Positions 1 through 64,000 of a stretch of DNA of 64,000 nt are shown in pieces. The translations under genes were made by a program, and so were the position numbers. The stretch covers positions 1-64,000 of the forward strand of contig NZ_NJAG01000005.1 in NCBI RefSeq assembly GCF_002872335.1, read 5' to 3'. Position 1 is the stretch's first letter, and each line of letters starts with the position of its first letter. The notes below the pieces were generated by a model that saw nothing but the letters and a program-made list of their open reading frames with translations, had not been told where the DNA came from and made no database searches. Source of the DNA: Siphonobacter sp. BAB-5405 (GTDB taxonomy: Bacteria; Bacteroidota; Bacteroidia; Cytophagales; Spirosomataceae).

Positions 1-97
<97 letters not shown>

Positions 98-121
98 CGC
101 AGCGGCCGCCGCTCACAACCC

Positions 122-1234
122 CTAATATCCCTCCCACCAACGTTCGGTAGAATAGTTACCTCCAATCGGCACTAGCTCACCAATGCGGGGCGTGGTAATC
201 GGTTGTTGAACCTCTTTCGCTTTTTTTGTCATCCGCTCGATGGGCTCTTTCCAGGGGTGTAAGGCCAGCGTAAACTTGCCCCAGTGTACGGGCATCAGTA
301 CTTCGGCCTTTAAATCCTTGGCGGCCTGAACCGTTTCCTCGGGCATCATATGGATGTAATGCCACATCAGGTTATACTGCCCGCATTCCAGCAAAGCCAG
401 ATCAAAAGGACCATATTTCTCACCGATTTCCTTAAAGTGAGGGCCGTATCCCGAATCCCCACCGAGAAAAATAGTCTGCGTAGGTGTTTTTAGTACGTAT
501 GAATTCCAGAGCGTCTGTCCGCGTTTGAGTCCCCGACCGGAAAAGTGTCTTCCCGGCGTAGCGGTCAACTGAAGATCATCCGAGATTTTCCCGGCTTCGT
601 ACCAGTCATATTCAGTAATGGCTTCCGGTTTCACGCCCCAGCGTTCCAGGTGTGAACCTACGCCCAGAGCCACGTGAAAATGTTTGGTTCGGGAAGCCAG
701 CTTCAGGATCGTATCATAATCCAGGTGATCGTAGTGATCGTGGGAAATAATGATGGCATCCAGCTCCGGGAAATCGTCTGCTCCGTACATTTCCGTACAG
801 GGATAGGCCTTCGAACCCACGAATTGAAAAGGCGACGTTCGTCCGCTGAAAACCGGATCTACCAACAGATTTTTTCCGTTAACGCGAAGGAAGTACGACG
901 AATGTCCAAACCAGACCAGCACGGGTTCCGTACCGGTTAGCGTTTTCAGATTGGTTTTCACCGACGGTAAAGGCCGTTCCGGCTCCCGCCCTTCGGTGGG
1001 TTTGAAATAGGCGGCGATGAGCTTAAACCAGGAAGATTCCGGGTTCATCATCGGCGTTTCGAGCGGATACTGAAACGTGCCGTTTTTGTAATTCGGCGAA
1101 TGCTTAATTCGTTCGAGCCGGCCCCCCGAAGCCGTTCCTCCGAAGGTGGGCAACTGCAAGACGAGTACCGTAATCAAACCTAAAATCACAAGCGTACTCA
1201 GCAGAATAATCATGCCTTTTTTAAATTTTTTCAT
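122..1234 (-). CDS. MBL-fold metal-dependent hydrolase, membrane-anchored (UlaG/NAPE-PLD-like)
   Basis: A metallo-beta-lactamase-fold hydrolase of the group containing UlaG and NAPE-PLD. The zinc motif HDHYDHLD is visible, preceded by the strand GHSSYFLRVNGKNLLVDPVF and followed by LGGDSGYGPHF and PVHWGKF, which supply the other metal ligands. An N-terminal hydrophobic helix (IILLSTLVILGLITVLVLQL) points to a membrane or lipid-facing anchor. I start at MKKFKKGM because it puts the basic residues directly before this helix; an in-frame ATG lies 21 bases upstream at 1255. It follows the SBF-type transporter gene by a few tens of bases on the same strand, so the two are probably co-transcribed. 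The substrate (phosphodiester, lactone or N-acyl-phospholipid) cannot be read from sequence. Confidence 0.85.
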   Translation of the reverse strand: MKKFKKGMIILLSTLVILGLITVLVLQLPTFGGTASGGRLERIKHSPNYKNGTFQYPLETPMMNPESSWFKLIAAYFKPTEGREPERPLPSVKTNLKTLTGTEPVLVWFGHSSYFLRVNGKNLLVDPVFSGRTSPFQFVGSKAYPCTEMYGADDFPELDAIIISHDHYDHLDYDTILKLASRTKHFHVALGVGSHLERWGVKPEAITEYDWYEAGKISDDLQLTATPGRHFSGRGLKRGQTLWNSYVLKTPTQTIFLGGDSGYGPHFKEIGEKYGPFDLALLECGQYNLMWHYIHMMPEETVQAAKDLKAEVLMPVHWGKFTLALHPWKEPIERMTKKAKEVQQPITTPRIGELVPIGGNYSTERWWEGY

Positions 1235-1277
1235 GGGGGAATAGTGAAAGTCCAACGCTTTCCAGACGACGTAATTC

Positions 1278-2324
1278 TCAATTCGTTAAAGTAGTTCCTT
1301 CCGACAAATGGTGCTGGGCCGCCATTCGTTGGGCCATCACACTCACTACGATCAATTGCAAGGCATGGTACAACATCAGCGGTAATAACAGAATCCCTAA
1401 CGCCGCACTATTGGTAAAGAGAACTTTAGACATTACGGTACCGTGCACCAATGACTTTTTCGAGCCACAAAAAACCGCCGTAATGCGATCTTCCCGATTG
1501 AATCCCAGTAGATTACAGATACCCGTAATGATAAAATAACCCGTAAAAAACAAAACTAACATCCCTGCACTCAGTATCAACAAATCACCCCAGCTGAGGT
1601 TGCTAAACAGGTGTTGATCGAATGATTCACAGAAAGCCGTATAGACAATAATCAGAATGGTCGTCTGATCGAAATAGCGAAGAAACTTCTTCTTACTCTC
1701 GGCCCAGGCTCCACCGTATTTGTTGAGTACAATTCCCACAATCACGGGTAACAGTACCTGTAACATCAGTTTACCCATAATGTCGCCGAGGTGATTTTCG
1801 CCCCCTTCCCCTGCCGTATTCACAACCTGCATCCAGAGCGGCGTAATAAACACACCCATGATACTGGAAATGCTGGCGTTGAAAATCGCCGCCGGAATGT
1901 TTCCCTCCGCAATGGAGACCATCACTACGGAAGAAGATACTGTTGAGGGTAAGGTAGACAGAAAAAATACGCCCATCCACACCATTTGGTTGTCGGCATT
2001 TTCCAGAAAGGTTTTGGCGATTAAGACCAGCACCGGGAACAGGATAAAGGTACTAACGTGGACGACAATATGTAACCGCCAATTGGTAAGACCAGCCTTT
2101 AGTTTTTCCTTACTCAGTCGTAATCCGTAAAAAAAGAAGATCAGCGAAACACCGTAGTTAGCCAGATTGGATAACGAAAACGTTCCTTCTCCCAGTCCAC
2201 CTTCGGGCCAGAGATACGCCAGGAGAATCATTCCCAGCAGGGCCAGAATGAACCCGTCCAGGCCAATTTTACTGAGCAGTTTCAAGGGATTGAACGAACG
2301 GGAAGACGCGGATACATTCGACAT
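1278..2324 (-). CDS. Bile acid:sodium symporter family protein (SBF-like, YfeH type)
   Basis: An integral membrane transporter with about ten hydrophobic segments, matching the SBF-like family (PF13593) that includes E. coli YfeH. Typical stretches are STLPSTVSSSVVMVSIAEGN, with the crossover-helix Ser/Thr cluster, NASISSIMGVFITPLW, and FCGSKKSLVHGTVMSKVLF near the C-terminus. The open frame extends 31 codons upstream to 2417, but that extension is polar and unlike the family, so I place the start at MSNVSASSR. Substrate unknown; the family moves organic anions with sodium. Likely first gene of a unit with the downstream MBL-fold hydrolase. Confidence 0.85.
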   Translation of the reverse strand: MSNVSASSRSFNPLKLLSKIGLDGFILALLGMILLAYLWPEGGLGEGTFSLSNLANYGVSLIFFFYGLRLSKEKLKAGLTNWRLHIVVHVSTFILFPVLVLIAKTFLENADNQMVWMGVFFLSTLPSTVSSSVVMVSIAEGNIPAAIFNASISSIMGVFITPLWMQVVNTAGEGGENHLGDIMGKLMLQVLLPVIVGIVLNKYGGAWAESKKKFLRYFDQTTILIIVYTAFCESFDQHLFSNLSWGDLLILSAGMLVLFFTGYFIITGICNLLGFNREDRITAVFCGSKKSLVHGTVMSKVLFTNSAALGILLLPLMLYHALQLIVVSVMAQRMAAQHHLSEGTTLTN

Positions 2325-2476
2325 AACAGAGCAGTTTGTGGGATACTTTTCCTGATTTAGTATCCGATTCTTTTCAATAAGATCATACCGACGAAACTTC
2401 GGTTGCGATCCAGTCATTCAGAATTAGCTACAAATAAGCGTTCAGCTAACCATTTGTGAAGCAGAAATCTAAAAAT

Positions 2477-2512
2477 AAAAGCAGGATGCGATTCTAGCCG
2501 CATCCTGCTTTT
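2477..2512 (-). terminator. Intrinsic terminator after the M3 peptidase gene
   Basis: A perfect 14-bp inverted repeat (AAAAGCAGGATGCG / CGCATCCTGCTTTT) with an 8-base loop, 24 bases past the stop codon of the M3 peptidase gene and ending in T-rich sequence when read on the minus strand. Confidence 0.85.
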
Positions 2513-2535
2513 CAGTACTTTACCTTTATTGGTTT

Positions 2536-4644
2536 CTACATATTCGTCAGTAAGCCCCGACGACGCAGTAGTGGTTTGATGTCGGGTTCGGCTCCCCGGA
2601 AGTTTTTGTACAACTTCATGGGCTCGTCCGTACCGCCGCGTTCAAGTACGTTTTTACGGAATGCTTCCGCCGATTTTTTGTCAAACAGACCTTTTTGTTT
2701 GAAAACCTCAAACGCATCCGCATCCAGTACTGCTGACCAGATGTAGCTGTAATAACCTGCCGAATAGCCGCCCGAGAACGAGTGCTGGAAGTACGTACTC
2801 CGGTAGCGAGGTGGAATCTGCTCGATCAGGCCGATTTTATCCATGGCATTCTTCTCGAACGTCAGTACGTCGCTGGGTGTTTGTCCGGGAGCCAGCGTGT
2901 GATACGCCATGTCGAGGATGGAAGCCGCCAGGTATTCGCTGGTCAGGAAGCCCTGATTGAACAGGCTACTTTTCTTAAGTTTTTCGACCAGAGCGTCCGG
3001 AATGATTTCGCCCGTTTGGTAATGTTTGGCGTAAAGCTTCAGCATTTCTGGCTCAGTAGCCCAGTTTTCCATGATTTGCGAAGGTAGCTCCACAAAGTCA
3101 CGCGGAACCGACGTTCCGGACAGACTACCGTAATTGACGTTCGACAGTAAGCCGTGCAGGGCGTGACCAAATTCGTGGAAGAAGGTCGTCGTCTCATCTA
3201 TACTCAACAGAGCCGGAGCGTTGCCTACGGGTTTCGAAAAGTTACAAACGATGGATACGACGGGAGCGATAAACTTCCCGTTTTGCACTTCCTGCTTCCG
3301 GTAACTGGTCATCCAGGCCCCGCCACGTTTGCTGGCCCGGGGGAAGAAATCCATGTACATGATACCCACGTGCTTGCCATTGGCTTCCTTCACTTCGTAC
3401 GCCATCGCTTCGGGGTGGTACACGGGTAGGTCAGCAAGAGGCGTAAACTTCAAGCCGTATAATTTTTCACAAAGCGTAAAAATTCCCTGCTTCACATTTT
3501 CCAGTGAGAAATACGGACGTAATTCTTCTTCGTCGAGGTTGTATTTTTCCTTACGAAGTTTCTCGGCATAATACCGCCAGTCCCAGCCCGCGAGTTTTTC
3601 GTTTTTACCCTCTTTGTCCATCAAAGCCTGTAAGTCAGCGGCTTCTTTTTTAGTCACGGGTACGGTAGCCGTCCACAGTTGGTTCAGCAGTTCGTTCACC
3701 TTGGCGGGCGTTTTAGCCATACTTTCTTCCAGCACGTACGCCGCGTGATTTTCGTAACCCAGCAACTGAGCCCGTTCGGCTCGTAGAGCGACGAGCTTGG
3801 CAATGATGGCTTTGTTGTCGCGATCGTCGTTGTGATTGGCCCGTTCGATATACGCCTTGAAGATTTTCTCACGAAGCGAACGATTATCCGCGTATTGCAG
3901 GAAAGGCATGACGCTCGGATTTTGGAGCGTAAAAACCCATTTACCGGCCATATTCCGCTTTTTAGCTTCGTCAGCAGCGGAGGCAATCAGTGATTGGGGT
4001 AAACCGCTTAAATCGGATTGCTGATCGATCACCAGCGTGTAGGCGTTGTTTTCACCCAGCAAATTCTGACCGTACTTCAGTGTCAGCAGGGATTGCTCCT
4101 GGTTGATTTCCCGCAGGCGAGCCTGTTTATCGGGCGAAAGTGCCGCTCCACTCCGTACGAAATTCTTGTAGGTTTTTTCCAGCAACATCAGTTGCTCGGG
4201 CGTCAGTTTCAGGGATTTCCGCTGATCGTATACGGCTTTTACCCGCTTGAACAGATCGGGATTCAACTGAATATCATCCCGGTGTTTAGACAATTGAGGA
4301 GCCAGTTGCTGAGCGATCTTCTGAATTTCATCGTTCGTATTGGCCGAATTCAGATTGTAAAATACGGTACTAACCCGATCCAGAATTTCGCCACTGTTAT
4401 CCATGGCGACGATGGTATTCTCGAACGTTGGCATATCCCGACGGCGTACCAGAGCCTGAATCTGAGAGGCCTGTTGCCGCATGCCTTCTTCAAAAGCTGG
4501 CTGGAAATGTTCCGTGCGAATTTTATCAAAAGGCGGAACACCAAAGGGCGTCGTATAGGCTGCCAGAAAGGGATTGTCCGTAGCCGGACGAGGCTGTCCG
4601 AACGCCAGTGTTGCAGTCACCATGAGCGGGAGCAGAAGTTTCAT
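2536..4644 (-). CDS. dcp: Secreted M3-family peptidyl-dipeptidase (Dcp-like)
   Basis: A zinc metallopeptidase of family M3 (thimet oligopeptidase / peptidyl-dipeptidase Dcp), about 700 residues as usual for the family. The zinc motif HEFGH (His490, Glu491, His494 from this start) lies in TTTFFHEFGHALHGLLSN, and the C-terminal substrate-closing region with SGGYSAGYYSYIWSAVLDAD is present. I start at MKLLLPLMVTATLAFGQ, a clean signal peptide; the open frame runs 26 codons further upstream to 4722 without such features. It probably trims short peptides in the periplasm or outside the cell. It stands alone, with its own terminator downstream and an intergenic region shared with the divergent aquaporin gene. 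Confidence 0.9.
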   Translation of the reverse strand: MKLLLPLMVTATLAFGQPRPATDNPFLAAYTTPFGVPPFDKIRTEHFQPAFEEGMRQQASQIQALVRRRDMPTFENTIVAMDNSGEILDRVSTVFYNLNSANTNDEIQKIAQQLAPQLSKHRDDIQLNPDLFKRVKAVYDQRKSLKLTPEQLMLLEKTYKNFVRSGAALSPDKQARLREINQEQSLLTLKYGQNLLGENNAYTLVIDQQSDLSGLPQSLIASAADEAKKRNMAGKWVFTLQNPSVMPFLQYADNRSLREKIFKAYIERANHNDDRDNKAIIAKLVALRAERAQLLGYENHAAYVLEESMAKTPAKVNELLNQLWTATVPVTKKEAADLQALMDKEGKNEKLAGWDWRYYAEKLRKEKYNLDEEELRPYFSLENVKQGIFTLCEKLYGLKFTPLADLPVYHPEAMAYEVKEANGKHVGIMYMDFFPRASKRGGAWMTSYRKQEVQNGKFIAPVVSIVCNFSKPVGNAPALLSIDETTTFFHEFGHALHGLLSNVNYGSLSGTSVPRDFVELPSQIMENWATEPEMLKLYAKHYQTGEIIPDALVEKLKKSSLFNQGFLTSEYLAASILDMAYHTLAPGQTPSDVLTFEKNAMDKIGLIEQIPPRYRSTYFQHSFSGGYSAGYYSYIWSAVLDADAFEVFKQKGLFDKKSAEAFRKNVLERGGTDEPMKLYKNFRGAEPDIKPLLRRRGLLTNM

Positions 4645-4915
4645 TCGTAACGCGTTGTTGATGCTGAAAAAAGAAGCAAGGTACGGCTGAAAAGCGAGTC
4701 GAACAACCACCGCTTTCGCCAATGGTAAAAGCTATATCGCCTGATTTCTGTCATACTAAGTAAAATACCTGCCATACGTCTAAAATATACCTACCTACTT
4801 ATGACTCATTTTACCTTCACATCAATTAGTTTAATAAACCTAAATATTAACGTATTTCTTACAGTATCTACCAAAAATATACTTAAGCATTTTAACCTTT
4901 TAACTTATCTTTTTT

Positions 4916-5656
4916 ATGACAAAGAAATTTGCAGCTGAGTTTGTAGGCACCTTATGGCTGGTTCTGGGCGGTTGCGGCAGTGCAGTACTGGCGGCCGCTT
5001 TTCCTGAAGTGGGCATTGGTTTGGTGGGCGTATCCCTGGCCTTTGGTCTTACGGTAGTTACAATTGCCTACGCTTTAGGTCACATTTCAGGGGCTCACCT
5101 TAATCCTGCCGTTACGTTCGGATTTCTCGCCAGTGGCCGATTCAAAGCCAGCGAACTCATTCCTTATTTACTGGCTCAAATCCTGGGTGCCATTGCTGGA
5201 GCGGGCATTCTGTATCTGATCGCCAGTGGTAAAGCCGGGTTTGATCTAAGCGGCGGATTTGCCGCCAATGGTTATGGTACACATTCGCCCGGAGGCTACT
5301 CTTTACAGGCTGCGTTTGTAACTGAATTTGTCATGACGTTCCTGTTTCTCATCATCATTTTGGGAGCTACCGACGTAAAAGCAGCGAAGGGTTTTGCCGG
5401 TCTGGCCATTGGTTTAGGACTGACGCTGGTTCACCTGATCAGTATTCCGGTAACGAATACCTCCGTAAATCCGGCCCGTAGTATCAGTCAGGCTCTTTTT
5501 GTGGGGGATTGGGCGATGTCTCAATTATGGCTATTCATCGTGGCTCCGATTGCTGGAGCTATCGTAGCGGGAATTTTCTACCGCTTTGTATACAGTGAAG
5601 CTCCACGATTCTCGGATGATAAAATTCAGAAAGAACTGATTGAAGATAATCAGTAA
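4916..5656 (+). CDS. aqpZ: Aquaporin Z
   Basis: A six-helix major intrinsic protein. Both NPA pore motifs are present, [13 protein letters not shown] in the first half and [14 protein letters not shown] in the second, in two homologous halves. Residues around the pore (His in LTLVHLISI, Arg after the second NPA) fit the narrow, water-selective AqpZ filter rather than a glycerol facilitator. Length (246 residues) is normal. The gene is single, divergent from the M3 peptidase gene across an A+T-rich intergenic region, and ends at a strong terminator shared with the convergent chitinase gene. Confidence 0.95.
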
Positions 5657-5677
5657 AAGCAGCTACGGCTTCATACA

Positions 5678-5711
5678 GAAAAGGGTACGTCTTTATGGAC
5701 GTACCCTTTTC
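5678..5711. terminator. Bidirectional terminator between aqpZ and the chitinase gene
   Basis: A perfect 14-bp inverted repeat (GAAAAGGGTACGTC / GACGTACCCTTTTC) with a 6-base loop, between two convergent stop codons. It has A-rich and T-rich flanks so can work in both directions. Confidence 0.9.
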
Positions 5712-5728
5712 TGTTGCTTTATGTTTTC

Positions 5729-6862
5729 TTACTTCAACCCTTCCACTACTTCGTTGAGTAGTTTCTTGCCGGGCATGTCGAGCTGGTATTCCCAGTACAT
5801 GACGCCCGCCATCCCCTGCTTTTTGATATAGTCCATTTTGTATTGCATGGACTCTTCATCGCAGTAGGAAATGAAGGATTTGGTTTCCGGATTCCAGAGG
5901 TAAGGCACTTTCGCAGCCTCGTCCCAGTGACGGATATAGCCGTTTTTATTGATGTATTGGTCCGTCAACTCCGTGTAGCTGGTGAAGGAATGTTTGGTAT
6001 TGGTTGTCGGTTGAAACAGCCCGTTTTGCTCGGGCTTCACGTTCGTCCAGCCGCGACCGTAGAAGGGTACGCCTAAAACGATTTTACCGATGGGCACGCC
6101 TGCTTTCACGTGACCTTTTACCGCATCATCCGAACTGTTCCGCGAATGATCCCCTAACTTAGACTGGTACAGTGGACTGTGATGCCCCGTTACTACATCA
6201 TTGCCATGGTACAGATCGTAAGTCATGATGTTCACGTAATCGAGGTATTTCGCCGCCTTGCCCAGCTCCGTATGACTGACAAAAGCTGTATCACCACCGG
6301 TGGCCGAAGTCAGCAAATACGGATTGGATTTCAGTCGCTTGTTTTTCTTTTCCTGGGCATCCAGGTGTTCGCGTAGGGTCTTCAACAACAACGTATAATT
6401 CTGCTTGTCTTCCGGACGAAAAATGTTTCCGGCTCCGACCTGAGCGGGGTACTCCCAGTCAATATCCACGCCATCGAGGTGATACTCATTCAGGAGTTGC
6501 ATACAGCTTTTGGCAAATTTCTGACGGGCCGGTTCATTCACCGAAACGTCCGAAAAGTACTTGCAACCGCCCCAGCCCCCAATGGAAATGAGCAGTTTCA
6601 GGTCTTTATTGACGCTACGCAGAGCATCCAGAGCTTTGAGCGTTTTTACGTCGCGTTGGTTCAAAGGAGCCAGTACACCTGCCTCGTTAGGTACGGCAAA
6701 GGCAAAATTGATGTGCGTCATTTTTTTTGCATCCGCTTCCAGGCTTTCCCTGGTCCAGCCACCGCCCGTCACGTAACCGATTACTACGTATTTTTTGGAT
6801 TGCCCGAAGGCCCCTGCCGTACAAAAGAACAGCATCAGGATTAGAGAAAGATATTTAAGCAT
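5729..6862 (-). CDS. Secreted GH18 chitinase
   Basis: A glycoside hydrolase family 18 enzyme. The signature DxxDxDxE reads DGVDIDWEYP, with catalytic acid Glu137, and the substrate-assisted mechanism residues around YVNIMTYDLYH and the late barrel strand GVMYWEYQ are present. A signal peptide (MLKYLSLILMLFFCTAGAFGQ) directs export; there is no carbohydrate-binding module and no type IX sorting tail, so it is probably periplasmic or outer-membrane associated. Length 377 residues is a single catalytic domain. Substrate is most likely chitin or chitooligosaccharides, although some family members are endo-N-acetylglucosaminidases. It is transcribed alone, divergent from the large M4 protease gene. 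Confidence 0.9.
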   Translation of the reverse strand: MLKYLSLILMLFFCTAGAFGQSKKYVVIGYVTGGGWTRESLEADAKKMTHINFAFAVPNEAGVLAPLNQRDVKTLKALDALRSVNKDLKLLISIGGWGGCKYFSDVSVNEPARQKFAKSCMQLLNEYHLDGVDIDWEYPAQVGAGNIFRPEDKQNYTLLLKTLREHLDAQEKKNKRLKSNPYLLTSATGGDTAFVSHTELGKAAKYLDYVNIMTYDLYHGNDVVTGHHSPLYQSKLGDHSRNSSDDAVKGHVKAGVPIGKIVLGVPFYGRGWTNVKPEQNGLFQPTTNTKHSFTSYTELTDQYINKNGYIRHWDEAAKVPYLWNPETKSFISYCDEESMQYKMDYIKKQGMAGVMYWEYQLDMPGKKLLNEVVEGLK

Positions 6863-6985
6863 GTGAAGAAAGTTTAGTGGATAAAGGTACGCCGTATTCT
6901 GCAGTATGAACCAGATCAGTCACCGAATAACAGCCTTGTCCTGTCTCCTGCTTCATCTAAATCCGATCTAACCATCCCCTATACA

Positions 6986-7019
6986 TGAATAAGATTTTAC
7001 TTCCTCAAAATCTTATTCA
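6986..7019. promoter_or_regulatory. 13-bp palindrome upstream of the M4 protease gene
   Basis: A perfect inverted repeat TGAATAAGATTTT / AAAATCTTATTCA with an 8-base centre lies in the intergenic region between the divergent chitinase and M4 protease genes. A third copy of the half-site (TGAATAAGA) occurs at 7126-7134, close to the M4 protease start. There is no T-tract of terminator type and no upstream gene on the plus strand to terminate, so an operator is the better reading. The protein that binds it is unknown. Confidence 0.5.
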
Positions 7020-7162
7020 CCAGCCTTTTTGCATATAAATACACAGTTTAAAACTATACGTCATAGCTATTTATACTCCGCTTTTGCACCTTTCTTAGGA
7101 TATTACTTACTTGTCGACATTATATTGAATAAGACTTTTTATCTAACCTTTGGGCTCCCTGT

Positions 7163-10100
7163 ATGAAGCACGTATTACTTCTATTTTTTCTCATCTTCTT
7201 TCATGCCACAACCTTTGCTCAACGCGTAGCTAAGGAAACCATTCAGGCGTTTACCAGTCAAACGGGTTCTTTTGTATCCATCAGCCCGGTTAATCAAAAC
7301 GTGAACTTTATCCGTCTCCCCTCCGCACGGGCTTTAGTACTCCCAGGTAGCGACGTTCAGGATAAATCACTGGCATTCTTAACTCAACAGGCCAAACTCT
7401 ACGGTATTCGTTCGGGTATGGATTTATTCAGTCCGCAGCAATCGCAAAAGGACCTTTACGGAATCGAACACATTAGCCTCCAACAGTTGTACGCGGGTGT
7501 ACCCATCTTCGACGGCGTTTTAAGATTCCATTATGATCAGGGAGGGGCATTAACTTCCGTCAATGGAAATTTTATTCCGGGTATTAAAGTAAATCCGAAG
7601 CCCACGCTTTCGCAACAAATCGTTGAGGAGCGGGCATTGAAAAATATTGAGTTACCGACAGGCACCCAGTCGCCATTGAAAGTGCGTCAGTCAACCTTAT
7701 ATATTTTTCAGAAAGGGTTGCTGCAGGGCTATCCCGGAGCGATCCATCTGGTGTATGAGGTGGAAGTTACTAATGATGTCAATGTACGGGAATTTGTCTT
7801 CGTCGATGCCCATACGGGTGAAGTCGTAGAGCAATTTACGGGCATTCACGGGATTCATCGTGAGTTATCAGAAAACAACCGGTCTAACGTCATTTGGAAA
7901 GAAGGCGATCCTTTCCCGGGTTCGCTGAATAAATGGCAACAATCCGAAATCGAATCCGCTGGGAACATCTACAATCTGATGAAAAATGCCTTCGGCTACG
8001 TTTCATACGATAACAAAGATGCACCCATGCGAACGGTCAACAACGACCCGCAAATTGCCTGCCCCAATGCGAGCTGGAATGGCAGCACGACTAACTATTG
8101 CGACGGCACAGCCGCTGACGACGTCGTGGCCCACGAATGGGGTCATGCCTACACCCAATACACGAGTGGTCTGATTTACGCCTGGCAATCGGGGGCTCTG
8201 AATGAATCCTATTCCGATATTTGGGGCGAAACCGTCGATTTGCTTAACGGCTACATGGATGAGGATGAGAATCTTTCCGTACGAACGAGTTGCGGGAGTT
8301 CCAGCCGATGGCAGGTGGGAGAAAAAGCCACGGCTTTTGGTGGGGCCCTCCGCGATATGTGGGATCCTACCTGTCACGGAGATCCGGGAAAAGTTTCCGA
8401 TCCACAATACCGCTGCATTCCCTCCGACAGAGGAGGTGTACACGCAAACTCAGGCGTACTCAATCACGCCTACGCCCTGCTTGTTGACGGAGGTACCTAT
8501 AATGGCTATACGATTAACGGCATTGGCCTAACCAAGGCCGCTCATATTTTCTGGCGGACACAAAGGGTATACCTGACCCGAACGAGCGATTTTACGGTCC
8601 AGGCTAATGCCCTGGAAGCCTCGGCTAATGATCTGATTGGCATCAATCTAAAAGCCCTTTCTACGGCTTCGAATGATCCTGGCTTCTCCGGACAAACGAT
8701 TACCTCGAACGATGTGGAGGAGCTCGGTAAGGTTATTAAAGCCGTTGAATTACGACTCGCGAATACTGACTGCGACTTCACCAGCCTGTACAAGCCCGTT
8801 GCCGATAATTGCGACGGCTCCCTGCCCGGTAAAGCGTTTTTCTACGAGGATTTTGAAAGTGGTATGGACGGCTGGACGGTCGCTACCCTCGACACAAACG
8901 GTACTTTCACGCCGCGTCAATGGGAGGTAAAATCCACTTCACTAGTAAATCGCCCCGGACATGCCGCGTTTGCAACCGACCCTAATTCGGGCGACTGCTC
9001 AACGGTATCAGAAAGGGGCGTTCTTCGTTTGTATAGCCCCACCATTACCATTCCGGCGAACGCTTCTGGCCCTTTCAACCTGGCTTTCAAGCACTACATT
9101 GCACTGGAACCAGATTACGACGGAGGGAACATCAAATACAAGATTGGTGATGGGTCGTGGACACTGGTTCCATCCGATGCCTTCCTGGTGAATGCGTATC
9201 CTTCCCAATTGTTTACCAGTGCCCAGGACAATACAAATCCGCTGCAAGGCCAGTTCGCCTTTACGGGGGGAGACCGATCGAGCAATTCAAGTGGCTGGAT
9301 TGAAAGCCGCATTGACTTAACGGCACTAGGGCTGGCTGCCGGACAAACCATTCAACTCCGTTGGGATATGGGTACCGACTGTGGCGTGGGTTGGTACGGA
9401 TGGTACATTGACGACGTCAGTGTGTATTCCTGTGCCCTACCAGCCGTTCACTTTGCCCTGGCAGAATCGCAGCTCAATGAAGCGGAAGCGACGACTCCCG
9501 ATAACTGTCGTAAATACGTGGAAAAAACGATTGAAATCGTCATTGACAAAGCCCCCTCTCAACCCGTAACGGTTACGCTTCAGAACCCTGGCGGTACCGC
9601 TACTCAGGGAATAGATTATACGTTTTCCCCGACTTCGGTCACCTTGCAGGCTGGCCAGCTCTCCAAACAAATTACGGTCCGAATGTACAGCGATGGTAAT
9701 GTGGAGGGCGATGAAACAATTCAGTGGCGGTATACGGTCCATGCAAATGGAGGGGATGGATTTGCGGGAGGAACACTCCAAACCCACACGTTAACCATCC
9801 ACGATAAGGAAATTGATCCGGAGAACTTTGGAGGCACCCTTTATTCGGCCAACTTTAATAATAGCCTTGAAAACTGGACCATCACCAATGGGGGAAATTC
9901 CAGCCCAACCTGGGAACGCGTACCTTATTATACATACAGTACGGGGGGCACTCGCTATTATCAAGCCCTGTACAACACCCCATTTTTGTTCGTGAATAGC
10001 AACGCCACGAGGGGCGATATGATGGATGAGATCGTGGAATCACCCCCATTCAATACCCTCGGATTCTCAGACCTGAAACTTTCTTTCGATCAGTATTTCC

Positions 10101-11371
10101 GCGTTTACAGGGGTTCAACTGACTACGATGAACAAGGGATAACCGAAATATGGGATGGGAATTCCTGGCAAACGTTAGATGTACAAACGGAAACTACCGG
10201 ATCGAAAGGATCTTTTGGCTCTCCGAATACGAGAACGCTCACGATTCCTACTGCCTACGCCAATGCAGCGATGAAGATCCGATTCCGGTACCTGGCGAAG
10301 TTTGACTATTACTGGGCGATTGATAATGTAAAAGTGACCGGTACGCCACAAATTCAGACCTCCGTCAATACATCAGCACCGGATCAAAAGTACCTGGGCC
10401 CTAAAGCAACCGTTTACTTCTACGATCCTACTTCAGGGCGAGTGGTTACTAAAATTAAAAACCTGACGGATCATGATTACGGCTGTACCACCGTAGCGGT
10501 GGATCGTCAAGGTACGGATGCGACTCCCTGGTTTGATACCTATAAAATCACGAATAAAACTTTTAAAATAACACCGACGACTAACAATCCCTCGGGCGAA
10601 TACGAAATCACGCTCTACTACCAATCGGATGAGTTGCCTTCTTTCAACGGTGACCAGATTAAGTCCATGGGCAAAAGCACGGGTTCGATTGGCAATACGA
10701 ATAATGCGTCTAATTCTTCGACTCAGAAATTTGCCAGTTCCGCCTTCTACGGCCATTATGCGTTCAAATCCCGGTTTCAGTCCGGCTTTTCTGGATTTGG
10801 CATGTCGGATGCTCCGTTCGAAGGTGCCCTTCCCGTCACGCTGGTTGAATTCCAGGGCAAGTCTATTCCTGAAGGAAACCTGCTTCAGTGGAGTACAGCA
10901 AAGGAATCACAAAATGATTCTTTTATTCTGGAACGTGCTACGAAGGGCCAGGCTTTTGAAGCAATTGCCCGAATCCAGGGAGTTGGCAATGCCAACACGC
11001 TTCAGAGGTACCAGTATGTGGATCGTAAGGTTTCCAGCGGCATTCAGTATTACCGACTCAAACAAGTCGATTTTAACGGTGCCTCGACCTATAGCAAAGT
11101 GATTTCAGTAGACTCGCGTGTGCTACGTAATCTGGTGGGTTCACCCAACCCCGTCCACGCCTGGCTGACCATCAAACTGCCCGATGTTAAAACCGAAGCA
11201 GTCGATTTAATCGTGGTAAACGCCGTAGGCCAGCAGGTACTGCACCAGCAATATACCCAGTTGAAAGAGGGTACCCTCCAGACAGACCTGAGTCAGCTTC
11301 CTCCGGGAGTATACCGGATCATCCTCCAGGATGAAGTCGATCGCTATACGCTTTCCATCATCAAATACTGA
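7163..11371 (+). CDS. Secreted M4-family metalloprotease with Calx-beta region and T9SS tail
   Basis: A 1402-residue thermolysin-family protease exported through Sec and then the type IX system. In order: signal peptide (1-19), FTP/PepSY-type propeptide (to about 230), M4 catalytic domain with HEWGH (His324, Glu325, His328) and third zinc ligand Glu348 in NESYSDIWGE, two jelly-roll-like adhesion segments (about 560-760 and 900-1060), a Calx-beta-like segment between them (near TATQGIDYTFSPTSVTLQAG), a further beta-rich region, and a C-terminal T9SS type A sorting domain (SPNPVHAWLTIKLP onward, ending in IIKY). It probably degrades extracellular protein or prey surfaces. The propeptide suggests self-activation after export. 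A 13-bp palindrome upstream may control it. Confidence 0.92.
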   Translation: MKHVLLLFFLIFFHATTFAQRVAKETIQAFTSQTGSFVSISPVNQNVNFIRLPSARALVLPGSDVQDKSLAFLTQQAKLYGIRSGMDLFSPQQSQKDLYGIEHISLQQLYAGVPIFDGVLRFHYDQGGALTSVNGNFIPGIKVNPKPTLSQQIVEERALKNIELPTGTQSPLKVRQSTLYIFQKGLLQGYPGAIHLVYEVEVTNDVNVREFVFVDAHTGEVVEQFTGIHGIHRELSENNRSNVIWKEGDPFPGSLNKWQQSEIESAGNIYNLMKNAFGYVSYDNKDAPMRTVNNDPQIACPNASWNGSTTNYCDGTAADDVVAHEWGHAYTQYTSGLIYAWQSGALNESYSDIWGETVDLLNGYMDEDENLSVRTSCGSSSRWQVGEKATAFGGALRDMWDPTCHGDPGKVSDPQYRCIPSDRGGVHANSGVLNHAYALLVDGGTYNGYTINGIGLTKAAHIFWRTQRVYLTRTSDFTVQANALEASANDLIGINLKALSTASNDPGFSGQTITSNDVEELGKVIKAVELRLANTDCDFTSLYKPVADNCDGSLPGKAFFYEDFESGMDGWTVATLDTNGTFTPRQWEVKSTSLVNRPGHAAFATDPNSGDCSTVSERGVLRLYSPTITIPANASGPFNLAFKHYIALEPDYDGGNIKYKIGDGSWTLVPSDAFLVNAYPSQLFTSAQDNTNPLQGQFAFTGGDRSSNSSGWIESRIDLTALGLAAGQTIQLRWDMGTDCGVGWYGWYIDDVSVYSCALPAVHFALAESQLNEAEATTPDNCRKYVEKTIEIVIDKAPSQPVTVTLQNPGGTATQGIDYTFSPTSVTLQAGQLSKQITVRMYSDGNVEGDETIQWRYTVHANGGDGFAGGTLQTHTLTIHDKEIDPENFGGTLYSANFNNSLENWTITNGGNSSPTWERVPYYTYSTGGTRYYQALYNTPFLFVNSNATRGDMMDEIVESPPFNTLGFSDLKLSFDQYFRVYRGSTDYDEQGITEIWDGNSWQTLDVQTETTGSKGSFGSPNTRTLTIPTAYANAAMKIRFRYLAKFDYYWAIDNVKVTGTPQIQTSVNTSAPDQKYLGPKATVYFYDPTSGRVVTKIKNLTDHDYGCTTVAVDRQGTDATPWFDTYKITNKTFKITPTTNNPSGEYEITLYYQSDELPSFNGDQIKSMGKSTGSIGNTNNASNSSTQKFASSAFYGHYAFKSRFQSGFSGFGMSDAPFEGALPVTLVEFQGKSIPEGNLLQWSTAKESQNDSFILERATKGQAFEAIARIQGVGNANTLQRYQYVDRKVSSGIQYYRLKQVDFNGASTYSKVISVDSRVLRNLVGSPNPVHAWLTIKLPDVKTEAVDLIVVNAVGQQVLHQQYTQLKEGTLQTDLSQLPPGVYRIILQDEVDRYTLSIIKY

Positions 11372-11437
11372 TGGGCATAAATCGTCCAAACAACACCCGC
11401 TGGTGAAGCCATTTCCTGCCTCCCCAACGGACAAAAA

Positions 11438-11471
11438 GAAAACCTCCCGAGCCTGCACTCGGGAGGTTTTC
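11438..11471. terminator. Bidirectional terminator after the M4 protease gene
   Basis: A perfect 14-bp stem (GAAAACCTCCCGAG / CTCGGGAGGTTTTC) with a 6-base loop, between convergent genes and flanked by A- and T-rich tracts. Confidence 0.9.
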
Positions 11472-11491
11472 TTTTATTAGATCTTTTCCTG

Positions 11492-12028
11492 TTACTTAAG
11501 TTCTTTTTCAACACTCATGAGCCAGGTAGTTAGTTCCTCAGCGGCGGCATCCGTATTTTTCGTTTCCCAGTCCCCCGTTTCCTGCAACAGAATCGGCCAG
11601 TACATTTGCTTTTCTGCGTCGTATCGATAGGCGTAATACTGCCTCGATCCCTGGTCATTCCCCCGGTTTGTACGTTTACTAAAATGTTCGGCGTCTAATG
11701 CATTAATTTTAGAAGCGTACGTTTGTAGCACTACCGCCGAAATAGGTTCGCCCATTGGAGTAGTTTGCTCCATATTTTCCTGCACCTCACTTACCGTCAG
11801 GCCTTTATTCGGTTCGGCCCAATTCCAGCGGCTCGGATTTTGAAAAACCTGTATGTTTCCGGACCTGTCAATCAGGAACCCTTTTTGCTGTTTTCCCCAG
11901 GCCTGATTGGTGTACGTTACTTCAAAAAGTACTGCCTGGCTGATGCGTACGCCTTCTGTTTCCTTTTCACAATGGATAAAGGATAGAAGCGGGAAGACAA
12001 GACAGAAAGTACGAACGATTTTTTTCAT
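11492..12028 (-). CDS. Hypothetical lipoprotein
   Basis: I do not recognise a named family. The N-terminus (MKKIVRTFCLVFPLLSFIHC) is a short signal peptide ending at a Cys in a lipobox-like setting (FIHC is not a perfect lipobox), followed by an acidic start (EKETEG), so a lipid-anchored envelope protein is likely. The mature part of about 155 residues is mixed alpha/beta with many polar residues and no metal or catalytic motif that I can see. It is a single gene convergent with the M4 protease gene, with NudK-type gene upstream on the same strand about 90 bases away. Function unknown. Confidence 0.6.
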   Translation of the reverse strand: MKKIVRTFCLVFPLLSFIHCEKETEGVRISQAVLFEVTYTNQAWGKQQKGFLIDRSGNIQVFQNPSRWNWAEPNKGLTVSEVQENMEQTTPMGEPISAVVLQTYASKINALDAEHFSKRTNRGNDQGSRQYYAYRYDAEKQMYWPILLQETGDWETKNTDAAAEELTTWLMSVEKELK

Positions 12029-12119
12029 AGTCTCAGTAAGCTATTAGCCTTAAATATACTAGTATTCCTGTTACCCGTATAGAAAACAAAGCTTAAAAAC
12101 AGACTACAACTAATTACAT

Positions 12120-12701
12120 CTACTCACATTTCATTCGACCGTTCAATTGGAGAAATTGAAGCAACAAGACGGTCTTCGCATCTTTGATTTCACCACTTCC
12201 TATCATTTGCAAAGCCTGGGGGAAAGGCAACTCCAGGACCCGAATGTCTTCTTCTTCCACTACCCCACCCCCTTGGTTGATCCGGTGCGTATCCTCGTAT
12301 TCCGCGATGAAAAAATACAGGATCTCGGTAACCGAACCCGGACTCATATATAACTCAAACACCCGCTCGGGCTGCGTAACGCGGTAGCCCGTTTCTTCCT
12401 CCGTTTCGCGACGGATACAGTCCTCCGGGCTATCGGCATCGAGTAAACCCGCACAGGCTTCGATGAGCATACCGCTGGCATTGCCATTCACGTAGGTGGG
12501 CATACGGAATTGTTCCGTCAGAATGACCGTATTCTTTTCGCGATTATACAGCAGGATTACCGCTCCGTTTCCCCGGTCATAACATTCCCGCGACTGTCGC
12601 TGCCAGGAACCGTCTTTCTTAGGGTAATCGAAGGTGACTTTACGTAGGGTATACCAGTTGTCGGAAAGGATTTCTGTACTGACAATTTGAACGGTATTCA
12701 T
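12120..12701 (-). CDS. nudK: NudK-type Nudix hydrolase (GDP-mannose pyrophosphatase)
   Basis: A Nudix hydrolase of about 190 residues. The Nudix helix reads [20 protein letters not shown], with the same spacing as E. coli NudK, and the flanks ([14 protein letters not shown] before, [21 protein letters not shown] after) also fit NudK, which cleaves GDP-mannose and related nucleotide sugars to a sugar phosphate and a nucleoside monophosphate. The name rests on this resemblance; ADP-ribose pyrophosphatase is the main alternative. It is divergent from a DeoR-family regulator and shares the phased GATC repeats in the intergenic region, so it may be under that regulator's control. Confidence 0.8.
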
Positions 12702-12743
12702 AAGGGGTCATTTTTGATGGTTGAACGAATGACACCAACAAAA

Positions 12744-12812
12744 TTCGATCATTATTGATCAAAACCAAATTATTTCGATCAAAATAAATTATATTTGTTC
12801 ATATTCGATCAA
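12744..12812. promoter_or_regulatory. Promoter and phased operator between nudK and the DeoR-type gene
   Basis: Four copies of GATCA start at 12747, 12757, 12777 and 12807; three are extended to TTCGATCA. The spacings are 10, 20 and 30 bp, all whole helical turns. A Bacteroidota -7 box (TATATTTG, 12790-12797) sits between the third and fourth copies, 18 bases before the ATG of the DeoR-family gene. Repressor bound on one face of the helix would cover this promoter, pointing to autorepression. No good -33 TTG is seen. Confidence 0.65.
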
Positions 12813-12814
12813 CT

Positions 12815-13567
12815 ATGAACATTACCAGACAGAAACAGATACTTGAATTTCTGGCCGACGGAAACGAACGGAGTGTGAGTTTCCTGGCCGAACAGTTACA
12901 AACGTCTGAGATTACGATTCGCCGGGATCTGAATACGCTGTCCGAACGGGGCAAACTGATTCGTACGCACGGCGGAGCCACCCGGAATGACTTGCCCTTT
13001 GTGCCCTTTACTCACAAATCGGTCATCCATACGCAGGCCAAAAAGCAGATTGGACAGCGGGCGGCTACATTAGTAGAGGAAAACGACGTACTCTTTCTGG
13101 ATTGCGGCAGTACCGTGCTGGCGATGGCTCCGTACCTCAAAACCTTCCGTAACCTGAAGATTATTACTAACTCCCTGCCTTTAATTTGGGAATTGCGGGA
13201 AGCTCCTCACCTCTCCATCAATCTCATTGGTGGAGAGCTGGACGTACAGCGGCAGGCCGTACACGGTTCCGTAGCCCTGGAACACGTAGCTCGGTATCAT
13301 GCTGATAAGGCGTTCATTGGGGTGGATGGTATTTCACTCAAAAATGGCTTGACGGCTCGCAGCGAAACGGAAGCTTCCTTTACCAAGGCCTTACTGGCCA
13401 ACGCCGAAAAAAGCTTTTTACTGGCCGATCTCAGTAAGTTCGAGCAGGACAGCTATTTGAAATTTGCCCCGCTTTCGGCCATTCATCACATCATTACCCG
13501 TGCTGGACTGGATGAAAATCTGGTGCAACAGTATCGGGAAGCCGGTTGCGAATGGATTGAAGCGTGA
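12815..13567 (+). CDS. DeoR/GlpR-family transcriptional repressor
   Basis: A 250-residue regulator. The N-terminal DeoR winged helix is clear: RQKQILEFLADGNERSVSFL, then SEITIRRDLNTLSERGKLIR and HGGA, followed by a DeoRC sugar-phosphate sensor domain with DCGSTVLAMAPYL, TNSLPL, GGELD and AFIGVDGIS. DeoR members usually repress sugar catabolism and are released by a phosphorylated sugar. No sugar kinase or transporter lies beside it, but the divergent NudK-type gene makes mannose or nucleotide-sugar metabolism a reasonable guess. Its own promoter overlaps a set of GATCA repeats. A terminator follows directly. Confidence 0.9.
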   Translation: MNITRQKQILEFLADGNERSVSFLAEQLQTSEITIRRDLNTLSERGKLIRTHGGATRNDLPFVPFTHKSVIHTQAKKQIGQRAATLVEENDVLFLDCGSTVLAMAPYLKTFRNLKIITNSLPLIWELREAPHLSINLIGGELDVQRQAVHGSVALEHVARYHADKAFIGVDGISLKNGLTARSETEASFTKALLANAEKSFLLADLSKFEQDSYLKFAPLSAIHHIITRAGLDENLVQQYREAGCEWIEA

Positions 13568-13574
13568 GATAACA

Positions 13575-13613
13575 AAAAGGTCCCCGGAAACGTCGCGTTT
13601 TCGGGGTCCTTTT
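13575..13613. terminator. Terminator between the DeoR-type gene and fumC
   Basis: An imperfect long hairpin (AAAAGGTCCCCGGAAA with TTTTCGGGGTCCTTTT, one T/T mismatch and one G/T pair, 7-base loop) between convergent stop codons, with A-rich and T-rich sides. Confidence 0.8.
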
Positions 13614-13634
13614 GCAAGTAAATTCTCTTCAATA

Positions 13635-15032
13635 CTAGATTTTACCCACCATATTTTCAGGTTTCACCCACTCGTCGAATTCTTCGGAGGTAAGGTAACC
13701 TAGAGCAATAGCCGTTTCTTTCAGCGTAGAACCATTTTTGTGGGCGGTCTGAGCGATTTCGGCGGCTTTGTAGTAACCGATTTTCGGGTTCAGAGCCGTT
13801 ACCAGCATCAGGGAGTTATTGACGTGCTTTTTGATGTTTTCCGTCAACGGTTCGATGCCCACGGCACACTTGTCGTTGAAGGCTACGCAAACGTCGCCAA
13901 TCAGACGAGCCGAGTGCAGGAAGTTGTAGATCATCACGGGCTTGAATACGTTCAGCTCGAAGTGACCGTTTGAACCACCAATGTTGATGGCTACGTCATT
14001 ACCCAGCACCTGAGCCGCCACCATGGTCATGGCTTCGCATTGCGTCGGGTTTACTTTACCGGGCATGATCGAGCTGCCGGGTTCGTTATCCGGAATGAAG
14101 ATTTCGCCAATTCCCGCCCGTGGGCCAGACGACAGCATCCGAATATCGTTACCGATTTTCATCAGGCTTACGGCAACCGTTTTCAGGGCACCGTGAGCTT
14201 CCACGATGGCGTCGTGAGCCGCCAGAGCTTCGAATTTGTTTTCAGCCGTTACGAAAGGCAGACCCGTCAGATCAGCAATGTGCTTGGCTACTAACTCGGA
14301 ATACCCTTCGGGCGTGTTGATTCCCGTACCTACAGCCGTTCCACCCAAAGCCAGTTCGGACAAGTGTTCCAGCGTATTTTTGATGGCTTTCAGACCGTGA
14401 TTCAGTTGCGATACGTAGCCGGAAAACTCCTGACCCAATGTTAGCGGCGTCGCATCCATGAAGTGCGTACGACCGATTTTCACGACGTTTTTGAACGCTT
14501 CCGCCTTGGCTTGCAGCGTATCCCGCAGTTTTTCGATGCCGGGGATCGTAATCTCGATCAGAATTTTATACGCCGCAATGTGCATGGCCGTCGGGAACGT
14601 ATCGTTTGACGACTGCGACTTGTTCACGTCATCATTCGGGTGAACAAATTTCTGCTTGTCCGCCAGATCGCCGCCATTTACGACGTGAGCCCGGTACGCA
14701 ACAACCTCGTTCACGTTCATGTTCGACTGCGTACCCGAACCCGTTTGCCACACCACCAGCGGAAACTGATCGTCGAGTTTACGGTCCAGGATTTCGTCGC
14801 ACACCTGACCAATCAGGTTTTTTTTATCTTCTGGCAGTACGCCCAGTTCGAAGTTAGTAATGGCCGCTGCTTTTTTCAGGTACGCAAACGCCGCGATGAT
14901 TTCTTTCGGCATTTTATTAATGTCCTGAGCAATCGGAAAATTCAGGATGGAACGTTGGGTTTGAGCTCCCCAATACACATGAGCGGGCACTTGCACTTCA
15001 CCCATGGTGTCTTTCTCAATACGGTATTCCAT
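13635..15032 (-). CDS. fumC: Class II fumarate hydratase
   Basis: Reversible hydration of fumarate to L-malate in the TCA cycle, cytoplasmic homotetramer. The superfamily signature [11 protein letters not shown] with the mobile catalytic loop is present, as are the substrate-binding segments [14 protein letters not shown] and [20 protein letters not shown] and the FumC-type [20 protein letters not shown]. Length 465 residues is standard; the start [16 protein letters not shown] is the usual FumC N-terminus. Aspartase and argininosuccinate lyase are excluded by the [14 protein letters not shown] sequence. A -7 box lies about 80 bases upstream. Confidence 0.96.
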
Positions 15033-15111
15033 GATTTATCGTTTAACGGTTCCGCGAGAACGCCTGGCCGCGAACAGAAAACGTTCGGCCAGGGGCTTAC
15101 GCAATTCGCCG

Positions 15112-15119
15112 CAAAGCTA
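15112..15119 (-). promoter_or_regulatory. -7 box of the fumC promoter
   Basis: TAGCTTTG on the minus strand matches the Bacteroidota -7 consensus TAnnTTTG. It would give a leader of about 75 bases before fumC. The -33 TTG is not conserved. Confidence 0.5.
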
Positions 15120-15170
15120 CCAAGTGAATGGAACGGGTAATGGATTTTTCTGAAAATTTCTGGTGATTTC

Positions 15171-17152
15171 TTAATGGCGAATCAGTAGTCGCCGGGTGAG
15201 TGTTCCCCGATTGGTTTGCACGCGGAGCAGATACAGGCCATTGGCGAGGTTTCCTACAACGAGTCGACTCTCACGCTGGCTCGTCGATTGTTGCCGATGT
15301 ACCCGACCTGTCTGATCGAATAGCGTAATCTGAGCGGGCTGAGCCTCCGAAAGCTGGATAAGTACCTCCTGAGCGGCCGGATTGGGGCTTAGTTGCACCG
15401 ACCAAGGTTGCGGTTCTTCAATCCCCGTAGGCAAGGACATCATCACCAACAACAGCGTCGTAACCTCTGCTGCTGACTGCAAGGTAGTACGCAGTCGGTA
15501 AACGTAACGGGAACCGGGAGCGACGGACTTATCCGTATACGTAGTACTGCTTGCGGGCAGTGTAGCCAGAGTCGTGAATGTACCCTGGTTCTCCTGCCGC
15601 TCAAGTTTCATTTCCCGGGTATTCGGCAACAGACTCCAGCGGAGAGCAACTTCAAATAAATCCACGCTGGTAGCCTGAAGCGTCTGATTAGGCTGGTAGG
15701 GACCAATGGCTACGTTTTCGAAACAAAACGCATACTGCTCTCGCTTGTTGAGCAGATACGGACCTGTATACGCAATGGCGTGTCCCGTCGGAACGACCGG
15801 TGGCAGATACGTCAGCCGGGTGGCCGTAGCGGGTTTATTGAGGTACACATGCACTTTATTACCTTCAGCCCGCAGGGAATCTACGCTGCCGCTCTGTCCG
15901 TCCAAATAGATATAATCTTTCAGATACAGCGTGAATTGCTGCCCATTAAGCACGGAAGTACCAACGAATGATTTTTGTGCTACCAGCTCCTGGTCTATAT
16001 CAAATTCGATGGTTAGCTGGGTCTGTTGGGTATTGGAATAATAGATTTTACGTGGATCGGGGGAGTTGATTTGCAGCGTATCCGTCGAGCCGTAAAAATC
16101 CCGATTGACCATGCGATACAGATTATGGGCGAAAATGACGTTATCCTGAGCCCGGTAATGAATGCCATCGTGGCCCAGTAATCCCATGGTCGTAATGGTT
16201 CGTACATCGGGGTACAGCTGGGCCGTCCGACGCTGGAAATCCCGGACAAAGGCCGATCGATCCCCCACCCCGGCGGGCTGAATCCCGGTTTGCGTAACGT
16301 ATACCTTTTGCAAACGGGGTAATCCTGTTTCCAGCTGCGGTACAGTTTATCAAATTGAGCGGGATACTCCAGCATTTGCGAAGATAAACCCCCAATTTCC
16401 GCCTCACCCTGCCGCCAGAAAATAGCCTTGACCTGATTCTGAACGCCTGCCATCATACTCCGGTGCAAAGCCCTCCCGTAATCGGTAGTCAGATCGGATG
16501 GATTAGCGGCGTTACGATCATTGAAAAACGTAATAGGCTGCCCCCCTGAACCATTATTGAGAATACAGGTGGGGATTTGATTATTCTGTCGGATCAGGCG
16601 TTGTAATTCCGTACCCCACACGCCAACGTTTACACTCAGACCATTGGCCACTACCCACTTGGGGCCTTCCGAACCGTAATTGGTGGTATAAGTTCGACAA
16701 AATTCATTCTGCTGGGGGTCGTACAAAATGTACTCGGGCCCTTCACCCCCGGCTACGGCATTCGACTGCCCGCTGATCAGGTACACATCGCCCGCGACCA
16801 GATTGACGCGGGTGGCATACAAGGTTGAGTCCCGGTTTTTGACAAGGTAAATTTTAGCCTGGTATTGAACCGTTTCGGCTTTGATGGTTGGGTTGAGAGC
16901 AAAGAAAGCTCGTCCGTTCTGAAAACTCAGGTTTTGCGAAGCGTAGCGGTACAGATTCGATCCGCGAAAAATCTGAACGGAGATTTTAGTAACGCTGGCA
17001 TCGGTCACCGTACCAGCGATGGCCACCGTTCCTTCCGATTGCTCATTACGGGGAAAAAGCTGATTATCCGCTGGAAGTTTGGAGAAGGTTACCTGACCTA
17101 ATACGGTCCCCAGACTCGCTATACTGAATATCCAGGTAAAAAATAGTTTCAT
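15171..17152 (-). pseudogene. Secreted SGNH-type (sialate O-acetylesterase-like) esterase with T9SS tail, frameshifted
   Basis: Two overlapping frames join into one protein of about 660 residues. The first carries a signal peptide (MKLFFTWIFSIASLGTVLGQ), a beta-rich domain and the SGNH nucleophile block SGQSNAVAGG; the second carries the DxxH block (GHDGIHYR), a fibronectin-like region and a T9SS type A sorting domain (SPNPAAQEVLIQLS to the end). The break lies in a CCCC run (16316-16319 on the plus strand): restoring one C gives SWKQDYPRLQKVYVTQTG in one frame. As read, neither piece has the full catalytic set. It may be a real loss or a base-call error. Closest known group is sialate O-acetylesterase / carbohydrate esterase 6; the sugar is unknown. 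Confidence 0.8.
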
Positions 17153-17456
17153 AGAGTGGTTTTTGATGGGTATCGGGCGGGTGTTAAAAGCTAGTTACGC
17201 CCTTACAGTGCCCCTATGGAGACAACACCGGAAGTGAGCAAAGGTTAACACAATCAGAAAAGAAAATCCAGCATCAGCGTAGTACCGGGAAAGGCGGACT
17301 CAATACTACTAGGATAATTTGGCAAAAGCAGACAAGGCAGGCCTTATTCTCAGCTTTCCCGTATATATGATCGCTTGTTTGTGTCGTTACATTTGTAAAT
17401 TCCCTTCGACATTTTCGTTAACTGCTTGTTCCTTATGCCAGGATTAAGGACTAATT
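17153..17456. promoter_or_regulatory. Divergent intergenic region with a -7 box for the serine hydrolase gene
   Basis: About 300 bases without a gene between the divergent esterase and serine hydrolase genes. TACATTTG at 17388-17395 fits TAnnTTTG on the plus strand and would start transcription near 17402. No clear -33 TTG at the expected distance, no strong palindrome, no RNA-like structure noticed. Confidence 0.4.
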
Positions 17457-17489
17457 TTGTTTTGTACCGTAACTAAACTCCCAATTACC

Positions 17490-18929
17490 GTGTCCGTTGC
17501 TCGTTTTTGTTCCGTTGCTATTATTTGGGGTTTATTTTCACTACTCGGTTGCTCGCAAAGCCCCAAAGAAGCGGCTTCGAGCGTTGCCGTCAGTAACCCA
17601 GCCGTAGCGATTCTTAACGACAGTATCGCCAAACGATTCAATCCGGCTGAAGCCAGCCGGAAAGCCGGTCAGCTCGACACGTTTTTTCATAATCTGCACA
17701 ACAGGTACGGCTTCAACGGAACCGTATTGGTTGCTCAGTACGGTAAAGTAATTTACAAAGGTGCATTCGGCTACAAGAACCTGACCCTGCGGGATACGCT
17801 TACCACGACGACGCCCTTTCAGCTCGCTTCCGTTTCCAAGCAGTTTACGGCCGTGGCAATCATGCAGATGAAGGAAAAAGGACTGCTTAATTACGACGAT
17901 CCGGTTTATAAATTCATTCCTACTTTTCCGTACGATTCGTCCATCACCATTCGCCTGCTACTGACGCACCGTTCGGGTCTGCCCAGCTATCAGTACGGAC
18001 TGGAAAAGTACTGTGACAAATCCCAACCACTCAGTAACCAGGAGGTAGTTGATAAGCTTTGTCTGTACAAGCCCGTTCCCTACGGTCGCCCGGATGTGCG
18101 GTTTCACTACAACAATACCAACTACGTACTGCTCTCCTACATCGTCGAAAAACTGAGCGGTAAGCCCTTTAGCAAATACGCCGAACAAAACCTGTTCAAA
18201 CCCCTGGGCATGAACAACACCTTCGTGTATGACGGCACCAATACCAACCTGCTCATGGCTGCCGCGACGGGTTATACGGGCGGGAGACGATCGCTGGCTA
18301 TTGACTACCTCGACAGCGTAACGGGCGATAAGAGTTTGTATTCCACTGCGGAAGATATGTTTAAGTGGGATCGGGGTTTATATACCGAACAGCTCATTAG
18401 CCAGAAGACACTGGAAGAAGCCTTTCGACCAGCCAATGACGACGCCCGGCTCGTTACGCGGAACTACGGCTTCGGCTGGCGTTTACAGAAAATCCCCAAC
18501 GATCAGTGGCTGACGTTTCATACCGGCTGGTGGCATGGTTTCAAGAATTATTTCATGCGAAACCGCCCCGATCAGAGTAGCATCATTATGCTTTCCAACG
18601 TAGCCAACAGCTACCTTTCGCAGGTAAAAATGGTACAGGCCATTCTGTATCCGGACAAAGCCCGGTTCTTCCTGCGGGGTGAAAACGTAGATCCCGAAAC
18701 GGGTGATCAAATGCTGGCGGGCGAAGGGATGCAGGGCGGAGGCGACGTAACGCCGGAGCTTTCCCTTTCCGATCTCTACAAAATGCTACCTGTCGCTCCG
18801 GTGGTCAAACATAAGGTGGTTCACCGCAAAGGAAAGCAACACGTCGTGACCAGGCGGGGGGCAAAAGCTACAAAAGCCAAGGCCCCGGTCAAACGTAAGG
18901 CTCCGGCCCAGAAAAAAAGAAGACGATAA
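17490..18929 (+). CDS. Class C beta-lactamase-family serine hydrolase, lipoprotein with basic tail
   Basis: A serine hydrolase of the beta-lactamase/penicillin-binding family (Pfam Beta-lactamase). The SxxK nucleophile reads SVSK in FQLASVSKQFTAVAIMQM, the YxN motif reads YNN in FHYNNTNYVLLSYI, and HTG in TFHTGWWHGF stands for the KTG box. The GTG start gives VSVARFCSVAIIWGLFSLLGC, a lipoprotein signal; a TTG start 33 bases upstream (17457) is possible. The last 40 residues are very rich in Lys, Arg and Ala (TKAKAPVKRKAPAQKKRRR), unusual for this family. Likely peptidase or esterase acting in the envelope; true beta-lactamase activity is unlikely because HTG replaces KTG and the protein is longer than AmpC. 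Confidence 0.85.
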   Translation: MSVARFCSVAIIWGLFSLLGCSQSPKEAASSVAVSNPAVAILNDSIAKRFNPAEASRKAGQLDTFFHNLHNRYGFNGTVLVAQYGKVIYKGAFGYKNLTLRDTLTTTTPFQLASVSKQFTAVAIMQMKEKGLLNYDDPVYKFIPTFPYDSSITIRLLLTHRSGLPSYQYGLEKYCDKSQPLSNQEVVDKLCLYKPVPYGRPDVRFHYNNTNYVLLSYIVEKLSGKPFSKYAEQNLFKPLGMNNTFVYDGTNTNLLMAAATGYTGGRRSLAIDYLDSVTGDKSLYSTAEDMFKWDRGLYTEQLISQKTLEEAFRPANDDARLVTRNYGFGWRLQKIPNDQWLTFHTGWWHGFKNYFMRNRPDQSSIIMLSNVANSYLSQVKMVQAILYPDKARFFLRGENVDPETGDQMLAGEGMQGGGDVTPELSLSDLYKMLPVAPVVKHKVVHRKGKQHVVTRRGAKATKAKAPVKRKAPAQKKRRR

Positions 18930-18933
18930 CCCC

Positions 18934-18960
18934 AAGGCTGGTCCAGCGGAGACCAGCCTT
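18934..18960 (+). terminator. Terminator after the serine hydrolase gene
   Basis: Perfect 10-bp stem (AAGGCTGGTC / GACCAGCCTT), 7-base loop, followed by TTCT, four bases past the stop codon. Confidence 0.85.
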
Positions 18961-19184
18961 TTCTGTACGCAAACTTTCCGAATTTATTTGCTATTTCAGC
19001 GGGTATCGCTGATCTTGCCAACTGTTCCGCCGCATTTCAGTATGCATCCATACGCTACTCCGCCAGGTAGTATTTCGCTGAAGCTGCTTTTTTAGAGGGA
19101 ATCCGCTCATCCCTGCGTTTCAGCACCCCGCGTTCCCCTATTCATTGCTTTTCCATCAGGCATTAGTGTCATTCTTAACTACGA

Positions 19185-20807
19185 ATGATGAAGGAACTCG
19201 TTTTGTTTGATAGCAATCCCATCTACTTTTTTATCCTGTCGCTGGGATTTCTGTTTATCCTCATCCAGTTGAACTGGCAGAAACATCAATCCGATACGGT
19301 GTTTCTAAGTACGTTGATTCTGATTCTCACCGTCTTACGCTTACCTTTTATTCTTTATAACCAGCAGATCAACATTGATGAAAGTTCGGTCATTACCCAA
19401 GCCATGACGTTATGGGAGCGGCCGATTTTCTGGCAGTCGGTGGATGGGACCACTTCCGGCCCTCTGAATAGTTACGTACTCTTTCTGGGAAAACTCCTCA
19501 CGGGTACTTTTGATTATACGTCCTGCCGCCTGGTTTGCTTGCTTCTCATCATCGGCACGCTCATAGCTTTGTATAAGGCTCTCCAGTCTTTTTTCGATTC
19601 CCAGTCGGCTCGTTTATCGCTTACGCTGACCCTGCTCTTTTACGCGTATAATCAGACCCACGATTTCATTCATTACTCAAGCGAAATCCTGTCGATTTTT
19701 CTCTTCAGTATCAGCTTGTACATACTGGCTTCGATTCAGAAATCTCCGGGGGCGTTCGGATTTTTGCTGGGTTTTGTACTGGCTCTAGTGCCCTGGGCCA
19801 AGATTCAAAGCTTACCCATAGCCCTGGTTTTTACTGGCTATGGTTTGCACCTATGTTTTCAGATTCGAGCGTACAAAGGCATCCTTAACCTTGTGCTGGG
19901 AGCGACTTCCGTCACAGTACTGATTTTTGGCTTACTGCTCTATTACCAAGTTCTCGGCGATTTTTACCGGTATTACATTGAAGGTAACCTAGTGTATGGA
20001 CAGGAAGTTAGTCTGTACCGACGGTTCCATCATTTGGTAGCCATGCTGGTGAAAGTATTCCCGTTCCGTGATTTCCTGCTGATTAGTATTCTGCTCTTTC
20101 TGTTTGCCTTTCGCTGGTTCTGGAAACTCGAAAAATCCCTGCTTGTTTTTCTGTTTAGCTGGTTGCTGATTACGGCTTACACCATTGTGAAACCGGGTAT
20201 GTTTTTCCATCATTATTTACTGTATTTCATTCCCTTTCTGACGTTCATCAATACGTTTTCACTCCGTTCGATTACGCGAAATTTCTCCTACCGCACGGTT
20301 CAATTCAGTTATACCGTCGCTTTAATTGTCGTGGGATCTTCCGTTTGGTGGACTTCCCTGATTCGGGATACTTCCTATACCAATGCGGAAGAAAGCAAAG
20401 ACCTGGCTTCCAACCGAATCATTACTACGATTCATCAGTATTCCGGACCGGGCGAAAGTTTAGCGATCTGGGGCTGGTGGACCGAAGGGTACGTTATGGC
20501 TCAGATGCCGCAGGCCGTCGCCGAAAATCATTCCGTCCGTTGCACTACGGAAAGTCCGCTCATGGTGGATTATCAGCAACGGTATTTACACAACCTGAAA
20601 ACCAATACTCCCGCCGTTTTCGTGGACGCCGTTGGTTCCCGGCACAACTTCCCGTTTGTGCATACCTCGGCCATTCATGAAAGTATCCCTGCCATTCGAC
20701 GCTACATCCAGCGACACTACCAGTTTCTGAGTCGCGTGGAGGGCGTACGCATTTACATTCGGAAAGATCGTCTGGCGGCGGTTCAGCGAGGAATTCAATT
20801 CCTGTAA
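19185..20807 (+). CDS. Polytopic membrane glycosyltransferase-like protein (GT-C fold, GT39/ArnT-like)
   Basis: A 540-residue membrane protein with about a dozen hydrophobic segments through residue 380 and a soluble C-terminal part of about 150 residues. The first extracellular loop has NIDESSVITQAMTLWERPIF; an acidic pair in this position is a mark of GT-C enzymes that use lipid-linked sugars (PMT/ArnT, PF13231 type). The C-terminal part contains the segments SLAIWGWWTEGYVMAQMP and PAVFVDAVGSRHNFPFV, as in many bacterial homologues of unknown acceptor. It is a single gene with its own terminator and no sugar-lipid genes beside it. Exact donor and acceptor unknown; a flippase-like or O-antigen-ligase-like role is less likely. 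Confidence 0.7.
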   Translation: MMKELVLFDSNPIYFFILSLGFLFILIQLNWQKHQSDTVFLSTLILILTVLRLPFILYNQQINIDESSVITQAMTLWERPIFWQSVDGTTSGPLNSYVLFLGKLLTGTFDYTSCRLVCLLLIIGTLIALYKALQSFFDSQSARLSLTLTLLFYAYNQTHDFIHYSSEILSIFLFSISLYILASIQKSPGAFGFLLGFVLALVPWAKIQSLPIALVFTGYGLHLCFQIRAYKGILNLVLGATSVTVLIFGLLLYYQVLGDFYRYYIEGNLVYGQEVSLYRRFHHLVAMLVKVFPFRDFLLISILLFLFAFRWFWKLEKSLLVFLFSWLLITAYTIVKPGMFFHHYLLYFIPFLTFINTFSLRSITRNFSYRTVQFSYTVALIVVGSSVWWTSLIRDTSYTNAEESKDLASNRIITTIHQYSGPGESLAIWGWWTEGYVMAQMPQAVAENHSVRCTTESPLMVDYQQRYLHNLKTNTPAVFVDAVGSRHNFPFVHTSAIHESIPAIRRYIQRHYQFLSRVEGVRIYIRKDRLAAVQRGIQFL

Positions 20808-20813
20808 ACAGAT

Positions 20814-20841
20814 AAGGCTGACTTTCGGGAAAGCCAGCCTT
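20814..20841. terminator. Terminator between the glycosyltransferase and LuxR-type genes
   Basis: AAGGCTGACTTTC pairs with GAAAGCCAGCCTT with one A/C mismatch and a tight loop; it lies between convergent stop codons. Confidence 0.8.
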
Positions 20842-20875
20842 TGATCAAAAGCAATTGAAGGTTGAACGGGTCGAA

Positions 20876-21136
20876 CTATAAAGAAATGATACCCTTCCGG
20901 AAGCCCAGTAAAATGGCCTTGGTAGCGGAGTTGACGCCTAATTTCATATACACGCGTTTGATGTGCGTTTGAACCGTATTAAAGGTGATTCCACATTCAC
21001 AAGCAATCATTTTGTAACTCATTCCCTGAGCCAGTAGCCCCAGCACTTCACGTTCGCGGAGGGTTAAGGCCGTATCAGGTAACTGGAGTTCGCGGGGCGA
21101 CAGATAAAAGCGGCGAGACTGAGGTAAGCTAGACAT
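20876..21136 (-). CDS. Small LuxR-type HTH protein without a receiver domain
   Basis: An 86-residue protein that is almost only a LuxR/NarL-type helix-turn-helix: LTLREREVLGLLAQGMSYKM, then ACECGITFNTVQTHIKRVYM and KLGVNSATKAILLGFRKG. There is no receiver or ligand-binding domain, so it either acts as a plain DNA-binding protein or is activated by partner binding. The start MSSLPQSRRF is preferred; an in-frame ATG at 21175 adds 13 residues. It is divergent from the sigma factor operon and separated from it by only about 140 bases, which makes it a good candidate regulator of that operon. Confidence 0.85.
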   Translation of the reverse strand: MSSLPQSRRFYLSPRELQLPDTALTLREREVLGLLAQGMSYKMIACECGITFNTVQTHIKRVYMKLGVNSATKAILLGFRKGIISL

Positions 21137-21198
21137 GATGGTAGCTGTTAGTGCGTTCTGATGGTTTGGTCGCACTTCGCCTGTAGAGTGGAAACATC

Positions 21199-21226
21199 TT
21201 TCGATAAAAAAAATACATCGTTCGAT
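21199..21226. promoter_or_regulatory. Candidate control site between the LuxR-type gene and the sigma operon
   Basis: TTTCGATAAAAA and GTTCGATTATTTT form a direct repeat with TTCGAT at 21200 and 21221, 21 bases (two helical turns) apart, 52 bases before the sigma factor start. No TAnnTTTG box is visible here, as would be expected if the operon uses its own ECF sigma factor. The assignment is inference only. Confidence 0.3.
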
Positions 21227-21278
21227 TATTTTACTACTAACTGTTTAATTTACAGCCGCTTTCCTGGCCTGTTCCTCC

Positions 21279-21875
21279 ATGATTTTATTAAAACGAGCTC
21301 TTTCGGATTCGGATCTTATCGCGGGAATCAAAGCCGGCGGGAATTTGCGTCGTAATTGTGAAAATCGCCTCTACGAGCAGTATCAGTACCTGATTCGGGA
21401 AGCGACGTTTAAGCACAAACTGAGTCCCGATGAATGTGCCAGTGCCTATTCCGATGCCGTACTCACCGTCATCGAACACCTTACCTCCAATCGTTTTGAA
21501 GGCCGCTCAGGTCTGAAAACCTACCTCTATCAAATTTTTTATAACAAGTGTGTTGACCTGGTTCGAAAAAATTCGACTAATCGGGAAAGTGTCCATCAGG
21601 GCGTATCGCTGGAGGATTTGGTACTGCCCGACGAAACCCGAACGGCACTACAGAATCTGATGACGGAAAGTGACCTGACGCTACTTCGGGAACGATTGGC
21701 CAGTTTAGGCGATAAGTGCCGACAGATGGTGCTAGCCTGGGGAGAAGGGTATTCCGACGAGGAGATCGCCCAGCACTTACAATACCAGACGGCAGCCGTA
21801 GCCAAAACCAGCCGCTTACGTTGTCTGGAGCGATTACGGGCCTTATACGCGGAATCCAAAAGCAGAAGATCGTAG
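21279..21875 (+). CDS. ECF-type sigma-70 family RNA polymerase sigma factor
   Basis: A 198-residue sigma factor with region 2 (about residues 25-95; SDAVLTVIEHLTSNRFEGRS then LKTYLYQIFYNKCVDLVRKN) and region 4 (about 130-195; RQMVLAWGEGYSDEEIAQHL with a helix-turn-helix in QYQTAAVAKTSRLRCLERLR). No region 1.1 or 3, as in extracytoplasmic-function sigma factors. The stop codon is followed after three bases by the ATG of the anti-sigma gene, so the two are translationally coupled. It probably directs transcription of its own operon and of unknown distant targets. First gene of the sigma/anti-sigma/subtilase/CHAT operon. Confidence 0.9.
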   Translation: MILLKRALSDSDLIAGIKAGGNLRRNCENRLYEQYQYLIREATFKHKLSPDECASAYSDAVLTVIEHLTSNRFEGRSGLKTYLYQIFYNKCVDLVRKNSTNRESVHQGVSLEDLVLPDETRTALQNLMTESDLTLLRERLASLGDKCRQMVLAWGEGYSDEEIAQHLQYQTAAVAKTSRLRCLERLRALYAESKSRRS

Positions 21876-21878
21876 GTG

Positions 21879-22586
21879 ATGAATGAATTAGAACAAGTGG
21901 ATCGGTTTTTCCAGGGTGAAATGCCCGAGACCGAGCGAAGAAAATTTGCAGAAGCCCTGAAAACCGACCCCGAACTTGCTTCGGCTGCAGCTTTTTATTT
22001 GCAGGCTCGCCACGTGGCCCGACAGGAAGTACTAGCTGAAAAACGGAAACAATGGGAAGGGCAACCCCCTCGACCCGTCGTACAGCGTTCCTGGATCGGA
22101 TACGCGGCAGGGCTGGCAGCCGTATTGCTGGTGGTACTGGGCCTGTGGTTCTGGCGAATGCAGGAACCTTCGCGGCGGGAGCTGGCCGATGCGTACGTAA
22201 GCCAGGAATTACAAACCCTGGGTACGGCCATGAGTAGTCGCAGCGATACTCTTCAGCAAGGCATTGGCCTGTATAACCAAGGCAAATTACCCCAGGCCGC
22301 TCAGCTCTTTGACGCCTGGCTGGTACAACATGCTACCGACAGCGACGCTCAACGACTGGCGGGCCTTACGGCTCTGCGACAGAAACACTATGATCAGGCC
22401 ATTGAACACTTTCAGCACCTGAGTCGGCGAGCCGATCTGTACGCGAATCCGGGTCCTTTTTACGAAGCACTGGCCCGTATCCAACGTAATCGTCCTGAGG
22501 ATGCGGAAGCCGTGGAGTCTTTACTGAAGCGTGTGGTGCAGGAAGGCTTACCGGGTAAGGCCGAGGCTGTTGAATGGATGAAGTAA
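21879..22586 (+). CDS. Membrane anti-sigma-like protein with TPR C-terminus
   Basis: A 236-residue protein. Residues 1-60 are acidic and helical (QVDRFFQGEMPETERRKFAE, then DPELASAAAFYLQARHVARQ) in the style of anti-sigma N-termini; a single membrane helix follows (WIGYAAGLAAVLLVVLGLWF, about 72-91); the rest is tetratricopeptide-like (QGIGLYNQGKLPQAAQLFDA, then ALRQKHYDQAIEHFQHLS). This topology places the sigma-binding part in the cytoplasm and the TPR part in the periplasm. A GTG directly before the ATG is also in frame. Its place after the sigma gene makes an anti-sigma role likely although no zinc (ZAS) motif HxxxCxxC is seen. It may be the substrate of one of the two downstream proteases. 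Confidence 0.75.
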   Translation: MNELEQVDRFFQGEMPETERRKFAEALKTDPELASAAAFYLQARHVARQEVLAEKRKQWEGQPPRPVVQRSWIGYAAGLAAVLLVVLGLWFWRMQEPSRRELADAYVSQELQTLGTAMSSRSDTLQQGIGLYNQGKLPQAAQLFDAWLVQHATDSDAQRLAGLTALRQKHYDQAIEHFQHLSRRADLYANPGPFYEALARIQRNRPEDAEAVESLLKRVVQEGLPGKAEAVEWMK

Positions 22587-22622
22587 CCCCTTTGATTCGT
22601 TTAACCTTAACTCCTATCTTCT

Positions 22623-24170
22623 ATGCAAAATCAAGAGCCCGACCCCCATCGGGAAGAGCCCCTTCGCCGGGGCAAACCCATGGTCAGTTCTTTTCGTACC
22701 AAAGATGATTTCCTTCGTTTGTTCCGGGGGAATGCCAAGTACCGGGATATTGTAGAAGTAGAATCGGGAACGGGTTTCGCCTATCGGAACCGTCAGATTG
22801 TACAGATTGAATCCCTGGAATTGTTCGATGAAAAAGGGAATCGGTTTAAACTGACGACCCGCCAGCAATTACTCGACTTCTTCAACGGCAGGAATTACGA
22901 GATTTTGTTCAACCGAACGCTGACGGAAGTCGAACGGGCTAGTTGCTCGGCGTACCTCTACGATTTAAATCATAAACGGTATCAGATTCAGCGGACGGTT
23001 GAATGTGATTGTCTGGGACCGCTCACTTTTTTACTGGAAGGTGAAAACCTGCACGAGCTTCGGGGCATTAGTCAGGTAGAAGGCGTTCCCCCCAAACACG
23101 CTTCGACACAACCACCGGTAGGGAGGATGGAGACAGAACTGGACTATTGCACCTCCGCCGTAACCTGGGATCCTTCCGCCTGCGAGGTCATTGAATCTAC
23201 GCGGGTCGATCCGGATCAGTATTCCCTGGAAAAATATAATCAATCGTCCGACGATACGACCGTAGCCATCATCGATACGGGGCTGGAAGACCGGGATTAT
23301 CAGATTCCGTGCTGGTACCAGCAAGCGATTGATCCTTGCTCGAAAGGTACCGTAGCGGTGGAACAAATTGGCTGGAATTTTGCGTACCCCGACCTGGCAC
23401 CGCCTTCCTCCGAGCACCTGCCGATTGATAACAACCTGTACCGACACGGTACTAAAGTGGCTCACATCATTCATCAACTCTCGCCCCGCACGCGACTGAT
23501 GATTCTGAAAGTTTTCGATCAGGAGGGCATTGGCTCGCTTTCCGATCTGTTGTGTGCGTTAGCCTACGTGGTTCGAAACAAAGCGAACATTGTCAACGCG
23601 AGTTTCGGGTATTACGGAGCGAAAATTCCGTTGCTGGAGCGATTTTTCAAAACGCTTGATAAGGCTGGGGTGATGGTATTCTGTGCCGCGGGTAATCACG
23701 GGGATATAGACGGTACGCCGAAAGATATTTCCAGTACTTCCTTTTATCCGGCCTGTTTGGGGCTCGATAACATCATTACCATTACGACCGTAAAACCAGG
23801 TCCGATCCGGAGGCCCCTACCCCGCCCCCTTGAGATTTTGCCAAAGCCTACCGTGATTGCTAAAAAGCAGCTGGTACCTTACGAAAACTACTCGAACCGA
23901 TACGTTACGCTTGGCGTGCTAACGGAAGAGGGTAGTTTCCGCAACCCGTATCGTTCCTGCAAACAGGAGTCTGGTACCATTGAAGGTTCGTCTTTTGCCA
24001 CGCCGTATGCCTTGGGATTGGCCGCCCGCCATTACGCCGCCATTCGGGCCGATTACGAGTCGGGCAACCTTTCGCTGAAAGCCGCGTATCTGAAACACCT
24101 GCCCCTACAAGTCAATGAGTCGTTGAAAGCCTACGTCGTTGACGGCCAGTATATCCCATATCGTCCCTAA
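22623..24170 (+). CDS. Cytoplasmic subtilisin-like (S8) serine protease with novel N-terminal domain
   Basis: A 515-residue S8 protease. The catalytic triad is complete: Asp218 in TTVAIIDTGLED, His275 in NLYRHGTKVAHII, Ser457 in EGSSFATPYALG, with oxyanion Asn358 in VFCAAGNHG. There is no signal peptide, so it should work in the cytoplasm, which is unusual for secreted-type subtilases. The first 200 residues form a separate region of about 190 residues that I do not recognise, with several Cys (near CDCLG, YCTSAV and SACEV). The protease sits between the anti-sigma and CHAT genes. A role in cutting the anti-sigma tail or activating another protein is inference. Confidence 0.88.
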   Translation: MQNQEPDPHREEPLRRGKPMVSSFRTKDDFLRLFRGNAKYRDIVEVESGTGFAYRNRQIVQIESLELFDEKGNRFKLTTRQQLLDFFNGRNYEILFNRTLTEVERASCSAYLYDLNHKRYQIQRTVECDCLGPLTFLLEGENLHELRGISQVEGVPPKHASTQPPVGRMETELDYCTSAVTWDPSACEVIESTRVDPDQYSLEKYNQSSDDTTVAIIDTGLEDRDYQIPCWYQQAIDPCSKGTVAVEQIGWNFAYPDLAPPSSEHLPIDNNLYRHGTKVAHIIHQLSPRTRLMILKVFDQEGIGSLSDLLCALAYVVRNKANIVNASFGYYGAKIPLLERFFKTLDKAGVMVFCAAGNHGDIDGTPKDISSTSFYPACLGLDNIITITTVKPGPIRRPLPRPLEILPKPTVIAKKQLVPYENYSNRYVTLGVLTEEGSFRNPYRSCKQESGTIEGSSFATPYALGLAARHYAAIRADYESGNLSLKAAYLKHLPLQVNESLKAYVVDGQYIPYRP

Positions 24171-26826
24171 ACTACTCGCGGGTATTCTGTTCCTGAGTGG
24201 AGGGTCGGCCTATGCCCAATGCCGACCCTCCACTACGTTTGCCTCCCAAGTCAGTCGCCTGCTGCCGTCGGAATCCATCGCTGACTGGGAGAACCTGAAA
24301 CGCGACTGGAAGCATTGTGAAATAGCCAGGGATTCTTCCTACGGTCGGTTGCTAAACACTCTGGGCAATCTGTACTGGCTGGCGGGTAATAAGAAAAAAG
24401 CCCTGGAACAGTTGCAGGAAGCCGTTCGTCTGCCTGCCCTTCCCCCCGATTTGTACACGCAGAGTATGTACCGCTACGGGGCCTATCTCATCGGAAACAA
24501 CCGTTGGGAAGAAGCCGAAAGTACCTTACTCCAGGTCATTACGCATAGCGAACGTTACCAGTTTCACGAACGGGTGGCCGCAGCCTGTGCCCAGTACGCG
24601 TATCTGGCCAACGCCAAAGGTGATTTTCATCAGGCCGTTGAATATGCCGACAAGGGGATTGACTACGCCCGTCTGGCCCATAGTTCTTCCCGCGAATTGT
24701 ATAATCTGAATCAGAAAGTAGAAGGCCTCATTGGGTTGAATCAGTTGCCCGAGGCGGCCCAGTTGATGGAATCGGTCATCGATTCTAAACACGGCCCCCT
24801 CAATCCAGACCACTCGTTACTGGCCATTGACATTTATTTGCAACTACGACAGTTGCCCCGGGCTCAGGAATTACTCAAACAGGCATTACGCACGTTTACT
24901 GACAGCGTTTCACAGGGAAAACTCTACAACGAACAAGGAATACTTTTCAAACATCTAAGGCAACCCGTACAGGCTCAGAGAGCCTACCTGCTAGCCTTGA
25001 CGTATTTTCAGGAACCCGATGTACGAGCGATTGTATACAGCAACCTGGGTGAACTGAACAGTATCCGTCCAACGGTGGCTTTGGCTTATTTCCAGCGGGG
25101 TATTCATCAATTAGTGCGTTCCTGTACGCCCCATCGTCTGAGTGCCAATCCGCATACGAGCCAGTTGCAAAGTGTATCCCGGAAGGAATATCTGCTGCTG
25201 TTACTCAAGCAAAAAGTGCAGGCCTTACGAATGCGATACCAGCAAACGCACGATCCGCAGTACCTCACCCTCGCTCAGCAAACCATCACGGTTACCGATC
25301 AGATGATTGACCGGATGCGGTGGAGTCATCAGGGGATGAAATCCAAGCTATACTGGCGAAATACAACCCGATCTTTTTACGAAGATGCCATTCAGGTGTG
25401 TTACTGGCAGAAAAACAGCAGTCGAGCCTTTTACTTTTTCGAAAAAAGCCGGGCCGTACTGCTGGCCGACCGTCTCAACGAGTGGAATGCCAGTCGGCAA
25501 TTACCCGCTCAGCTGGCCGAGCAGGAACGGGCCTATCGTCAGGCTATCGAGCAGTTGCAGGAACTCTCCCCACTCGGCTCATTGGCGGAACAACGAGCCA
25601 CCCGTATCCGCCTGGATAGCGTGACGCAGGCTCAACAGGCTTTTATCCGTTCCCTCGAAAAAACCCACCCGACGTACTATCAGTACAAGTACGAAAATCA
25701 GGTGCCGTCGCTGCAAACCGTACAGAAATCGTTGCTGGCCAAAGATCAGGCTCTGGTTAGTTACTTTATCGGCGAACGGGCTCTGTACGCACTGGGCATC
25801 ACTCCAACTAAAACGGTTTGCAAACGCCTGCCGCTAACCGGCCTGCAAGGCATAGCCCAGCAATTCCTCAAGTACTGCTCCACTGCCCAACTCACTGTCA
25901 CGGAAGTACAGCAGTTCAACCGGCTGGGTTATGAATTATATCAGCGATTACTGGCTCCTTTAGGTCTGACTTCGACTCGCTTCATCATTTCCTCGGACGG
26001 CGTCGTGCTTCCCTTCGATGCCTTCCGTTTTTCACCTGACCGTCCTTCCGATTATCTTATCCATACGCATGCCTTTAGTTACACGTACTCCGCGGGATTT
26101 CTACTGCGAAAACGTCCGCCGATGGGATGGAGTAAAAATTTTCTGGGCCTGGCTCCCGAAGCCTTTGCTCCGGCTCTGCATCAACAGCCTTTGCCGGGTT
26201 CGGTCCAGACCTTAAACCGGATTGAAAAGCAGGTCTTTTTCCCGAAAACGCTGGTACACGAGGCGGCTACCAAACGGGCCTTTCTGGAGCAGGCTGCCGA
26301 TTACCGGATTCTACACCTGTTCACCCATGCTGACGCCGATAGTACCGCTACCCACGAACCGGTCCTGTACTTCGCAGATTCGGCTCTGAAACTTTCTGAA
26401 CTGGAGAACGCTCCTCCTTTTCGTACGCGTTTACTCGTGTTGTCAGCCTGTAAAACGGGGGTGGGGGTTAATCAGAAAGGAGAAGGTGTATTCAGTTTGT
26501 CGCGGGGATTTGCGGCTTTGGGTATTCCCAGTACCATTACGACCTTGTGGAGTGTCGAAAACAAGGCTACGTACACCTTGATTGAAGATTTTTACCACTT
26601 TCTTTCCCAGGGTTTACCACAGGATCTGGCCTTACAAAAGGCTCAGCTTCAATGGTTACAAACGCAGGATCAGCAACTTCCGTATTACTGGTCGGGCCTC
26701 ATCCAGATGGGCGAAACGACTCCCTTGTACGACGATGCAGCCCTTCCTGCTACGGCGGGCATTGCGGGTGGTTTGGTATTGATTGGTTTAGGCCTTTGGT
26801 GGCAGCGAAGAAAGAGACACCTTTAA
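24139..26826 (+). CDS. TPR-CHAT caspase-like protease, membrane-anchored
   Basis: An 895-residue protein. Residues 1-27 look like a signal peptide (GILFLSGGSAYAQ); TPR-like helices run from about 65 to 330; a CHAT peptidase domain covers about 600-860 with catalytic His730 (LHLFTHAD) and Cys771 (LVLSACKTG); the C-terminus is a membrane helix (about 873-888) with a basic end (RRKRHL). This places the CHAT domain in the periplasm, fixed to the inner membrane. It starts at TTG inside the subtilase gene and overlaps it by 32 bases; no other start fits the signal peptide. CHAT proteases with TPRs act as triggered proteases in known systems (for example the TPR-CHAT of type III-E CRISPR). The stop interlocks with that of radC. 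Confidence 0.9.
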   Translation: MTASISHIVPKLLAGILFLSGGSAYAQCRPSTTFASQVSRLLPSESIADWENLKRDWKHCEIARDSSYGRLLNTLGNLYWLAGNKKKALEQLQEAVRLPALPPDLYTQSMYRYGAYLIGNNRWEEAESTLLQVITHSERYQFHERVAAACAQYAYLANAKGDFHQAVEYADKGIDYARLAHSSSRELYNLNQKVEGLIGLNQLPEAAQLMESVIDSKHGPLNPDHSLLAIDIYLQLRQLPRAQELLKQALRTFTDSVSQGKLYNEQGILFKHLRQPVQAQRAYLLALTYFQEPDVRAIVYSNLGELNSIRPTVALAYFQRGIHQLVRSCTPHRLSANPHTSQLQSVSRKEYLLLLLKQKVQALRMRYQQTHDPQYLTLAQQTITVTDQMIDRMRWSHQGMKSKLYWRNTTRSFYEDAIQVCYWQKNSSRAFYFFEKSRAVLLADRLNEWNASRQLPAQLAEQERAYRQAIEQLQELSPLGSLAEQRATRIRLDSVTQAQQAFIRSLEKTHPTYYQYKYENQVPSLQTVQKSLLAKDQALVSYFIGERALYALGITPTKTVCKRLPLTGLQGIAQQFLKYCSTAQLTVTEVQQFNRLGYELYQRLLAPLGLTSTRFIISSDGVVLPFDAFRFSPDRPSDYLIHTHAFSYTYSAGFLLRKRPPMGWSKNFLGLAPEAFAPALHQQPLPGSVQTLNRIEKQVFFPKTLVHEAATKRAFLEQAADYRILHLFTHADADSTATHEPVLYFADSALKLSELENAPPFRTRLLVLSACKTGVGVNQKGEGVFSLSRGFAALGIPSTITTLWSVENKATYTLIEDFYHFLSQGLPQDLALQKAQLQWLQTQDQQLPYYWSGLIQMGETTPLYDDAALPATAGIAGGLVLIGLGLWWQRRKRHL

Positions 26827-27523
26827 AGTAAGCCTTCGTCTGCGAAGCTCAAATACTTATGATCGCACAGGATGAGGTGGTCCAGAATGGGGATGTCGAG
26901 TAGCTTTCCGGCTTCCTTTAACTTTCGGGTCAGGTCTTTGTCCGCCTGACTGGGTTGCAGGTTTCCTGAAGGGTGGTTGTGAGCCAGAATCATACCACTG
27001 GCTAAATGCTCGATGGCGTGTTTAAAAATCAGCTTAGGATCGGCTACTGTACCCGAAACGCCGCCCGCTGAAACTTGCATAGGTCGTATGATCTGATTAG
27101 CCCGGTTAAGTAGCAGAATCCAGAATTCCTCGTGCAGTAAATCCATCAGATGCGGTCGTAACGCCTGATATGCCGTTTCTGAACTCGTGATGATTGAGCG
27201 TACGATCGGTTCCGATTCTTTCCGGCGGCGACCCAGTTCCAGAGCGGATACAATCGTAATAGCCCGGCTTCGCCGATGCCTTTAAATTTAGAAAGCTCCT
27301 TGATACTCAGTTTAGCCAGTTGATTGAGGTCATTGCCCACGCTACTCAGGATCATCTTGGCCAAGTCGACTGCCGTATAATGCTGAATACCCGAATTGAT
27401 CAGGATGCCCAGTAATTCGGCATCACTCAACGCGGCTTTGCCTTTCAGCATTAACTTTTCCCGGGGGCGATCTTCTTCGGCCCAGGTCTTGATCGTACTT
27501 AGCGGCTGGTAAACAGGAGTCAT
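26823..27523 (-). pseudogene. radC: RadC/JAB-domain DNA repair protein, frameshifted
   Basis: Two frames make one RadC of about 233 residues. The first has the helix-hairpin-helix half (DRPREKLMLKGKAALSDAEL, then FKGIGEA); the second, after the break, reads AITIVSALELGRRRKESEPI and contains the JAMM metal site AHNHPSGNLQPSQADKD. One base is missing near 27263-27267 (plus strand AGCCCGGC); adding one C gives GEARAITIVSALE. All domain residues are otherwise intact, so this may be a base-call error. RadC is a widespread protein of uncertain role in recombination. It is convergent with the TPR-CHAT gene and both stop codons share the bases TTAA. Confidence 0.85.
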
Positions 27524-27538
27524 AGGGGAATAGCGAAA

Positions 27539-27564
27539 AAGCCTTACTAGCGAAAGTAAGGCTT
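27539..27564 (-). terminator. Terminator after rpsT
   Basis: Perfect 10-bp stem (AAGCCTTACT / AGTAAGGCTT), 6-base loop and TTTTT on the minus-strand side, between rpsT and radC on the same strand. Confidence 0.8.
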
Positions 27565-27610
27565 CTAACTGAACGGAAGGCTACCGTTCAATCAATGGGC
27601 TATCCGGCAA

Positions 27611-27874
27611 TTAAGCAGCAGCTTGCAGTTTGTTGACAAATCTTGCCAGCTTCGACTTGTTGTTAGCCGCTTTGTTTTTGTGGATGACGTTTTTCTTCGC
27701 CAATTTATCCAACATAGAAGCAACTTTTTTGTACAGGTCCTGAGCTTCTACTTTATCGGTAGTAGCACGCAGTTTCTTGATGAACGTACGAGTCGTTTTA
27801 TGCTGGAAACGGTTACGAAGGCGTTTCGTCTCGTTTGCCCGGATCCGCTTCAGAGCTGATTTGTGGTTTGCCAT
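27611..27874 (-). CDS. rpsT: 30S ribosomal protein S20
   Basis: An 87-residue, very basic helical protein. It opens with [20 protein letters not shown] and continues with [15 protein letters not shown], both typical S20 segments, and [20 protein letters not shown] near the C-terminus. It binds 16S rRNA in the body of the small subunit. Monocistronic, with its own -7 box (TACTTTTG on the minus strand) and terminator, as expected for an S20 gene. Confidence 0.97.
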
Positions 27875-27918
27875 GTCTTTATATTACTGAGAATCTATGG
27901 ATTTTCGGAATAGGAATG

Positions 27919-27926
27919 CAAAAGTA
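27919..27926 (-). promoter_or_regulatory. -7 box of the rpsT promoter
   Basis: TACTTTTG on the minus strand fits TAnnTTTG and is about 45 bases before the rpsT start. Confidence 0.5.
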
Positions 27927-28054
27927 AGACTTCCTTCTCAGATTACCAGCCGTTCGCTCAAAAATTCTTTACTAAATACGTGAATCCCTTCAAATTAGCT
28001 GATGGCTAATGATTTGATCAATGGCCATTCGCTCCTTTTCCATTACTCCAACCC

Positions 28055-29005
28055 ATGAAACGGTTCTTTCTGCTGATTTTTCTGCAAATTCCTCTGTATC
28101 CGGCTTTTAGCTGGGGCTTTTATGCTCACCAGCGAATTAACCGCCTGGCGATCTTTACGCTGCCCCCTGAAATGGGTCGCTTTTACAAAAAGAACCTGAT
28201 GTATCTGATGGAAAATTCCGTCAATCCAGATAAGCGTCGCTATGCTGTCGTGGGTGAAGCTGCCCGCCATTACCTCGACGTAGAAGCTTATGGTGACAGT
28301 GTATGGAACAAACCGTACTGGAAGGATGCCGTGGCATACTGGGGCGAGGATACGCTTAATACGCATGGCATCGTACCCTGGCACATTCAACGCATGAAGT
28401 TTCAGTTGACCGAGGCTTTTCAGCAACGAAACATCGCTCGTATTCTAAAACTTTCGGCGGAAATGGGCCATTACATTGCTGATGGGAATGTACCCCTACA
28501 CACCACGCGTAACTACAACGGCCAACTGACTGGACAGGAAGGCATTCACGCCTTCTGGGAAAGTCGTCTGCCCGAGCTTTACGCCGAGCAGTACGATTTT
28601 TTCGTCGGTACAGCCGCGTACGTTCGCTCGCCCGCCCGCCGCTCCTGGGAAGCGGTACGTCAGGCTCATCATTGCCTGGATTCGCTGTTTTCGCTGGAAA
28701 CGCAGGTGACTCAAGAACTAGGTCAATCCCGGAAGTATTCGCTGGAAGAACGAGGTAACGTCATTCAAAAGACCTACTCCCGTGAATTTTCCGAACGGTA
28801 TCATCAGTTACTCAATCATCAGGTTGAAAGACAGATGCGGGCTTCCGTAAAAATGATCGGCGATTTCTGGTATACCTGCTGGATTGATGCGGGTCAGCCA
28901 GATCTGAATCAACTTCCTACACTCAGTGAAAAAGACAAACAGATGGACGAGGTAGAGAAACGTTCGTGGTTGCAGCGTTTGTTTCGGGTACGGTCGGAGG
29001 AGTAA
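28055..29005 (+). CDS. Secreted zinc-dependent phospholipase C / S1-P1 nuclease superfamily protein
   Basis: A 316-residue exported protein. After the signal peptide (FFLLIFLQIPLYPAFS) the mature chain begins WGFYAHQRINRLA, in which the N-terminal Trp and following His can bind zinc as in S1/P1 nuclease and phospholipase C. The motif AEMGHYIADGNVPLHTTRNY matches the (G)HxxxDxxxPLH zinc core of the same fold, and another His-rich site is EAARHYLDVEAY. Substrate (phospholipid or single-stranded nucleic acid) cannot be told from this. Single gene, downstream of rpsT on the opposite strand. Confidence 0.75.
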   Translation: MKRFFLLIFLQIPLYPAFSWGFYAHQRINRLAIFTLPPEMGRFYKKNLMYLMENSVNPDKRRYAVVGEAARHYLDVEAYGDSVWNKPYWKDAVAYWGEDTLNTHGIVPWHIQRMKFQLTEAFQQRNIARILKLSAEMGHYIADGNVPLHTTRNYNGQLTGQEGIHAFWESRLPELYAEQYDFFVGTAAYVRSPARRSWEAVRQAHHCLDSLFSLETQVTQELGQSRKYSLEERGNVIQKTYSREFSERYHQLLNHQVERQMRASVKMIGDFWYTCWIDAGQPDLNQLPTLSEKDKQMDEVEKRSWLQRLFRVRSEE

Positions 29006-29211
29006 GGGTTTGGGATTGTTAGTTAGTTGTTGATGGTTGTTACCCTGCATTCCTTCAGGATTGGGGTGTTTGATTGAAACCTGTACCAGTATCCATTGCT
29101 TTGTAACCTATATCCTACACAACTCCAGCATCGGTTATTGCCGACTTAGTAATCTTACCTTCCTCCATTAACTATCAACAATCTACTGACAACGATTGCC
29201 CCATCCCCTGT

Positions 29212-29219
29212 TATCTTTG
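29212..29219 (+). promoter_or_regulatory. -7 box directly before rlmI (probable leaderless transcript)
   Basis: TATCTTTG ends four bases before the ATG of rlmI. Transcription from this box would start at or next to the A of the start codon. A clear -33 TTG at 19 bases is not seen. Confidence 0.45.
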
Positions 29220-29223
29220 TGGA

Positions 29224-30414
29224 ATGGAATCAGTGGTACAGATTATATTGAAGCCCGGAAAGGACGCTCCCGTTCGTCGTTTCCACCCCTGGGTGTTTTC
29301 GGGAGCTATTGCCAAAACCCTCGGTAAGCCAAAGGATGGCGAAGTGGTAGAAGTACTCGATCATCAGAAAAATTACCTGGCGACGGGCCACTACCACGAG
29401 GGTTCAATTACCGTAAAATTATTCTCGTTTGAGCCGTTAACGCCCGATGCAGATTTCTGGTTACAAAAACTAGAAAATGCCCTTCGCGTTCGGCAAGCCT
29501 TACAGTTTACGACCACGACCTGCTACCGACTGGTGCACGGCGAAGGGGACGGATTTCCCGGTCTTATTCTCGACTGGTACAACGGCGTAGTTGTCTTTCA
29601 GGCCCACAGCGTAGGCATGCACCGGGAACGGGAAGCCATTGCCCAGGCTCTGCAAAAACTATACGGCGATGCTCTGAAAGGCATTTACGATAAGAGTCAC
29701 GAAACCTTACCGGATCGCTACGCTCAATCGGTACAAAACGGCTATCTCTGGCAAAAGGATACGATTACGTTACCACACCCGGTACTGGAAAATGGTCATA
29801 CCTTTTTGATTGACTGGCAAACCGGACAGAAGACAGGCTTTTTCCTGGATCAACGCGAAAATCGGCAATTGCTGACCAAGTACGTAAAAGGCAAACGTGT
29901 CCTGAATGCCTTCTGCTATTCGGGTGGCTTTTCGATTTATGCCTTGTCGGCGGAAGCCTCGCTGGTCCATTCGGTAGATGTATCGGAAAAGGCCATTAAG
30001 CTGGTGGAAGCGAACGTCGAAGCCAATGCGTTTGGCCCCGAAGCCACGCACGCTTCGTACGCCGAAGACGTGGTAAAATACCTCAAAACGCACGATCAGC
30101 AGTACGATGTGGTGGTACTCGATCCACCCGCGTACGCGAAGAGCATGGACGCCCGTCACCGGGCCGTTCAGGGGTATAAACGACTGAATATTGAAGGGCT
30201 CAAGCGACTCGCTCCCGGTGGTATTCTGTTTACGTTTTCCTGTTCACAGGTGGTAGACCGGGAATTGTTTTATAATACGATCGTCGCCGCCGCCATTGAA
30301 GCTGGCCGGCAGGTACGCGTCCTGCATCACCTGTCGCAGGGACCCGATCACCCCGTCAACTTCTTCCATCCCGAAGGTCATTACCTGAAAGGATTGGTTT
30401 TGTACGTGGAATAA
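29224..30414 (+). CDS. rlmI: 23S rRNA (cytosine-C5) methyltransferase RlmI-like
   Basis: A 396-residue class I SAM-dependent RNA methyltransferase with an N-terminal PUA domain (residues 1-80; FHPWVFSGAIAKTLGKPKDG), a central EEHD-type region (LVHGEGDGFPGLILDWYNGV) and a Rossmann methyltransferase domain: SAM-binding RVLNAFCYSGGFSIYALSAE, active-site VVLDPPAYAKS and FSCSQVVDRELF with the catalytic Cys. This order is typical of RlmI (m5C1962 of 23S rRNA). It could also be annotated as class I SAM-dependent rRNA methyltransferase of the RlmI/RlmK group. It ends at a very strong terminator shared with the convergent inositol oxygenase gene. Confidence 0.9.
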   Translation: MESVVQIILKPGKDAPVRRFHPWVFSGAIAKTLGKPKDGEVVEVLDHQKNYLATGHYHEGSITVKLFSFEPLTPDADFWLQKLENALRVRQALQFTTTTCYRLVHGEGDGFPGLILDWYNGVVVFQAHSVGMHREREAIAQALQKLYGDALKGIYDKSHETLPDRYAQSVQNGYLWQKDTITLPHPVLENGHTFLIDWQTGQKTGFFLDQRENRQLLTKYVKGKRVLNAFCYSGGFSIYALSAEASLVHSVDVSEKAIKLVEANVEANAFGPEATHASYAEDVVKYLKTHDQQYDVVVLDPPAYAKSMDARHRAVQGYKRLNIEGLKRLAPGGILFTFSCSQVVDRELFYNTIVAAAIEAGRQVRVLHHLSQGPDHPVNFFHPEGHYLKGLVLYVE

Positions 30415-30455
30415 AAAGAAACCCCCGACTTGTGATGAGTCGGGGGTTTCTTTTT
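30413..30455. terminator. Bidirectional terminator after rlmI
   Basis: A perfect 18-bp inverted repeat (AAAAAGAAACCCCCGACT with its complement) and a 7-base loop, overlapping the end of the rlmI stop codon. Both flanks carry A or T runs. It may also serve the convergent inositol oxygenase gene about 160 bases away. Confidence 0.9.
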
Positions 30456-30612
30456 ATTCCAATTGTCACCTGTATCTATGACCTTGGCTCCCATTTCTTC
30501 CATGGGTTGCACCCATGGCTAATGAAATTGAACCTCTTCGGGGTTAGTGATACCCGAACCAAAGAGTTTCAATCAAATAGCCCCGCCTCTAACGCGGAGT
30601 ATGCCTCTTCGA

Positions 30613-31488
30613 CTAGAATTTAATCGTTGAGGGCAGATATTTCGCAATCAGATCTTCGTAATACGGTTTGAGCTCCTTCACATTGGGTGGTACGGGAGCT
30701 TTCGAATACAAGTCATACGGATTGAAGAGCTTCACCCATTTGAACATTTCGCGGTCGTGATCGTCCATCAAGTGATCGTAGGCTCCTTCCCGATGCTGGG
30801 CGTAAAACGAGTGGTACCGCATCATGTACAGAGCCGACTCAGGCATGTGATCTTTCATCATGTGGTACAGATATTCGTCGTGACCCCAGGATAGATGCAC
30901 ATTGTTCAGACCACAATTGGGTTCATAAACTCCGTATTTGGTGTTGTAGCGTTCGTCTTTGCTGTCCGGATTGGCTTCAAAGAATTCGGGATAGACAATT
31001 TTATCCGAAGGTTTACAGCCCACCGGGAACGTATCGCCTACCACCGCCCACTGCGGTTCGCCAAATAGACATAGTACTTTTCCCATATCGTGCAATAGAC
31101 CCGTCAGGACAAACCAGTCGGGATGACCGTCGGCCCGAATGGCTTCCGAGGTTTGGAGCAGGTGTTGCAACTGGTCGAGTTCAATGTCCGGGTCGGAATC
31201 ATCCACCAGCGTATTCAGGAAATTGAAAGCCTCCCAAATGGGCATTTCTTTCCGATCAAACTTCAGGAAATCCGCTTTTTTCTGCTGAACGAAGTCGTAG
31301 GTTTGGTAGGTATGATTAAGGCGATAGAACTCCCGTACGGTATCCCGCTCCGGATTATCGTAATTCCGAAACTCTTCCTTGGCCTTGGCCGTCGTTTCCG
31401 GCTCGGGATAACGTTCCAGCAAATCATCTTCCCAAACGTCGAGACTCGATAGCGGTGCTTTTTCTTGAGGACTGAAGTCGGTTTTCAT
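30613..31488 (-). CDS. myo-Inositol oxygenase (MIOX)
   Basis: A 291-residue member of the MIOX family (PF05153), a mixed-valent di-iron enzyme that cleaves myo-inositol with O2 to D-glucuronate. The HD-domain iron ligands are visible in LTGLLHDMGKVLCLFGEPQW and NNVHLSWGHDEYLYHMMKDH, further ones in YMMRYHSFYAQHREGAYDHL, and the family end KLFNPYDLYSKAP followed by VKELKPYYEDLI. Length fits animal and plant MIOX. It lies downstream of a sodium:solute symporter on the same strand, which suggests uptake and oxidation of inositol. No glucuronate isomerase gene is in the window. Confidence 0.9.
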   Translation of the reverse strand: MKTDFSPQEKAPLSSLDVWEDDLLERYPEPETTAKAKEEFRNYDNPERDTVREFYRLNHTYQTYDFVQQKKADFLKFDRKEMPIWEAFNFLNTLVDDSDPDIELDQLQHLLQTSEAIRADGHPDWFVLTGLLHDMGKVLCLFGEPQWAVVGDTFPVGCKPSDKIVYPEFFEANPDSKDERYNTKYGVYEPNCGLNNVHLSWGHDEYLYHMMKDHMPESALYMMRYHSFYAQHREGAYDHLMDDHDREMFKWVKLFNPYDLYSKAPVPPNVKELKPYYEDLIAKYLPSTIKF

Positions 31489-31634
31489 TACTTCTTGGTT
31501 TAACAGGACAGAAAAATCGTTTATGCCGTTGAAATTGAATTCGTTACCGTTTTTTCAAAGGTAATTTAATTTTCAAAAATGCTTAGACAATAAATAGTAT
31601 TTTTTGAACTAATCTCAGAACGTATATTCTTTTT

Positions 31635-33245
31635 TTACCAGAAAACCGTGTATAACGCCGCAATAATCCCCCAAACCAGGGCCGAAAAAACGACGAACGA
31701 AGGTGAAATCCGGAACATGGATCGCGTCAGTACCAAGCCTTTGGGATTGAATTTACTGGACGTATCAAGCAGTGAAATGATAATCATGAGTGCCGCCAGA
31801 ATCAGGAAACACCAGCCCGTACGGTGCAGAAAAGGAATGGGTGTATCGGGTAGCCACTTGAACAGCAACGCCAGCGGAATGGATACACTCGCCGCCACGA
31901 GAGCTGCCGTGGAGGTCGTACGCTTCCAGAACAACCCCAGGAAAAACAGGGCGAAGGCCCCGGGCGTCAGGTAATTGGAGTATTCCTGAATGAACTGGTA
32001 CGCCTGTTCGAGGTGACGTAATTGCGGCGTGATGAGTAAGGCGATGGCAAAGGCCACCCACACCGCTATTCTTCCAATTAAAACGGTCTGTTTTTCGGAA
32101 GCATCTTTATTGAGGAATTTCTTGTAAATATCCAGACTAAAAATCGTCGAGATACTGTTACACTTTCCCGCCAGTGACGCTACAATTGCCGCCGTCAGGG
32201 CTGCAAACGCCAGTCCCTTTAAGCCACTCGGCAGGAGATTCATCAGCGTTGGGTACGCGTGATCGGGTTTTACCTTTCCGGCAGCGTCAACCATTTCCTG
32301 TTGAAAAGCCCCGTTCTGATAAAGCACGTACGCCGCAATACCGGGAATCACACAGATGAGCGGAATGACGAGTTTTAGAAACGCCGCAAACAGAATACCG
32401 CTCCGGGCCGTCGGCAGATCGGCCCCTAAAGCCCGTTGCACGATGTACTGATTACAGCCCCAGTAATTCAGGTTGTTAATCCACATACCGCCAAAAAGTA
32501 CGGCCATGCCGGGTAATTCGTAGTAGTAAGTATGTCCTTCGGAAAAGATCATGTGGAAATGGCCATTGGCGTGCGTATGCAGCAAACTCAGCCCATCAAT
32601 TACGCCGTTTCCGCCCCATTGATCCGATACCATTTGCAGGGCTAAGAACGTTACTGCAACGCCACCCATGATCAGTACTACCACCTGAATCAAATCCGTA
32701 TAGCCAATTACCTTCATACCACCAAGGGTAATAAAAATGGCAAAAGCGGCCAGTCCAAGCATACAGGTGGTGAAGGGTACGCCGGAAATGGTTTCAACGG
32801 CCAGGGCCCCGAGGTACAGAATGGAGGTAAGATTTACAAACACGTACAGCAACAGCCAGAATACGGCCATGATCGTTGCCACGGTATCGTTGTACCGTTG
32901 CGACAGAAACTGCGGCATCGTATAAATCTTGTTCTTCAGATAAATGGGAATGAAGAAAATGGCTACAATAATCAGCGTAGCTGCCGACATCCATTCGTAC
33001 GAAGAAATGGCCAGTCCCATCGCGAAACCCGAGCCCGACATGCCGATAAAGTGCTCGGCAGAAATGTTGGACGCAATCAGCGAAGCCCCAATCGCCCACC
33101 AGGTTAGTGAGCCCTCCGCCAGAAAGAAATCTTTGGTATTGGTTTCACTGGACTTTTTGCGGCGGTAAATCCAGTAGCCATAAGAAGAAACGAGCAAGAA
33201 ATAAATCAGAAAGACACCGTAATCAATACGTTGCAAGCCTTGCAT
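31635..33245 (-). CDS. Sodium:solute symporter (SSS family, SGLT-like), probable inositol transporter
   Basis: A 536-residue membrane protein with about fourteen hydrophobic segments of the SSS family. Typical SGLT-type stretches are AEGSLTWWAIGASLIASNIS followed by AEHFIGMSGSGFA, and GMWINNLNYWGCNQYIVQRA; Na+-binding Ser/Thr clusters are present in ALTAAIVASLAGKCNSISTI. Substrate class is sugar or polyol. The neighbouring inositol oxygenase gene makes myo-inositol the best guess, as in SMIT transporters. The two genes are 146 bases apart with no terminator between them that I can see, so they may form one operon. Confidence 0.85.
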   Translation of the reverse strand: MQGLQRIDYGVFLIYFLLVSSYGYWIYRRKKSSETNTKDFFLAEGSLTWWAIGASLIASNISAEHFIGMSGSGFAMGLAISSYEWMSAATLIIVAIFFIPIYLKNKIYTMPQFLSQRYNDTVATIMAVFWLLLYVFVNLTSILYLGALAVETISGVPFTTCMLGLAAFAIFITLGGMKVIGYTDLIQVVVLIMGGVAVTFLALQMVSDQWGGNGVIDGLSLLHTHANGHFHMIFSEGHTYYYELPGMAVLFGGMWINNLNYWGCNQYIVQRALGADLPTARSGILFAAFLKLVIPLICVIPGIAAYVLYQNGAFQQEMVDAAGKVKPDHAYPTLMNLLPSGLKGLAFAALTAAIVASLAGKCNSISTIFSLDIYKKFLNKDASEKQTVLIGRIAVWVAFAIALLITPQLRHLEQAYQFIQEYSNYLTPGAFALFFLGLFWKRTTSTAALVAASVSIPLALLFKWLPDTPIPFLHRTGWCFLILAALMIIISLLDTSSKFNPKGLVLTRSMFRISPSFVVFSALVWGIIAALYTVFW

Positions 33246-33360
33246 AGGGGTTTAGAGATTAAATGAACGAATCAGTTCAGCAGGCAATCAAATCATCCAA
33301 GAGGCTCTAAATTATGATTATTTCCTTAAAAAATTGTTTTTATTACTCACAAACAAAAAA

Positions 33361-33384
33361 GCCCGTATTCTTCCGAACACGGGC
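33361..33384 (-). terminator. Terminator after lepB
   Basis: GCCCGT pairs with ACGGGC around a 12-base loop and is followed on the minus strand by TTTTTTG, just past the lepB stop codon. Confidence 0.7.
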
Positions 33385-33409
33385 CTTGTAAAAAGACAAG
33401 ACTTACTAG

Positions 33410-34543
33410 TTAGTCGATCAAGTGAAACAGACGTTTCCAGCGAATTTTGTTTAGGAAACTTCCTTCAGGATCCAGCGACATCCAGATAAAGACGGCTTTT
33501 CCGACGATATGATCGGAAGGAACAAAACCCCAGTACCGCGAATCGGCCGAGTTGCTGCGATTATCCCCCATCATGAAGTAATAATCCTGTTTGAACGTGT
33601 ACGTTGAAACGGCAGTACCATTGATTTTCACCGTCGTACCATCGATTTCTACTTTGTCATTGTACTCGTAATTTTCAATGACGTCCCGGTACTTCGCAAT
33701 ATTTTCAGTCGTAAGCTGAATGGTTTCCCCTTTCTTCGGAACCTGAAGCGGACCGAAATTATCCTGATTCCAGTCAAATAAAGGAGAGTTGGGATAAATA
33801 AACTCACTCCGTTCGCCTTTCTCGTAGATTTTAGGTTCTACCCGCATGCCCATTTCCTTGAATTTTTGGGCTACCTCGGCACTCGTATTTACTTCATAGC
33901 CAACGGTAATCATTTCTCTACGTACGGAATCAAGCTCCGTGAGAGGAAATACATTCGGGCTTTCATTGCGACGATTCCAGATGTCGTATTTCAGGAAAAA
34001 CTTCTCATCCAGGGGTTCGTTGGTATACACCCGGTAAGGCTGAAGCATTTTCTGCGGATTTTCCATGGCTTTACCATTAATGAAAACCTGCGTAGCTCGT
34101 ACCTCTACTACGTCTCCCGGAATACCGATGCAACGCTTAATGTAGTTCGGCCGTAAATCTGCGGGCAAGTGGAGCGAATCCGGGTAGTTGAAAACGACCA
34201 CATCTCCATTTTTCACGTGCGAGAAACCGGGCAGGCGGTACATGGGAAGTTTCACCCAATCCAGGTATGAATCAATATTCGTACCCCAGATTTTCTGGTG
34301 TGTAAGAGGCACCTGCAACGGCGTCTGGGGCGTACGGGTACCGTAATGCAGTTTGCTTACAAACAGGAAATCCCCCACCAGCAGGCTGTTTTCCATCGAG
34401 GGCGTAGGAATCGTATAGGCTTCCAGAAACAACCAGCGAATCAGCGTGGCGGCTACTACCGCAAACACGATAGAATCCAGCCACTCCCGAAATGCCGACT
34501 TCTTCTTTTTGGGTTGCTCCTGATGTACAGTTTTTACTTCCAT
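33410..34543 (-). CDS. lepB: Signal peptidase I
   Basis: Inner-membrane serine/lysine protease that removes Sec and Tat signal peptides. A membrane helix (WLDSIVFAVVAATLIRWLFL) precedes the nucleophile Ser in IPTPSMENSLLVGDFLFVSK; the general-base Lys lies in PNYIKRCIGIPGD and the late box E in GDNRSNSADSRYWGFVP. At 377 residues it is longer than E. coli-type mini forms because of a large insert between boxes D and E, as usual in Bacteroidota. It is the last gene of the par-DUF5683-dapB-lepB block. Confidence 0.95.
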   Translation of the reverse strand: MEVKTVHQEQPKKKKSAFREWLDSIVFAVVAATLIRWLFLEAYTIPTPSMENSLLVGDFLFVSKLHYGTRTPQTPLQVPLTHQKIWGTNIDSYLDWVKLPMYRLPGFSHVKNGDVVVFNYPDSLHLPADLRPNYIKRCIGIPGDVVEVRATQVFINGKAMENPQKMLQPYRVYTNEPLDEKFFLKYDIWNRRNESPNVFPLTELDSVRREMITVGYEVNTSAEVAQKFKEMGMRVEPKIYEKGERSEFIYPNSPLFDWNQDNFGPLQVPKKGETIQLTTENIAKYRDVIENYEYNDKVEIDGTTVKINGTAVSTYTFKQDYYFMMGDNRSNSADSRYWGFVPSDHIVGKAVFIWMSLDPEGSFLNKIRWKRLFHLID

Positions 34544-34548
34544 TTTTT

Positions 34549-34573
34549 CAGTATACAGTTTCTGTTTTCAGTT
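34549..34573. repeat. Degenerate heptamer repeat before lepB
   Basis: CAGTATACAGTTTCTGTTTTCAGTTGG is made of units related to the inverse of the TGAAAAC/TGGAAAC repeat at the left end of the window. It lies in the dapB-lepB gap. Confidence 0.4.
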
Positions 34574-34640
34574 GGTAGCACTTTAACGGGCCAATCCCCT
34601 TACTGTCAACCTTTCTCCAACGTCAAACGCGTTTGTTTTC

Positions 34641-35357
34641 TTATACGCCCAGTAAATCATCCATACCAAATACGCCTACTTTCCCTACCAGCCACTCAGC
34701 GGCAACGACGGCCCCTAATGCAAAACCCTGGCGGTTATGGGCGGTATGTTTGATCTCAATGGAATCGACCGCGGATTCGTAGGTTACGACGTGCGTACCC
34801 GGCACTTCCCCCTCCCGCAACGCTTTGATGGGCAAGGTACTACGTCCATCGCCTTCTTCCAATGCCCATTGGGACAGACGGTGATTCACCTCTAAAATGC
34901 CTTCAGCCAGGGTAATGGCCGTACCACTCGGAGCGTCTTTTTTATGGATGTGGTGAATTTCAGTCATCTCCACCTGATATTCCGGGTACGGACTAATCAG
35001 TTTAGCCAACTGTTTGTTCAGACGGAAAAACAGGTTGACACCAATGCTGTAGTTGGAAGCGTAGAAAAAGGCTCCGCTGGTTTTAGCCGTGAGGGCTTCG
35101 ATTTCCGAACGATGTTCCAGCCAGCCCGTGGTACCGCATACGGTGGGCAAGCCCTGTCCGATCGAATCCTTCAGGTTTTGTAAGGCAGCCGTGGGGTGAC
35201 TGAATTCAATCACGACATCGGCCGTAGCGGGCGAAAAGCTGGCAAAATCAGCCCGATTGGTTTCGTCGATCCGACCTACAATTTCGTGGCCACGTTCAAG
35301 GGCAATGCCTTCAATGACTTTGCCCATTTTTCCGTAGCCCAGGAGTACTATTCGCAT
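34641..35357 (-). CDS. dapB: 4-hydroxy-tetrahydrodipicolinate reductase
   Basis: NAD(P)H-dependent reductase of the lysine/diaminopimelate pathway, 238 residues. N-terminal Rossmann motif GYGKMGKVIEGIA, then EFSHPTAALQNL and VCGTTGW, and the catalytic segment EIHHIHKKDAPSGTAITLAE with the active His pair and Lys. The C-terminal signature FALGAVVAAEWLVGKVGVFG is typical for the short Bacteroidota form. Cytoplasmic. It lies between the DUF5683 gene and lepB, an arrangement seen in many Bacteroidota. Confidence 0.96.
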   Translation of the reverse strand: MRIVLLGYGKMGKVIEGIALERGHEIVGRIDETNRADFASFSPATADVVIEFSHPTAALQNLKDSIGQGLPTVCGTTGWLEHRSEIEALTAKTSGAFFYASNYSIGVNLFFRLNKQLAKLISPYPEYQVEMTEIHHIHKKDAPSGTAITLAEGILEVNHRLSQWALEEGDGRSTLPIKALREGEVPGTHVVTYESAVDSIEIKHTAHNRQGFALGAVVAAEWLVGKVGVFGMDDLLGV

Positions 35358-35387
35358 GGAAATGAATTTCAGGTTTGCTTTTAGGTA

Positions 35388-35475
35388 GTTTTTGGTTTGA
35401 AGCGTTTTAGGTTTAAAAGTTTAAGGTCTGTGTAAAACTCAACCCTTAAACTTCAATTCCGTCCAAACCTTAAAC
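35388..35475. repeat. Purine/pyrimidine imperfect repeat between dapB and the DUF5683 gene
   Basis: Repeated GTTTGAAG, GTTTAAAAG and TTTAAGG units are followed by inverse copies (CCTTAAAC, ACCTTAAAC). It is the same type of intergenic filler as at 42277-42315 and 62262-62480. Confidence 0.45.
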
Positions 35476-35481
35476 GATGGA

Positions 35482-36096
35482 TTATTTCAACGTAAAAACA
35501 GCCGTGACCCCCATAGGCGTGCTCACGTAATCGGTCTGCACGCCTGGTTTTAGCCGGAATGAAATATCGTCGGTATTGTCAAAGGTTTTCAGGTGAGCCG
35601 TAACGTTCGCTTCCACGAGTTGAAACGCGTAAAGCACTACGCAGCCGATAATGGATAAATCCCGTTGTCGACGGTAAAAAGATGTTCTTTGCCTTAGCTG
35701 GTCTTGATTCAAAGCATTGTAGTACGTACCTCCAATAGTGACAGGCACCGTTGTAACCTTTTGATCAATGAGACTTTGCCAGGCCGTTATGGACTGTTTG
35801 TATCGGACCTGATTCCAGTGAATGGCGTACCCCAATGCACCAAATCCCCCGTATATGATGGGAATGGTCCAGTACTGCCGTACGTAAGCCTGCCCCCAAC
35901 CTGGTAACGCCAGCGAACGATACGTGGCGTACTTGGGAACAATGTTCAGGGGTTTTCTAAGCTTTCCTTTCGGCTCGGGAATGGATTTCGTCAGCGAATC
36001 AACGCCTACGCGGGCAATCTGTACCGAATCGGCTTTCTGGGCTAATGCGGGTCTTACCAGTCCTAAAAACAATACGAAATAAATCAGAAACCTCAT
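35482..36096 (-). CDS. DUF5683 domain membrane protein
   Basis: A protein of about 204 residues with a signal peptide (MRFLIYFVLFLGLVRPALAQ) and the DUF5683 core YATYRSLALPGWGQAYVRQY, then WTIPIIYGGFGALGYAIHWN and, near the end, a second hydrophobic helix in SIIGCVVLYAFQLVEANVTA. The start is taken at MRFLIYF because the frame extending to 36147 gives no signal peptide. The family is common in Bacteroidota next to parAB and lepB; its function is not known, and a role in envelope organisation during division is inference only. Confidence 0.85.
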   Translation of the reverse strand: MRFLIYFVLFLGLVRPALAQKADSVQIARVGVDSLTKSIPEPKGKLRKPLNIVPKYATYRSLALPGWGQAYVRQYWTIPIIYGGFGALGYAIHWNQVRYKQSITAWQSLIDQKVTTVPVTIGGTYYNALNQDQLRQRTSFYRRQRDLSIIGCVVLYAFQLVEANVTAHLKTFDNTDDISFRLKPGVQTDYVSTPMGVTAVFTLK

Positions 36097-36169
36097 GGCG
36101 ATTGATAAATGAAAGGCCAAAGAACGCTCTGATTTACTTCGTATCACTTCTAAAAACTGTTAAATATTC

Positions 36170-37083
36170 TTAGGATAACTCACCCAATACACCCAGGATT
36201 CGATCCAGATCTTCCTGATTGGTAAAGGGAATACGGATTTCACCTTTGTCTTTTTCATCGGACTTAATGGAAACCTTTGATCCGAAGTACGAGGAAAGCC
36301 GAAACTGAAGATTACGGATTTCCTGCTTTAAAGGCACTTTTTTGGTTTTATCCTGAGCCAGTTCCGGATTCTGGATTTTCCGGACCTCTTCTTCTACCCG
36401 CCGTACCGACCAGTCTTCGTCAACAATGCGTTTGAACAGGCTCAGCTGCGTATCCACATCGTCGATGTTGATGATAGCCCGGGCGTGGCCCATGGAGATT
36501 TTATTATCCCGCAAAGCCGCCTGAATCACCGGTGGTAATTTCAGTAGACGAATGTAGTTGTTCACCGTCGTCCGGTTTTTACCTACGCGATCGCCGAGTT
36601 CTTCCTGTCGCAGGTTACACTCCGAAATCAATCGTTGGTAACTCAGAGCAATTTCGATGGCGTTCAGGTTTTCCCGTTGAATGTTCTCGATTAGAGCCAT
36701 TTCCAGCATCTGCTGGTCGTTGGCCGTGCGAACGTACGCCGGAATGTGCGTCAGACCGGCCCGTTTCGAAGCCTGCAAGCGACGTTCACCCGAGATGAGC
36801 TGATACTGCTCACGGCCCAATTGACGAACCGTAATGGGCTGAATAATTCCCTGAATACGAATGGATTCGGCCAGTTCCGCCAGCGACTCTTCGTCGAAAT
36901 GCGTACGGGGCTGAAAAGGATTCGTTTCGATAAAGTTAACATTGATCTCGTTCATGGAGCTAATGTGCTCCAGAGCCGACAACGGGGTTGCACTGGGTCG
37001 GCTGTTGTTCACCGAGTCCGAATCCTGCAATAAGGCTCCCAGACCGCGTCCTAACCCAACCCTTTTTTATTGGTGTTATTCAT
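36170..37083 (-). CDS. parB: Chromosome-partitioning protein ParB (frameshift in N-terminal codons)
   Basis: A ParB/Spo0J CTPase clamp that loads at parS. Visible are ETNPFQPRTHFDEESLAELA, the CTP-binding SGERRLQASKRAG and ENIQRENLNAIEIALSYQRL, and the helix-turn-helix near QEELGDRVGKNRTTVNNYIR. The uninterrupted frame begins only at TTG 37030, but the sequence upstream holds ATG AAT AAC ACC AAT and a run of six A (plus strand T run 37063-37068). Seven A would give MNNTNKKRVGLGRGLGALLQ, the usual ParB N-terminus that stimulates ParA. So one base is missing there. This may be a base-call error, or the protein starts internally and lacks the ParA-contact peptide. Confidence 0.88.
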
Positions 37084-37131
37084 GTCGTCACTGCTTAGGG
37101 TTCAGGCGAGTACCTAAACGCCCAACTCTTC

Positions 37132-37911
37132 TCAATCTATGGTTACTAAGCCGTTTTTGGTCAGAATTTCACGGGCCAGGTTCAGGTAACTGATGGCTCC
37201 TTTGGAATCTGCGTCGTGAGCAATGGCAGGCACCCCAAAGCTGGGCGATTCGGAAAGACGGATGTTCCGGGGAATGATGGTATTAAAAACCATATTCTGG
37301 AAGTGAGCCGTTACTTCATTCACCACCTGATTGGATAACCGTACCCGCAGATCATACATCGTCAACAGAATTCCCTCGATACTCAGGTTGGTGTTCAGTC
37401 GCGTCTGAATGATCTTGATCGTGTTGAGCAACTTCCCTAAGCCTTCCAGAGCGAAGTATTCACACTGTACGGGAATAATGACGGAATCAGAAGCCACGAG
37501 GCTGTTGATCGTAATTAAGCCCAGCGAAGGCGAACAGTCGATAATGACGAAATCATACTCATCGCGAACAGAAGCCAGGGCTTCTTTCATTTTTTCTTCG
37601 CGGGTTTTCAGATTGATCATTTCAATTTCCGCCCCAACCAGATCAATGTGCGAGGGAATCAGATCGAGGTAATCAATTTCGGTCTGAATGATGATATCGG
37701 ATACGTTAATTCCATCGACCATGCATTCGTAGATGGAATTTTCAATTTCTTTCGGATTGAACCCGAGTCCCGACGTAGAGTTAGCCTGTGGGTCAGCGTC
37801 TACAATCAACGTGCGGTACTCCAGGGTTGCCAAACTAGCGGCGAGGTTGATCGTAGTGGTGGTTTTCCCGACTCCCCCCTTCTGGTTGGCAATGGCAATG
37901 ACTTTGGCCAT
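37132..37911 (-). CDS. parA: Chromosome-partitioning ATPase ParA (Soj)
   Basis: A 259-residue deviant Walker-A ATPase: KGGVGKTTTTINLAASLA with the signature Lys, Walker A-prime DADPQANSTSGLG, and Walker B FVIIDCSPSLGLITINSLVA. It binds DNA without sequence and, with ParB at parS, moves the chromosome origin. It precedes parB by about 48 bases in one operon. Length is standard for chromosomal Soj; plasmid ParA proteins are usually longer at the N-terminus, so a chromosomal locus near oriC is likely. Confidence 0.95.
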   Translation of the reverse strand: MAKVIAIANQKGGVGKTTTTINLAASLATLEYRTLIVDADPQANSTSGLGFNPKEIENSIYECMVDGINVSDIIIQTEIDYLDLIPSHIDLVGAEIEMINLKTREEKMKEALASVRDEYDFVIIDCSPSLGLITINSLVASDSVIIPVQCEYFALEGLGKLLNTIKIIQTRLNTNLSIEGILLTMYDLRVRLSNQVVNEVTAHFQNMVFNTIIPRNIRLSESPSFGVPAIAHDADSKGAISYLNLAREILTKNGLVTID

Positions 37912-37972
37912 AAGTAAACTCAGTGCGTTAGAATTTCAAAGATGCGAACAAACCACCGGATTGCCTAGCAAA

Positions 37973-37991
37973 TGTTCCACGAAGTTTCACG
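37973..37991. promoter_or_regulatory. parS: parS-like half-sites upstream of parA
   Basis: TGTTCCACG (one mismatch) and GTTTCACG (exact) match left halves of the conserved parS palindrome TGTTTCACGTGAAACA, but they lie in the same orientation and no full palindrome is formed. A degenerate or decayed site is possible. Confidence 0.25.
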
Positions 37992-38105
37992 CTAAAAGTT
38001 TTTCTTGAAGCAGGGGTAGAAACTCTTATTGATTGTCAGTGCCTTATTAAGCAAAGTACCCTAAAAAAATAAGTAATCAGGCGATTTGTCGGGCTTTGGG
38101 CCTCC

Positions 38106-39131
38106 TCAACCCCATACTTTGGTGCCTTCCGTACAGTTCTTGCACATCTCAATTTCCGAACGGCTTCGAATCAGGGAAGCCCGGAATTGTTCGTAAGGTT
38201 TGGACTTCCATAATTGCTTGAAGGAATCCTGCTTGAGGTCGCCCAGTCGGTACTCGGCATCTTTATCAAAACAGCAGGGTACTACCAGCCCGTCCCAGGT
38301 AATCACGCAGCTGTGCCACATTTTCCAGCAGTGATCCACGAATTTGTTTTTGATGCGGTACGTACCATCCGTTTGTTTGGCGTAGCGGGAGTATTTGTCA
38401 ATGGTCGGAATTAGTGGATCCCCTCCTTCGTAATCGTAGATCTGGGCCGTTTTCAATCCGACTGCATCCACGCCAAGTTCAGCTGCCAGCTTTTTCACGT
38501 CCTCAATCTGGTGCTCATTGGGCTGCACGACCAGAAACTGAAAAATGACGTGGGGCGTCTGCGACTTCAGTTCTTTTTTCCACTTGAGAATATGCTTCGT
38601 CCCCTCGATAACTTTATGCAGCTTCCCGCCTACGCGGTACTGCTGATACACATCCTGGGTGGTACCGTCGATGGAAATGATGAGTCGGTCGAGACCGCTT
38701 TCGACCGTTTTCTTTGCGTTAGCGTCGGTCAGATAATGAGCGTTGGTGGAAGTCGCCGTATAAATTCCCTTCTGGGAAGCATACTGCACCATCTCCAGAA
38801 ATTGCGGATGCAGGTAGGGTTCGCCCTGGAAATAAAAAATCAGGTACAGCAATTCGGCTCCAATTTCATCGATCGTACGCTTGAACAGATCCCCTTCGAG
38901 CATACCCGTGGGCCGGGTAAACGACCGCAGGCCACTCGGACATTCCGGGCAACGCAGGTTACAGGAGGTCGTAGGCTCAAAGGATAAAGCAATGGGCAAA
39001 CCCCGATGCACGGGCTTTTGGGTAATCTTCGATTCGATATAGCTCGATACGACTTTCAGTCCGTTCCAGACTCGCCGGGCGGTGAGTTTGGAGGCGAAAT
39101 TCAGTCCATCGCTAAGGTTACGGTTGATCAT
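38106..39131 (-). CDS. Radical SAM protein with SPASM domain
   Basis: A protein of about 340 residues. The radical SAM cluster motif CxxxCxxC is in PTTSCNLRCPECPSG, followed by the SAM-site Glu/Gly motif FYFQGEPYLHP. The C-terminal SPASM region has Cys residues in CWKMWHSCVITWDG, VVPCCFDKDAEYRLGDL and EMCKNCTEG for auxiliary 4Fe-4S clusters. SPASM proteins modify peptides or act in cofactor or sugar synthesis; no precursor peptide is seen beside it. I start at MINRNLSDG; further ATGs exist up to 39179. Single gene, head to tail with the peroxidase gene. Substrate unknown. Confidence 0.85.
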   Translation of the reverse strand: MINRNLSDGLNFASKLTARRVWNGLKVVSSYIESKITQKPVHRGLPIALSFEPTTSCNLRCPECPSGLRSFTRPTGMLEGDLFKRTIDEIGAELLYLIFYFQGEPYLHPQFLEMVQYASQKGIYTATSTNAHYLTDANAKKTVESGLDRLIISIDGTTQDVYQQYRVGGKLHKVIEGTKHILKWKKELKSQTPHVIFQFLVVQPNEHQIEDVKKLAAELGVDAVGLKTAQIYDYEGGDPLIPTIDKYSRYAKQTDGTYRIKNKFVDHCWKMWHSCVITWDGLVVPCCFDKDAEYRLGDLKQDSFKQLWKSKPYEQFRASLIRSRSEIEMCKNCTEGTKVWG

Positions 39132-39226
39132 ACGGTCAGCTAAAAGGCCGGACATGGGCCGGCTACTCCCCATCGGCAAACTCTCTTTTCTCAGTATTTA
39201 TTCCCGACAGGCTCCGAAATTTCCAG

Positions 39227-40984
39227 TTAAGGCAAATCCGTCAACGTTTTCATGAACGCAACCAGATCGGATTTTTCCTGAGCACTCAGGTGCAAAGGCT
39301 CAGGCGAAAGGGTCTGATTGGGGACGTTCAGTCCAATACCCAGGCCTCCGCCCCGATCATAAAACTCAACAACTTCCTCCAGGGTTTGAAATACGCCATT
39401 GTGCATGTACGGACCCGTATGCTCGACATTACGGAGCGTCGGCGTTTTGAAGGCATAACGGACAACGTCGAAATTAGCGATGACACCCGCTCCCCGATCC
39501 GTATCCAGCCGAGGGTTTGATAAATCCGCGTTGGCAGGAACGCCCAGTACTTCCACATCCGAATGTTCATACGAAGGCGGTAACATGCTGTTGGTCAGGG
39601 GCAAAAAATGGCAGGTGGCACACTTCGCTTTTCCGGCAAACAGGTTCAGTCCGCGTTTTTCTTCCGGATTCAGGGCTGCGTCGTTTCCCCGCATGTACTG
39701 ATCAAAGCGGGAGTTGAGCCGTTCCAGAGACCGCAAGTAGGCGGCCAGAGCATTCATTACCTGCGGCGGATTTAATTCTCCGTACGCTTTCTGAAAAGCT
39801 TCCTGATAGGCTTTATTTTTTGAAAGCTTGTCAACCGCCGAGGCCAGCGAAGCATCCATTTCCAGCGGATTCCGTAGCACATCCGCAATCTGCATTTCCA
39901 GGGAAGCCGAGCGAGCATCCTGAAACAGCGTAGCCTGTAACGCAGCATTCCAGAGCGTAGGAGCATTTCGGGGTACGGACCCATGGTTGCCCATGGCCAT
40001 ACTCTTCGGCAACCCATCGGTGAACGCTCGCCCCGGCTGATGGCAGGTGGCACAGCTCCGCTGTCCGTTTCCGGAAAGCAGGGGTTCTGAAAACAGTTTC
40101 TGTCCCAGAGCAATCCGTTCTTCCGTAGCCGTCCATTCGGGATGAGGACTGTACAGCTCGGGCCGGAAAAGCTGTTCGTCAAAAATCCACCAGGCCGTGG
40201 GTATTAGGAATCGACCGTCATCTTCCAGCGATTTAATCCCCAATTCCTGCTGGTACTTTTCCAGGGCTTTACACAACGGTCGCAGTCGCTGCGTCAGAAA
40301 AGCCGAACGGTCCAGGTTATCAAATTCAGTCTGTAAGCTTTGTTTGGTCTCTGCTAATAACTTCTGAATATCCGGCACATCCTCGTATTCTTTCAGCAAA
40401 TCCTCACAGCCTTCCAGCGAAGCAATTGCTTCCGGGAGCGAATACCGTACCGTCGGCGAATCGTAGCCTGTCATACCCAGCGTCGCGATGCGGGCTAGTT
40501 CGAGCCGCATGGCATCCCAGAAATTAACCTCTTTAAGTTCGTTGAGCCAGGGATGTTTCCGTAGGAGTCCGGCATTGATCGTTAATTGCTCGCATTCCTG
40601 CTGTAATTCATCCAGTCGAGTGGTATCTAATCGTGGAAAAATGATCGATTCGATCACCTGAAACCCCTGGGGTTCAATCAGGAGCTGATCTTCCATTTCC
40701 ACTTCATCGACGGGCGGACCATTGATCTGACGAGCCATGACGGGATCGTAGCCTTCTACCAGCCACTCAATTCGTTTATAAGCCAAACGAGCATTCAGAA
40801 ACGACTGGCGGGAATTGACCGTATCCAGCGGGTAACTCAGTTCGAGGCGTTCGGCTGTTCGTTCAAATTCAATCAAACGTTGTTGAAAACGCGTTTTAAC
40901 ATCTTCCACACGGGTCTGACTGTGCCAGGCGGGCAAAGTCGGTAAGAGTACGATTCCAATCAGAATAATCCACCAACGGGACAT
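39227..40984 (-). CDS. Di-haem cytochrome c peroxidase with N-terminal imelysin-like helical domain
   Basis: A 585-residue exported protein. The first 245 residues are helical with ARQINGPPVDEVEMEDQLLI and PQGFQVIESIIFP, resembling the imelysin-type helical bundle that Bacteroidota fuse to this enzyme. The second part is a MauG/CcpA-type di-haem peroxidase with two haem sites, CATCHQPGRAF and CATCHFLPLTN, plus GVFQTLEEVVEFYDRGGG and LSAQEKSDLVAFMKTLT at the end. It probably reduces hydrogen peroxide or oxidises a substrate in the periplasm. N-terminal helix (MSRWWIILIGIVLLPTLPAW) acts as signal or anchor. Confidence 0.88.
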   Translation of the reverse strand: MSRWWIILIGIVLLPTLPAWHSQTRVEDVKTRFQQRLIEFERTAERLELSYPLDTVNSRQSFLNARLAYKRIEWLVEGYDPVMARQINGPPVDEVEMEDQLLIEPQGFQVIESIIFPRLDTTRLDELQQECEQLTINAGLLRKHPWLNELKEVNFWDAMRLELARIATLGMTGYDSPTVRYSLPEAIASLEGCEDLLKEYEDVPDIQKLLAETKQSLQTEFDNLDRSAFLTQRLRPLCKALEKYQQELGIKSLEDDGRFLIPTAWWIFDEQLFRPELYSPHPEWTATEERIALGQKLFSEPLLSGNGQRSCATCHQPGRAFTDGLPKSMAMGNHGSVPRNAPTLWNAALQATLFQDARSASLEMQIADVLRNPLEMDASLASAVDKLSKNKAYQEAFQKAYGELNPPQVMNALAAYLRSLERLNSRFDQYMRGNDAALNPEEKRGLNLFAGKAKCATCHFLPLTNSMLPPSYEHSDVEVLGVPANADLSNPRLDTDRGAGVIANFDVVRYAFKTPTLRNVEHTGPYMHNGVFQTLEEVVEFYDRGGGLGIGLNVPNQTLSPEPLHLSAQEKSDLVAFMKTLTDLP

Positions 40985-41177
40985 AGAGACAAGGGGGTTT
41001 GGGAAGGATCACCAGGTTTTTCACTCAAAAGTACCGCTCTTTTTCAGGATTTTCTTTCTTTTTCTGGCGGGACTTTCATTCAAAAGCATTCTACCGCTCA
41101 GGAATTTCCCGATCATTTTTAGTAGTTAATTCCTGGATTTTCGCCACATTTCCGGGGTATTCAACCTCTTTTTAGGC

Positions 41178-42275
41178 ATGCATTCGGATCGTTTATATCA
41201 ACTGGCCCTCTGGCTTACGCCGGGCGTAGGCGATATGCTTACCCGCTTGCTGATGGCCCATTGCGGCTCAGCAGAAGCGGTTTTTAAACTTCCTCCCGGA
41301 AAACTTCAGAAAATACGGGGTATTGGTGATTTGCTCTCGCGAAACATCGCCGCCAAAAGCACTTTTGTCCAGGCCGAGCAGCTACTCGAACAAGCCTTAC
41401 GGGAGGCTGTTGAGATTACCGCTTTCAATGAAGAGGGCTATCCGCAACGGCTCAAATCCGTTTACGACGCACCCGCTCTGCTTTTTTCAAAAGGAAAAGG
41501 CTCGGTCAATCCCGTACGAAGCGTAGGCATTGTGGGTACACGGCGAGCCAGTGAGTACGGAAAAAAAATTACCGAAGAAATTGTTGAACAACTCGTTCCC
41601 TATCGGGCGGCTATTATTAGTGGACTGGCCTACGGAATTGACATTACCGCTCATAAGGCGGCTTTGAAACACGATTTGCCCACGTTTGGAGTCATGGCGA
41701 ATGGCCTGGATCTGGTCTATCCCGCTGTGCATCAGAAAACGGCTTTACAAATGCAGGAAAAAGGAGGTCTTTTTTCGGAGCAAACCCTGGGTACGCAACC
41801 AGACCGCCGTTTTTTTCTGGACCGTAATCGCATCATTGCCGGACTTTCGGACGTAGTCATTGTCATTGAATCGGCGGTTAGAGGCGGGGCAATGGGTACT
41901 GCCGAATACGCCAATAACTACAACCGGGACGTTTTTGCGGTACCGGGCAACCTGACCAGCCCAAATTCAGAAGGATGCAACTCCCTGATTGCCCGCAATA
42001 AGGCCACTATTTTTACCAGTGTACCGCAGATGATTGAGACATTAGGCTGGCAAGAAAATGGGGAGCCATTGAAAATGCCAACCCTGGATTTAAGCCGATT
42101 TTCGCAGGAAGAAAGTCAGATTATTCGCCTTTTTCGTGATTCAGGAGCCATGCACGTAGACGATCTGGCCTGGAAATCGCAATTACCTATGTCCCGACTG
42201 GCTTCCTTACTGCTTAATCTGGAATTTCAGGGATTCATTAAAAGTTTGCCGGGAAAAGTATACGGTTTGGCCTGA
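41178..42275 (+). CDS. dprA: DNA-processing protein DprA
   Basis: A 365-residue DprA/Smf protein that loads RecA on incoming single-stranded DNA in transformation. N-terminal helix-hairpin-helix-like part (KLQKIRGIGDLLSRNIAAKS), Rossmann-like core with SVGIVGTRRASEYGKKITEE, AAIISGLAYGIDITAHKAAL and VFAVPGNLTSPNSEGCNSLI, and a C-terminal winged helix (DDLAWKSQLPMSRLASLLLN). Family length is normal. Single gene, no other competence gene nearby. Confidence 0.95.
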   Translation: MHSDRLYQLALWLTPGVGDMLTRLLMAHCGSAEAVFKLPPGKLQKIRGIGDLLSRNIAAKSTFVQAEQLLEQALREAVEITAFNEEGYPQRLKSVYDAPALLFSKGKGSVNPVRSVGIVGTRRASEYGKKITEEIVEQLVPYRAAIISGLAYGIDITAHKAALKHDLPTFGVMANGLDLVYPAVHQKTALQMQEKGGLFSEQTLGTQPDRRFFLDRNRIIAGLSDVVIVIESAVRGGAMGTAEYANNYNRDVFAVPGNLTSPNSEGCNSLIARNKATIFTSVPQMIETLGWQENGEPLKMPTLDLSRFSQEESQIIRLFRDSGAMHVDDLAWKSQLPMSRLASLLLNLEFQGFIKSLPGKVYGLA

Positions 42276-42276
42276 G

Positions 42277-42315
42277 AAGTAAGTTGAAAGTTTGAGTAGG
42301 TTTGAAGTTTAAAAG
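42277..42315. repeat. Intergenic GTTTGAAGTTTA-type repeat
   Basis: AAGTTGAAAGTTTGAGTAGG and TTTGAAGTTTAAAAG directly after dprA are of the same type as repeats at 35388-35475 and 62262-62480. Confidence 0.45.
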
Positions 42316-42424
42316 CACAACATCCCCATCCGACTAGCAAGGTCTGGTCTAACCGATTTATCTTTTCCAGAACTACTCAACTGGCTAGTTCATACCACTG
42401 TAAAGCTCAGAATCTATTAAAACT

Positions 42425-43243
42425 TTGACTCATTACGAACAACTTGGCGTTTCTTCCCGGGCATCCATTGAAGAGATCAAGCGAGCGTACCGAAAGCTGG
42501 CCGTAACCTGGCATCCGGACAAAAATCCCGGTCAAACCCAGGCAGAAGAGCGTTTCAAGGCTATCAATGAAGCCTACCGGGTACTTTCCGATCCGGCTCT
42601 CCGAGCTTCGTACGATCTAAAGCTTACCTACGGAACTCAGCCCCCCGTTACGCCGCCACCGCCGCCCAGACCCCGCCCTACTCCGGTGCAGCCACCACGA
42701 CCTACGGTTCATCGCTGGCTGATTCCGGGCATTGGCTTACTGGTTGTATTCGTGGCGTTGGGGGTGGTTGCTTTTCAGCAATACGAACAGAAACAAGCCG
42801 TAACCGAAGTAGCGGATGCCACCCGGTTGCTAGTCGATGAAGATACGACCGCAGCGATGGGGAAACTTAACGAGGCCATTCACCACGACGAAACCCTTAC
42901 TTCGGCTTATCGTCTGCGAGGACAGGTATTATTGCGGTTACGAGAATTTCAGACGGCCTATCCGGATTTGTTGCGAGCCTCGCAGGAAGATCCTTTCGAT
43001 GAAGACTTGTACTTTAATTTGGCTACCTGTAGCTATTACCTGAAGAAGTACGCCCAGAGCCGCTCGCATCTCAACAAGGTACTGACGCTATCCCCTCAAA
43101 ATGGCAAAGCTCTGACCATGCGGGGAACCAACTTCTGGCTGGAAAAAGATTCCTTGCAAGCCTGTGAAGATTGGCAAAAAGCTGCCAGTTTGGGCGAAAC
43201 GGAAGCGAAAACTTTGGTTCATGACTATTGTAACCTACGATGA
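42425..43243 (+). CDS. DnaJ-domain protein with membrane helix and TPRs
   Basis: A 272-residue protein with a J-domain (residues 1-65; [20 protein letters not shown], the HPD triad in [10 protein letters not shown], then [14 protein letters not shown]), a proline-rich linker ([20 protein letters not shown]), one membrane helix ([20 protein letters not shown]) and TPR-like repeats to the C-terminus. The J-domain would be cytoplasmic and could recruit DnaK to the membrane; the TPRs would be periplasmic. The only start that fits is TTG. Single gene; the 479 bases after it hold no gene but many inverted repeats. Confidence 0.85.
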
Positions 43244-43261
43244 TACGATCATCGTTTATCT

Positions 43262-43690
43262 TAGACAGCATCAGGTGCGTTTTCCGTCCCGCTGAGACGG
43301 CTGGTGTTTTAGTCCGTATCGCGAACACCGCTCACTTCCTTTTGCTCGGTCCACCGTATTGCTAAGGGATTAGGCGGCTTGAGCCCGCCATGGAATGGGA
43401 TAGGACGGGGATCGGTTTATGTCGTCGACTATGCTAATACACTAATAAATATCAGAAGATGAAAACCCCTCCCGCCTATCACCGCGTAACGACCTACGAT
43501 AGCTGCAATGCGGTGGGCTAAAGCAGGCTATCGTTAGTCGTGGAGTGGCTGATAGGCTACCGAATAGCCGTGTATGCGGCCCCAAACTTCGTCTAGGTGA
43601 ATAACGACCTTCCAAAGGAGCCACAGATCGTTAAATAGAAAGAGGTTACTAGCTCTCCGTGTTTACTAGGACCGAATTCTACACTGTCTA
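43262..43690. ncRNA. Gene-free region with dense nested inverted repeats (candidate structured RNA)
   Basis: Between the convergent dnaJ-like and pyrE genes there is no credible reading frame. The region holds many pairable segments: CAGC/GCTG enclosing CCGTC/GACGG (43266-43303), GGTGTT/AACACC (43303-43308 with 43324-43329), GGCGG/CCGCC (43373-43389), and one long hairpin with GCCTATCA/TGATAGGC (43474-43481 with 43550-43557), CCGC/GTGG, ACGAC/GTCGT (43489-43493 with 43537-43541), ACGATAGC/GCTATCGT (43496-43503 with 43527-43534) and TGC/GCA. It does not carry the conserved sequences of RNase P RNA, tmRNA or SRP RNA that I would expect. Strand unknown. Confidence 0.35.
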
Positions 43691-43722
43691 GGAAAACGTA
43701 AATAGATAGAAATAAACGATCA

Positions 43723-44358
43723 TTACTGCCGCCACGTATCAGGCGATTGTCGCCACTCCTTGAGTGTATCTACCTGATCGTCGGTAATATAACCCAGAGG
43801 TACGGCAGCTTCTACTAGGGCATTATAGTTACTCAAACAGTGAAGCGTAACGCCTGCCTGCTGGAAATTTTGTTCGGCAACGGGAAAACCGTAGGTAAAA
43901 ATAGCCGCCATACCCACGATTTCAGCTCCGGCGTTTCGTAACGCATCTACGGCTTTCAATGAGCTTCCACCCGTCGAAATCAAATCTTCAATCACGACGA
44001 CTTTCTGACCCGCTTCCAGACGACCTTCAATCTGATTGCCCATGCCATGTTCTTTCGGTTTCGGACGAACGTATAGAAAGGGTAAGCCCAGCACATCAGC
44101 CACCAAAGCTCCCTGCGGAATACCCGCTGTGGCAACTCCAGCAATGGCTTCGACACCCGCAAACTGGGTTTTGATTGCCTCAGCGAGTGCTTCTTTGATG
44201 TACGTACGAACCGGAGCCGAAGAAAGCGTAACCCGGTTGTCGCAATAAATGGGTGATTTCCAGCCCGAAGCCCAGGTAAAAGGCGATTCAGGACTTAGAC
44301 GTACAGCTTTTACTTCCAAAAGCATTTCAGCCACGCGGGCTGCTACAGTTGATTCCAT
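43723..44358 (-). CDS. pyrE: Orotate phosphoribosyltransferase
   Basis: Converts orotate and PRPP to orotidine 5'-phosphate in pyrimidine synthesis; homodimer, cytoplasmic. The PRPP loop reads VVVIEDLISTGGSSLKAVDA, with FTWASGWKSPIYCDNR at the orotate site and FLYVRPKPKEHGMGNQIEGR in the flexible loop. At 211 residues it is of normal length. It is divergent from a Nudix gene and has a -7 box four bases before its ATG, which would give a leaderless transcript; no attenuator or PyrR site is seen. Confidence 0.96.
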   Translation of the reverse strand: MESTVAARVAEMLLEVKAVRLSPESPFTWASGWKSPIYCDNRVTLSSAPVRTYIKEALAEAIKTQFAGVEAIAGVATAGIPQGALVADVLGLPFLYVRPKPKEHGMGNQIEGRLEAGQKVVVIEDLISTGGSSLKAVDALRNAGAEIVGMAAIFTYGFPVAEQNFQQAGVTLHCLSNYNALVEAAVPLGYITDDQVDTLKEWRQSPDTWRQ

Positions 44359-44362
44359 GGCA

Positions 44363-44370
44363 CAAAAATA
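44363..44370 (-). promoter_or_regulatory. -7 box directly before pyrE (probable leaderless transcript)
   Basis: TATTTTTG on the minus strand fits TAnnTTTG and ends four bases before the pyrE ATG, the same distance as at rlmI. Confidence 0.45.
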
Positions 44371-44529
44371 AAAGGAAGTTGCGGGGTTCCAGCAACCAGC
44401 GTTGGCTTCTAAAAATAATCCATACCGGAACGCAGACTATTCCTTCCGCGTTGTAGGCGGGTCTCCGGTTTTCGTCGTATCCAGGCGATACTTTGTAGAT
44501 TCGAGGATAGAGACTTTCGCAACATCGCT

Positions 44530-44537
44530 TACTTTTG
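44530..44537 (+). promoter_or_regulatory. -7 box of the Nudix gene promoter
   Basis: TACTTTTG fits TAnnTTTG, giving a leader of about 20 bases before the Nudix gene at 44565. The -33 TTG is not at the expected place. Confidence 0.45.
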
Positions 44538-44564
44538 TACCATTAACCATTAGAGAACTCCTGC

Positions 44565-45248
44565 ATGGTCCTGTTTATCAACGACCGTCCCGTTAAGCTG
44601 ACTGATGCTCAGCGATCTGATTTACTACGGGAAAAACGTGACTTTGACGTGGTGATTGACACCCGTCTTGAAGTTATTAAAACCGAAAATTTACACGGTC
44701 ATGTACTTATTCTCAACGCTTCGCTGGCCACTACGGAGCGTTTAATGGATCTTCTTCACGACGAACACCCGGCAGCTCTGCAAAGCATTCTGTTACAGGT
44801 AGCCGATCAGAAGGCCGCCGAAGGAAGATTGAAAAATTACTTCAAAGTGGTAAAGGCAGCTGGTGGCGTAGTCTTCAAAGACGACAAAATGCTGTTGATC
44901 TACCGCCTCAAACGCTGGGACTTACCGAAAGGAAAACTTGATCCGGGCGAGAAATCGAAAGAAGCTTCCTTACGCGAAGTGGAAGAAGAAACGGGCTTAC
45001 AGGCAGAACTGGGCGAGAAAATCTGCACCACCTGGCATACCTATACGCACAACGGCAACCGAATCCTAAAGCGTACGAAGTGGTACCGGATGACTTGCCT
45101 TGACGACCAGCACATGCAACCTCAGGAGGAGGAACACATCGAAAAAATTGCCTGGATGACGAAAAAAGAAGTCCAGAACGCCATGGTCGATTCTTACAGC
45201 TCCATTCGCTACGTTTTTGACCGGCTTTGGAATAGCGTATCGGTTTAA
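44565..45248 (+). CDS. Nudix hydrolase
   Basis: A 227-residue protein whose C-terminal 130 residues are a Nudix domain with the canonical box GKLDPGEKSKEASLREVEEE followed by TGL (G-x5-E-x7-REUxEExGU). RWDLPKGKL before and TWHTYTHNGNRILKRTKWYR after resemble diadenosine polyphosphate hydrolases, so Ap4A- or Ap6A-type substrates are possible. The N-terminal 95 residues are a separate small domain that I cannot name, with VVIDTRLEVIKTENLHGHVL. Single gene with its own promoter and terminator. Confidence 0.85.
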   Translation: MVLFINDRPVKLTDAQRSDLLREKRDFDVVIDTRLEVIKTENLHGHVLILNASLATTERLMDLLHDEHPAALQSILLQVADQKAAEGRLKNYFKVVKAAGGVVFKDDKMLLIYRLKRWDLPKGKLDPGEKSKEASLREVEEETGLQAELGEKICTTWHTYTHNGNRILKRTKWYRMTCLDDQHMQPQEEEHIEKIAWMTKKEVQNAMVDSYSSIRYVFDRLWNSVSV

Positions 45249-45275
45249 TAACTGGTACCGAAGCACATACAAGGT

Positions 45276-45311
45276 AAAAGTCCCGAAGGCAGCATGGCTT
45301 TCGGGACTTTT
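45276..45311. terminator. Bidirectional terminator after the Nudix gene
   Basis: AAAAGTCCCGAAGGC pairs with GCTTTCGGGACTTTT (one G/U pair) around a 6-base loop and is followed by a T run; convergent genes on both sides. Confidence 0.88.
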
Positions 45312-45352
45312 TTTTCGATTTTTTTATCTGAGAATAAGCTCGATTTACATCT

Positions 45353-46417
45353 TTAGCGTTTGGCCCGTTCATACTGTGGAACCCAGGCTATATCGTCCCC
45401 TAACACTTTAGCGGCATGCAGGGGAAAGTTGGGGTCACGGAGCGATTCGCGGGCGATTAAAATAAGATCGGCCTGCCCATTTTCGAGAATAGCTTCGGCT
45501 TGTTCCGCTTTCGTAATGATGCCTACCGCTCCGGTCAGCATACCGGACTCTTTTTTGATTTGCTCGGCAAAAGGTACCTGATAATTCGGTCCAGCCTGAA
45601 TGCGGGCGTAGGATACTAAACCGCCCGAAGAGGAATCGATTAGGTCCACTCCTTTCGTTTTCAGTACTTTCGCTAGTTGGACGGACTGCTCCACATCCCA
45701 ACCGCCTTCGGCCCAGTCACTCGCCGAAATCCGGACAAATACGGGTAATTCCTGCGGCCAGACCGTATGCACGGCTTCCAGTACTTCGAGTAACAAGCGA
45801 ATCCGGTTTTCAAAACTTCCACCGTAATCGTCCGTTCGCTGGTTACTTAAGGGCGAAAGAAACTGATGAATCAGATAGCCGTGAGCCGCGTGAATCTCGA
45901 TCAGTTCATACCCTGCCCGAAAAGAACGGCCGGCGGCTTCTTTAAAATCGTTGATCACTTTCGCAATACCCGCTTCGTCCAAGACCGTGGGAACGGGTTC
46001 TTCTTCCCGAAACGGAATAGCACTGGGGGCTACGGTTGTCCAGCCGCCCTCTTCCACAGGGACCTTGCCTTCTCCTTCCCAGGGACGACGCCCACTGGCT
46101 TTCCGACCGGCATGAGCCAGCTGAATCCCCGGTACTGCTCCCTGCTGGCGAATAAAAGTGGTAATCTGCTGAAGTTTATCGAGATGCTCATCCTGCCAGA
46201 TGCCCAGATCCTGGGGTGAAATACGCCCCTCGGGTGAAACGGCCGTAGCTTCCTGGATAATCAATCCGGCTCCGCCGATAGCCCGGGCTCCCAGATGCAC
46301 CAAATGCCAGTCGTTAGCAAAACCATCGACGGCCGAGTACTGGCACATGGGTGAAATGGCAATCCGATTGCGAAGCGTAATTTTTTTTAGCGTTAATGGA
46401 GCAAACAAACGTGACAT
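45353..46417 (-). CDS. namA: Old yellow enzyme-family NADPH-dependent ene-reductase (YqjM/NamA type)
   Basis: A 354-residue FMN oxidoreductase of the thermophilic-like OYE class. SRLFAPLTLKKITLRNRIAI and SPMCQYSA carry the Cys that modulates the flavin in YqjM; the substrate-binding His pair is in ELIEIHAAHGYLIHQFLSP; NIHTDxYGGS-type motif reads NQRTDDYGGSFENRIRLLLE. It reduces activated C=C bonds of enones, aldehydes or nitro compounds. Single gene on the minus strand, downstream of coaD by about 100 bases. Confidence 0.9.
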   Translation of the reverse strand: MSRLFAPLTLKKITLRNRIAISPMCQYSAVDGFANDWHLVHLGARAIGGAGLIIQEATAVSPEGRISPQDLGIWQDEHLDKLQQITTFIRQQGAVPGIQLAHAGRKASGRRPWEGEGKVPVEEGGWTTVAPSAIPFREEEPVPTVLDEAGIAKVINDFKEAAGRSFRAGYELIEIHAAHGYLIHQFLSPLSNQRTDDYGGSFENRIRLLLEVLEAVHTVWPQELPVFVRISASDWAEGGWDVEQSVQLAKVLKTKGVDLIDSSSGGLVSYARIQAGPNYQVPFAEQIKKESGMLTGAVGIITKAEQAEAILENGQADLILIARESLRDPNFPLHAAKVLGDDIAWVPQYERAKR

Positions 46418-46514
46418 ATTTCCAATGTTTTAAAATCCGAAGAAAGATCTGTCACTAAAAAAAATACGCCCGAAAAAGGTTCAGCATTCCTCTCTCGGCA
46501 AGCCGCGTATACAT

Positions 46515-46976
46515 TTACTCCAATTCACTGACGGGATAGGGCAAATACTGATCTACCCTGGCCCCGTAGCGGTGCAGGTCACGGATGATGGTACTGGAAA
46601 TGGGAGCCAGTTCCGGCGAACAGATCAGGAAAACCGTTTCTACGCCTTCGTATAAATCACGGTTTACCTGAGCAATGCTGTTTTCATACTCAAAATCCGT
46701 TGTATTTCGTAAGCCGCGTAACAGAAAAGTGGCTCCGTTGTCGCGGGCAACGCGGGCCGTTAGATCCTGGTACGGCACGACCTGGACCGGATCGTTGATG
46801 AACGTCCGCTGGATAGAGCGAGTCATGGGCTCCAGCGGGAAATGACGTTTTTTGTTGGAATTGTGGCCAATGCCAATGATGATTTCGTCGAACAGTTTCA
46901 GACCCCGCCGAACAATGTCTTCGTGTCCTTTCGTAAAAGGATCAAACGAACCGGGGAAAAAGGCAATACGAGGCAT
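46515..46976 (-). CDS. coaD: Phosphopantetheine adenylyltransferase
   Basis: Fourth step of CoA synthesis, transferring AMP to 4'-phosphopantetheine. The nucleotidyltransferase motif T/HxGH reads FPGSFDPFTKGHEDIVRRGL, with LLRGLRNTTDFEYENSIAQV for the pantetheine site and PISSTIIRDLHRYGARVDQY at the end. Length 153 residues is normal. It follows the DUF3822 gene by 36 bases, a conserved pair in Bacteroidota. Confidence 0.96.
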   Translation of the reverse strand: MPRIAFFPGSFDPFTKGHEDIVRRGLKLFDEIIIGIGHNSNKKRHFPLEPMTRSIQRTFINDPVQVVPYQDLTARVARDNGATFLLRGLRNTTDFEYENSIAQVNRDLYEGVETVFLICSPELAPISSTIIRDLHRYGARVDQYLPYPVSELE

Positions 46977-47012
46977 TCGGGCGATTGACGTTAAGCTTGT
47001 CAGGAAGAAAAT

Positions 47013-47855
47013 TTAACTGATTAAAGTAACCATCCGGTGAGACGGGACCTGATCGGCGGATAGCTCGGGAATAGCAACAGACTCCGGCAGACCCAGCGTT
47101 AACTGAGCCAGGTAGGGCAGTAAGCCCTGGTATACATCGGATGCTTCGGTAATCTCTCCGAAAGCCCAGGCCTGTACCACTTCCGTATTGACTTTAAGCT
47201 CGTGCAACACGAACAGGATGTAGTAAATTAAATCAGCAGAGGCCCGGTATACAAAGCGGTTGCAATAATGCAGCCTTCCGTTCTGTAAATAAATTAGCGT
47301 AGCAGCCTGTTTTTCTACGTACAGCAACAGGCCTTCTTCCGTAATTTTTGTACTGAGTTGCAGTAAAATATCGACCTGGTGAACGATCTGAATGGTTTCA
47401 AACGGGTATACTTCCAGCAGCCATTCCGTCCAGCTGACTGGTAGGGAAAAAACGGTGACGGCTTCCCACGCTGGATGTACGGTGTGTTGTACGGATTCGT
47501 GACTGGTTACCAGTCCACGTGCCAGCGACAGAGCCCGGGCCGCATATTCCTTCCGAAACAACGAAGTAGGCACCAGGGTAAAGGACTGATTGGAAATAAT
47601 GACCCGTACGGCTTTCCAGAACGTCTTTTGCGTCAATTCGTGCTCGCTGAGCAGACGTTGAATGGCCGTCAGGTACTCTTCTTCCGTGTTGACTTCCATC
47701 AGAGCATATTCGTCAAGCCAGAGGCAACGATTCCGAGCAGGATCGATGATACTGATTTGAAGTTCCTGCGATCCCAGTCCAAGTGTAAGAATATACGAAC
47801 TGACACTTGTCAGCGAAAGGGCTTCCTGCCGAAAGTGGGTAGCAGCGGTCATCAT
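47013..47855 (-). CDS. DUF3822 family protein (actin/FtsA-like fold)
   Basis: A 280-residue soluble protein matching the DUF3822 family by its layout: an opening strand region (YILTLGLGSQELQISIIDPA), ALMEVNTEEEYLTAIQRLL, VRVIISNQSFTLVPTSLFRK, TVFSLPVSWTEWLLEVYPFE and LLYVEKQAATLIYLQNGRLH. The family has an actin-like ATPase-type fold similar to FtsA/PilM but is not assigned a function. It is always close to coaD in Bacteroidota and here probably forms an operon with it. I see no catalytic motif. Confidence 0.8.
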   Translation of the reverse strand: MMTAATHFRQEALSLTSVSSYILTLGLGSQELQISIIDPARNRCLWLDEYALMEVNTEEEYLTAIQRLLSEHELTQKTFWKAVRVIISNQSFTLVPTSLFRKEYAARALSLARGLVTSHESVQHTVHPAWEAVTVFSLPVSWTEWLLEVYPFETIQIVHQVDILLQLSTKITEEGLLLYVEKQAATLIYLQNGRLHYCNRFVYRASADLIYYILFVLHELKVNTEVVQAWAFGEITEASDVYQGLLPYLAQLTLGLPESVAIPELSADQVPSHRMVTLIS

Positions 47856-47932
47856 CGAATGAGTATATAGGGATAAGGGGATTCAACACGATTCCGGCGA
47901 GCCAGGGTACCAACCCCCTCATCCCTGGCAGC

Positions 47933-48313
47933 CTAGGGCCGTCCGTCAGCGAACGCAGCCCGTACTACAAAGAACTTGGTTTCGCCGTCAAAGTCAAACT
48001 GAAAGAGTTTTTCTTCGTAATAAAGCGTTACCCGGCGGCCAGAGCGTAACGCTTCATTGATGGTATTGATCGTTGAATCTTTGCCCGAATCTACGCTAAA
48101 TTCCCATTTTTCAGCATTCATCTGGCCTGTACCTTCAGAAAAACCGCCCAGTAGCAACTCGCCTTCCCAGGTTTTGAATACGTAACCGCGTTTGCTGAAT
48201 CGAGTGATCGTTCCGGCTCGTTCGCCTTCTGAGTAATTAATGAGCGTCAATACCCAGAATACAAGAATGGTTACGACAAGTAAGCCGAGTAAAACTTTAC
48301 CAAAGGTTTTCAT
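47933..48313 (-). CDS. Small membrane-anchored protein of unknown function
   Basis: A 126-residue protein with one N-terminal membrane helix (GKVLLGLLVVTILVFWVLTL) and a beta-rich soluble part (ERAGTITRFSKRGYVFKTWE, then EGELLLGGFSEGTGQMNAEK and RRVTLYYEEKLFQFDFDGET). Similar short proteins occur in many Bacteroidota, sometimes under a misleading 6-phosphogluconate dehydrogenase label, which this sequence does not support. It sits upstream of DUF3822-coaD on the same strand, 77 bases away. Function unknown. Confidence 0.7.
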   Translation of the reverse strand: MKTFGKVLLGLLVVTILVFWVLTLINYSEGERAGTITRFSKRGYVFKTWEGELLLGGFSEGTGQMNAEKWEFSVDSGKDSTINTINEALRSGRRVTLYYEEKLFQFDFDGETKFFVVRAAFADGRP

Positions 48314-48494
48314 GATAGGTTGTTTAATTACGTTTGGAGCACCAGGTGTGGGTGTTACCAGCCTTTTCTCCGCAGGGTTGTTGTGCGATAGTTCAGGGCC
48401 TGGTGCGGGGCCAAAGAAAAGTACGTTTATTGAATTTTGCTTATGCTTCGTGTTTTTTTCCTAGCTATCGGCTTAAAAAATATTGCCAGCAAAA

Positions 48495-49739
48495 TTACTT
48501 GGAACGAATCGCCAGTACCGGATCCATCCGGGCGGCAATCCAGGCGGGTACGATGCCCGAAAGGAGTCCGATTGTACTGGATACGCCCAACCCAATCAGG
48601 ATGTTTCGCAGCGAAAGTTCGATGGTTAGGGTTTCCTGCGGATAAAAAGTCAGTAGCCAGACGAGCACGATCCCCACCAGACCGCCAATCAGGCTTAAGA
48701 AGATGGCTTCAAACAGGAATTGAAATAGTATAAAGTAAGTTTTCGCTCCCAGCGATTTCTGAATGCCAATCAGGTTTGTGCGTTCTTTTACGGATACGAA
48801 CATGATGTTGGCAATCCCGAATCCCCCAATAAGCAACGAAAACAAGGCAATAATGAGGCCTGCTCCGCGTAAGGCACTAAAGATCGTCTCGACAATGTTC
48901 TGAATGGCTTCGGGACGGTTGATGGAAAAGTTATCTTCCTGGTAGGGTTTAAGGCCGCGTTTGGTTCGCATCAGGCCCATTAGCTCGCCCTCAAGTTCCT
49001 GAAGTTTCTCGTCGCGGTCGTATCCTTTGATGGAAATATTCGGTTCGGAATACTTGGTATGAAAAAGTTTTGAAAAGGCCAGGTACGGGATATAGCAACG
49101 AATGTCGGGCTTACCGCCAATCTCAAACATACCCGTACCGATCCGTTCAATGACGCCGATTACCTGAAAACGCAAGCCTTTAATTTGGATGTAATTACCG
49201 ACGGCTTCTTCGTAGGGAAACAAATTAGCCGCAATGTCGGCTCCGATCACCGCCACATTACGGGCGGCCTCTTCTTCCATGGGGCTGAAGTAACGTCCTT
49301 TTTCGACGGGTAAATCCGAAATCTGATTGTACTGATAGGTGATTCCCCGCACACCCGCCGTCATTGAATTATTCCCGTGTTTAAGCGTTTGTCCACCCCG
49401 CCCGTCCGAAATGGCGATGTACTGGGCATTCTCCAGATTACGTTCCAGAAAACGATATTCAGAAAAACTCGGAGCAGGGCGACGGAAGTATTTCCACCAG
49501 GCGTAATTCGGCTCGCTGTAATCCCAGGACCATTTGGATACAAACAGCGTATTACTGCCCGTAAAACTCAGGCTTTCCCGGATGCTGTTTTCCAGGGAAT
49601 CGACCATTGTAAAAACGGCAATGATGGAAAAAATCCCAACCGTTACACCCAATAGCGAAAGGATGGTACGCAGGAGGTTTGACCGCAGGGCCTGCCAGGC
49701 GAAACGGAGGCTTTCGAACACTTGTCGAAGAAATTTCAT
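48495..49739 (-). CDS. ABC transporter permease (MacB/FtsX type)
   Basis: A 414-residue permease with the MacB-like order: first membrane helix (LSLLGVTVGIFSIIAVFTMV), a large periplasmic domain (about 45-285; RYFSPMEEEAARNVAVIGAD, GLRFQVIGVIERIGTGMFEI) and three C-terminal helices (AGLIIALFSLLIGGFGIANI, ILFQFLFEAIFLSLIGGLVG, ILIGLGVSSTIGLLSGIVPA) of the FtsX domain. The family couples to an ATPase and moves lipoproteins, peptides or drugs across the envelope; no ATPase gene is next to it. Start taken at MKFLRQVFE; a 21-codon extension to 49802 lacks family likeness. Confidence 0.85.
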   Translation of the reverse strand: MKFLRQVFESLRFAWQALRSNLLRTILSLLGVTVGIFSIIAVFTMVDSLENSIRESLSFTGSNTLFVSKWSWDYSEPNYAWWKYFRRPAPSFSEYRFLERNLENAQYIAISDGRGGQTLKHGNNSMTAGVRGITYQYNQISDLPVEKGRYFSPMEEEAARNVAVIGADIAANLFPYEEAVGNYIQIKGLRFQVIGVIERIGTGMFEIGGKPDIRCYIPYLAFSKLFHTKYSEPNISIKGYDRDEKLQELEGELMGLMRTKRGLKPYQEDNFSINRPEAIQNIVETIFSALRGAGLIIALFSLLIGGFGIANIMFVSVKERTNLIGIQKSLGAKTYFILFQFLFEAIFLSLIGGLVGIVLVWLLTFYPQETLTIELSLRNILIGLGVSSTIGLLSGIVPAWIAARMDPVLAIRSK

Positions 49740-49948
49740 ACCGGGAATTCTTCTCGTCATTAGGGAAAATCTAAAGTAGAACGATCGCCCCGTCGGGTGC
49801 AAGCAAAATGTGGAGGAAAGGCCTGTTTTTCTGGGTTAAACGGCACCCAGCATTTAAAAGATTTTCACAAAAAATCCAAAAAAGCTTGACATTCGGTAGT
49901 AAGAAATTGCATATTTAGCCAAAACTATCTGGTATCTAGCTGAATTCC

Positions 49949-51004
49949 ATGAAGTTATCCGAATTTAAATTTGATTTGCCGCAAAATCTTATCGCTCTTC
50001 ACCCGGCCGAACGCGGCGATTCCCGGCTGATGGTAGTTAACCGGCAAACCAAGCAAATTGAACATCGAAAATTCGGTGACATTGTATCATACTTCGGCGA
50101 CGGAGATACCATGGTAGTCAACGATACGAAAGTTTTTCCGGCCCGTCTCTACGGAAGCAAGGAAAAAACCGGTGCTCAAATTGAAGTTTTCCTGTTGCGG
50201 GAGCTGAACCGTGAACATCGCCTCTGGGACGTACTCGTTGACCCGGCCCGTAAAATTCGGGTGGGCAATAAGTTATACTTTGGCGACAGTGATCTGGTAG
50301 CCGAGGTGATTGATAACACGACTTCCCGGGGCCGTACCATTCGGTTCCTGTACGACGGTGATCACAGTGCCCTGATGAAGGCCATCCACGAACTGGGTGA
50401 AACGCCGCTACCGGAGGAAATCAAAAACCGTCGTAAAACGACCGATGAAGATCGCGAACGTTACCAGACGATTTTTGCCGATGATAATAAGGTAGGAGCC
50501 GTAGCTGCCCCAACGGCAGGCTTGCACTTTACCAAGAACATCGTCAAGCGAATGGAAATCAACGGAACGCAATTTACGCCCATCACTCTGCATGTGGGAT
50601 TGGGTACGTTCCGTCAGGTTGACGTGGAAGATTTGACTAAACACAAAACGGATTCCGAGCCGTATTTCATTCCACCCGTTACGGCTGAGGTGGTTAATGC
50701 TTCGCTCGACGCCAATAAACGCGTTTGTTCTGTTGGAAATACCGTACTGAAAACGCTGGAATCATCCGTATCGGCGAATTCCCGCCTGAAACCGAGTGAA
50801 GGCTGGACCGATCGGTTCATTTTTCCTCCGTACGACTTCAAAATCAGTAATGCCCTGCTGACCAATCTACACTTGCCCGAGTCCGTACTACTGATGGGCG
50901 TTTGTGCCTTCGGTGGTTATGATCTCGTCATGCAGGCCTATGAGATTGCGATGAAGGAGAAATACAAGTTCTTTAGTTACGGTGATCTAATGTTGATTTT
51001 ATAG
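49949..51004 (+). CDS. queA: tRNA preQ1(34) S-adenosylmethionine ribosyltransferase-isomerase
   Basis: Moves the ribosyl part of SAM to 7-aminomethyl-7-deazaguanine in tRNA, forming epoxyqueuosine. It opens [20 protein letters not shown] with [12 protein letters not shown], has [20 protein letters not shown] and [18 protein letters not shown], and ends [20 protein letters not shown], all typical. Length 351 residues is standard. Followed immediately by a terminator, so transcription of ispD is probably separate or partial. No other queuosine gene is in the window. Confidence 0.96.
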
Positions 51005-51006
51005 CC

Positions 51007-51041
51007 AAAACCGGACGTGTACTAGCCATACGTCCGGTTTT
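51007..51041 (+). terminator. Terminator after queA
   Basis: Perfect 12-bp stem (AAAACCGGACGT / ACGTCCGGTTTT) with an 11-base loop and a T-run, two bases past the queA stop codon and only 16 bases before ispD. Confidence 0.85.
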
Positions 51042-51056
51042 TGCGTTTTTCTCTGC

Positions 51057-51737
51057 ATGAAGCAATACGCCATTCTGGTGGCGGGCGGAAGTGGCAGCCG
51101 TATGGGTGTTGCCCTGCCCAAGCAATTTCTATCCGTTGCGGGTAAGCCTATTCTGGTTCATACGCTCGAACGGTTTCTGGCCTATTCTGCCGATCTTCAG
51201 ATTATTCTTTGTCTCCCGGCCGATCAGCTGGCCTACTGGCAGGAGCTCAAACAAGCGTACCCCCTTCCCTTTAGGCACCCTATCATCGAAACGCCCGGAG
51301 GAGCGAGTCGCTTCCAATCCGTGCGGAATGGCCTGCAGCGTATTGAGGGAAGCGAAGGACTCGTAGCTGTGCACGATGGAGTACGTCCCTTCGTTCCGGT
51401 AGAGGTCATCGCCGAAAGTTTTCGTACGGCCGCTCAGAAGGGCACGGCGGTAGTATCCGTAGCCGCGAAAGATTCAATCCGACTGGTGCACAGCGAAACG
51501 GAAAACCAGGCCCTTGATCGTTCCCGATTACGACTGGTACAAACACCGCAAACGTTTCAGGTAGCTGTATTGAAGAAGGCGTTCGAACAATCCGAAAGTC
51601 CGTTATTCACAGACGATGCCAGCGTAGCCGAAGCAGCCGGATTTCCGATTTTCCTCGTGGAAGGTTCATACGAAAATATCAAAATTACGACACCCGAAGA
51701 TTTATGGATGGCCGAAGCCATCCTTCAACGGTCCTAA
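51057..51737 (+). CDS. ispD: 2-C-methyl-D-erythritol 4-phosphate cytidylyltransferase
   Basis: Third step of the MEP pathway to isoprenoids: CTP plus MEP to CDP-ME. The nucleotidyltransferase N-terminus ILVAGGSGSRMGVALPKQFL with the Gly-rich loop and Lys is present, as are VHDGVRPFVPVEVIAESF and SPLFTDDASVAEAAGFPIFL, then ENIKITTPEDLWMAEAIL. Length 226 residues is normal. It begins shortly after the queA terminator, without ispF fused or adjacent. Confidence 0.95.
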   Translation: MKQYAILVAGGSGSRMGVALPKQFLSVAGKPILVHTLERFLAYSADLQIILCLPADQLAYWQELKQAYPLPFRHPIIETPGGASRFQSVRNGLQRIEGSEGLVAVHDGVRPFVPVEVIAESFRTAAQKGTAVVSVAAKDSIRLVHSETENQALDRSRLRLVQTPQTFQVAVLKKAFEQSESPLFTDDASVAEAAGFPIFLVEGSYENIKITTPEDLWMAEAILQRS

Positions 51738-51925
51738 TTCAGGCCCACCTCTTCCTTTAGTTCATTAACTTTTCTTACAAAAAAATATTCCGCATTAGAA
51801 TTTACTAATCTGATGTGGATAACTCTTGTTTCTGCCGAAAACATGAGTCAAAATCCTTATATTTACTGATTGCCCATTTCAGGGTAGCTTTTATTTTTTA
51901 TATATTCCTTCCTCATACTAGCTTT

Positions 51926-52885
51926 ATGCATCACACGTCTCCGCCTCTCTTACAAGCAGCTATCGCCTCGACTAGCCGAGGCCCGGTACAACGTTTTCTA
52001 CGTAGTCAGATCCGGGTCTTTCGTCAAACGTCCCCCCGACAAATCATTAAGGATAATCTGCTTATCGCGATGGGAATTTTCACCGCTGCCATTGGGCTTC
52101 GCGGCTTTCTTCTTCCCAGCGAATTTCTGGACGGCGGAGTAACGGGTATTTCGCTGCTGGTTCGGGCACTGACGGGCTGGGATCTTTCCATTCTTTTGAT
52201 TGCCTTTAATATTCCGTTTATCGTTCTGGGTTATCGACAGATTTCTCTGGGTTTTGCGATACGTACGCTGGTAGCCATTATCTGCCTGGCCTTGTGTCTC
52301 GCTTTTCTGCAGCTGCCCGTCTTCACGCACGATAAGCTATTGATTGCCGTCTTCGGCGGATTCTTTCTCGGGGCGGGTATCGGTATGTCTATTCGAGGTG
52401 GCTGCGTACTTGACGGTACTGAAATTCTGGCTCTGTACCTGAGCCGTAAGACAGGGTTTACGGTAGGCGACATCATCATGGCGATTAACGTCTGCATTTT
52501 TAGCGTCTCAGCGATCCTGATTAACGTTGAAACGGCTCTCTACGCCATGCTTACTTACTTCTCGGCTTCCCGTACCATTGAATTCATTATTACGGGTCTG
52601 GAAGAATATACGGCCATCACCATCGTTTCGGAAAAGAGTGAGTACATCCGGCGAATGATTGTGAATGAGATGGGTCGCGGCGTAACCATGTTCAAAGGAC
52701 AACGGGGATTCGGCAAACGCGGCGAACGCGACGGCGATATTGACATTGTGTATACCGTAATTACTCGACTGGAAATTACACGGCTTAAAAATGCCGTCGC
52801 CAAAATCGATAATCAAGCCTTTATCGTGCAGCACAGCATCCAGGATACTAAAGGCGGAATGATTAAAAAACGAGCCTTTCACTGA
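51926..52885 (+). CDS. YitT family membrane protein (DUF161/DUF2179)
   Basis: A 319-residue protein with five or six membrane helices (MGIFTAAIGLRGFLLPSEFL and DGGVTGISLLVRALTG, LLIAVFGGFFLGAGIGMSIR) and a C-terminal cytoplasmic DUF2179 domain (FIITGLEEYTAITIVSEKSE, VYTVITRLEITRLKNAVAKI). The order DUF161-DUF2179 is that of YitT-type proteins of unknown transport function. The start MHHTSPPL is chosen over a GTG at 51815. Terminator follows. Confidence 0.85.
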   Translation: MHHTSPPLLQAAIASTSRGPVQRFLRSQIRVFRQTSPRQIIKDNLLIAMGIFTAAIGLRGFLLPSEFLDGGVTGISLLVRALTGWDLSILLIAFNIPFIVLGYRQISLGFAIRTLVAIICLALCLAFLQLPVFTHDKLLIAVFGGFFLGAGIGMSIRGGCVLDGTEILALYLSRKTGFTVGDIIMAINVCIFSVSAILINVETALYAMLTYFSASRTIEFIITGLEEYTAITIVSEKSEYIRRMIVNEMGRGVTMFKGQRGFGKRGERDGDIDIVYTVITRLEITRLKNAVAKIDNQAFIVQHSIQDTKGGMIKKRAFH

Positions 52886-52889
52886 TCAG

Positions 52890-52912
52890 CTGCCAGCCCA
52901 CCAGGCTGGCAG
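52890..52912 (+). terminator. Terminator after the YitT gene
   Basis: Perfect 9-bp stem (CTGCCAGCC / GGCTGGCAG), 5-base loop and TTTTT, four bases after the stop codon. Confidence 0.85.
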
Positions 52913-53049
52913 TTTTTCTATCCATTCAAGGATAACCGGACGTAACTTTTTAAGCAATTCTTTGCTTACTCTCCCCGAAGGATCTCACTCATTTTCAGCC
53001 CCACCCGATTTCCTAAAACTATTTATCGAAAAAAACGAAAAAAATAGTT

Positions 53050-53073
53050 GTTAAACTAAAATATTAGTTTAAC
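53050..53073. promoter_or_regulatory. Palindromic operator before blaI
   Basis: GTTAAACTAA and TTAGTTTAAC form a perfect 10-bp inverted repeat with a 4-base centre, just before AACCTTTG, which resembles a -7 box. A shorter version of the same palindrome lies before the TonB gene (56416-56431). BlaI/MecI repressors bind such symmetrical sites and control their own genes, so this is a likely BlaI operator. Confidence 0.65.
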
Positions 53074-53153
53074 CTTTGAAGCAAGGATACTTCTGCAAGA
53101 CGGAAAGGTCTATAGTTTTGATCATTGAAGTATTCATTAAACGATGCACAATT

Positions 53154-53525
53154 ATGGTTGAAAAAGAACTTACCCGGGCCGAGGAGCAGATCATGCACGT
53201 ACTCTGGACACTGGAAAAAGGTTTTGTCAAAGACGTTCTAGATCAATTACCTGAGCCGAAACCGGCCTACAATACCGTTTCTACCATTATCCGGATTCTG
53301 GAACAGAAAGGCTTCGCAGGGCATACAGCCTATGGCAAATCGCACCAGTACCATCCCCTTATTACGAAGGAACAGTACCGGACGTTTGCCACCGAAAAAC
53401 TAATGGAAGGGTATTTCGGCAATTCCATCGGCAGTTTGTTTTCGTTTTTCGTGAAGAAGAAGAAAGTAGAGCTTAACGAAGCTGACGATATTCTGAAAAT
53501 GATTGAACAGATGAAGAAGCAGTAA
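53154..53525 (+). CDS. blaI: BlaI/MecI/CopY-family transcriptional repressor
   Basis: A 123-residue winged-helix repressor: LTRAEEQIMHVLWTLEKGFV, then KDVLDQLPEPKPAYNTVSTI and RILEQKGFAGHTAYGKSHQY, the classic BlaI DNA-binding domain with the Tyr-Asn-Thr recognition helix, followed by a short dimer helix region ending EADDILKMIEQMKKQ. The ORF also continues 26 codons upstream to 53076 without likeness to the family. In known systems an M56 peptidase cleaves BlaI after a signal; here the M56 gene is directly downstream. A strong palindrome lies about 80 bases upstream. Confidence 0.92.
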   Translation: MVEKELTRAEEQIMHVLWTLEKGFVKDVLDQLPEPKPAYNTVSTIIRILEQKGFAGHTAYGKSHQYHPLITKEQYRTFATEKLMEGYFGNSIGSLFSFFVKKKKVELNEADDILKMIEQMKKQ

Positions 53526-53622
53526 ACGTTGCTTTGCGTCCGTTCCGCTTCTACCCTACACGGGTAAGGGCAGCCCACACCCTCTATCCACCTTTAAACG
53601 ACCGAAAGGCCACTCCAACGGT

Positions 53623-54894
53623 ATGAATTGGTTGCACTATCTCCTGCAAGTAAATCTGTATTTGGCTGGTTTTTATGGGTTTTACTGTATCCTGCTTCGG
53701 CGGGAAACCTTTCACCAGCTTAATCGCAGCTTTTTGCTGGCAGGTACAGCACTGGCTTTCTTTATTCCCGCCATCCAGTCCGACTGGGTACGGAGCTGGT
53801 TTGTAACGCAGCAGGTCAATGAATCGATTTACGCCTATTATAATCCAGGGGTGGTATTCATTCGGCCTGATTACCTGGACAACCACGAATCGGTTCATCC
53901 ACTCGCCTGGGGACACGTGCTGGCGGTCGTTTACATGTGTGGGATGCTTTTTCTGTTAGGCAAGTTCGCCTTCCAGCTCATGCGACTGAGCGATCTGATT
54001 CGGTACCGGTACCACCGTAAAGCGAATACGGCTTTTGCGTTTTTCAATCACTTTTTCGTCGGTAAAAATTTACCTAACCGACAAACGATTGAAGCCCACG
54101 AACGCGTCCATGTACGGCAGCTTCACTCCGCAGACGTGATCTTTTTTGAGTTGGTCGCCATTATCAACTGGTTCAATCCACTGGTTTACTTAATGAAGCA
54201 GGACATTCGTCTCTTGCACGAATACCTAGCGGATGAAGTGGCCAGTAAATGCGAACCCAGTCGGGCCGATTACGCCATGCTGTTATTTTCCCAGCAGTTT
54301 GGGGTCAATACGACGGATTTAGTTCATCCTTTTTTTAATAAATCGCTTCTTAAACCTCGAATCAGTATGTTACAGAAAACACCTTCCAGCACTGCGGCTC
54401 TGGGTAAGTATGGATTGATTTTCCCCGTCTTTGGGACCATGCTCTTTCTTTCAACCGCTTTTTCGGAGCAAGTAACGGCTCAATCCCAACCTGCTACGCC
54501 TGCGACTTCTTCGCAAAAGCCCGCAAAAACCAGCCAGCCCGCTCCCGACCCTGATGTGTATACCGTTGTTGATAAAGCAGCTGGATTTCCGGGTGGTCAG
54601 AGGGCTATGTATGATTTTCTGGCTAAAACCGTTAAATATCCGAAGCCTGCGGCACGAGCCAATGTCGGAGGAAGAGTGTTCACCCGATTCGTGGTCGAAA
54701 AAGATGGCTCGCTTAGTAATATTGAGATTGCAAAAGGCCTGGGTTTTGGTTGTGACGAAGAAGCTCTGCGAGTCTTAAACGCCATGCCGAAATGGGAACC
54801 GGGTATAGTTAAGGGAGAAACCGTTCGTAGCTACTACAACTTGCCGATTTTCTTTAAGATGGACAAAAAGAAAACAGCTAAAACTTCCAAGTAA
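53623..54894 (+). CDS. M56 (BlaR1-type) metallopeptidase fused to a TonB C-terminal domain
   Basis: A 423-residue membrane protein. Membrane helices cover about 5-50 and 95-120; the M56 zinc site HERVH (His159, Glu160, His163) lies in QTIEAHERVHVRQLHSADVI, with LLHEYLADEVA further on; another helix is near 265-285 (GLIFPVFGTMLFLSTAF). After a Pro/Ala linker comes a TonB C-terminal domain (about 325-420; FPGGQRAMYDFLAKTVKYPK, VVEKDGSLSNIEIAKGLGFG). It takes the place of the sensor domain of BlaR1. Likely role: inner-membrane protease that inactivates the BlaI repressor and contacts an outer-membrane partner through TonB. Operon with blaI, 97 bases apart. Confidence 0.9.
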   Translation: MNWLHYLLQVNLYLAGFYGFYCILLRRETFHQLNRSFLLAGTALAFFIPAIQSDWVRSWFVTQQVNESIYAYYNPGVVFIRPDYLDNHESVHPLAWGHVLAVVYMCGMLFLLGKFAFQLMRLSDLIRYRYHRKANTAFAFFNHFFVGKNLPNRQTIEAHERVHVRQLHSADVIFFELVAIINWFNPLVYLMKQDIRLLHEYLADEVASKCEPSRADYAMLLFSQQFGVNTTDLVHPFFNKSLLKPRISMLQKTPSSTAALGKYGLIFPVFGTMLFLSTAFSEQVTAQSQPATPATSSQKPAKTSQPAPDPDVYTVVDKAAGFPGGQRAMYDFLAKTVKYPKPAARANVGGRVFTRFVVEKDGSLSNIEIAKGLGFGCDEEALRVLNAMPKWEPGIVKGETVRSYYNLPIFFKMDKKKTAKTSK

Positions 54895-55068
54895 AGCTTT
54901 GCTGCAACAGTGGCCATTTTCACGGGAATGCTTCCCTGATTGGTTCTTTTACGCATAAATTTGCTCCCCGCGACGTATACGATCTAGCGTAGTATACGAT
55001 TTCATCCAATACTATTCTCTTTTCTGTAATTGGTACCCTTAGCGTAACACTTCAATTCACTTATCGCT

Positions 55069-56357
55069 ATGATTTTCCGATTTTTACCTCTACTCCTGTT
55101 ACTACTGGAGTGCCTGACAGGTATGGCCCAATCACAGCAGGAGCCCTGGGTACAGGCCCAAGAACATATTCGTCGCGGGGAGTATATCCAATCGGTTCCA
55201 ATCCTACAAAAGCTTGTGGAAAGTGATAGTACGCAGGTAGAAGCCGCCCTGCAATTAGGCTTCGTACAACAGCGACTAGGCCAATTACCAGCGGCCCGTA
55301 AAACGTATGAAACCGTACTGAGACGTGATACGAGCCAGACCGAGGCATTAAATCAACTGGCGATACTATCCGAAAAGAACGCTCAGTATCGTCGGGCCTT
55401 GCACTATTACCAACGTCTTATCCAACTCGACACGACGAATGCGTATCTGTTTAAACAGGCTGCTGTCCAGTATAGTCGTCTGGAGCAGTTGGGTCAGGCC
55501 ATTGCTTTTTACAATAAGGCGGTGGCTCTCAACCCACAGGATATTGAATCCTGGGGAGAGTTGACGCGGATCCATCTGGATATAAATGATGCCGCTCATC
55601 TAAAACTAGCGGGTGAATGCGTTGAGAAAGGCCTGACTATTGATCCCAATTCCATACGGCTGTTGCTACAGAATAGCCGGGTTGATTTCCGGTTGGGGCG
55701 ATTTGCCGAAGTAATCACCAGTCTTCAGAAAACCATGGCTCAGGGTGATTCTTCGGCTTTTTACCAGCGAATGTTAGGGCGGGCGTATTACGAAATTGAT
55801 AGTCTGGATCAATCCATTTTTACGTTCCGGCGATTACTGAATGCGGGGGAAGAAACGGAATACGTGTACGGCGGCTTAGGTACGGCTTATCTGCTCAAGG
55901 CTAAAAAGATTCGGCTCATTTTGATCTCAATGCCTTCCGTAATTTCAAACAGGCCATTCAACTGGCACAAACCCGGGTGCCTGACTACCAGATGGGCCTG
56001 GGAGATGTCTATGAGCTGGAAGGCAAACCTGCATCCATCAAACGGGCTATTAAAATCTACCAGGAAACCTTTAACCTGTCCGAACGTCCGAAGGCTCTGT
56101 ACCGACTGGCTCAGTTGCACGATACCTATCAGGTAGATATGGAACTGGCAAAGACGTATTATCAGGAACTCATCAAAACCTGTAAAGTCATTGTGAGTAA
56201 TCCCCGGAACGCCAGACCCATGGAAATGCTAGATTGCACGTATGCAACGCTGGCAGCAAATCGACTGGCTGAACTCAATAAGTTAACTCCCAACGCTACT
56301 GCTCCGCTGGCTCAGGATAGTGTTCAGGTAATAGCCGATACTACCAAAAACGATTAA
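55069..56357 (+). pseudogene. Secreted TPR protein, frameshifted
   Basis: A TPR-repeat protein of about 429 residues in two frames. It has a signal peptide (FLPLLLLLLECLTGMAQ) and at least seven TPR-like units (AQEHIRRGEYIQSVPILQKL, LGFVQQRLGQLPAARKTYET, LAILSEKNAQYRRALHYYQR, AVQYSRLEQLGQAIAFYNKA and others). The frame changes in an A run (55903-55907): one extra A yields KAKKDSAHFDLNAFRNFKQA, which joins the second frame (PDYQMGLGDVYELEGKPASI to IADTTKND). It lies between the M56-TonB and TonB genes on the same strand, so it probably works with them at the envelope. One missing base in a homopolymer may be a base-call error. Confidence 0.8.
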
Positions 56358-56415
56358 TCATTTTCCACTAAACCCTTTATGGCCCGTTCATTCGGGCTTT
56401 TTTCTCCATTTTTAT

Positions 56416-56431
56416 AACTAAAAACTTAGTT
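56416..56431. promoter_or_regulatory. Second BlaI-type palindrome before the TonB gene
   Basis: AACTAA and TTAGTT flank a 4-base centre (AAAC), the same layout as the core of the operator before blaI (53050-53073). It lies 16 bases before the ATG of the TonB gene, so binding would block this gene separately. Confidence 0.55.
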
Positions 56432-56446
56432 TAAACTTATACACCC

Positions 56447-57262
56447 ATGGAAACGTATCAAACCCTCGAAGACTATGTTTTTGCGAACCGCAATCAGGCC
56501 TACGGAGCTTATGAACTACGCCAGAGTATAAGCCAGTACCTCCGTTGGGCAACCGTAATCAGTATCAGCCTGTTTCTGGTACTCGCTTTAGCTCCCGTAC
56601 TTTTTGCTCGTTTATCTCCTTCCAGAAGTTCGGTTTCTGCTCATCTTACGCCGGTAAAAGTAGATCTTGAAACGCCTGAGATTCCCCAAACACCACCTAC
56701 TCTGCCTCCACCACCCGCTCCTGACGTTCCTCAAACGAACACGTATGAACTTAAACCCCCGGTTGTAGTCGCTGATGAGCAGGTCCCTGACGATTCATTT
56801 CTGGCAACCCAAGAGCAGTTGCAGGTCCATCAGGCTGGTTCGCGGACATTTCTGGAGGGTAATGATCTGCCTGCTATTGTAGATGTCACGGAAAGTTCCG
56901 GGAAAAAGGAGGATCTGATCGTAGAAGTCAGTCCTAAGGAAAGTAATGAAGTGATGCTAACAGTCGAAATCCAGCCAGAATATCCGGGTGGAATGGAAGC
57001 GTTCAATCAGTATTTACGAAAGAATCTTCGTTATCCCACGCAGGCCCAGCAGGCCAACGTGAGTGGCAATGTATATCTCTCGTTTGTGGTCGAAAAAGAC
57101 GGAAGCATTACGCAGCTCCAGATTCTGAAAGGATTAGGTTTCGGCTGTGATGAAGAGGCTCAGCGGGTATTACAGGCAATGCCCCGCTGGAAACCCGGCC
57201 GCCAACAGGGTCGAGCGGTTAAGTGTCGGTTTAATCTACCTATCGCGTTCCGGCTTGAATAA
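56447..57262 (+). CDS. TonB family protein
   Basis: A 271-residue energy-transduction protein: short cytoplasmic N-terminus with FANRNQAYGAYELRQSISQY, typical of Bacteroidota TonB, one membrane helix (VISISLFLVLALAPVLFARL), a Pro-rich linker (QTPPTLPPPPAPDVPQTNTY) and a C-terminal TonB domain (YPGGMEAFNQYLRKNLRYPT, VSGNVYLSFVVEKDGSITQL, ILKGLGFGCDEEAQRVLQAM). It would couple the proton gradient to outer-membrane TonB-dependent transporters, none of which is in the window. Its C-terminal domain is closely similar to that of the M56-TonB fusion, suggesting duplication. Confidence 0.92.
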   Translation: METYQTLEDYVFANRNQAYGAYELRQSISQYLRWATVISISLFLVLALAPVLFARLSPSRSSVSAHLTPVKVDLETPEIPQTPPTLPPPPAPDVPQTNTYELKPPVVVADEQVPDDSFLATQEQLQVHQAGSRTFLEGNDLPAIVDVTESSGKKEDLIVEVSPKESNEVMLTVEIQPEYPGGMEAFNQYLRKNLRYPTQAQQANVSGNVYLSFVVEKDGSITQLQILKGLGFGCDEEAQRVLQAMPRWKPGRQQGRAVKCRFNLPIAFRLE

Positions 57263-57423
57263 GTTTTGTGTACTAGCTTATTAGGAAAAATAGTACGGAA
57301 CAAGGGAAGAAACGGAGAGGTTTTTGTAGCCTACCGCTTCGATCGGACAATTGAACTTTACCAATAAAAAATTTTAAATAGTATATTCCGGTGTTTAGTG
57401 TAATTTAAATTTCTGATAATCAG

Positions 57424-57454
57424 TTGCTTTGTATTGTCGTTAATTGCATATTTG
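57424..57454 (+). promoter_or_regulatory. Probable promoter of the CBM48 gene
   Basis: TTG (57424-57426), 20 bases, then CATATTTG (57447-57454), one base from the -7 consensus TAnnTTTG; transcription would begin about 57460, 25 bases before the gene. Confidence 0.45.
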
Positions 57455-57484
57455 CCTCTGTAAATCAAATGGAATAATCCAACC

Positions 57485-57793
57485 ATGAGTCTGTCTAAGC
57501 AAACACTCAAGAGTAAGCCTGTTACAAAGGTCACATTCACTGTTCCTTCTGAGCATTGCAATGGAGCTAAAGCAGTTGCCGTTGTAGGTGAATTCAACGG
57601 ATGGGATGCCGATGCTACTCCTTTGAAAAAACAAAAAGATGGTTCTTTTAAAGGCACTGTTGAATTAACAACTGGCAAAGAATATCAATTCCGTTATTTA
57701 GTCGATGGCGAAGTCTGGATCAACGAAACTGAAGCGGATAAATTTGTTGCTAGTGGCATTTCTATGGAAGAAAACTCAGTGGTTGTCCTGTAA
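57485..57793 (+). CDS. Small glycogen-binding (CBM48/isoamylase early-set) domain protein
   Basis: A 102-residue, single-domain protein of the E-set/CBM48 type, found in AMPK beta subunits and glycogen-branching enzymes: VTFTVPSEHCNGAKAVAVVG, then EFNGWDADATPLKKQKDGSF with the Trp and Asn that bind alpha-glucan, and YQFRYLVDGEVWINETEADK. No catalytic domain. Codons are more A/T-rich than around, typical of a highly expressed gene. Probably cytoplasmic, binding glycogen or acting as adaptor; partner unknown. A strong terminator follows. Confidence 0.85.
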   Translation: MSLSKQTLKSKPVTKVTFTVPSEHCNGAKAVAVVGEFNGWDADATPLKKQKDGSFKGTVELTTGKEYQFRYLVDGEVWINETEADKFVASGISMEENSVVVL

Positions 57794-57815
57794 TATACGG
57801 TACATCATTTTTCTG

Positions 57816-57846
57816 AATCCCCGGCTTTTTTATAAAGTCGGGGATT
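57816..57846 (+). terminator. Terminator after the CBM48 gene
   Basis: AATCCCCGGCTTT pairs with AAAGTCGGGGATT (one G/U pair) around a 5-base loop and is followed by T7. Confidence 0.85.
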
Positions 57847-57950
57847 TTTTTGTTACAGCTTGCAACGTTTATGCCTGCTTTTGCATCCTTTATCCAGAAA
57901 CCAAATCAATCACCAGCACGGAAGTGTTTTACAAAGAAAAAGTAAAAATT

Positions 57951-57994
57951 TTAGGTACCATGTATTGCAAAGTACCTAACAACACCTATCTTTG
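57951..57994 (+). promoter_or_regulatory. Consensus promoter overlapped by a palindromic operator
   Basis: TTG (57965-57967), exactly 19 bases, then TATCTTTG (57987-57994) is a perfect match to the Bacteroidota vegetative promoter. An 8-bp inverted repeat TTAGGTAC / GTACCTAA (57951-57958 with 57972-57979) straddles the -33 element, so a dimeric repressor could block it. Transcription would begin about 58000, leaving a leader of 110 bases before the next ORF. The regulator is not in the window; a PadR-type repressor is my guess. Confidence 0.65.
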
Positions 57995-58110
57995 TAACAT
58001 CAAAATAAGAACAGCGATACCGTTTAGTTTCCGTTCATCCCGAAGTGGTAGCATAAACTAAGTTTTTATCGTTGTTTTGAATCACCTCCGAACGTAAACT
58101 CCTTTCAGCC

Positions 58111-58464
58111 ATGAAGTTCTTTGGTCTTGCATTCCGAAAAATTTCCTTCCTGTTGGTACTGCTGGGATTATTCAATGTCCAGGGTTTCGGTATGGGTACC
58201 CCCCACCGCTTGTATACGGGTAAAGGACTGGTTACCCAACTGGCCCGTAAAACCAGTACGCTGGTTCATACCAAATCCAACGAAATTCCAGCGAAGGCTG
58301 CAACTATTACTTCTTATCCGAAAGTAGCCCGTTCGTTAATGACGGTAATACTGGATTGGGCCATACAACTCTTTACGTCCCAAGAAGACGTAACTACGAT
58401 ACCATCGCAGAAGAATCGGACCCCTCAGGGCCGTTCGGTCTGCCCGACCATTTATCAGGTCTAA
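58111..58464 (+). CDS. Small secreted protein, unknown (reading frame uncertain)
   Basis: A 117-residue ORF after a perfect promoter and before a terminator, so transcription is likely. It begins with a signal peptide (KISFLLVLLGLFNVQGFGMG). The rest has no recognisable domain. From about residue 80 on, another frame (from ND after 58338) reads as more protein-like (YVPRRRNYDTIAEESDPSGP, then FGLPDHLSG) and runs past the terminator; a one-base slip in this region cannot be excluded. If so, the true C-terminus is different. Function unknown. Confidence 0.45.
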   Translation: MKFFGLAFRKISFLLVLLGLFNVQGFGMGTPHRLYTGKGLVTQLARKTSTLVHTKSNEIPAKAATITSYPKVARSLMTVILDWAIQLFTSQEDVTTIPSQKNRTPQGRSVCPTIYQV

Positions 58465-58498
58465 CACTTTTTTTAGTTTTGGTTAAGGGTTATTTGGA

Positions 58499-58524
58499 CA
58501 AAGCCGCTCATTTGAGCGGCTTTG
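58499..58524 (+). terminator. Terminator after the small secreted ORF
   Basis: CAAAGCCGCTCA and TGAGCGGCTTTG form a perfect 12-bp stem with a 2-base (practically 4-base) loop, 35 bases past the stop codon of the small ORF. Confidence 0.8.
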
Positions 58525-58575
58525 CCTTTAGAAGCCCTATGTTCTTCCGTTTGATTTTAATTATATTCCCTTCCT

Positions 58576-58968
58576 ATGAACTATCTATTTGTCTACGGTA
58601 CCTTACGACGAACGGCCAACCATGCCATGCATGAGGTGCTGCAGCGGCAGGCCCAGTGGGTGGATGAAGGTTCAGTACCCGGAAAGCTCTACCTGATTGA
58701 CTGGTATCCTGCTCTGACCCGAAGTCAGGATTCAGACGACCGGGTGAAAGGTGAGGTGTATTGGCTACCAGACCCAGAGCGTACCTTTGCCGAACTGGAC
58801 TCTTATGAAGGGTACTATCCCGAAGACGAAGCCCATTCCGATTATTTACGACAACCCGAAACCGTGCAGCTTCTTGACGGCACCTCGGTTCAGGCCTGGG
58901 TATACATTTATAATTTGCCTACGATCGGGCTAACGCAAATTAAAAGTGGGGATTTTCTCAATCGTTAA
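58576..58968 (+). CDS. Gamma-glutamylcyclotransferase-like (GGCT/AIG2) protein
   Basis: A 130-residue protein with the family start MNYLFVYGTLRRTANHAMHE (the YGTLR loop) and the active-site acidic residue in FAELDSYEGYYPEDEA. GGCT-like enzymes cut gamma-glutamyl-amines or gamma-glutamyl dipeptides to 5-oxoproline. Substrate not known here. Its stop codon overlaps the stop of the convergent response regulator gene (TTAA at 58965-58968), with no terminator between them. Confidence 0.88.
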   Translation: MNYLFVYGTLRRTANHAMHEVLQRQAQWVDEGSVPGKLYLIDWYPALTRSQDSDDRVKGEVYWLPDPERTFAELDSYEGYYPEDEAHSDYLRQPETVQLLDGTSVQAWVYIYNLPTIGLTQIKSGDFLNR

Positions 58969-59624
58969 TACAAGCCGTTCTTCACCGCGTATACAACCAT
59001 AGCTGCCGTATTTTTTGCCCCGATTTTCTCCATGATGCGAGTACGGTGTCCTTCTACGGTACGGTCACTGATGTACAGCCTTTCAGCGATTTCGGCGTTG
59101 GTTAGTCCACTGCATATGAGTTGCAGTACTTCCAGTTCGCGTTCACTCAGGGGTGTTTGAGAAGAAAAAGAAGGTTTTCTGGGCTTCGAGCGTTCGATCA
59201 TCCGACGGTGCATCACCTTCGTCAGGAAAGCTCCGTAATAGTAGTTTTCTTCCATGACCGTCCGGACAGCTTTCACAACCTCGTCGGGATCGCTGTCTTT
59301 GATCAGGTAACCGTTGGCTCCCAGTTCCATCAGGTTGGTTACGAATCCATCATCATCGTGCATGGATATGATGATAATCTTTACCTCCGGAAAACGATTT
59401 CGCAGCTGTTCGGTGGTTTTAATACCGTCCAGAACCGGCATTTGTAAATCCAGTAAAACGACATCGGGTACCTGAAAGGCCAGTTGGGTGAGCAAATCCT
59501 GCCCATCCTGAGCTTCCAGGATAACCTCAATTGAATCGTAGGTTTTCAAGATATTGGCCAGTCCCCTCCGAAAAAGGGCATGATCATCGGCAATAGCTAC
59601 GCGAATGTGGGAAGTACCACTCAT
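58965..59624 (-). CDS. NarL/FixJ-type response regulator
   Basis: A 219-residue two-component regulator: receiver domain with DDHALFRRGL, phosphoacceptor Asp59 in VVLLDLQMPVLDGIKT and the conserved Lys in NGYLIKDSDPDEVVKAVRTV, then a LuxR-type HTH (PLSERELEVLQLICSGLTNA, RLYISDRTVEGHRTRIMEKI, GAKNTAAMVVYAVKNGLY). It follows its histidine kinase gene by six bases, so the two form one operon. Target genes unknown. Confidence 0.94.
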   Translation of the reverse strand: MSGTSHIRVAIADDHALFRRGLANILKTYDSIEVILEAQDGQDLLTQLAFQVPDVVLLDLQMPVLDGIKTTEQLRNRFPEVKIIIISMHDDDGFVTNLMELGANGYLIKDSDPDEVVKAVRTVMEENYYYGAFLTKVMHRRMIERSKPRKPSFSSQTPLSERELEVLQLICSGLTNAEIAERLYISDRTVEGHRTRIMEKIGAKNTAAMVVYAVKNGLY

Positions 59625-59630
59625 AAGTAA

Positions 59631-60419
59631 TCAGGACGTATGCAGCGGAATGTCAACGACGGTATGTGTTCCCTGACCGGGAGAAGTTTCAAACACGACA
59701 TCCCCTCCTACTACGTTCAAACGGCTTTCAATATTTTTCAAGCCCATAGGAGTCGTTTGCTGCTGAACTTTCGACCAGTCGAAGCCCATTCCATTATCAC
59801 TTAATGTAAAAAAAACTCGTTTCGGTTGGTACAGCAATAATACCTCAATACGACTCGCCTCGGCGTGTTTAAGGCTATTCTGGAGTAACTCCTGGGCTAC
59901 CCTGAATAAAGTAAATTCAATGGACCGATCAAGGCGGTGTTCTTCTCCGCGGCACTCCAGTTCAATGCATACGTCGGGATGCGATTGCTGTAACTTTTCA
60001 ACCAATTCCTGTAATACGATCACCAAACCCAGTTTTTCCAGGGCAGGTGGCTGAATCTCTTTGGTAATTCGCCGAACGTTCTTCACCGCCTCTTCGAGCA
60101 GGCGTTTGGTCTGTTCAGCACTCTGCAGCGATTCCGGACAGTTATCCAGATAACGGGTTACCAGCGAAAAACTCATTCGCGTAGCCGATAGCAGACTTCC
60201 TATATCTTCGTGTAAATCAGCTGCAATTCGCTGGGCTTCTGCTTCCTGCGAGCGAATACTGGCTTCGAGACTGCCTTCCAGGTACCGAATAAATGCTTTC
60301 TGACGTAACTGCTTTCGCCTGGTCATTACAAAAAACAGCAGACTCCCCAGACCCATGAGTACTGTAAATGTAATACCAGCCGCCAGCGTTAGCGGAAAGT
60401 CTTCTAAGGTGTGGTTCAT
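59631..60419 (-). CDS. NarL/DegS-type sensor histidine kinase
   Basis: A 262-residue kinase with one N-terminal membrane helix (LTLAAGITFTVLMGLGSLLF), a HisKA_3 dimer domain with His70 in RIAADLHEDIGSLLSATRMS, and a HATPase_c domain (ELLQNSLKHAEASRIEVLLL for the N box, FFTLSDNGMGFDWSKVQQQT for the G1 box, MGLKNIESRLNVVGGDVVFE for the G2 box). It lacks a periplasmic sensor domain, so the signal may be sensed in the membrane or by a partner. Operon with the response regulator downstream. Confidence 0.92.
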   Translation of the reverse strand: MNHTLEDFPLTLAAGITFTVLMGLGSLLFFVMTRRKQLRQKAFIRYLEGSLEASIRSQEAEAQRIAADLHEDIGSLLSATRMSFSLVTRYLDNCPESLQSAEQTKRLLEEAVKNVRRITKEIQPPALEKLGLVIVLQELVEKLQQSHPDVCIELECRGEEHRLDRSIEFTLFRVAQELLQNSLKHAEASRIEVLLLYQPKRVFFTLSDNGMGFDWSKVQQQTTPMGLKNIESRLNVVGGDVVFETSPGQGTHTVVDIPLHTS

Positions 60420-60981
60420 GGATGCCTATTCTAAAACCAATGCCGGAATAATTCGCCTTACCAGGCTCGCTACCGATCGGATTGCCTTTGGGCTCTATAC
60501 AGAAATAGCCAACGGCTCTCTTTTGATCCGTTTATTACTGAAAGCACCGGAGACTTCAGCGATCATCTCCTTGCTTACAACCGCTGGACTCATCGACGAG
60601 AGCGTCGTGTGACCCGCTCTTTTTTACTATGCGTATGGGAAAGTCCTGGGGTAGTTACAACTAATTTCGGCTAGACAAACTAACAATCAAGATTGGTTTG
60701 GGAAGCTTTTTCAGAGGATTGGTAACTAAAGATCGGTTTCCGGTTTATTCAGTTAGTAAATTTGCATGGATTCCGTATGGCCTCCAACTGGTTCCCTTAA
60801 AATCGGGGAAAAAGCCGGGTAAAATCAAGGGAAAATACCTAAGCACTACCACCTATTTTACTGCATTATTTTGAAAACAGTGGTTCAGTTTTTTGCGAAG
60901 GTCATCTCATAAACAGATTTGTTTTTCGCTACATAACCTGGGCGTTTGCTAGTAAAAGTAGTCAAATTTTCCGCACTTCGT
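60420..60981. other. Intergenic region between the kinase gene and rarA
   Basis: About 560 bases. A 64-codon ORF (60418-60612, plus strand, starting MDAYSKTNAGIIRL) begins next to the kinase start; it has no RNA- or protein-level likeness I know, and may be chance. A -7 box TAAATTTG at 60757-60764 could serve rarA with a long leader. No hairpin of terminator type, no repeat. Confidence 0.35.
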
Positions 60982-62256
60982 ATGCAACCACTCGCCGAAC
61001 GCATGCGTCCCCGGACGCTGGATGAATACATTGGCCAACAGCATCTTTTAGGCACCAAAGCCGTACTTCGGCAAGCCATCGATGCCCAGCGGATTCCCTC
61101 TATGATTCTCTGGGGTCCGCCGGGTGTGGGTAAGACTACCCTCGCTACGCTCATTTCGCAGTCACTGAAAGTCCCGTTTTTTAGTCTTTCCGCCATTAAT
61201 TCAGGCGTAAAGGATATTCGGGATACGATTGAATCAGCTTCTAAACAGCGATTTTTCAGTTCAGCCAGCCCTATTTTGTTCATCGACGAAATTCATCGCT
61301 TTTCCAAATCGCAGCAGGATTCACTGCTGGGGGCCGTCGAACGGGGCATTGTGACGCTGATCGGAGCCACTACCGAGAACCCATCCTTCGAGGTTATTCC
61401 CGCCTTGCTCTCCCGCTGTCAGGTGTACGTACTGAAATCGATTGAAAAAGCCGACCTGATTCAGATGATTGACCGGGCTCTGGCTCAGGATGAGTACCTG
61501 AAAGACCGGGACATTCGGGTCGAAGAATACGAGGCGATGCTGCAGCTTTCGGGGGGGGATGGTCGGAAGTTGTATAACATTCTTGAACTGATTACCAACT
61601 TCCAGCGGGCGGGCGAACCGCTGGTGATTACCAATGAACTGGTTTTCGAGAAAGTCCAGCAAAACATTGCCCTGTACGATAAAGGCGGCGAAGCCCATTA
61701 CGACATCGCCTCGGCCTTTATCAAATCCATTCGTGGCTCGGACCCCAATGCGGCCATTTACTACCTGGCCCGGATGCTCGACGGTGGCGAAGATATTGAA
61801 TTCATCGCCCGTCGAATTCTGATTTCAGCCGCTGAAGATGTGGGTCTGGCCAATCCTAACGCTTTGTTACTGGCCGAAAGCTGTTTCCAGGCGGTGAAAG
61901 TACTCGGCATGCCCGAAGCCCGTATTCCGCTGGCCGAAGCGACCATTTATCTGGCTACCTCACCCAAGAGCAATTCGGCGTACGCCGCTATCAATCAGGC
62001 TCTGGAGCTGGTTCAGAAAACCGGGGCTCAGCCCATTCCACTCCACCTGCGGAATGCTCCGACCAAGCTGATGAAAGAGTTGAATTATGGGAAAAACTAT
62101 CAGTATGCCCATCAGTTCAAGAACAACTTCGTCGAACAGGAATTTTTACCCGAATCCTTAACGGGTACCAAACTCTTCGATCCGCAGGAAAACGGGGCCG
62201 AAGAGAAAATCCGTGAACGCCTCCGGGCCTTGTGGCAGGAGAAGTACGGGTATTGA
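60982..62256 (+). CDS. rarA: Replication-associated recombination protein A (RarA/MgsA AAA+ ATPase)
   Basis: A 424-residue AAA+ ATPase related to clamp loaders, active at stalled forks. MQPLAERMRPRTLDEYIGQQ is the family start; Walker A GPPGVGKTTLATLI, Walker B SPILFIDEIHRFSKSQQDSL, sensor 1 IGATTENPSFEVIPALLSRC with the arginine finger, and the C-terminal tetramer domain (IRGSDPNAAIYYLARMLDGG, ARRILISAAEDVGLANPNAL). The frame begins further upstream (60946), but MQPLAER is the accepted start. Confidence 0.95.
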   Translation: MQPLAERMRPRTLDEYIGQQHLLGTKAVLRQAIDAQRIPSMILWGPPGVGKTTLATLISQSLKVPFFSLSAINSGVKDIRDTIESASKQRFFSSASPILFIDEIHRFSKSQQDSLLGAVERGIVTLIGATTENPSFEVIPALLSRCQVYVLKSIEKADLIQMIDRALAQDEYLKDRDIRVEEYEAMLQLSGGDGRKLYNILELITNFQRAGEPLVITNELVFEKVQQNIALYDKGGEAHYDIASAFIKSIRGSDPNAAIYYLARMLDGGEDIEFIARRILISAAEDVGLANPNALLLAESCFQAVKVLGMPEARIPLAEATIYLATSPKSNSAYAAINQALELVQKTGAQPIPLHLRNAPTKLMKELNYGKNYQYAHQFKNNFVEQEFLPESLTGTKLFDPQENGAEEKIRERLRALWQEKYGY

Positions 62257-62261
62257 GATAG

Positions 62262-62480
62262 ATGGGAGTTTAAGGAGGTTTGAACAGGTTTAAAGTTTAA
62301 GATTTGAATAGGTTTAAAGTTTGAGAAAGGTTTGAGGTTTGGTAGAGGTTTGATAGAGATGTAAGCTCTAACATAGAAATATGGATTTGTATGTACAAAC
62401 GTTCTATCCTTCGCCAACTTCATACTTTTAAAACCTAAACCATTTCAAACTTGAAACACTTTTCAAACCTCCTCCCCTCC
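62262..62480. repeat. Imperfect GTTTGAA-type repeats with inverted ends
   Basis: From 62262 on, units such as GAGTTTAAGG, GGTTTGAACAGG, GTTTAAAGTTTAAG and GTTTGAGAAAG repeat; the right part has the inverse (TTTTCAAACCTCC, CCATTTCAAAC). GGAGGTTTGAA (62274-62284) and TTCAAACCTCC (62462-62472) form a perfect 11-bp inverted repeat that encloses the region. It separates convergent rarA and the DUF423 gene. Confidence 0.6.
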
Positions 62481-62861
62481 TCAAGCCTTCACCACCTGAA
62501 ACGCCAGCAGTACCCAGCCAATAATCAGGGCCGTACCACCGATGGGAGCGACGGCACCAAACACTTTGATTCCCGTAAAGCAGATCGTATAGAGCGATCC
62601 GCTGAAAATGATGACACCGATCAGGAAAGCCCAACCTGCCCAGCCCAATCCTTTCTCTACTGCGGGCAGCTGATTCATCAGCAAACCAATTGCCAGTAAG
62701 GCCAGTGCGTGATAAAACTGATACCGAACAGCCGTTTCAAAAGTATCGAAGCGACCGGTAGCTACGAGCATGGGTTTCAGAGCGTGGGCACCAAAAGCCC
62801 CCAATCCAACGCCCAACGCCCCCAATAAAGAGCCAGCCAGCAGAGCAAATTTTGCAGTCAT
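62481..62861 (-). CDS. DUF423 family membrane protein
   Basis: A 126-residue protein with four membrane helices: LLAGSLLGALGVGLGAFGAH, FYHALALLAIGLLMNQLPAV, GWAGWAFLIGVIIFSGSLYT and GTALIIGWVLLAFQVVKA. GAFGAHALK and FDTFETAVRYQFYHALALL are signatures of DUF423 (YgdD). Function unknown; the family is small, widespread and not essential. Confidence 0.92.
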   Translation of the reverse strand: MTAKFALLAGSLLGALGVGLGAFGAHALKPMLVATGRFDTFETAVRYQFYHALALLAIGLLMNQLPAVEKGLGWAGWAFLIGVIIFSGSLYTICFTGIKVFGAVAPIGGTALIIGWVLLAFQVVKA

Positions 62862-63056
62862 AGAAAAAAATACGTTAAGTCAGAAATTTTACGCTATTTA
62901 TGGCCGTATCCTACACAGCCTTTCTCAGGAAGGCGTAAATTTCGGATACGATCGTTACATTGTTTCGTAAAAGGTTACGAACCCGCCGAAGTTTTTATGG
63001 TTATGCCGTTTATGCTCAGCCGGATTCCCATGTCGTAACCCTCACTCTACTCACGT

Positions 63057-64000
63057 ATGATTGCTGAAAAAGCTAGACTTTCCCAACGGGCAGACAACAA
63101 AGGATGGAAAAAGTGGGGCCCGTACTTGGCTGAACGCCAATGGGGTACGGTTCGCGAAGACTACTCTTCTAACGGCGATGCCTGGAATTTTTTCTCCCAT
63201 GACGCCGCCCGCAGCCGGGCCTACCGCTGGGGTGAAGACGGAATTGGGGGAATCTCCGATAATAAAGGACACATCTGTTTTGCGTTCGGATTCTGGAATC
63301 ATAAGGACGGTATTCTGAAAGAACGCCTGTTTGGATTGACCAACCCTGAGTCAAACCACGGCGAAGACGTCAAGGAGTTATACTACTACCTGGATTCGAC
63401 GCCGACACACTCGTACATGAACATGCTGTACAAATACCCGCAGCAGGCCTTTCCCTACGAGCAAATTCTGGGCGAAAACCGTTCCCGCAACCGCGAACAG
63501 CCCGAATTTGAGATCATCGATACCGGCGTTTTCGATAATGACGAGTACTTCGACATGAACATCGAGTACGCCAAAGCCGATGAAAGTGATATTCTGATTA
63601 AACTGACGGTTCACAACCGCGGTCCCAAGGCAGCTCCCATTACGGTACTGCCCACGCTCTGGTTCCGGAATACCTGGATTTGGGGCTACGAAAATTACAG
63701 CGTTCGCCCCATGCTGACGGGGTACTCCAATTCGCTGATTGAAGTAAGCCACAAAATTCTGGGTAAGTACAAGTTGTACGTGGAAGACGCGGATGCCCTG
63801 CTTTTCTGCGAAAATGAAACCAACTTCGAGCGAATCTACAACAGTCCCAACTTTTCACCGTACCCGAAAGATGGTATCAACGATTACATCGTTTCGAACG
63901 GAAAACGGAAAACGGTCAATCCCAATAACATTGGTACCAAAGCCTCGGCTCAGTACACCAAAACGGTCCCGGCGGGCGGTAGCTTTACCATCCGGTTGCG
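63057..64000 (+). CDS. MGH1-like glycoside hydrolase (glucosidase), partial
   Basis: The first 314 codons of a larger gene cut by the window end. It opens MIAEKARLSQRADNKGWKKW and continues with GPYLAERQWGTVREDYSSNG, AYRWGEDGIGGISDNKGHIC, NPESNHGEDVKELYYYLDST and PTHSYMNMLYKYPQQAFPYE, which match the beta-sandwich N-terminal half of MGH1-like/GH63-type glucosidases in Bacteroidota. The catalytic (alpha/alpha)6 barrel would lie beyond the window. No signal peptide, so cytoplasmic. The substrate is a glucoside or oligosaccharide, not determinable here. Confidence 0.8.
   Translation, partial: MIAEKARLSQRADNKGWKKWGPYLAERQWGTVREDYSSNGDAWNFFSHDAARSRAYRWGEDGIGGISDNKGHICFAFGFWNHKDGILKERLFGLTNPESNHGEDVKELYYYLDSTPTHSYMNMLYKYPQQAFPYEQILGENRSRNREQPEFEIIDTGVFDNDEYFDMNIEYAKADESDILIKLTVHNRGPKAAPITVLPTLWFRNTWIWGYENYSVRPMLTGYSNSLIEVSHKILGKYKLYVEDADALLFCENETNFERIYNSPNFSPYPKDGINDYIVSNGKRKTVNPNNIGTKASAQYTKTVPAGGSFTIRL

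Follow-up and report, generated by a model that had tools for sequence, protein, structure and literature searches.

A dispersed family of foldable intergenic repeats in two sister species of Siphonobacter

The window analyzed here, a stretch of 64,000 nucleotides from Siphonobacter sp. BAB-5405, includes a 479-bp gap between genes (positions 43244-43722) with many segments that can pair, which raises the question of what kind of element occupies this locus. An earlier note, made from the sequence alone, considered the gap a candidate structured RNA, either new or a divergent version of a known one. The ORF calls confirm the convergent genes that it described on both sides of the gap (listed below). 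It found no credible ORF in the gap; two ORFs (43071-43328 and 43442-43624, both on the minus strand) overlap the gap mechanically, and the repeat copies discussed here, as far as inspected, have no ORF in common. The failure to recognize a known RNA was borne out by an Rfam scan, in which neither the window nor any of 20 further copy loci produced a match at the gathering score, leaving a known RNA family without support; at E values of up to 5, there was one match, at the chance level (E 3.9) and outside the gap.

The gap contains one copy of a foldable repeat family with about fifty members in two sister species and is probably not a one-off RNA gene. Of the proposal of a new RNA gene, structure and covariation hold up, whereas the single gene gives way to dispersed copies that show no consistent strand signal. 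The features of the locus are as follows.

42425-43243, plus strand: gene for a DnaJ-domain/TPR protein, one convergent neighbor of the gap
43247-43721, no strand: stretch in whose place the sister species has 67 unrelated bases, with flanks 95-96% identical
43282-43617, plus strand: repeat core, delimited by the conserved columns of 51 aligned rows from two genomes; 73 blastn matches in its own genome
43284-43428, plus strand: 5' half with unit A (match to covariance model R1, 127 bits)
43312-43406, plus strand: hairpin unit A, from the family alignment, with GTCC...GGAC at the base
43334-43341 with 43364-43370, plus strand: inner stem of unit A, from the family alignment
43343-43362, plus strand: apical loop of unit A, from the alignment; family consensus TGCTCnAGGCCACCGCATTGC
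43428-43456, plus strand: A/T-rich spacer between the units, from the alignment; its length and sequence differ from copy to copy
43449-43605, plus strand: 3' half with unit B (match to covariance model R2, 163 bits)
43453-43584, minus strand: reverse-strand R1 match over the half with unit B
43474-43557, plus strand: hairpin unit B, the long hairpin of the earlier note, with covarying helices (z -6.9)
43505-43525, plus strand: apical loop of unit B, from the alignment; reverse-complementary to that of unit A in the consensus
43723-44358, minus strand: gene for a phosphoribosyltransferase-domain protein that aligns to the products of annotated pyrE genes

The repeat family and its anatomy

A blastn search of the region against its own genome (G000) gave 73 matches, which were assigned manually to about 40 places, and the same search of the sister species (G001) also gave many, identifying 43282-43617 as a repeat with dozens of relatives. 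Covariance models of the 5' half (R1) and of the 3' half (R2) raised the copy count over that of blastn. All 52 stretches examined in G000 (51 fetched ones and the window copy) match R1 or R2 at E <= 0.01, and four of them hold two copies, for a total of 56 places. In G001, at least 46 stretches match at the same threshold, a few of them weakly (about 25-40 bits), and an additional remnant (66 bits) lies beyond these. The congener G002 has a single copy, at a site common to copies in G000 and G001 (L058 and L161), and an R1 search of G003-G005 found none. Under the stricter filters of the many-genome searches, R2 matched 3 of the 222 genomes sampled from the family and 1 of the 395 sampled from the class, namely, the window's own. 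Phage and plasmid collections yielded no match to the repeat, and an origin from these sources was rejected on that ground. A wide distribution was likewise rejected: a pattern for a 20-base motif occurred in 4 records of a genome contig collection, which may omit the genome of the window and those closest to it, and these were taken as chance; upon rescanning with R2, three gave matches confined to the 20-base motif, at E 0.08-0.15, whereas the remaining record gave none. The copies in G000 and G001 sit in intergenic stretches. The family, then, is non-coding, dispersed and restricted to one lineage. It is also apparently undescribed, in that titles and abstract openings in the literature contained no recognized account of it, which is weak evidence of absence.

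A typical copy spans 340-430 bp and consists of two hairpin units of about 135 bases each around an A/T-rich spacer, in the order 5' end block, unit A, spacer, unit B and 3' end block. In many copies, each model also detects the other half on the opposite strand, R1 matching unit B and R2 matching unit A in this way; the element is therefore built from two related units in inverted orientation. In the window, only the core belongs to the family, the outer portions of the gap not being common to it. The window copy is degraded in unit A, which is a mosaic of a short-form 5' arm and a long-form 3' arm. No long-spaced pair of A and B units was seen upon inspection of the R1 and R2 match lists. 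Extended stems are marked by the 9-mer CATTCCATG or its complement, which occurs 156 times in 98 copy loci (443 kb); 143 of these occurrences lie within 450 bases of the listed units, and the remaining 13, checked by eye, fall in unlisted R1 or R2 matches. An unpaired GTAG or CGTC tag at one end of the palindrome would be a trait of REPINs; most copies have CGTC in the 5' end block, within a segment able to pair with a nearby GACG. Some copies appear by eye to have imperfect inverted ends. A loop-loop pseudoknot (kissing loops of A and B) was considered and set aside because, judged by eye, a loop change in either unit has no counterpart in its partner; the complementarity of the two loops follows from the inverted relationship of the units. 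A micro-hairpin, CCATTCCATGG, recurs about 14 bases apart in some copies (L165, about 1482-1510, and other loci), as if stems grew by duplicating units.

The window site differs among genomes. Neither R1 nor R2 matches the G001 stretch at this site (L168), in which a short inverted repeat flanked by A and T runs, terminator-like by eye, sits between the same two convergent genes. A different palindrome, GGTTGGTGTCCTCACCAACC, is dispersed in G002 (42 matches) and G003 (22) and was absent from G000, G001, G004 and G005 when these were searched. Hairpins related to it, TTGGTGTCCTCACCAA, lie exactly at the window site in G002 and G003 (L169 and L170, in the interval from the DnaJ-like gene to pyrE), so that this gap houses distinct repeat families depending on the species. 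Tandem heptamers adjoin pyrE in the congeners (L169, L170, L171), for example, AACTGAA in G002 and G005 and AACTAAC in G003.

Folding, covariation and the sites shared by the sister species

The long hairpin at 43474-43557 folds exactly as described in the earlier note, with z scores of -6.9 on the plus strand and -7.0 on the minus strand, and none of 200 shuffles was as stable on either strand. The claim of structure beyond that of random DNA holds for this hairpin and only modestly for the whole 479 bp (z -2.0 with 2 of 100 shuffles as stable on the plus strand; z -2.8 with 1 of 100 on the minus strand). Folded as single-stranded DNA, the core has a z score of -1.5, and unit A of the window copy folds poorly (z +0.57 for 43316-43398). 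Covariation, which the earlier note proposed as a check, turned out to be strong. In a table of 28 copies and 48 pairs, 93.3% of the cells pair, and 25 of the 48 pairs carry two-sided changes, in 95 cells; none of 500 shuffles reached the observed pairing, number of two-sided pairs or number of two-sided cells, and sliding the partners by 1-3 columns reduced pairing to 29-42%. Derivation and testing of the pair structure used one alignment, which favors it, but the margin is very large. As the copies diverged, what persisted was the pairing of the stems and not their sequence.

Between the sister species, we compared 48 site pairs (46 + 2), covering 48 of the 56 G000 places; the other 8 lacked a G001 counterpart among the fetched stretches, and because G001 stretches were mostly fetched for carrying the element, shared sites are over-represented. 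On the G001 side, 43 sites have a modeled copy, one has a modeled remnant (L047a) and one a remnant seen by eye (L047b), and the remaining three (those of the window, L037a and L119) have no detectable element. At the last of these sites, the G001 stretch (L183) comprises about 950 bp without a modeled element, compared to about 545 bp with one in G000. Most pairs have flanks of about 90-97% identity, which falls to about 81-86% in some stretches, yet the orthologous copy is the nearest neighbor in just 8 of 25 cases for unit A and 8 of 20 for unit B, similarity between orthologous copies is patchy along the element, and some site pairs differ through in-place deletion of a hairpin. No two scored units within one genome exceed 0.917 identity, so that the dispersal of the family is old rather than recent; the closest relatives of the window copy are only 0.86-0.875 identical to it, so that its absence from the G001 site could reflect loss.

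One explanation of these patterns is that the repeats are old, immobile, hypermutable palindromes that neither transpose now nor did so recently, and in which replication template switching and gene conversion preserve the complementarity of the arms and swap segments. We consider this possible but doubtful. It fits the excess of two-sided over one-sided changes in the pair table and the in-place hairpin deletions, and template switching is documented, in the account of PMC8794818, as a source of compensatory changes in stems. It also fits the behavior of the arms: their form could be classified in 59 of 79 A units and agrees in 45 of these (Fisher p 8e-5), the other 14, including that of the window copy, being half-exchanged. 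At L041 and L066, which represent the same site and are nearly identical in sequence, both arms of one stem nevertheless differ together. However, this explanation does not account for the dispersal of some fifty related copies, and close orthologous hairpins indicate that arm correction is not fast. In 22 comparisons of such hairpins (identity >= 0.85), there were 65 one-sided changes (23 to or from G-U, 17 A-C and 25 other) versus 3 two-sided ones; when four comparisons with block changes are left out (hand count), 16 G-U, 11 A-C and 8 other one-sided changes remain, along with 2 two-sided ones. Given that 19 of these 35 one-sided changes break a pair, pairing at shared sites looks weakly constrained at best. 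The tally drew on 26 site pairs, or 38 of 45 unit comparisons, and the 7 omitted ones are all below 0.85 hairpin identity, leaving the set of 22 unaffected. In this set, stems and loops differ at similar rates (4.6 and 7.8%, respectively, in unit A; 9.2 and 6.6% in unit B).

RNA or DNA

Selection acting on a plus-strand RNA should tolerate G-U over A-C mismatches. When the hand-drawn helices are counted over all copies, the G-U to A-C balance on the plus strand is 62:31 in unit B and 73:71 in unit A, where three columns were omitted because of constant G-U or of module effects. In automatic folds, the ratio is 1.67 on the plus strand and 1.84 on the minus strand for the whole element, 3.98 and 1.91 for unit A, and 2.0 and 3.24 for unit B; after omission of columns with at least 30% G-U, the respective values are 1.11 and 1.02, 1.12 and 1.22, and 1.37 and 0.70. 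RNase P gave 2.86 in sense and 1.13 in antisense; it is a poor control that carries little weight because the sense ratio drops to 0.86 (antisense, 1.13) after the same omission, and its consensus fold has just 27 pairs, with 1 of the 27 sequences dropped for an odd locus length. Among whole copies, the plus strand is the more stable one in 13 of 46; for the separate units, the corresponding figures are 47 of 79 (A) and 22 of 58 (B). We read these data as showing no consistent strand-specific RNA signal, the hand count for unit B being the main contrary evidence.

With respect to the flanking ORFs, 90 copies from three genomes are tandem in the two orientations in 33 and 24 cases, convergent in 20 and divergent in 13, and 130 background gaps of at least 150 bp, partly from stretches near copies and likewise ORF-based, include 66 tandem, 25 convergent and 39 divergent ones. 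Convergent contexts are therefore not enriched (20/90 vs 25/130), and divergent ones are under-used (13/90 vs 39/130). A replication-strand bias was also considered: GC skew by element orientation was positive in 15 of 49 copies in the G000 set, which includes the one G002 copy (sign p 0.009), and in 19 of 42 in G001 (p 0.64), an inconsistent result that was not used.

A multi-copy family of structured non-coding RNAs, functional as RNA, would explain the strong covariation, the excess of G-U over A-C in unit B and, before G-U-rich columns are removed, the plus-strand ratio of unit A in automatic folds. Nevertheless, we find it improbable, in view of the even mismatch balance of unit A, the ratios that, once those columns are removed, lie near 1 on both strands in the whole element as well as in unit A, the minus-strand preference of unit B in automatic folds and the greater stability of the minus strand in 33 of 46 whole copies. 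The lack of a consistent strand preference, the mixed gene orientation and the pair-breaking changes at shared sites favor an element acting at the DNA level over a strand-specific RNA. A host transcription terminator or a supercoiling or nucleoid site at gene ends, roles that have been hypothesized for REP sequences (PMC3733652), is very unlikely: the long stable hairpins, the terminator-like inverted repeat at the window site in G001 and the under-use of divergent contexts would suit it, but convergent contexts are not enriched, some copies have lost a hairpin, and the constraint on pairing at shared sites looks weak.

Spread of the repeats and comparison with known systems

Dispersal, the plan of inverted units, maintained pairing, patchy similarity at shared sites and in-place loss of hairpins are what the data show. 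The repeats probably spread as passive mobile DNA, and we assign about an even chance to their being non-autonomous mobile DNA, lineage-restricted, non-coding and dispersed. This reading is supported by the number of copies in intergenic stretches (56 places in G000, no fewer than 46 in G001) and their restricted distribution; by the inverted-unit plan and the pairing kept across divergent copies; by the similar mismatch balance of the whole element on both strands; by the mixed gene orientation and the one-sided changes that often break pairs at shared hairpins; and by the three assessed sites without a detectable element in G001. The earlier note named a match to a decayed mobile element as one outcome that would speak against its RNA, and what was found comes close to that. 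Several observations point the other way. None of the compared sites is a clean empty site with a target duplication, the window site does not represent a simple insertion, and the absence there could be loss. A MITE of a DDE transposon would be expected to show such a duplication along with terminal inverted repeats that it has in common with an autonomous element; of these traits, the copies offer the imperfect inverted ends noted by eye in some of them. Most assessed sites are common to both species, so that movement is not recent, and the unit B mismatch count leans towards RNA. A search for PF01797 (Y1 transposase) in the six genomes revealed no mobilizing enzyme or autonomous partner: there were 12 matches, 3 of them in G000 and none in G001, and neither R1 nor R2 detected the element in any of the 12 loci, which leaves mobilization by RAYT/Y1 without support.

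Under the mobile DNA reading, stem pairing was kept probably because a trans-acting enzyme recognizes the folded single strand or cruciform, and the repeats would have spread as folded DNA on which that enzyme acted. Later, segments may have been exchanged between copies, or stems may have been rebuilt by one arm copying the other, and copies at shared sites drifted and lost hairpins through deletion. The family looks inactive now. More tentatively, and with low confidence, the repeats might be of a new, structure-borne type, such that the pair of inverted loops and the requirement for stem pairing are heritable, and stem sequences are swapped or rebuilt wholesale, with hairpin-directed overwriting of segments proceeding without a known transposase.

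Strong covariation, usually regarded as the hallmark of functional RNA, can thus occur in DNA repeats that are dispersed and lack any consistent signal of strand. The dozens of G000 and G001 site pairs, with flanks that are mostly about 90-97% identical, form a natural data set that is suited to asking whether compensatory changes originate from selection, template switching or gene conversion.

The best reading of the family is an old, structure-dependent, non-autonomous repeat with a plan like that of REPINs, but far larger. As described in PMC3116915, REPINs are inverted REP doublets predicted to form hairpins, and the present family resembles them in being a dispersed, intergenic, non-coding, within-genome family of inverted hairpin doublets, as the opposite-strand cross-matches of R1 and R2 attest. 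It differs in the size of the units, about 135 bases compared to the 20-40 bp given for REPs in PMC3733652, in the wholesale variation of its stems, and in that no associated RAYT was found by the PF01797 search of six genomes; given the unit size and the RAYT result, we do not class it as a REPIN. The CGTC-tagged REPs, which according to PMC3733652 have members in Bacteroidetes and other phyla, and whose extinction is discussed there, are likewise a palindromic family without a dedicated transposase, but are described there as 20-40 bp long, with loops of 4-5 bases and short unpaired tails. The bcr1-bcr18 repeats of the Bacillus cereus group are, in the description of PMC6542083, 100-400 bp long, group-restricted and endowed with features of mobile DNA, their mobility being tied to a TTTAT motif, and bcr1 has copies in the tens, as here; the present family is characterized by its plan of two inverted units. 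The stem-loop repeat families of 40 bacterial genomes (PMC2267715), likened here by general description rather than family by family, are also intergenic and share a common predicted secondary structure, their models mostly spanning 31-200 bp, with some longer. In its working, the family most resembles a REPIN (PMC3116915) or a bcr-type repeat (PMC6542083), and we place it among the structured, non-autonomous intergenic repeats.
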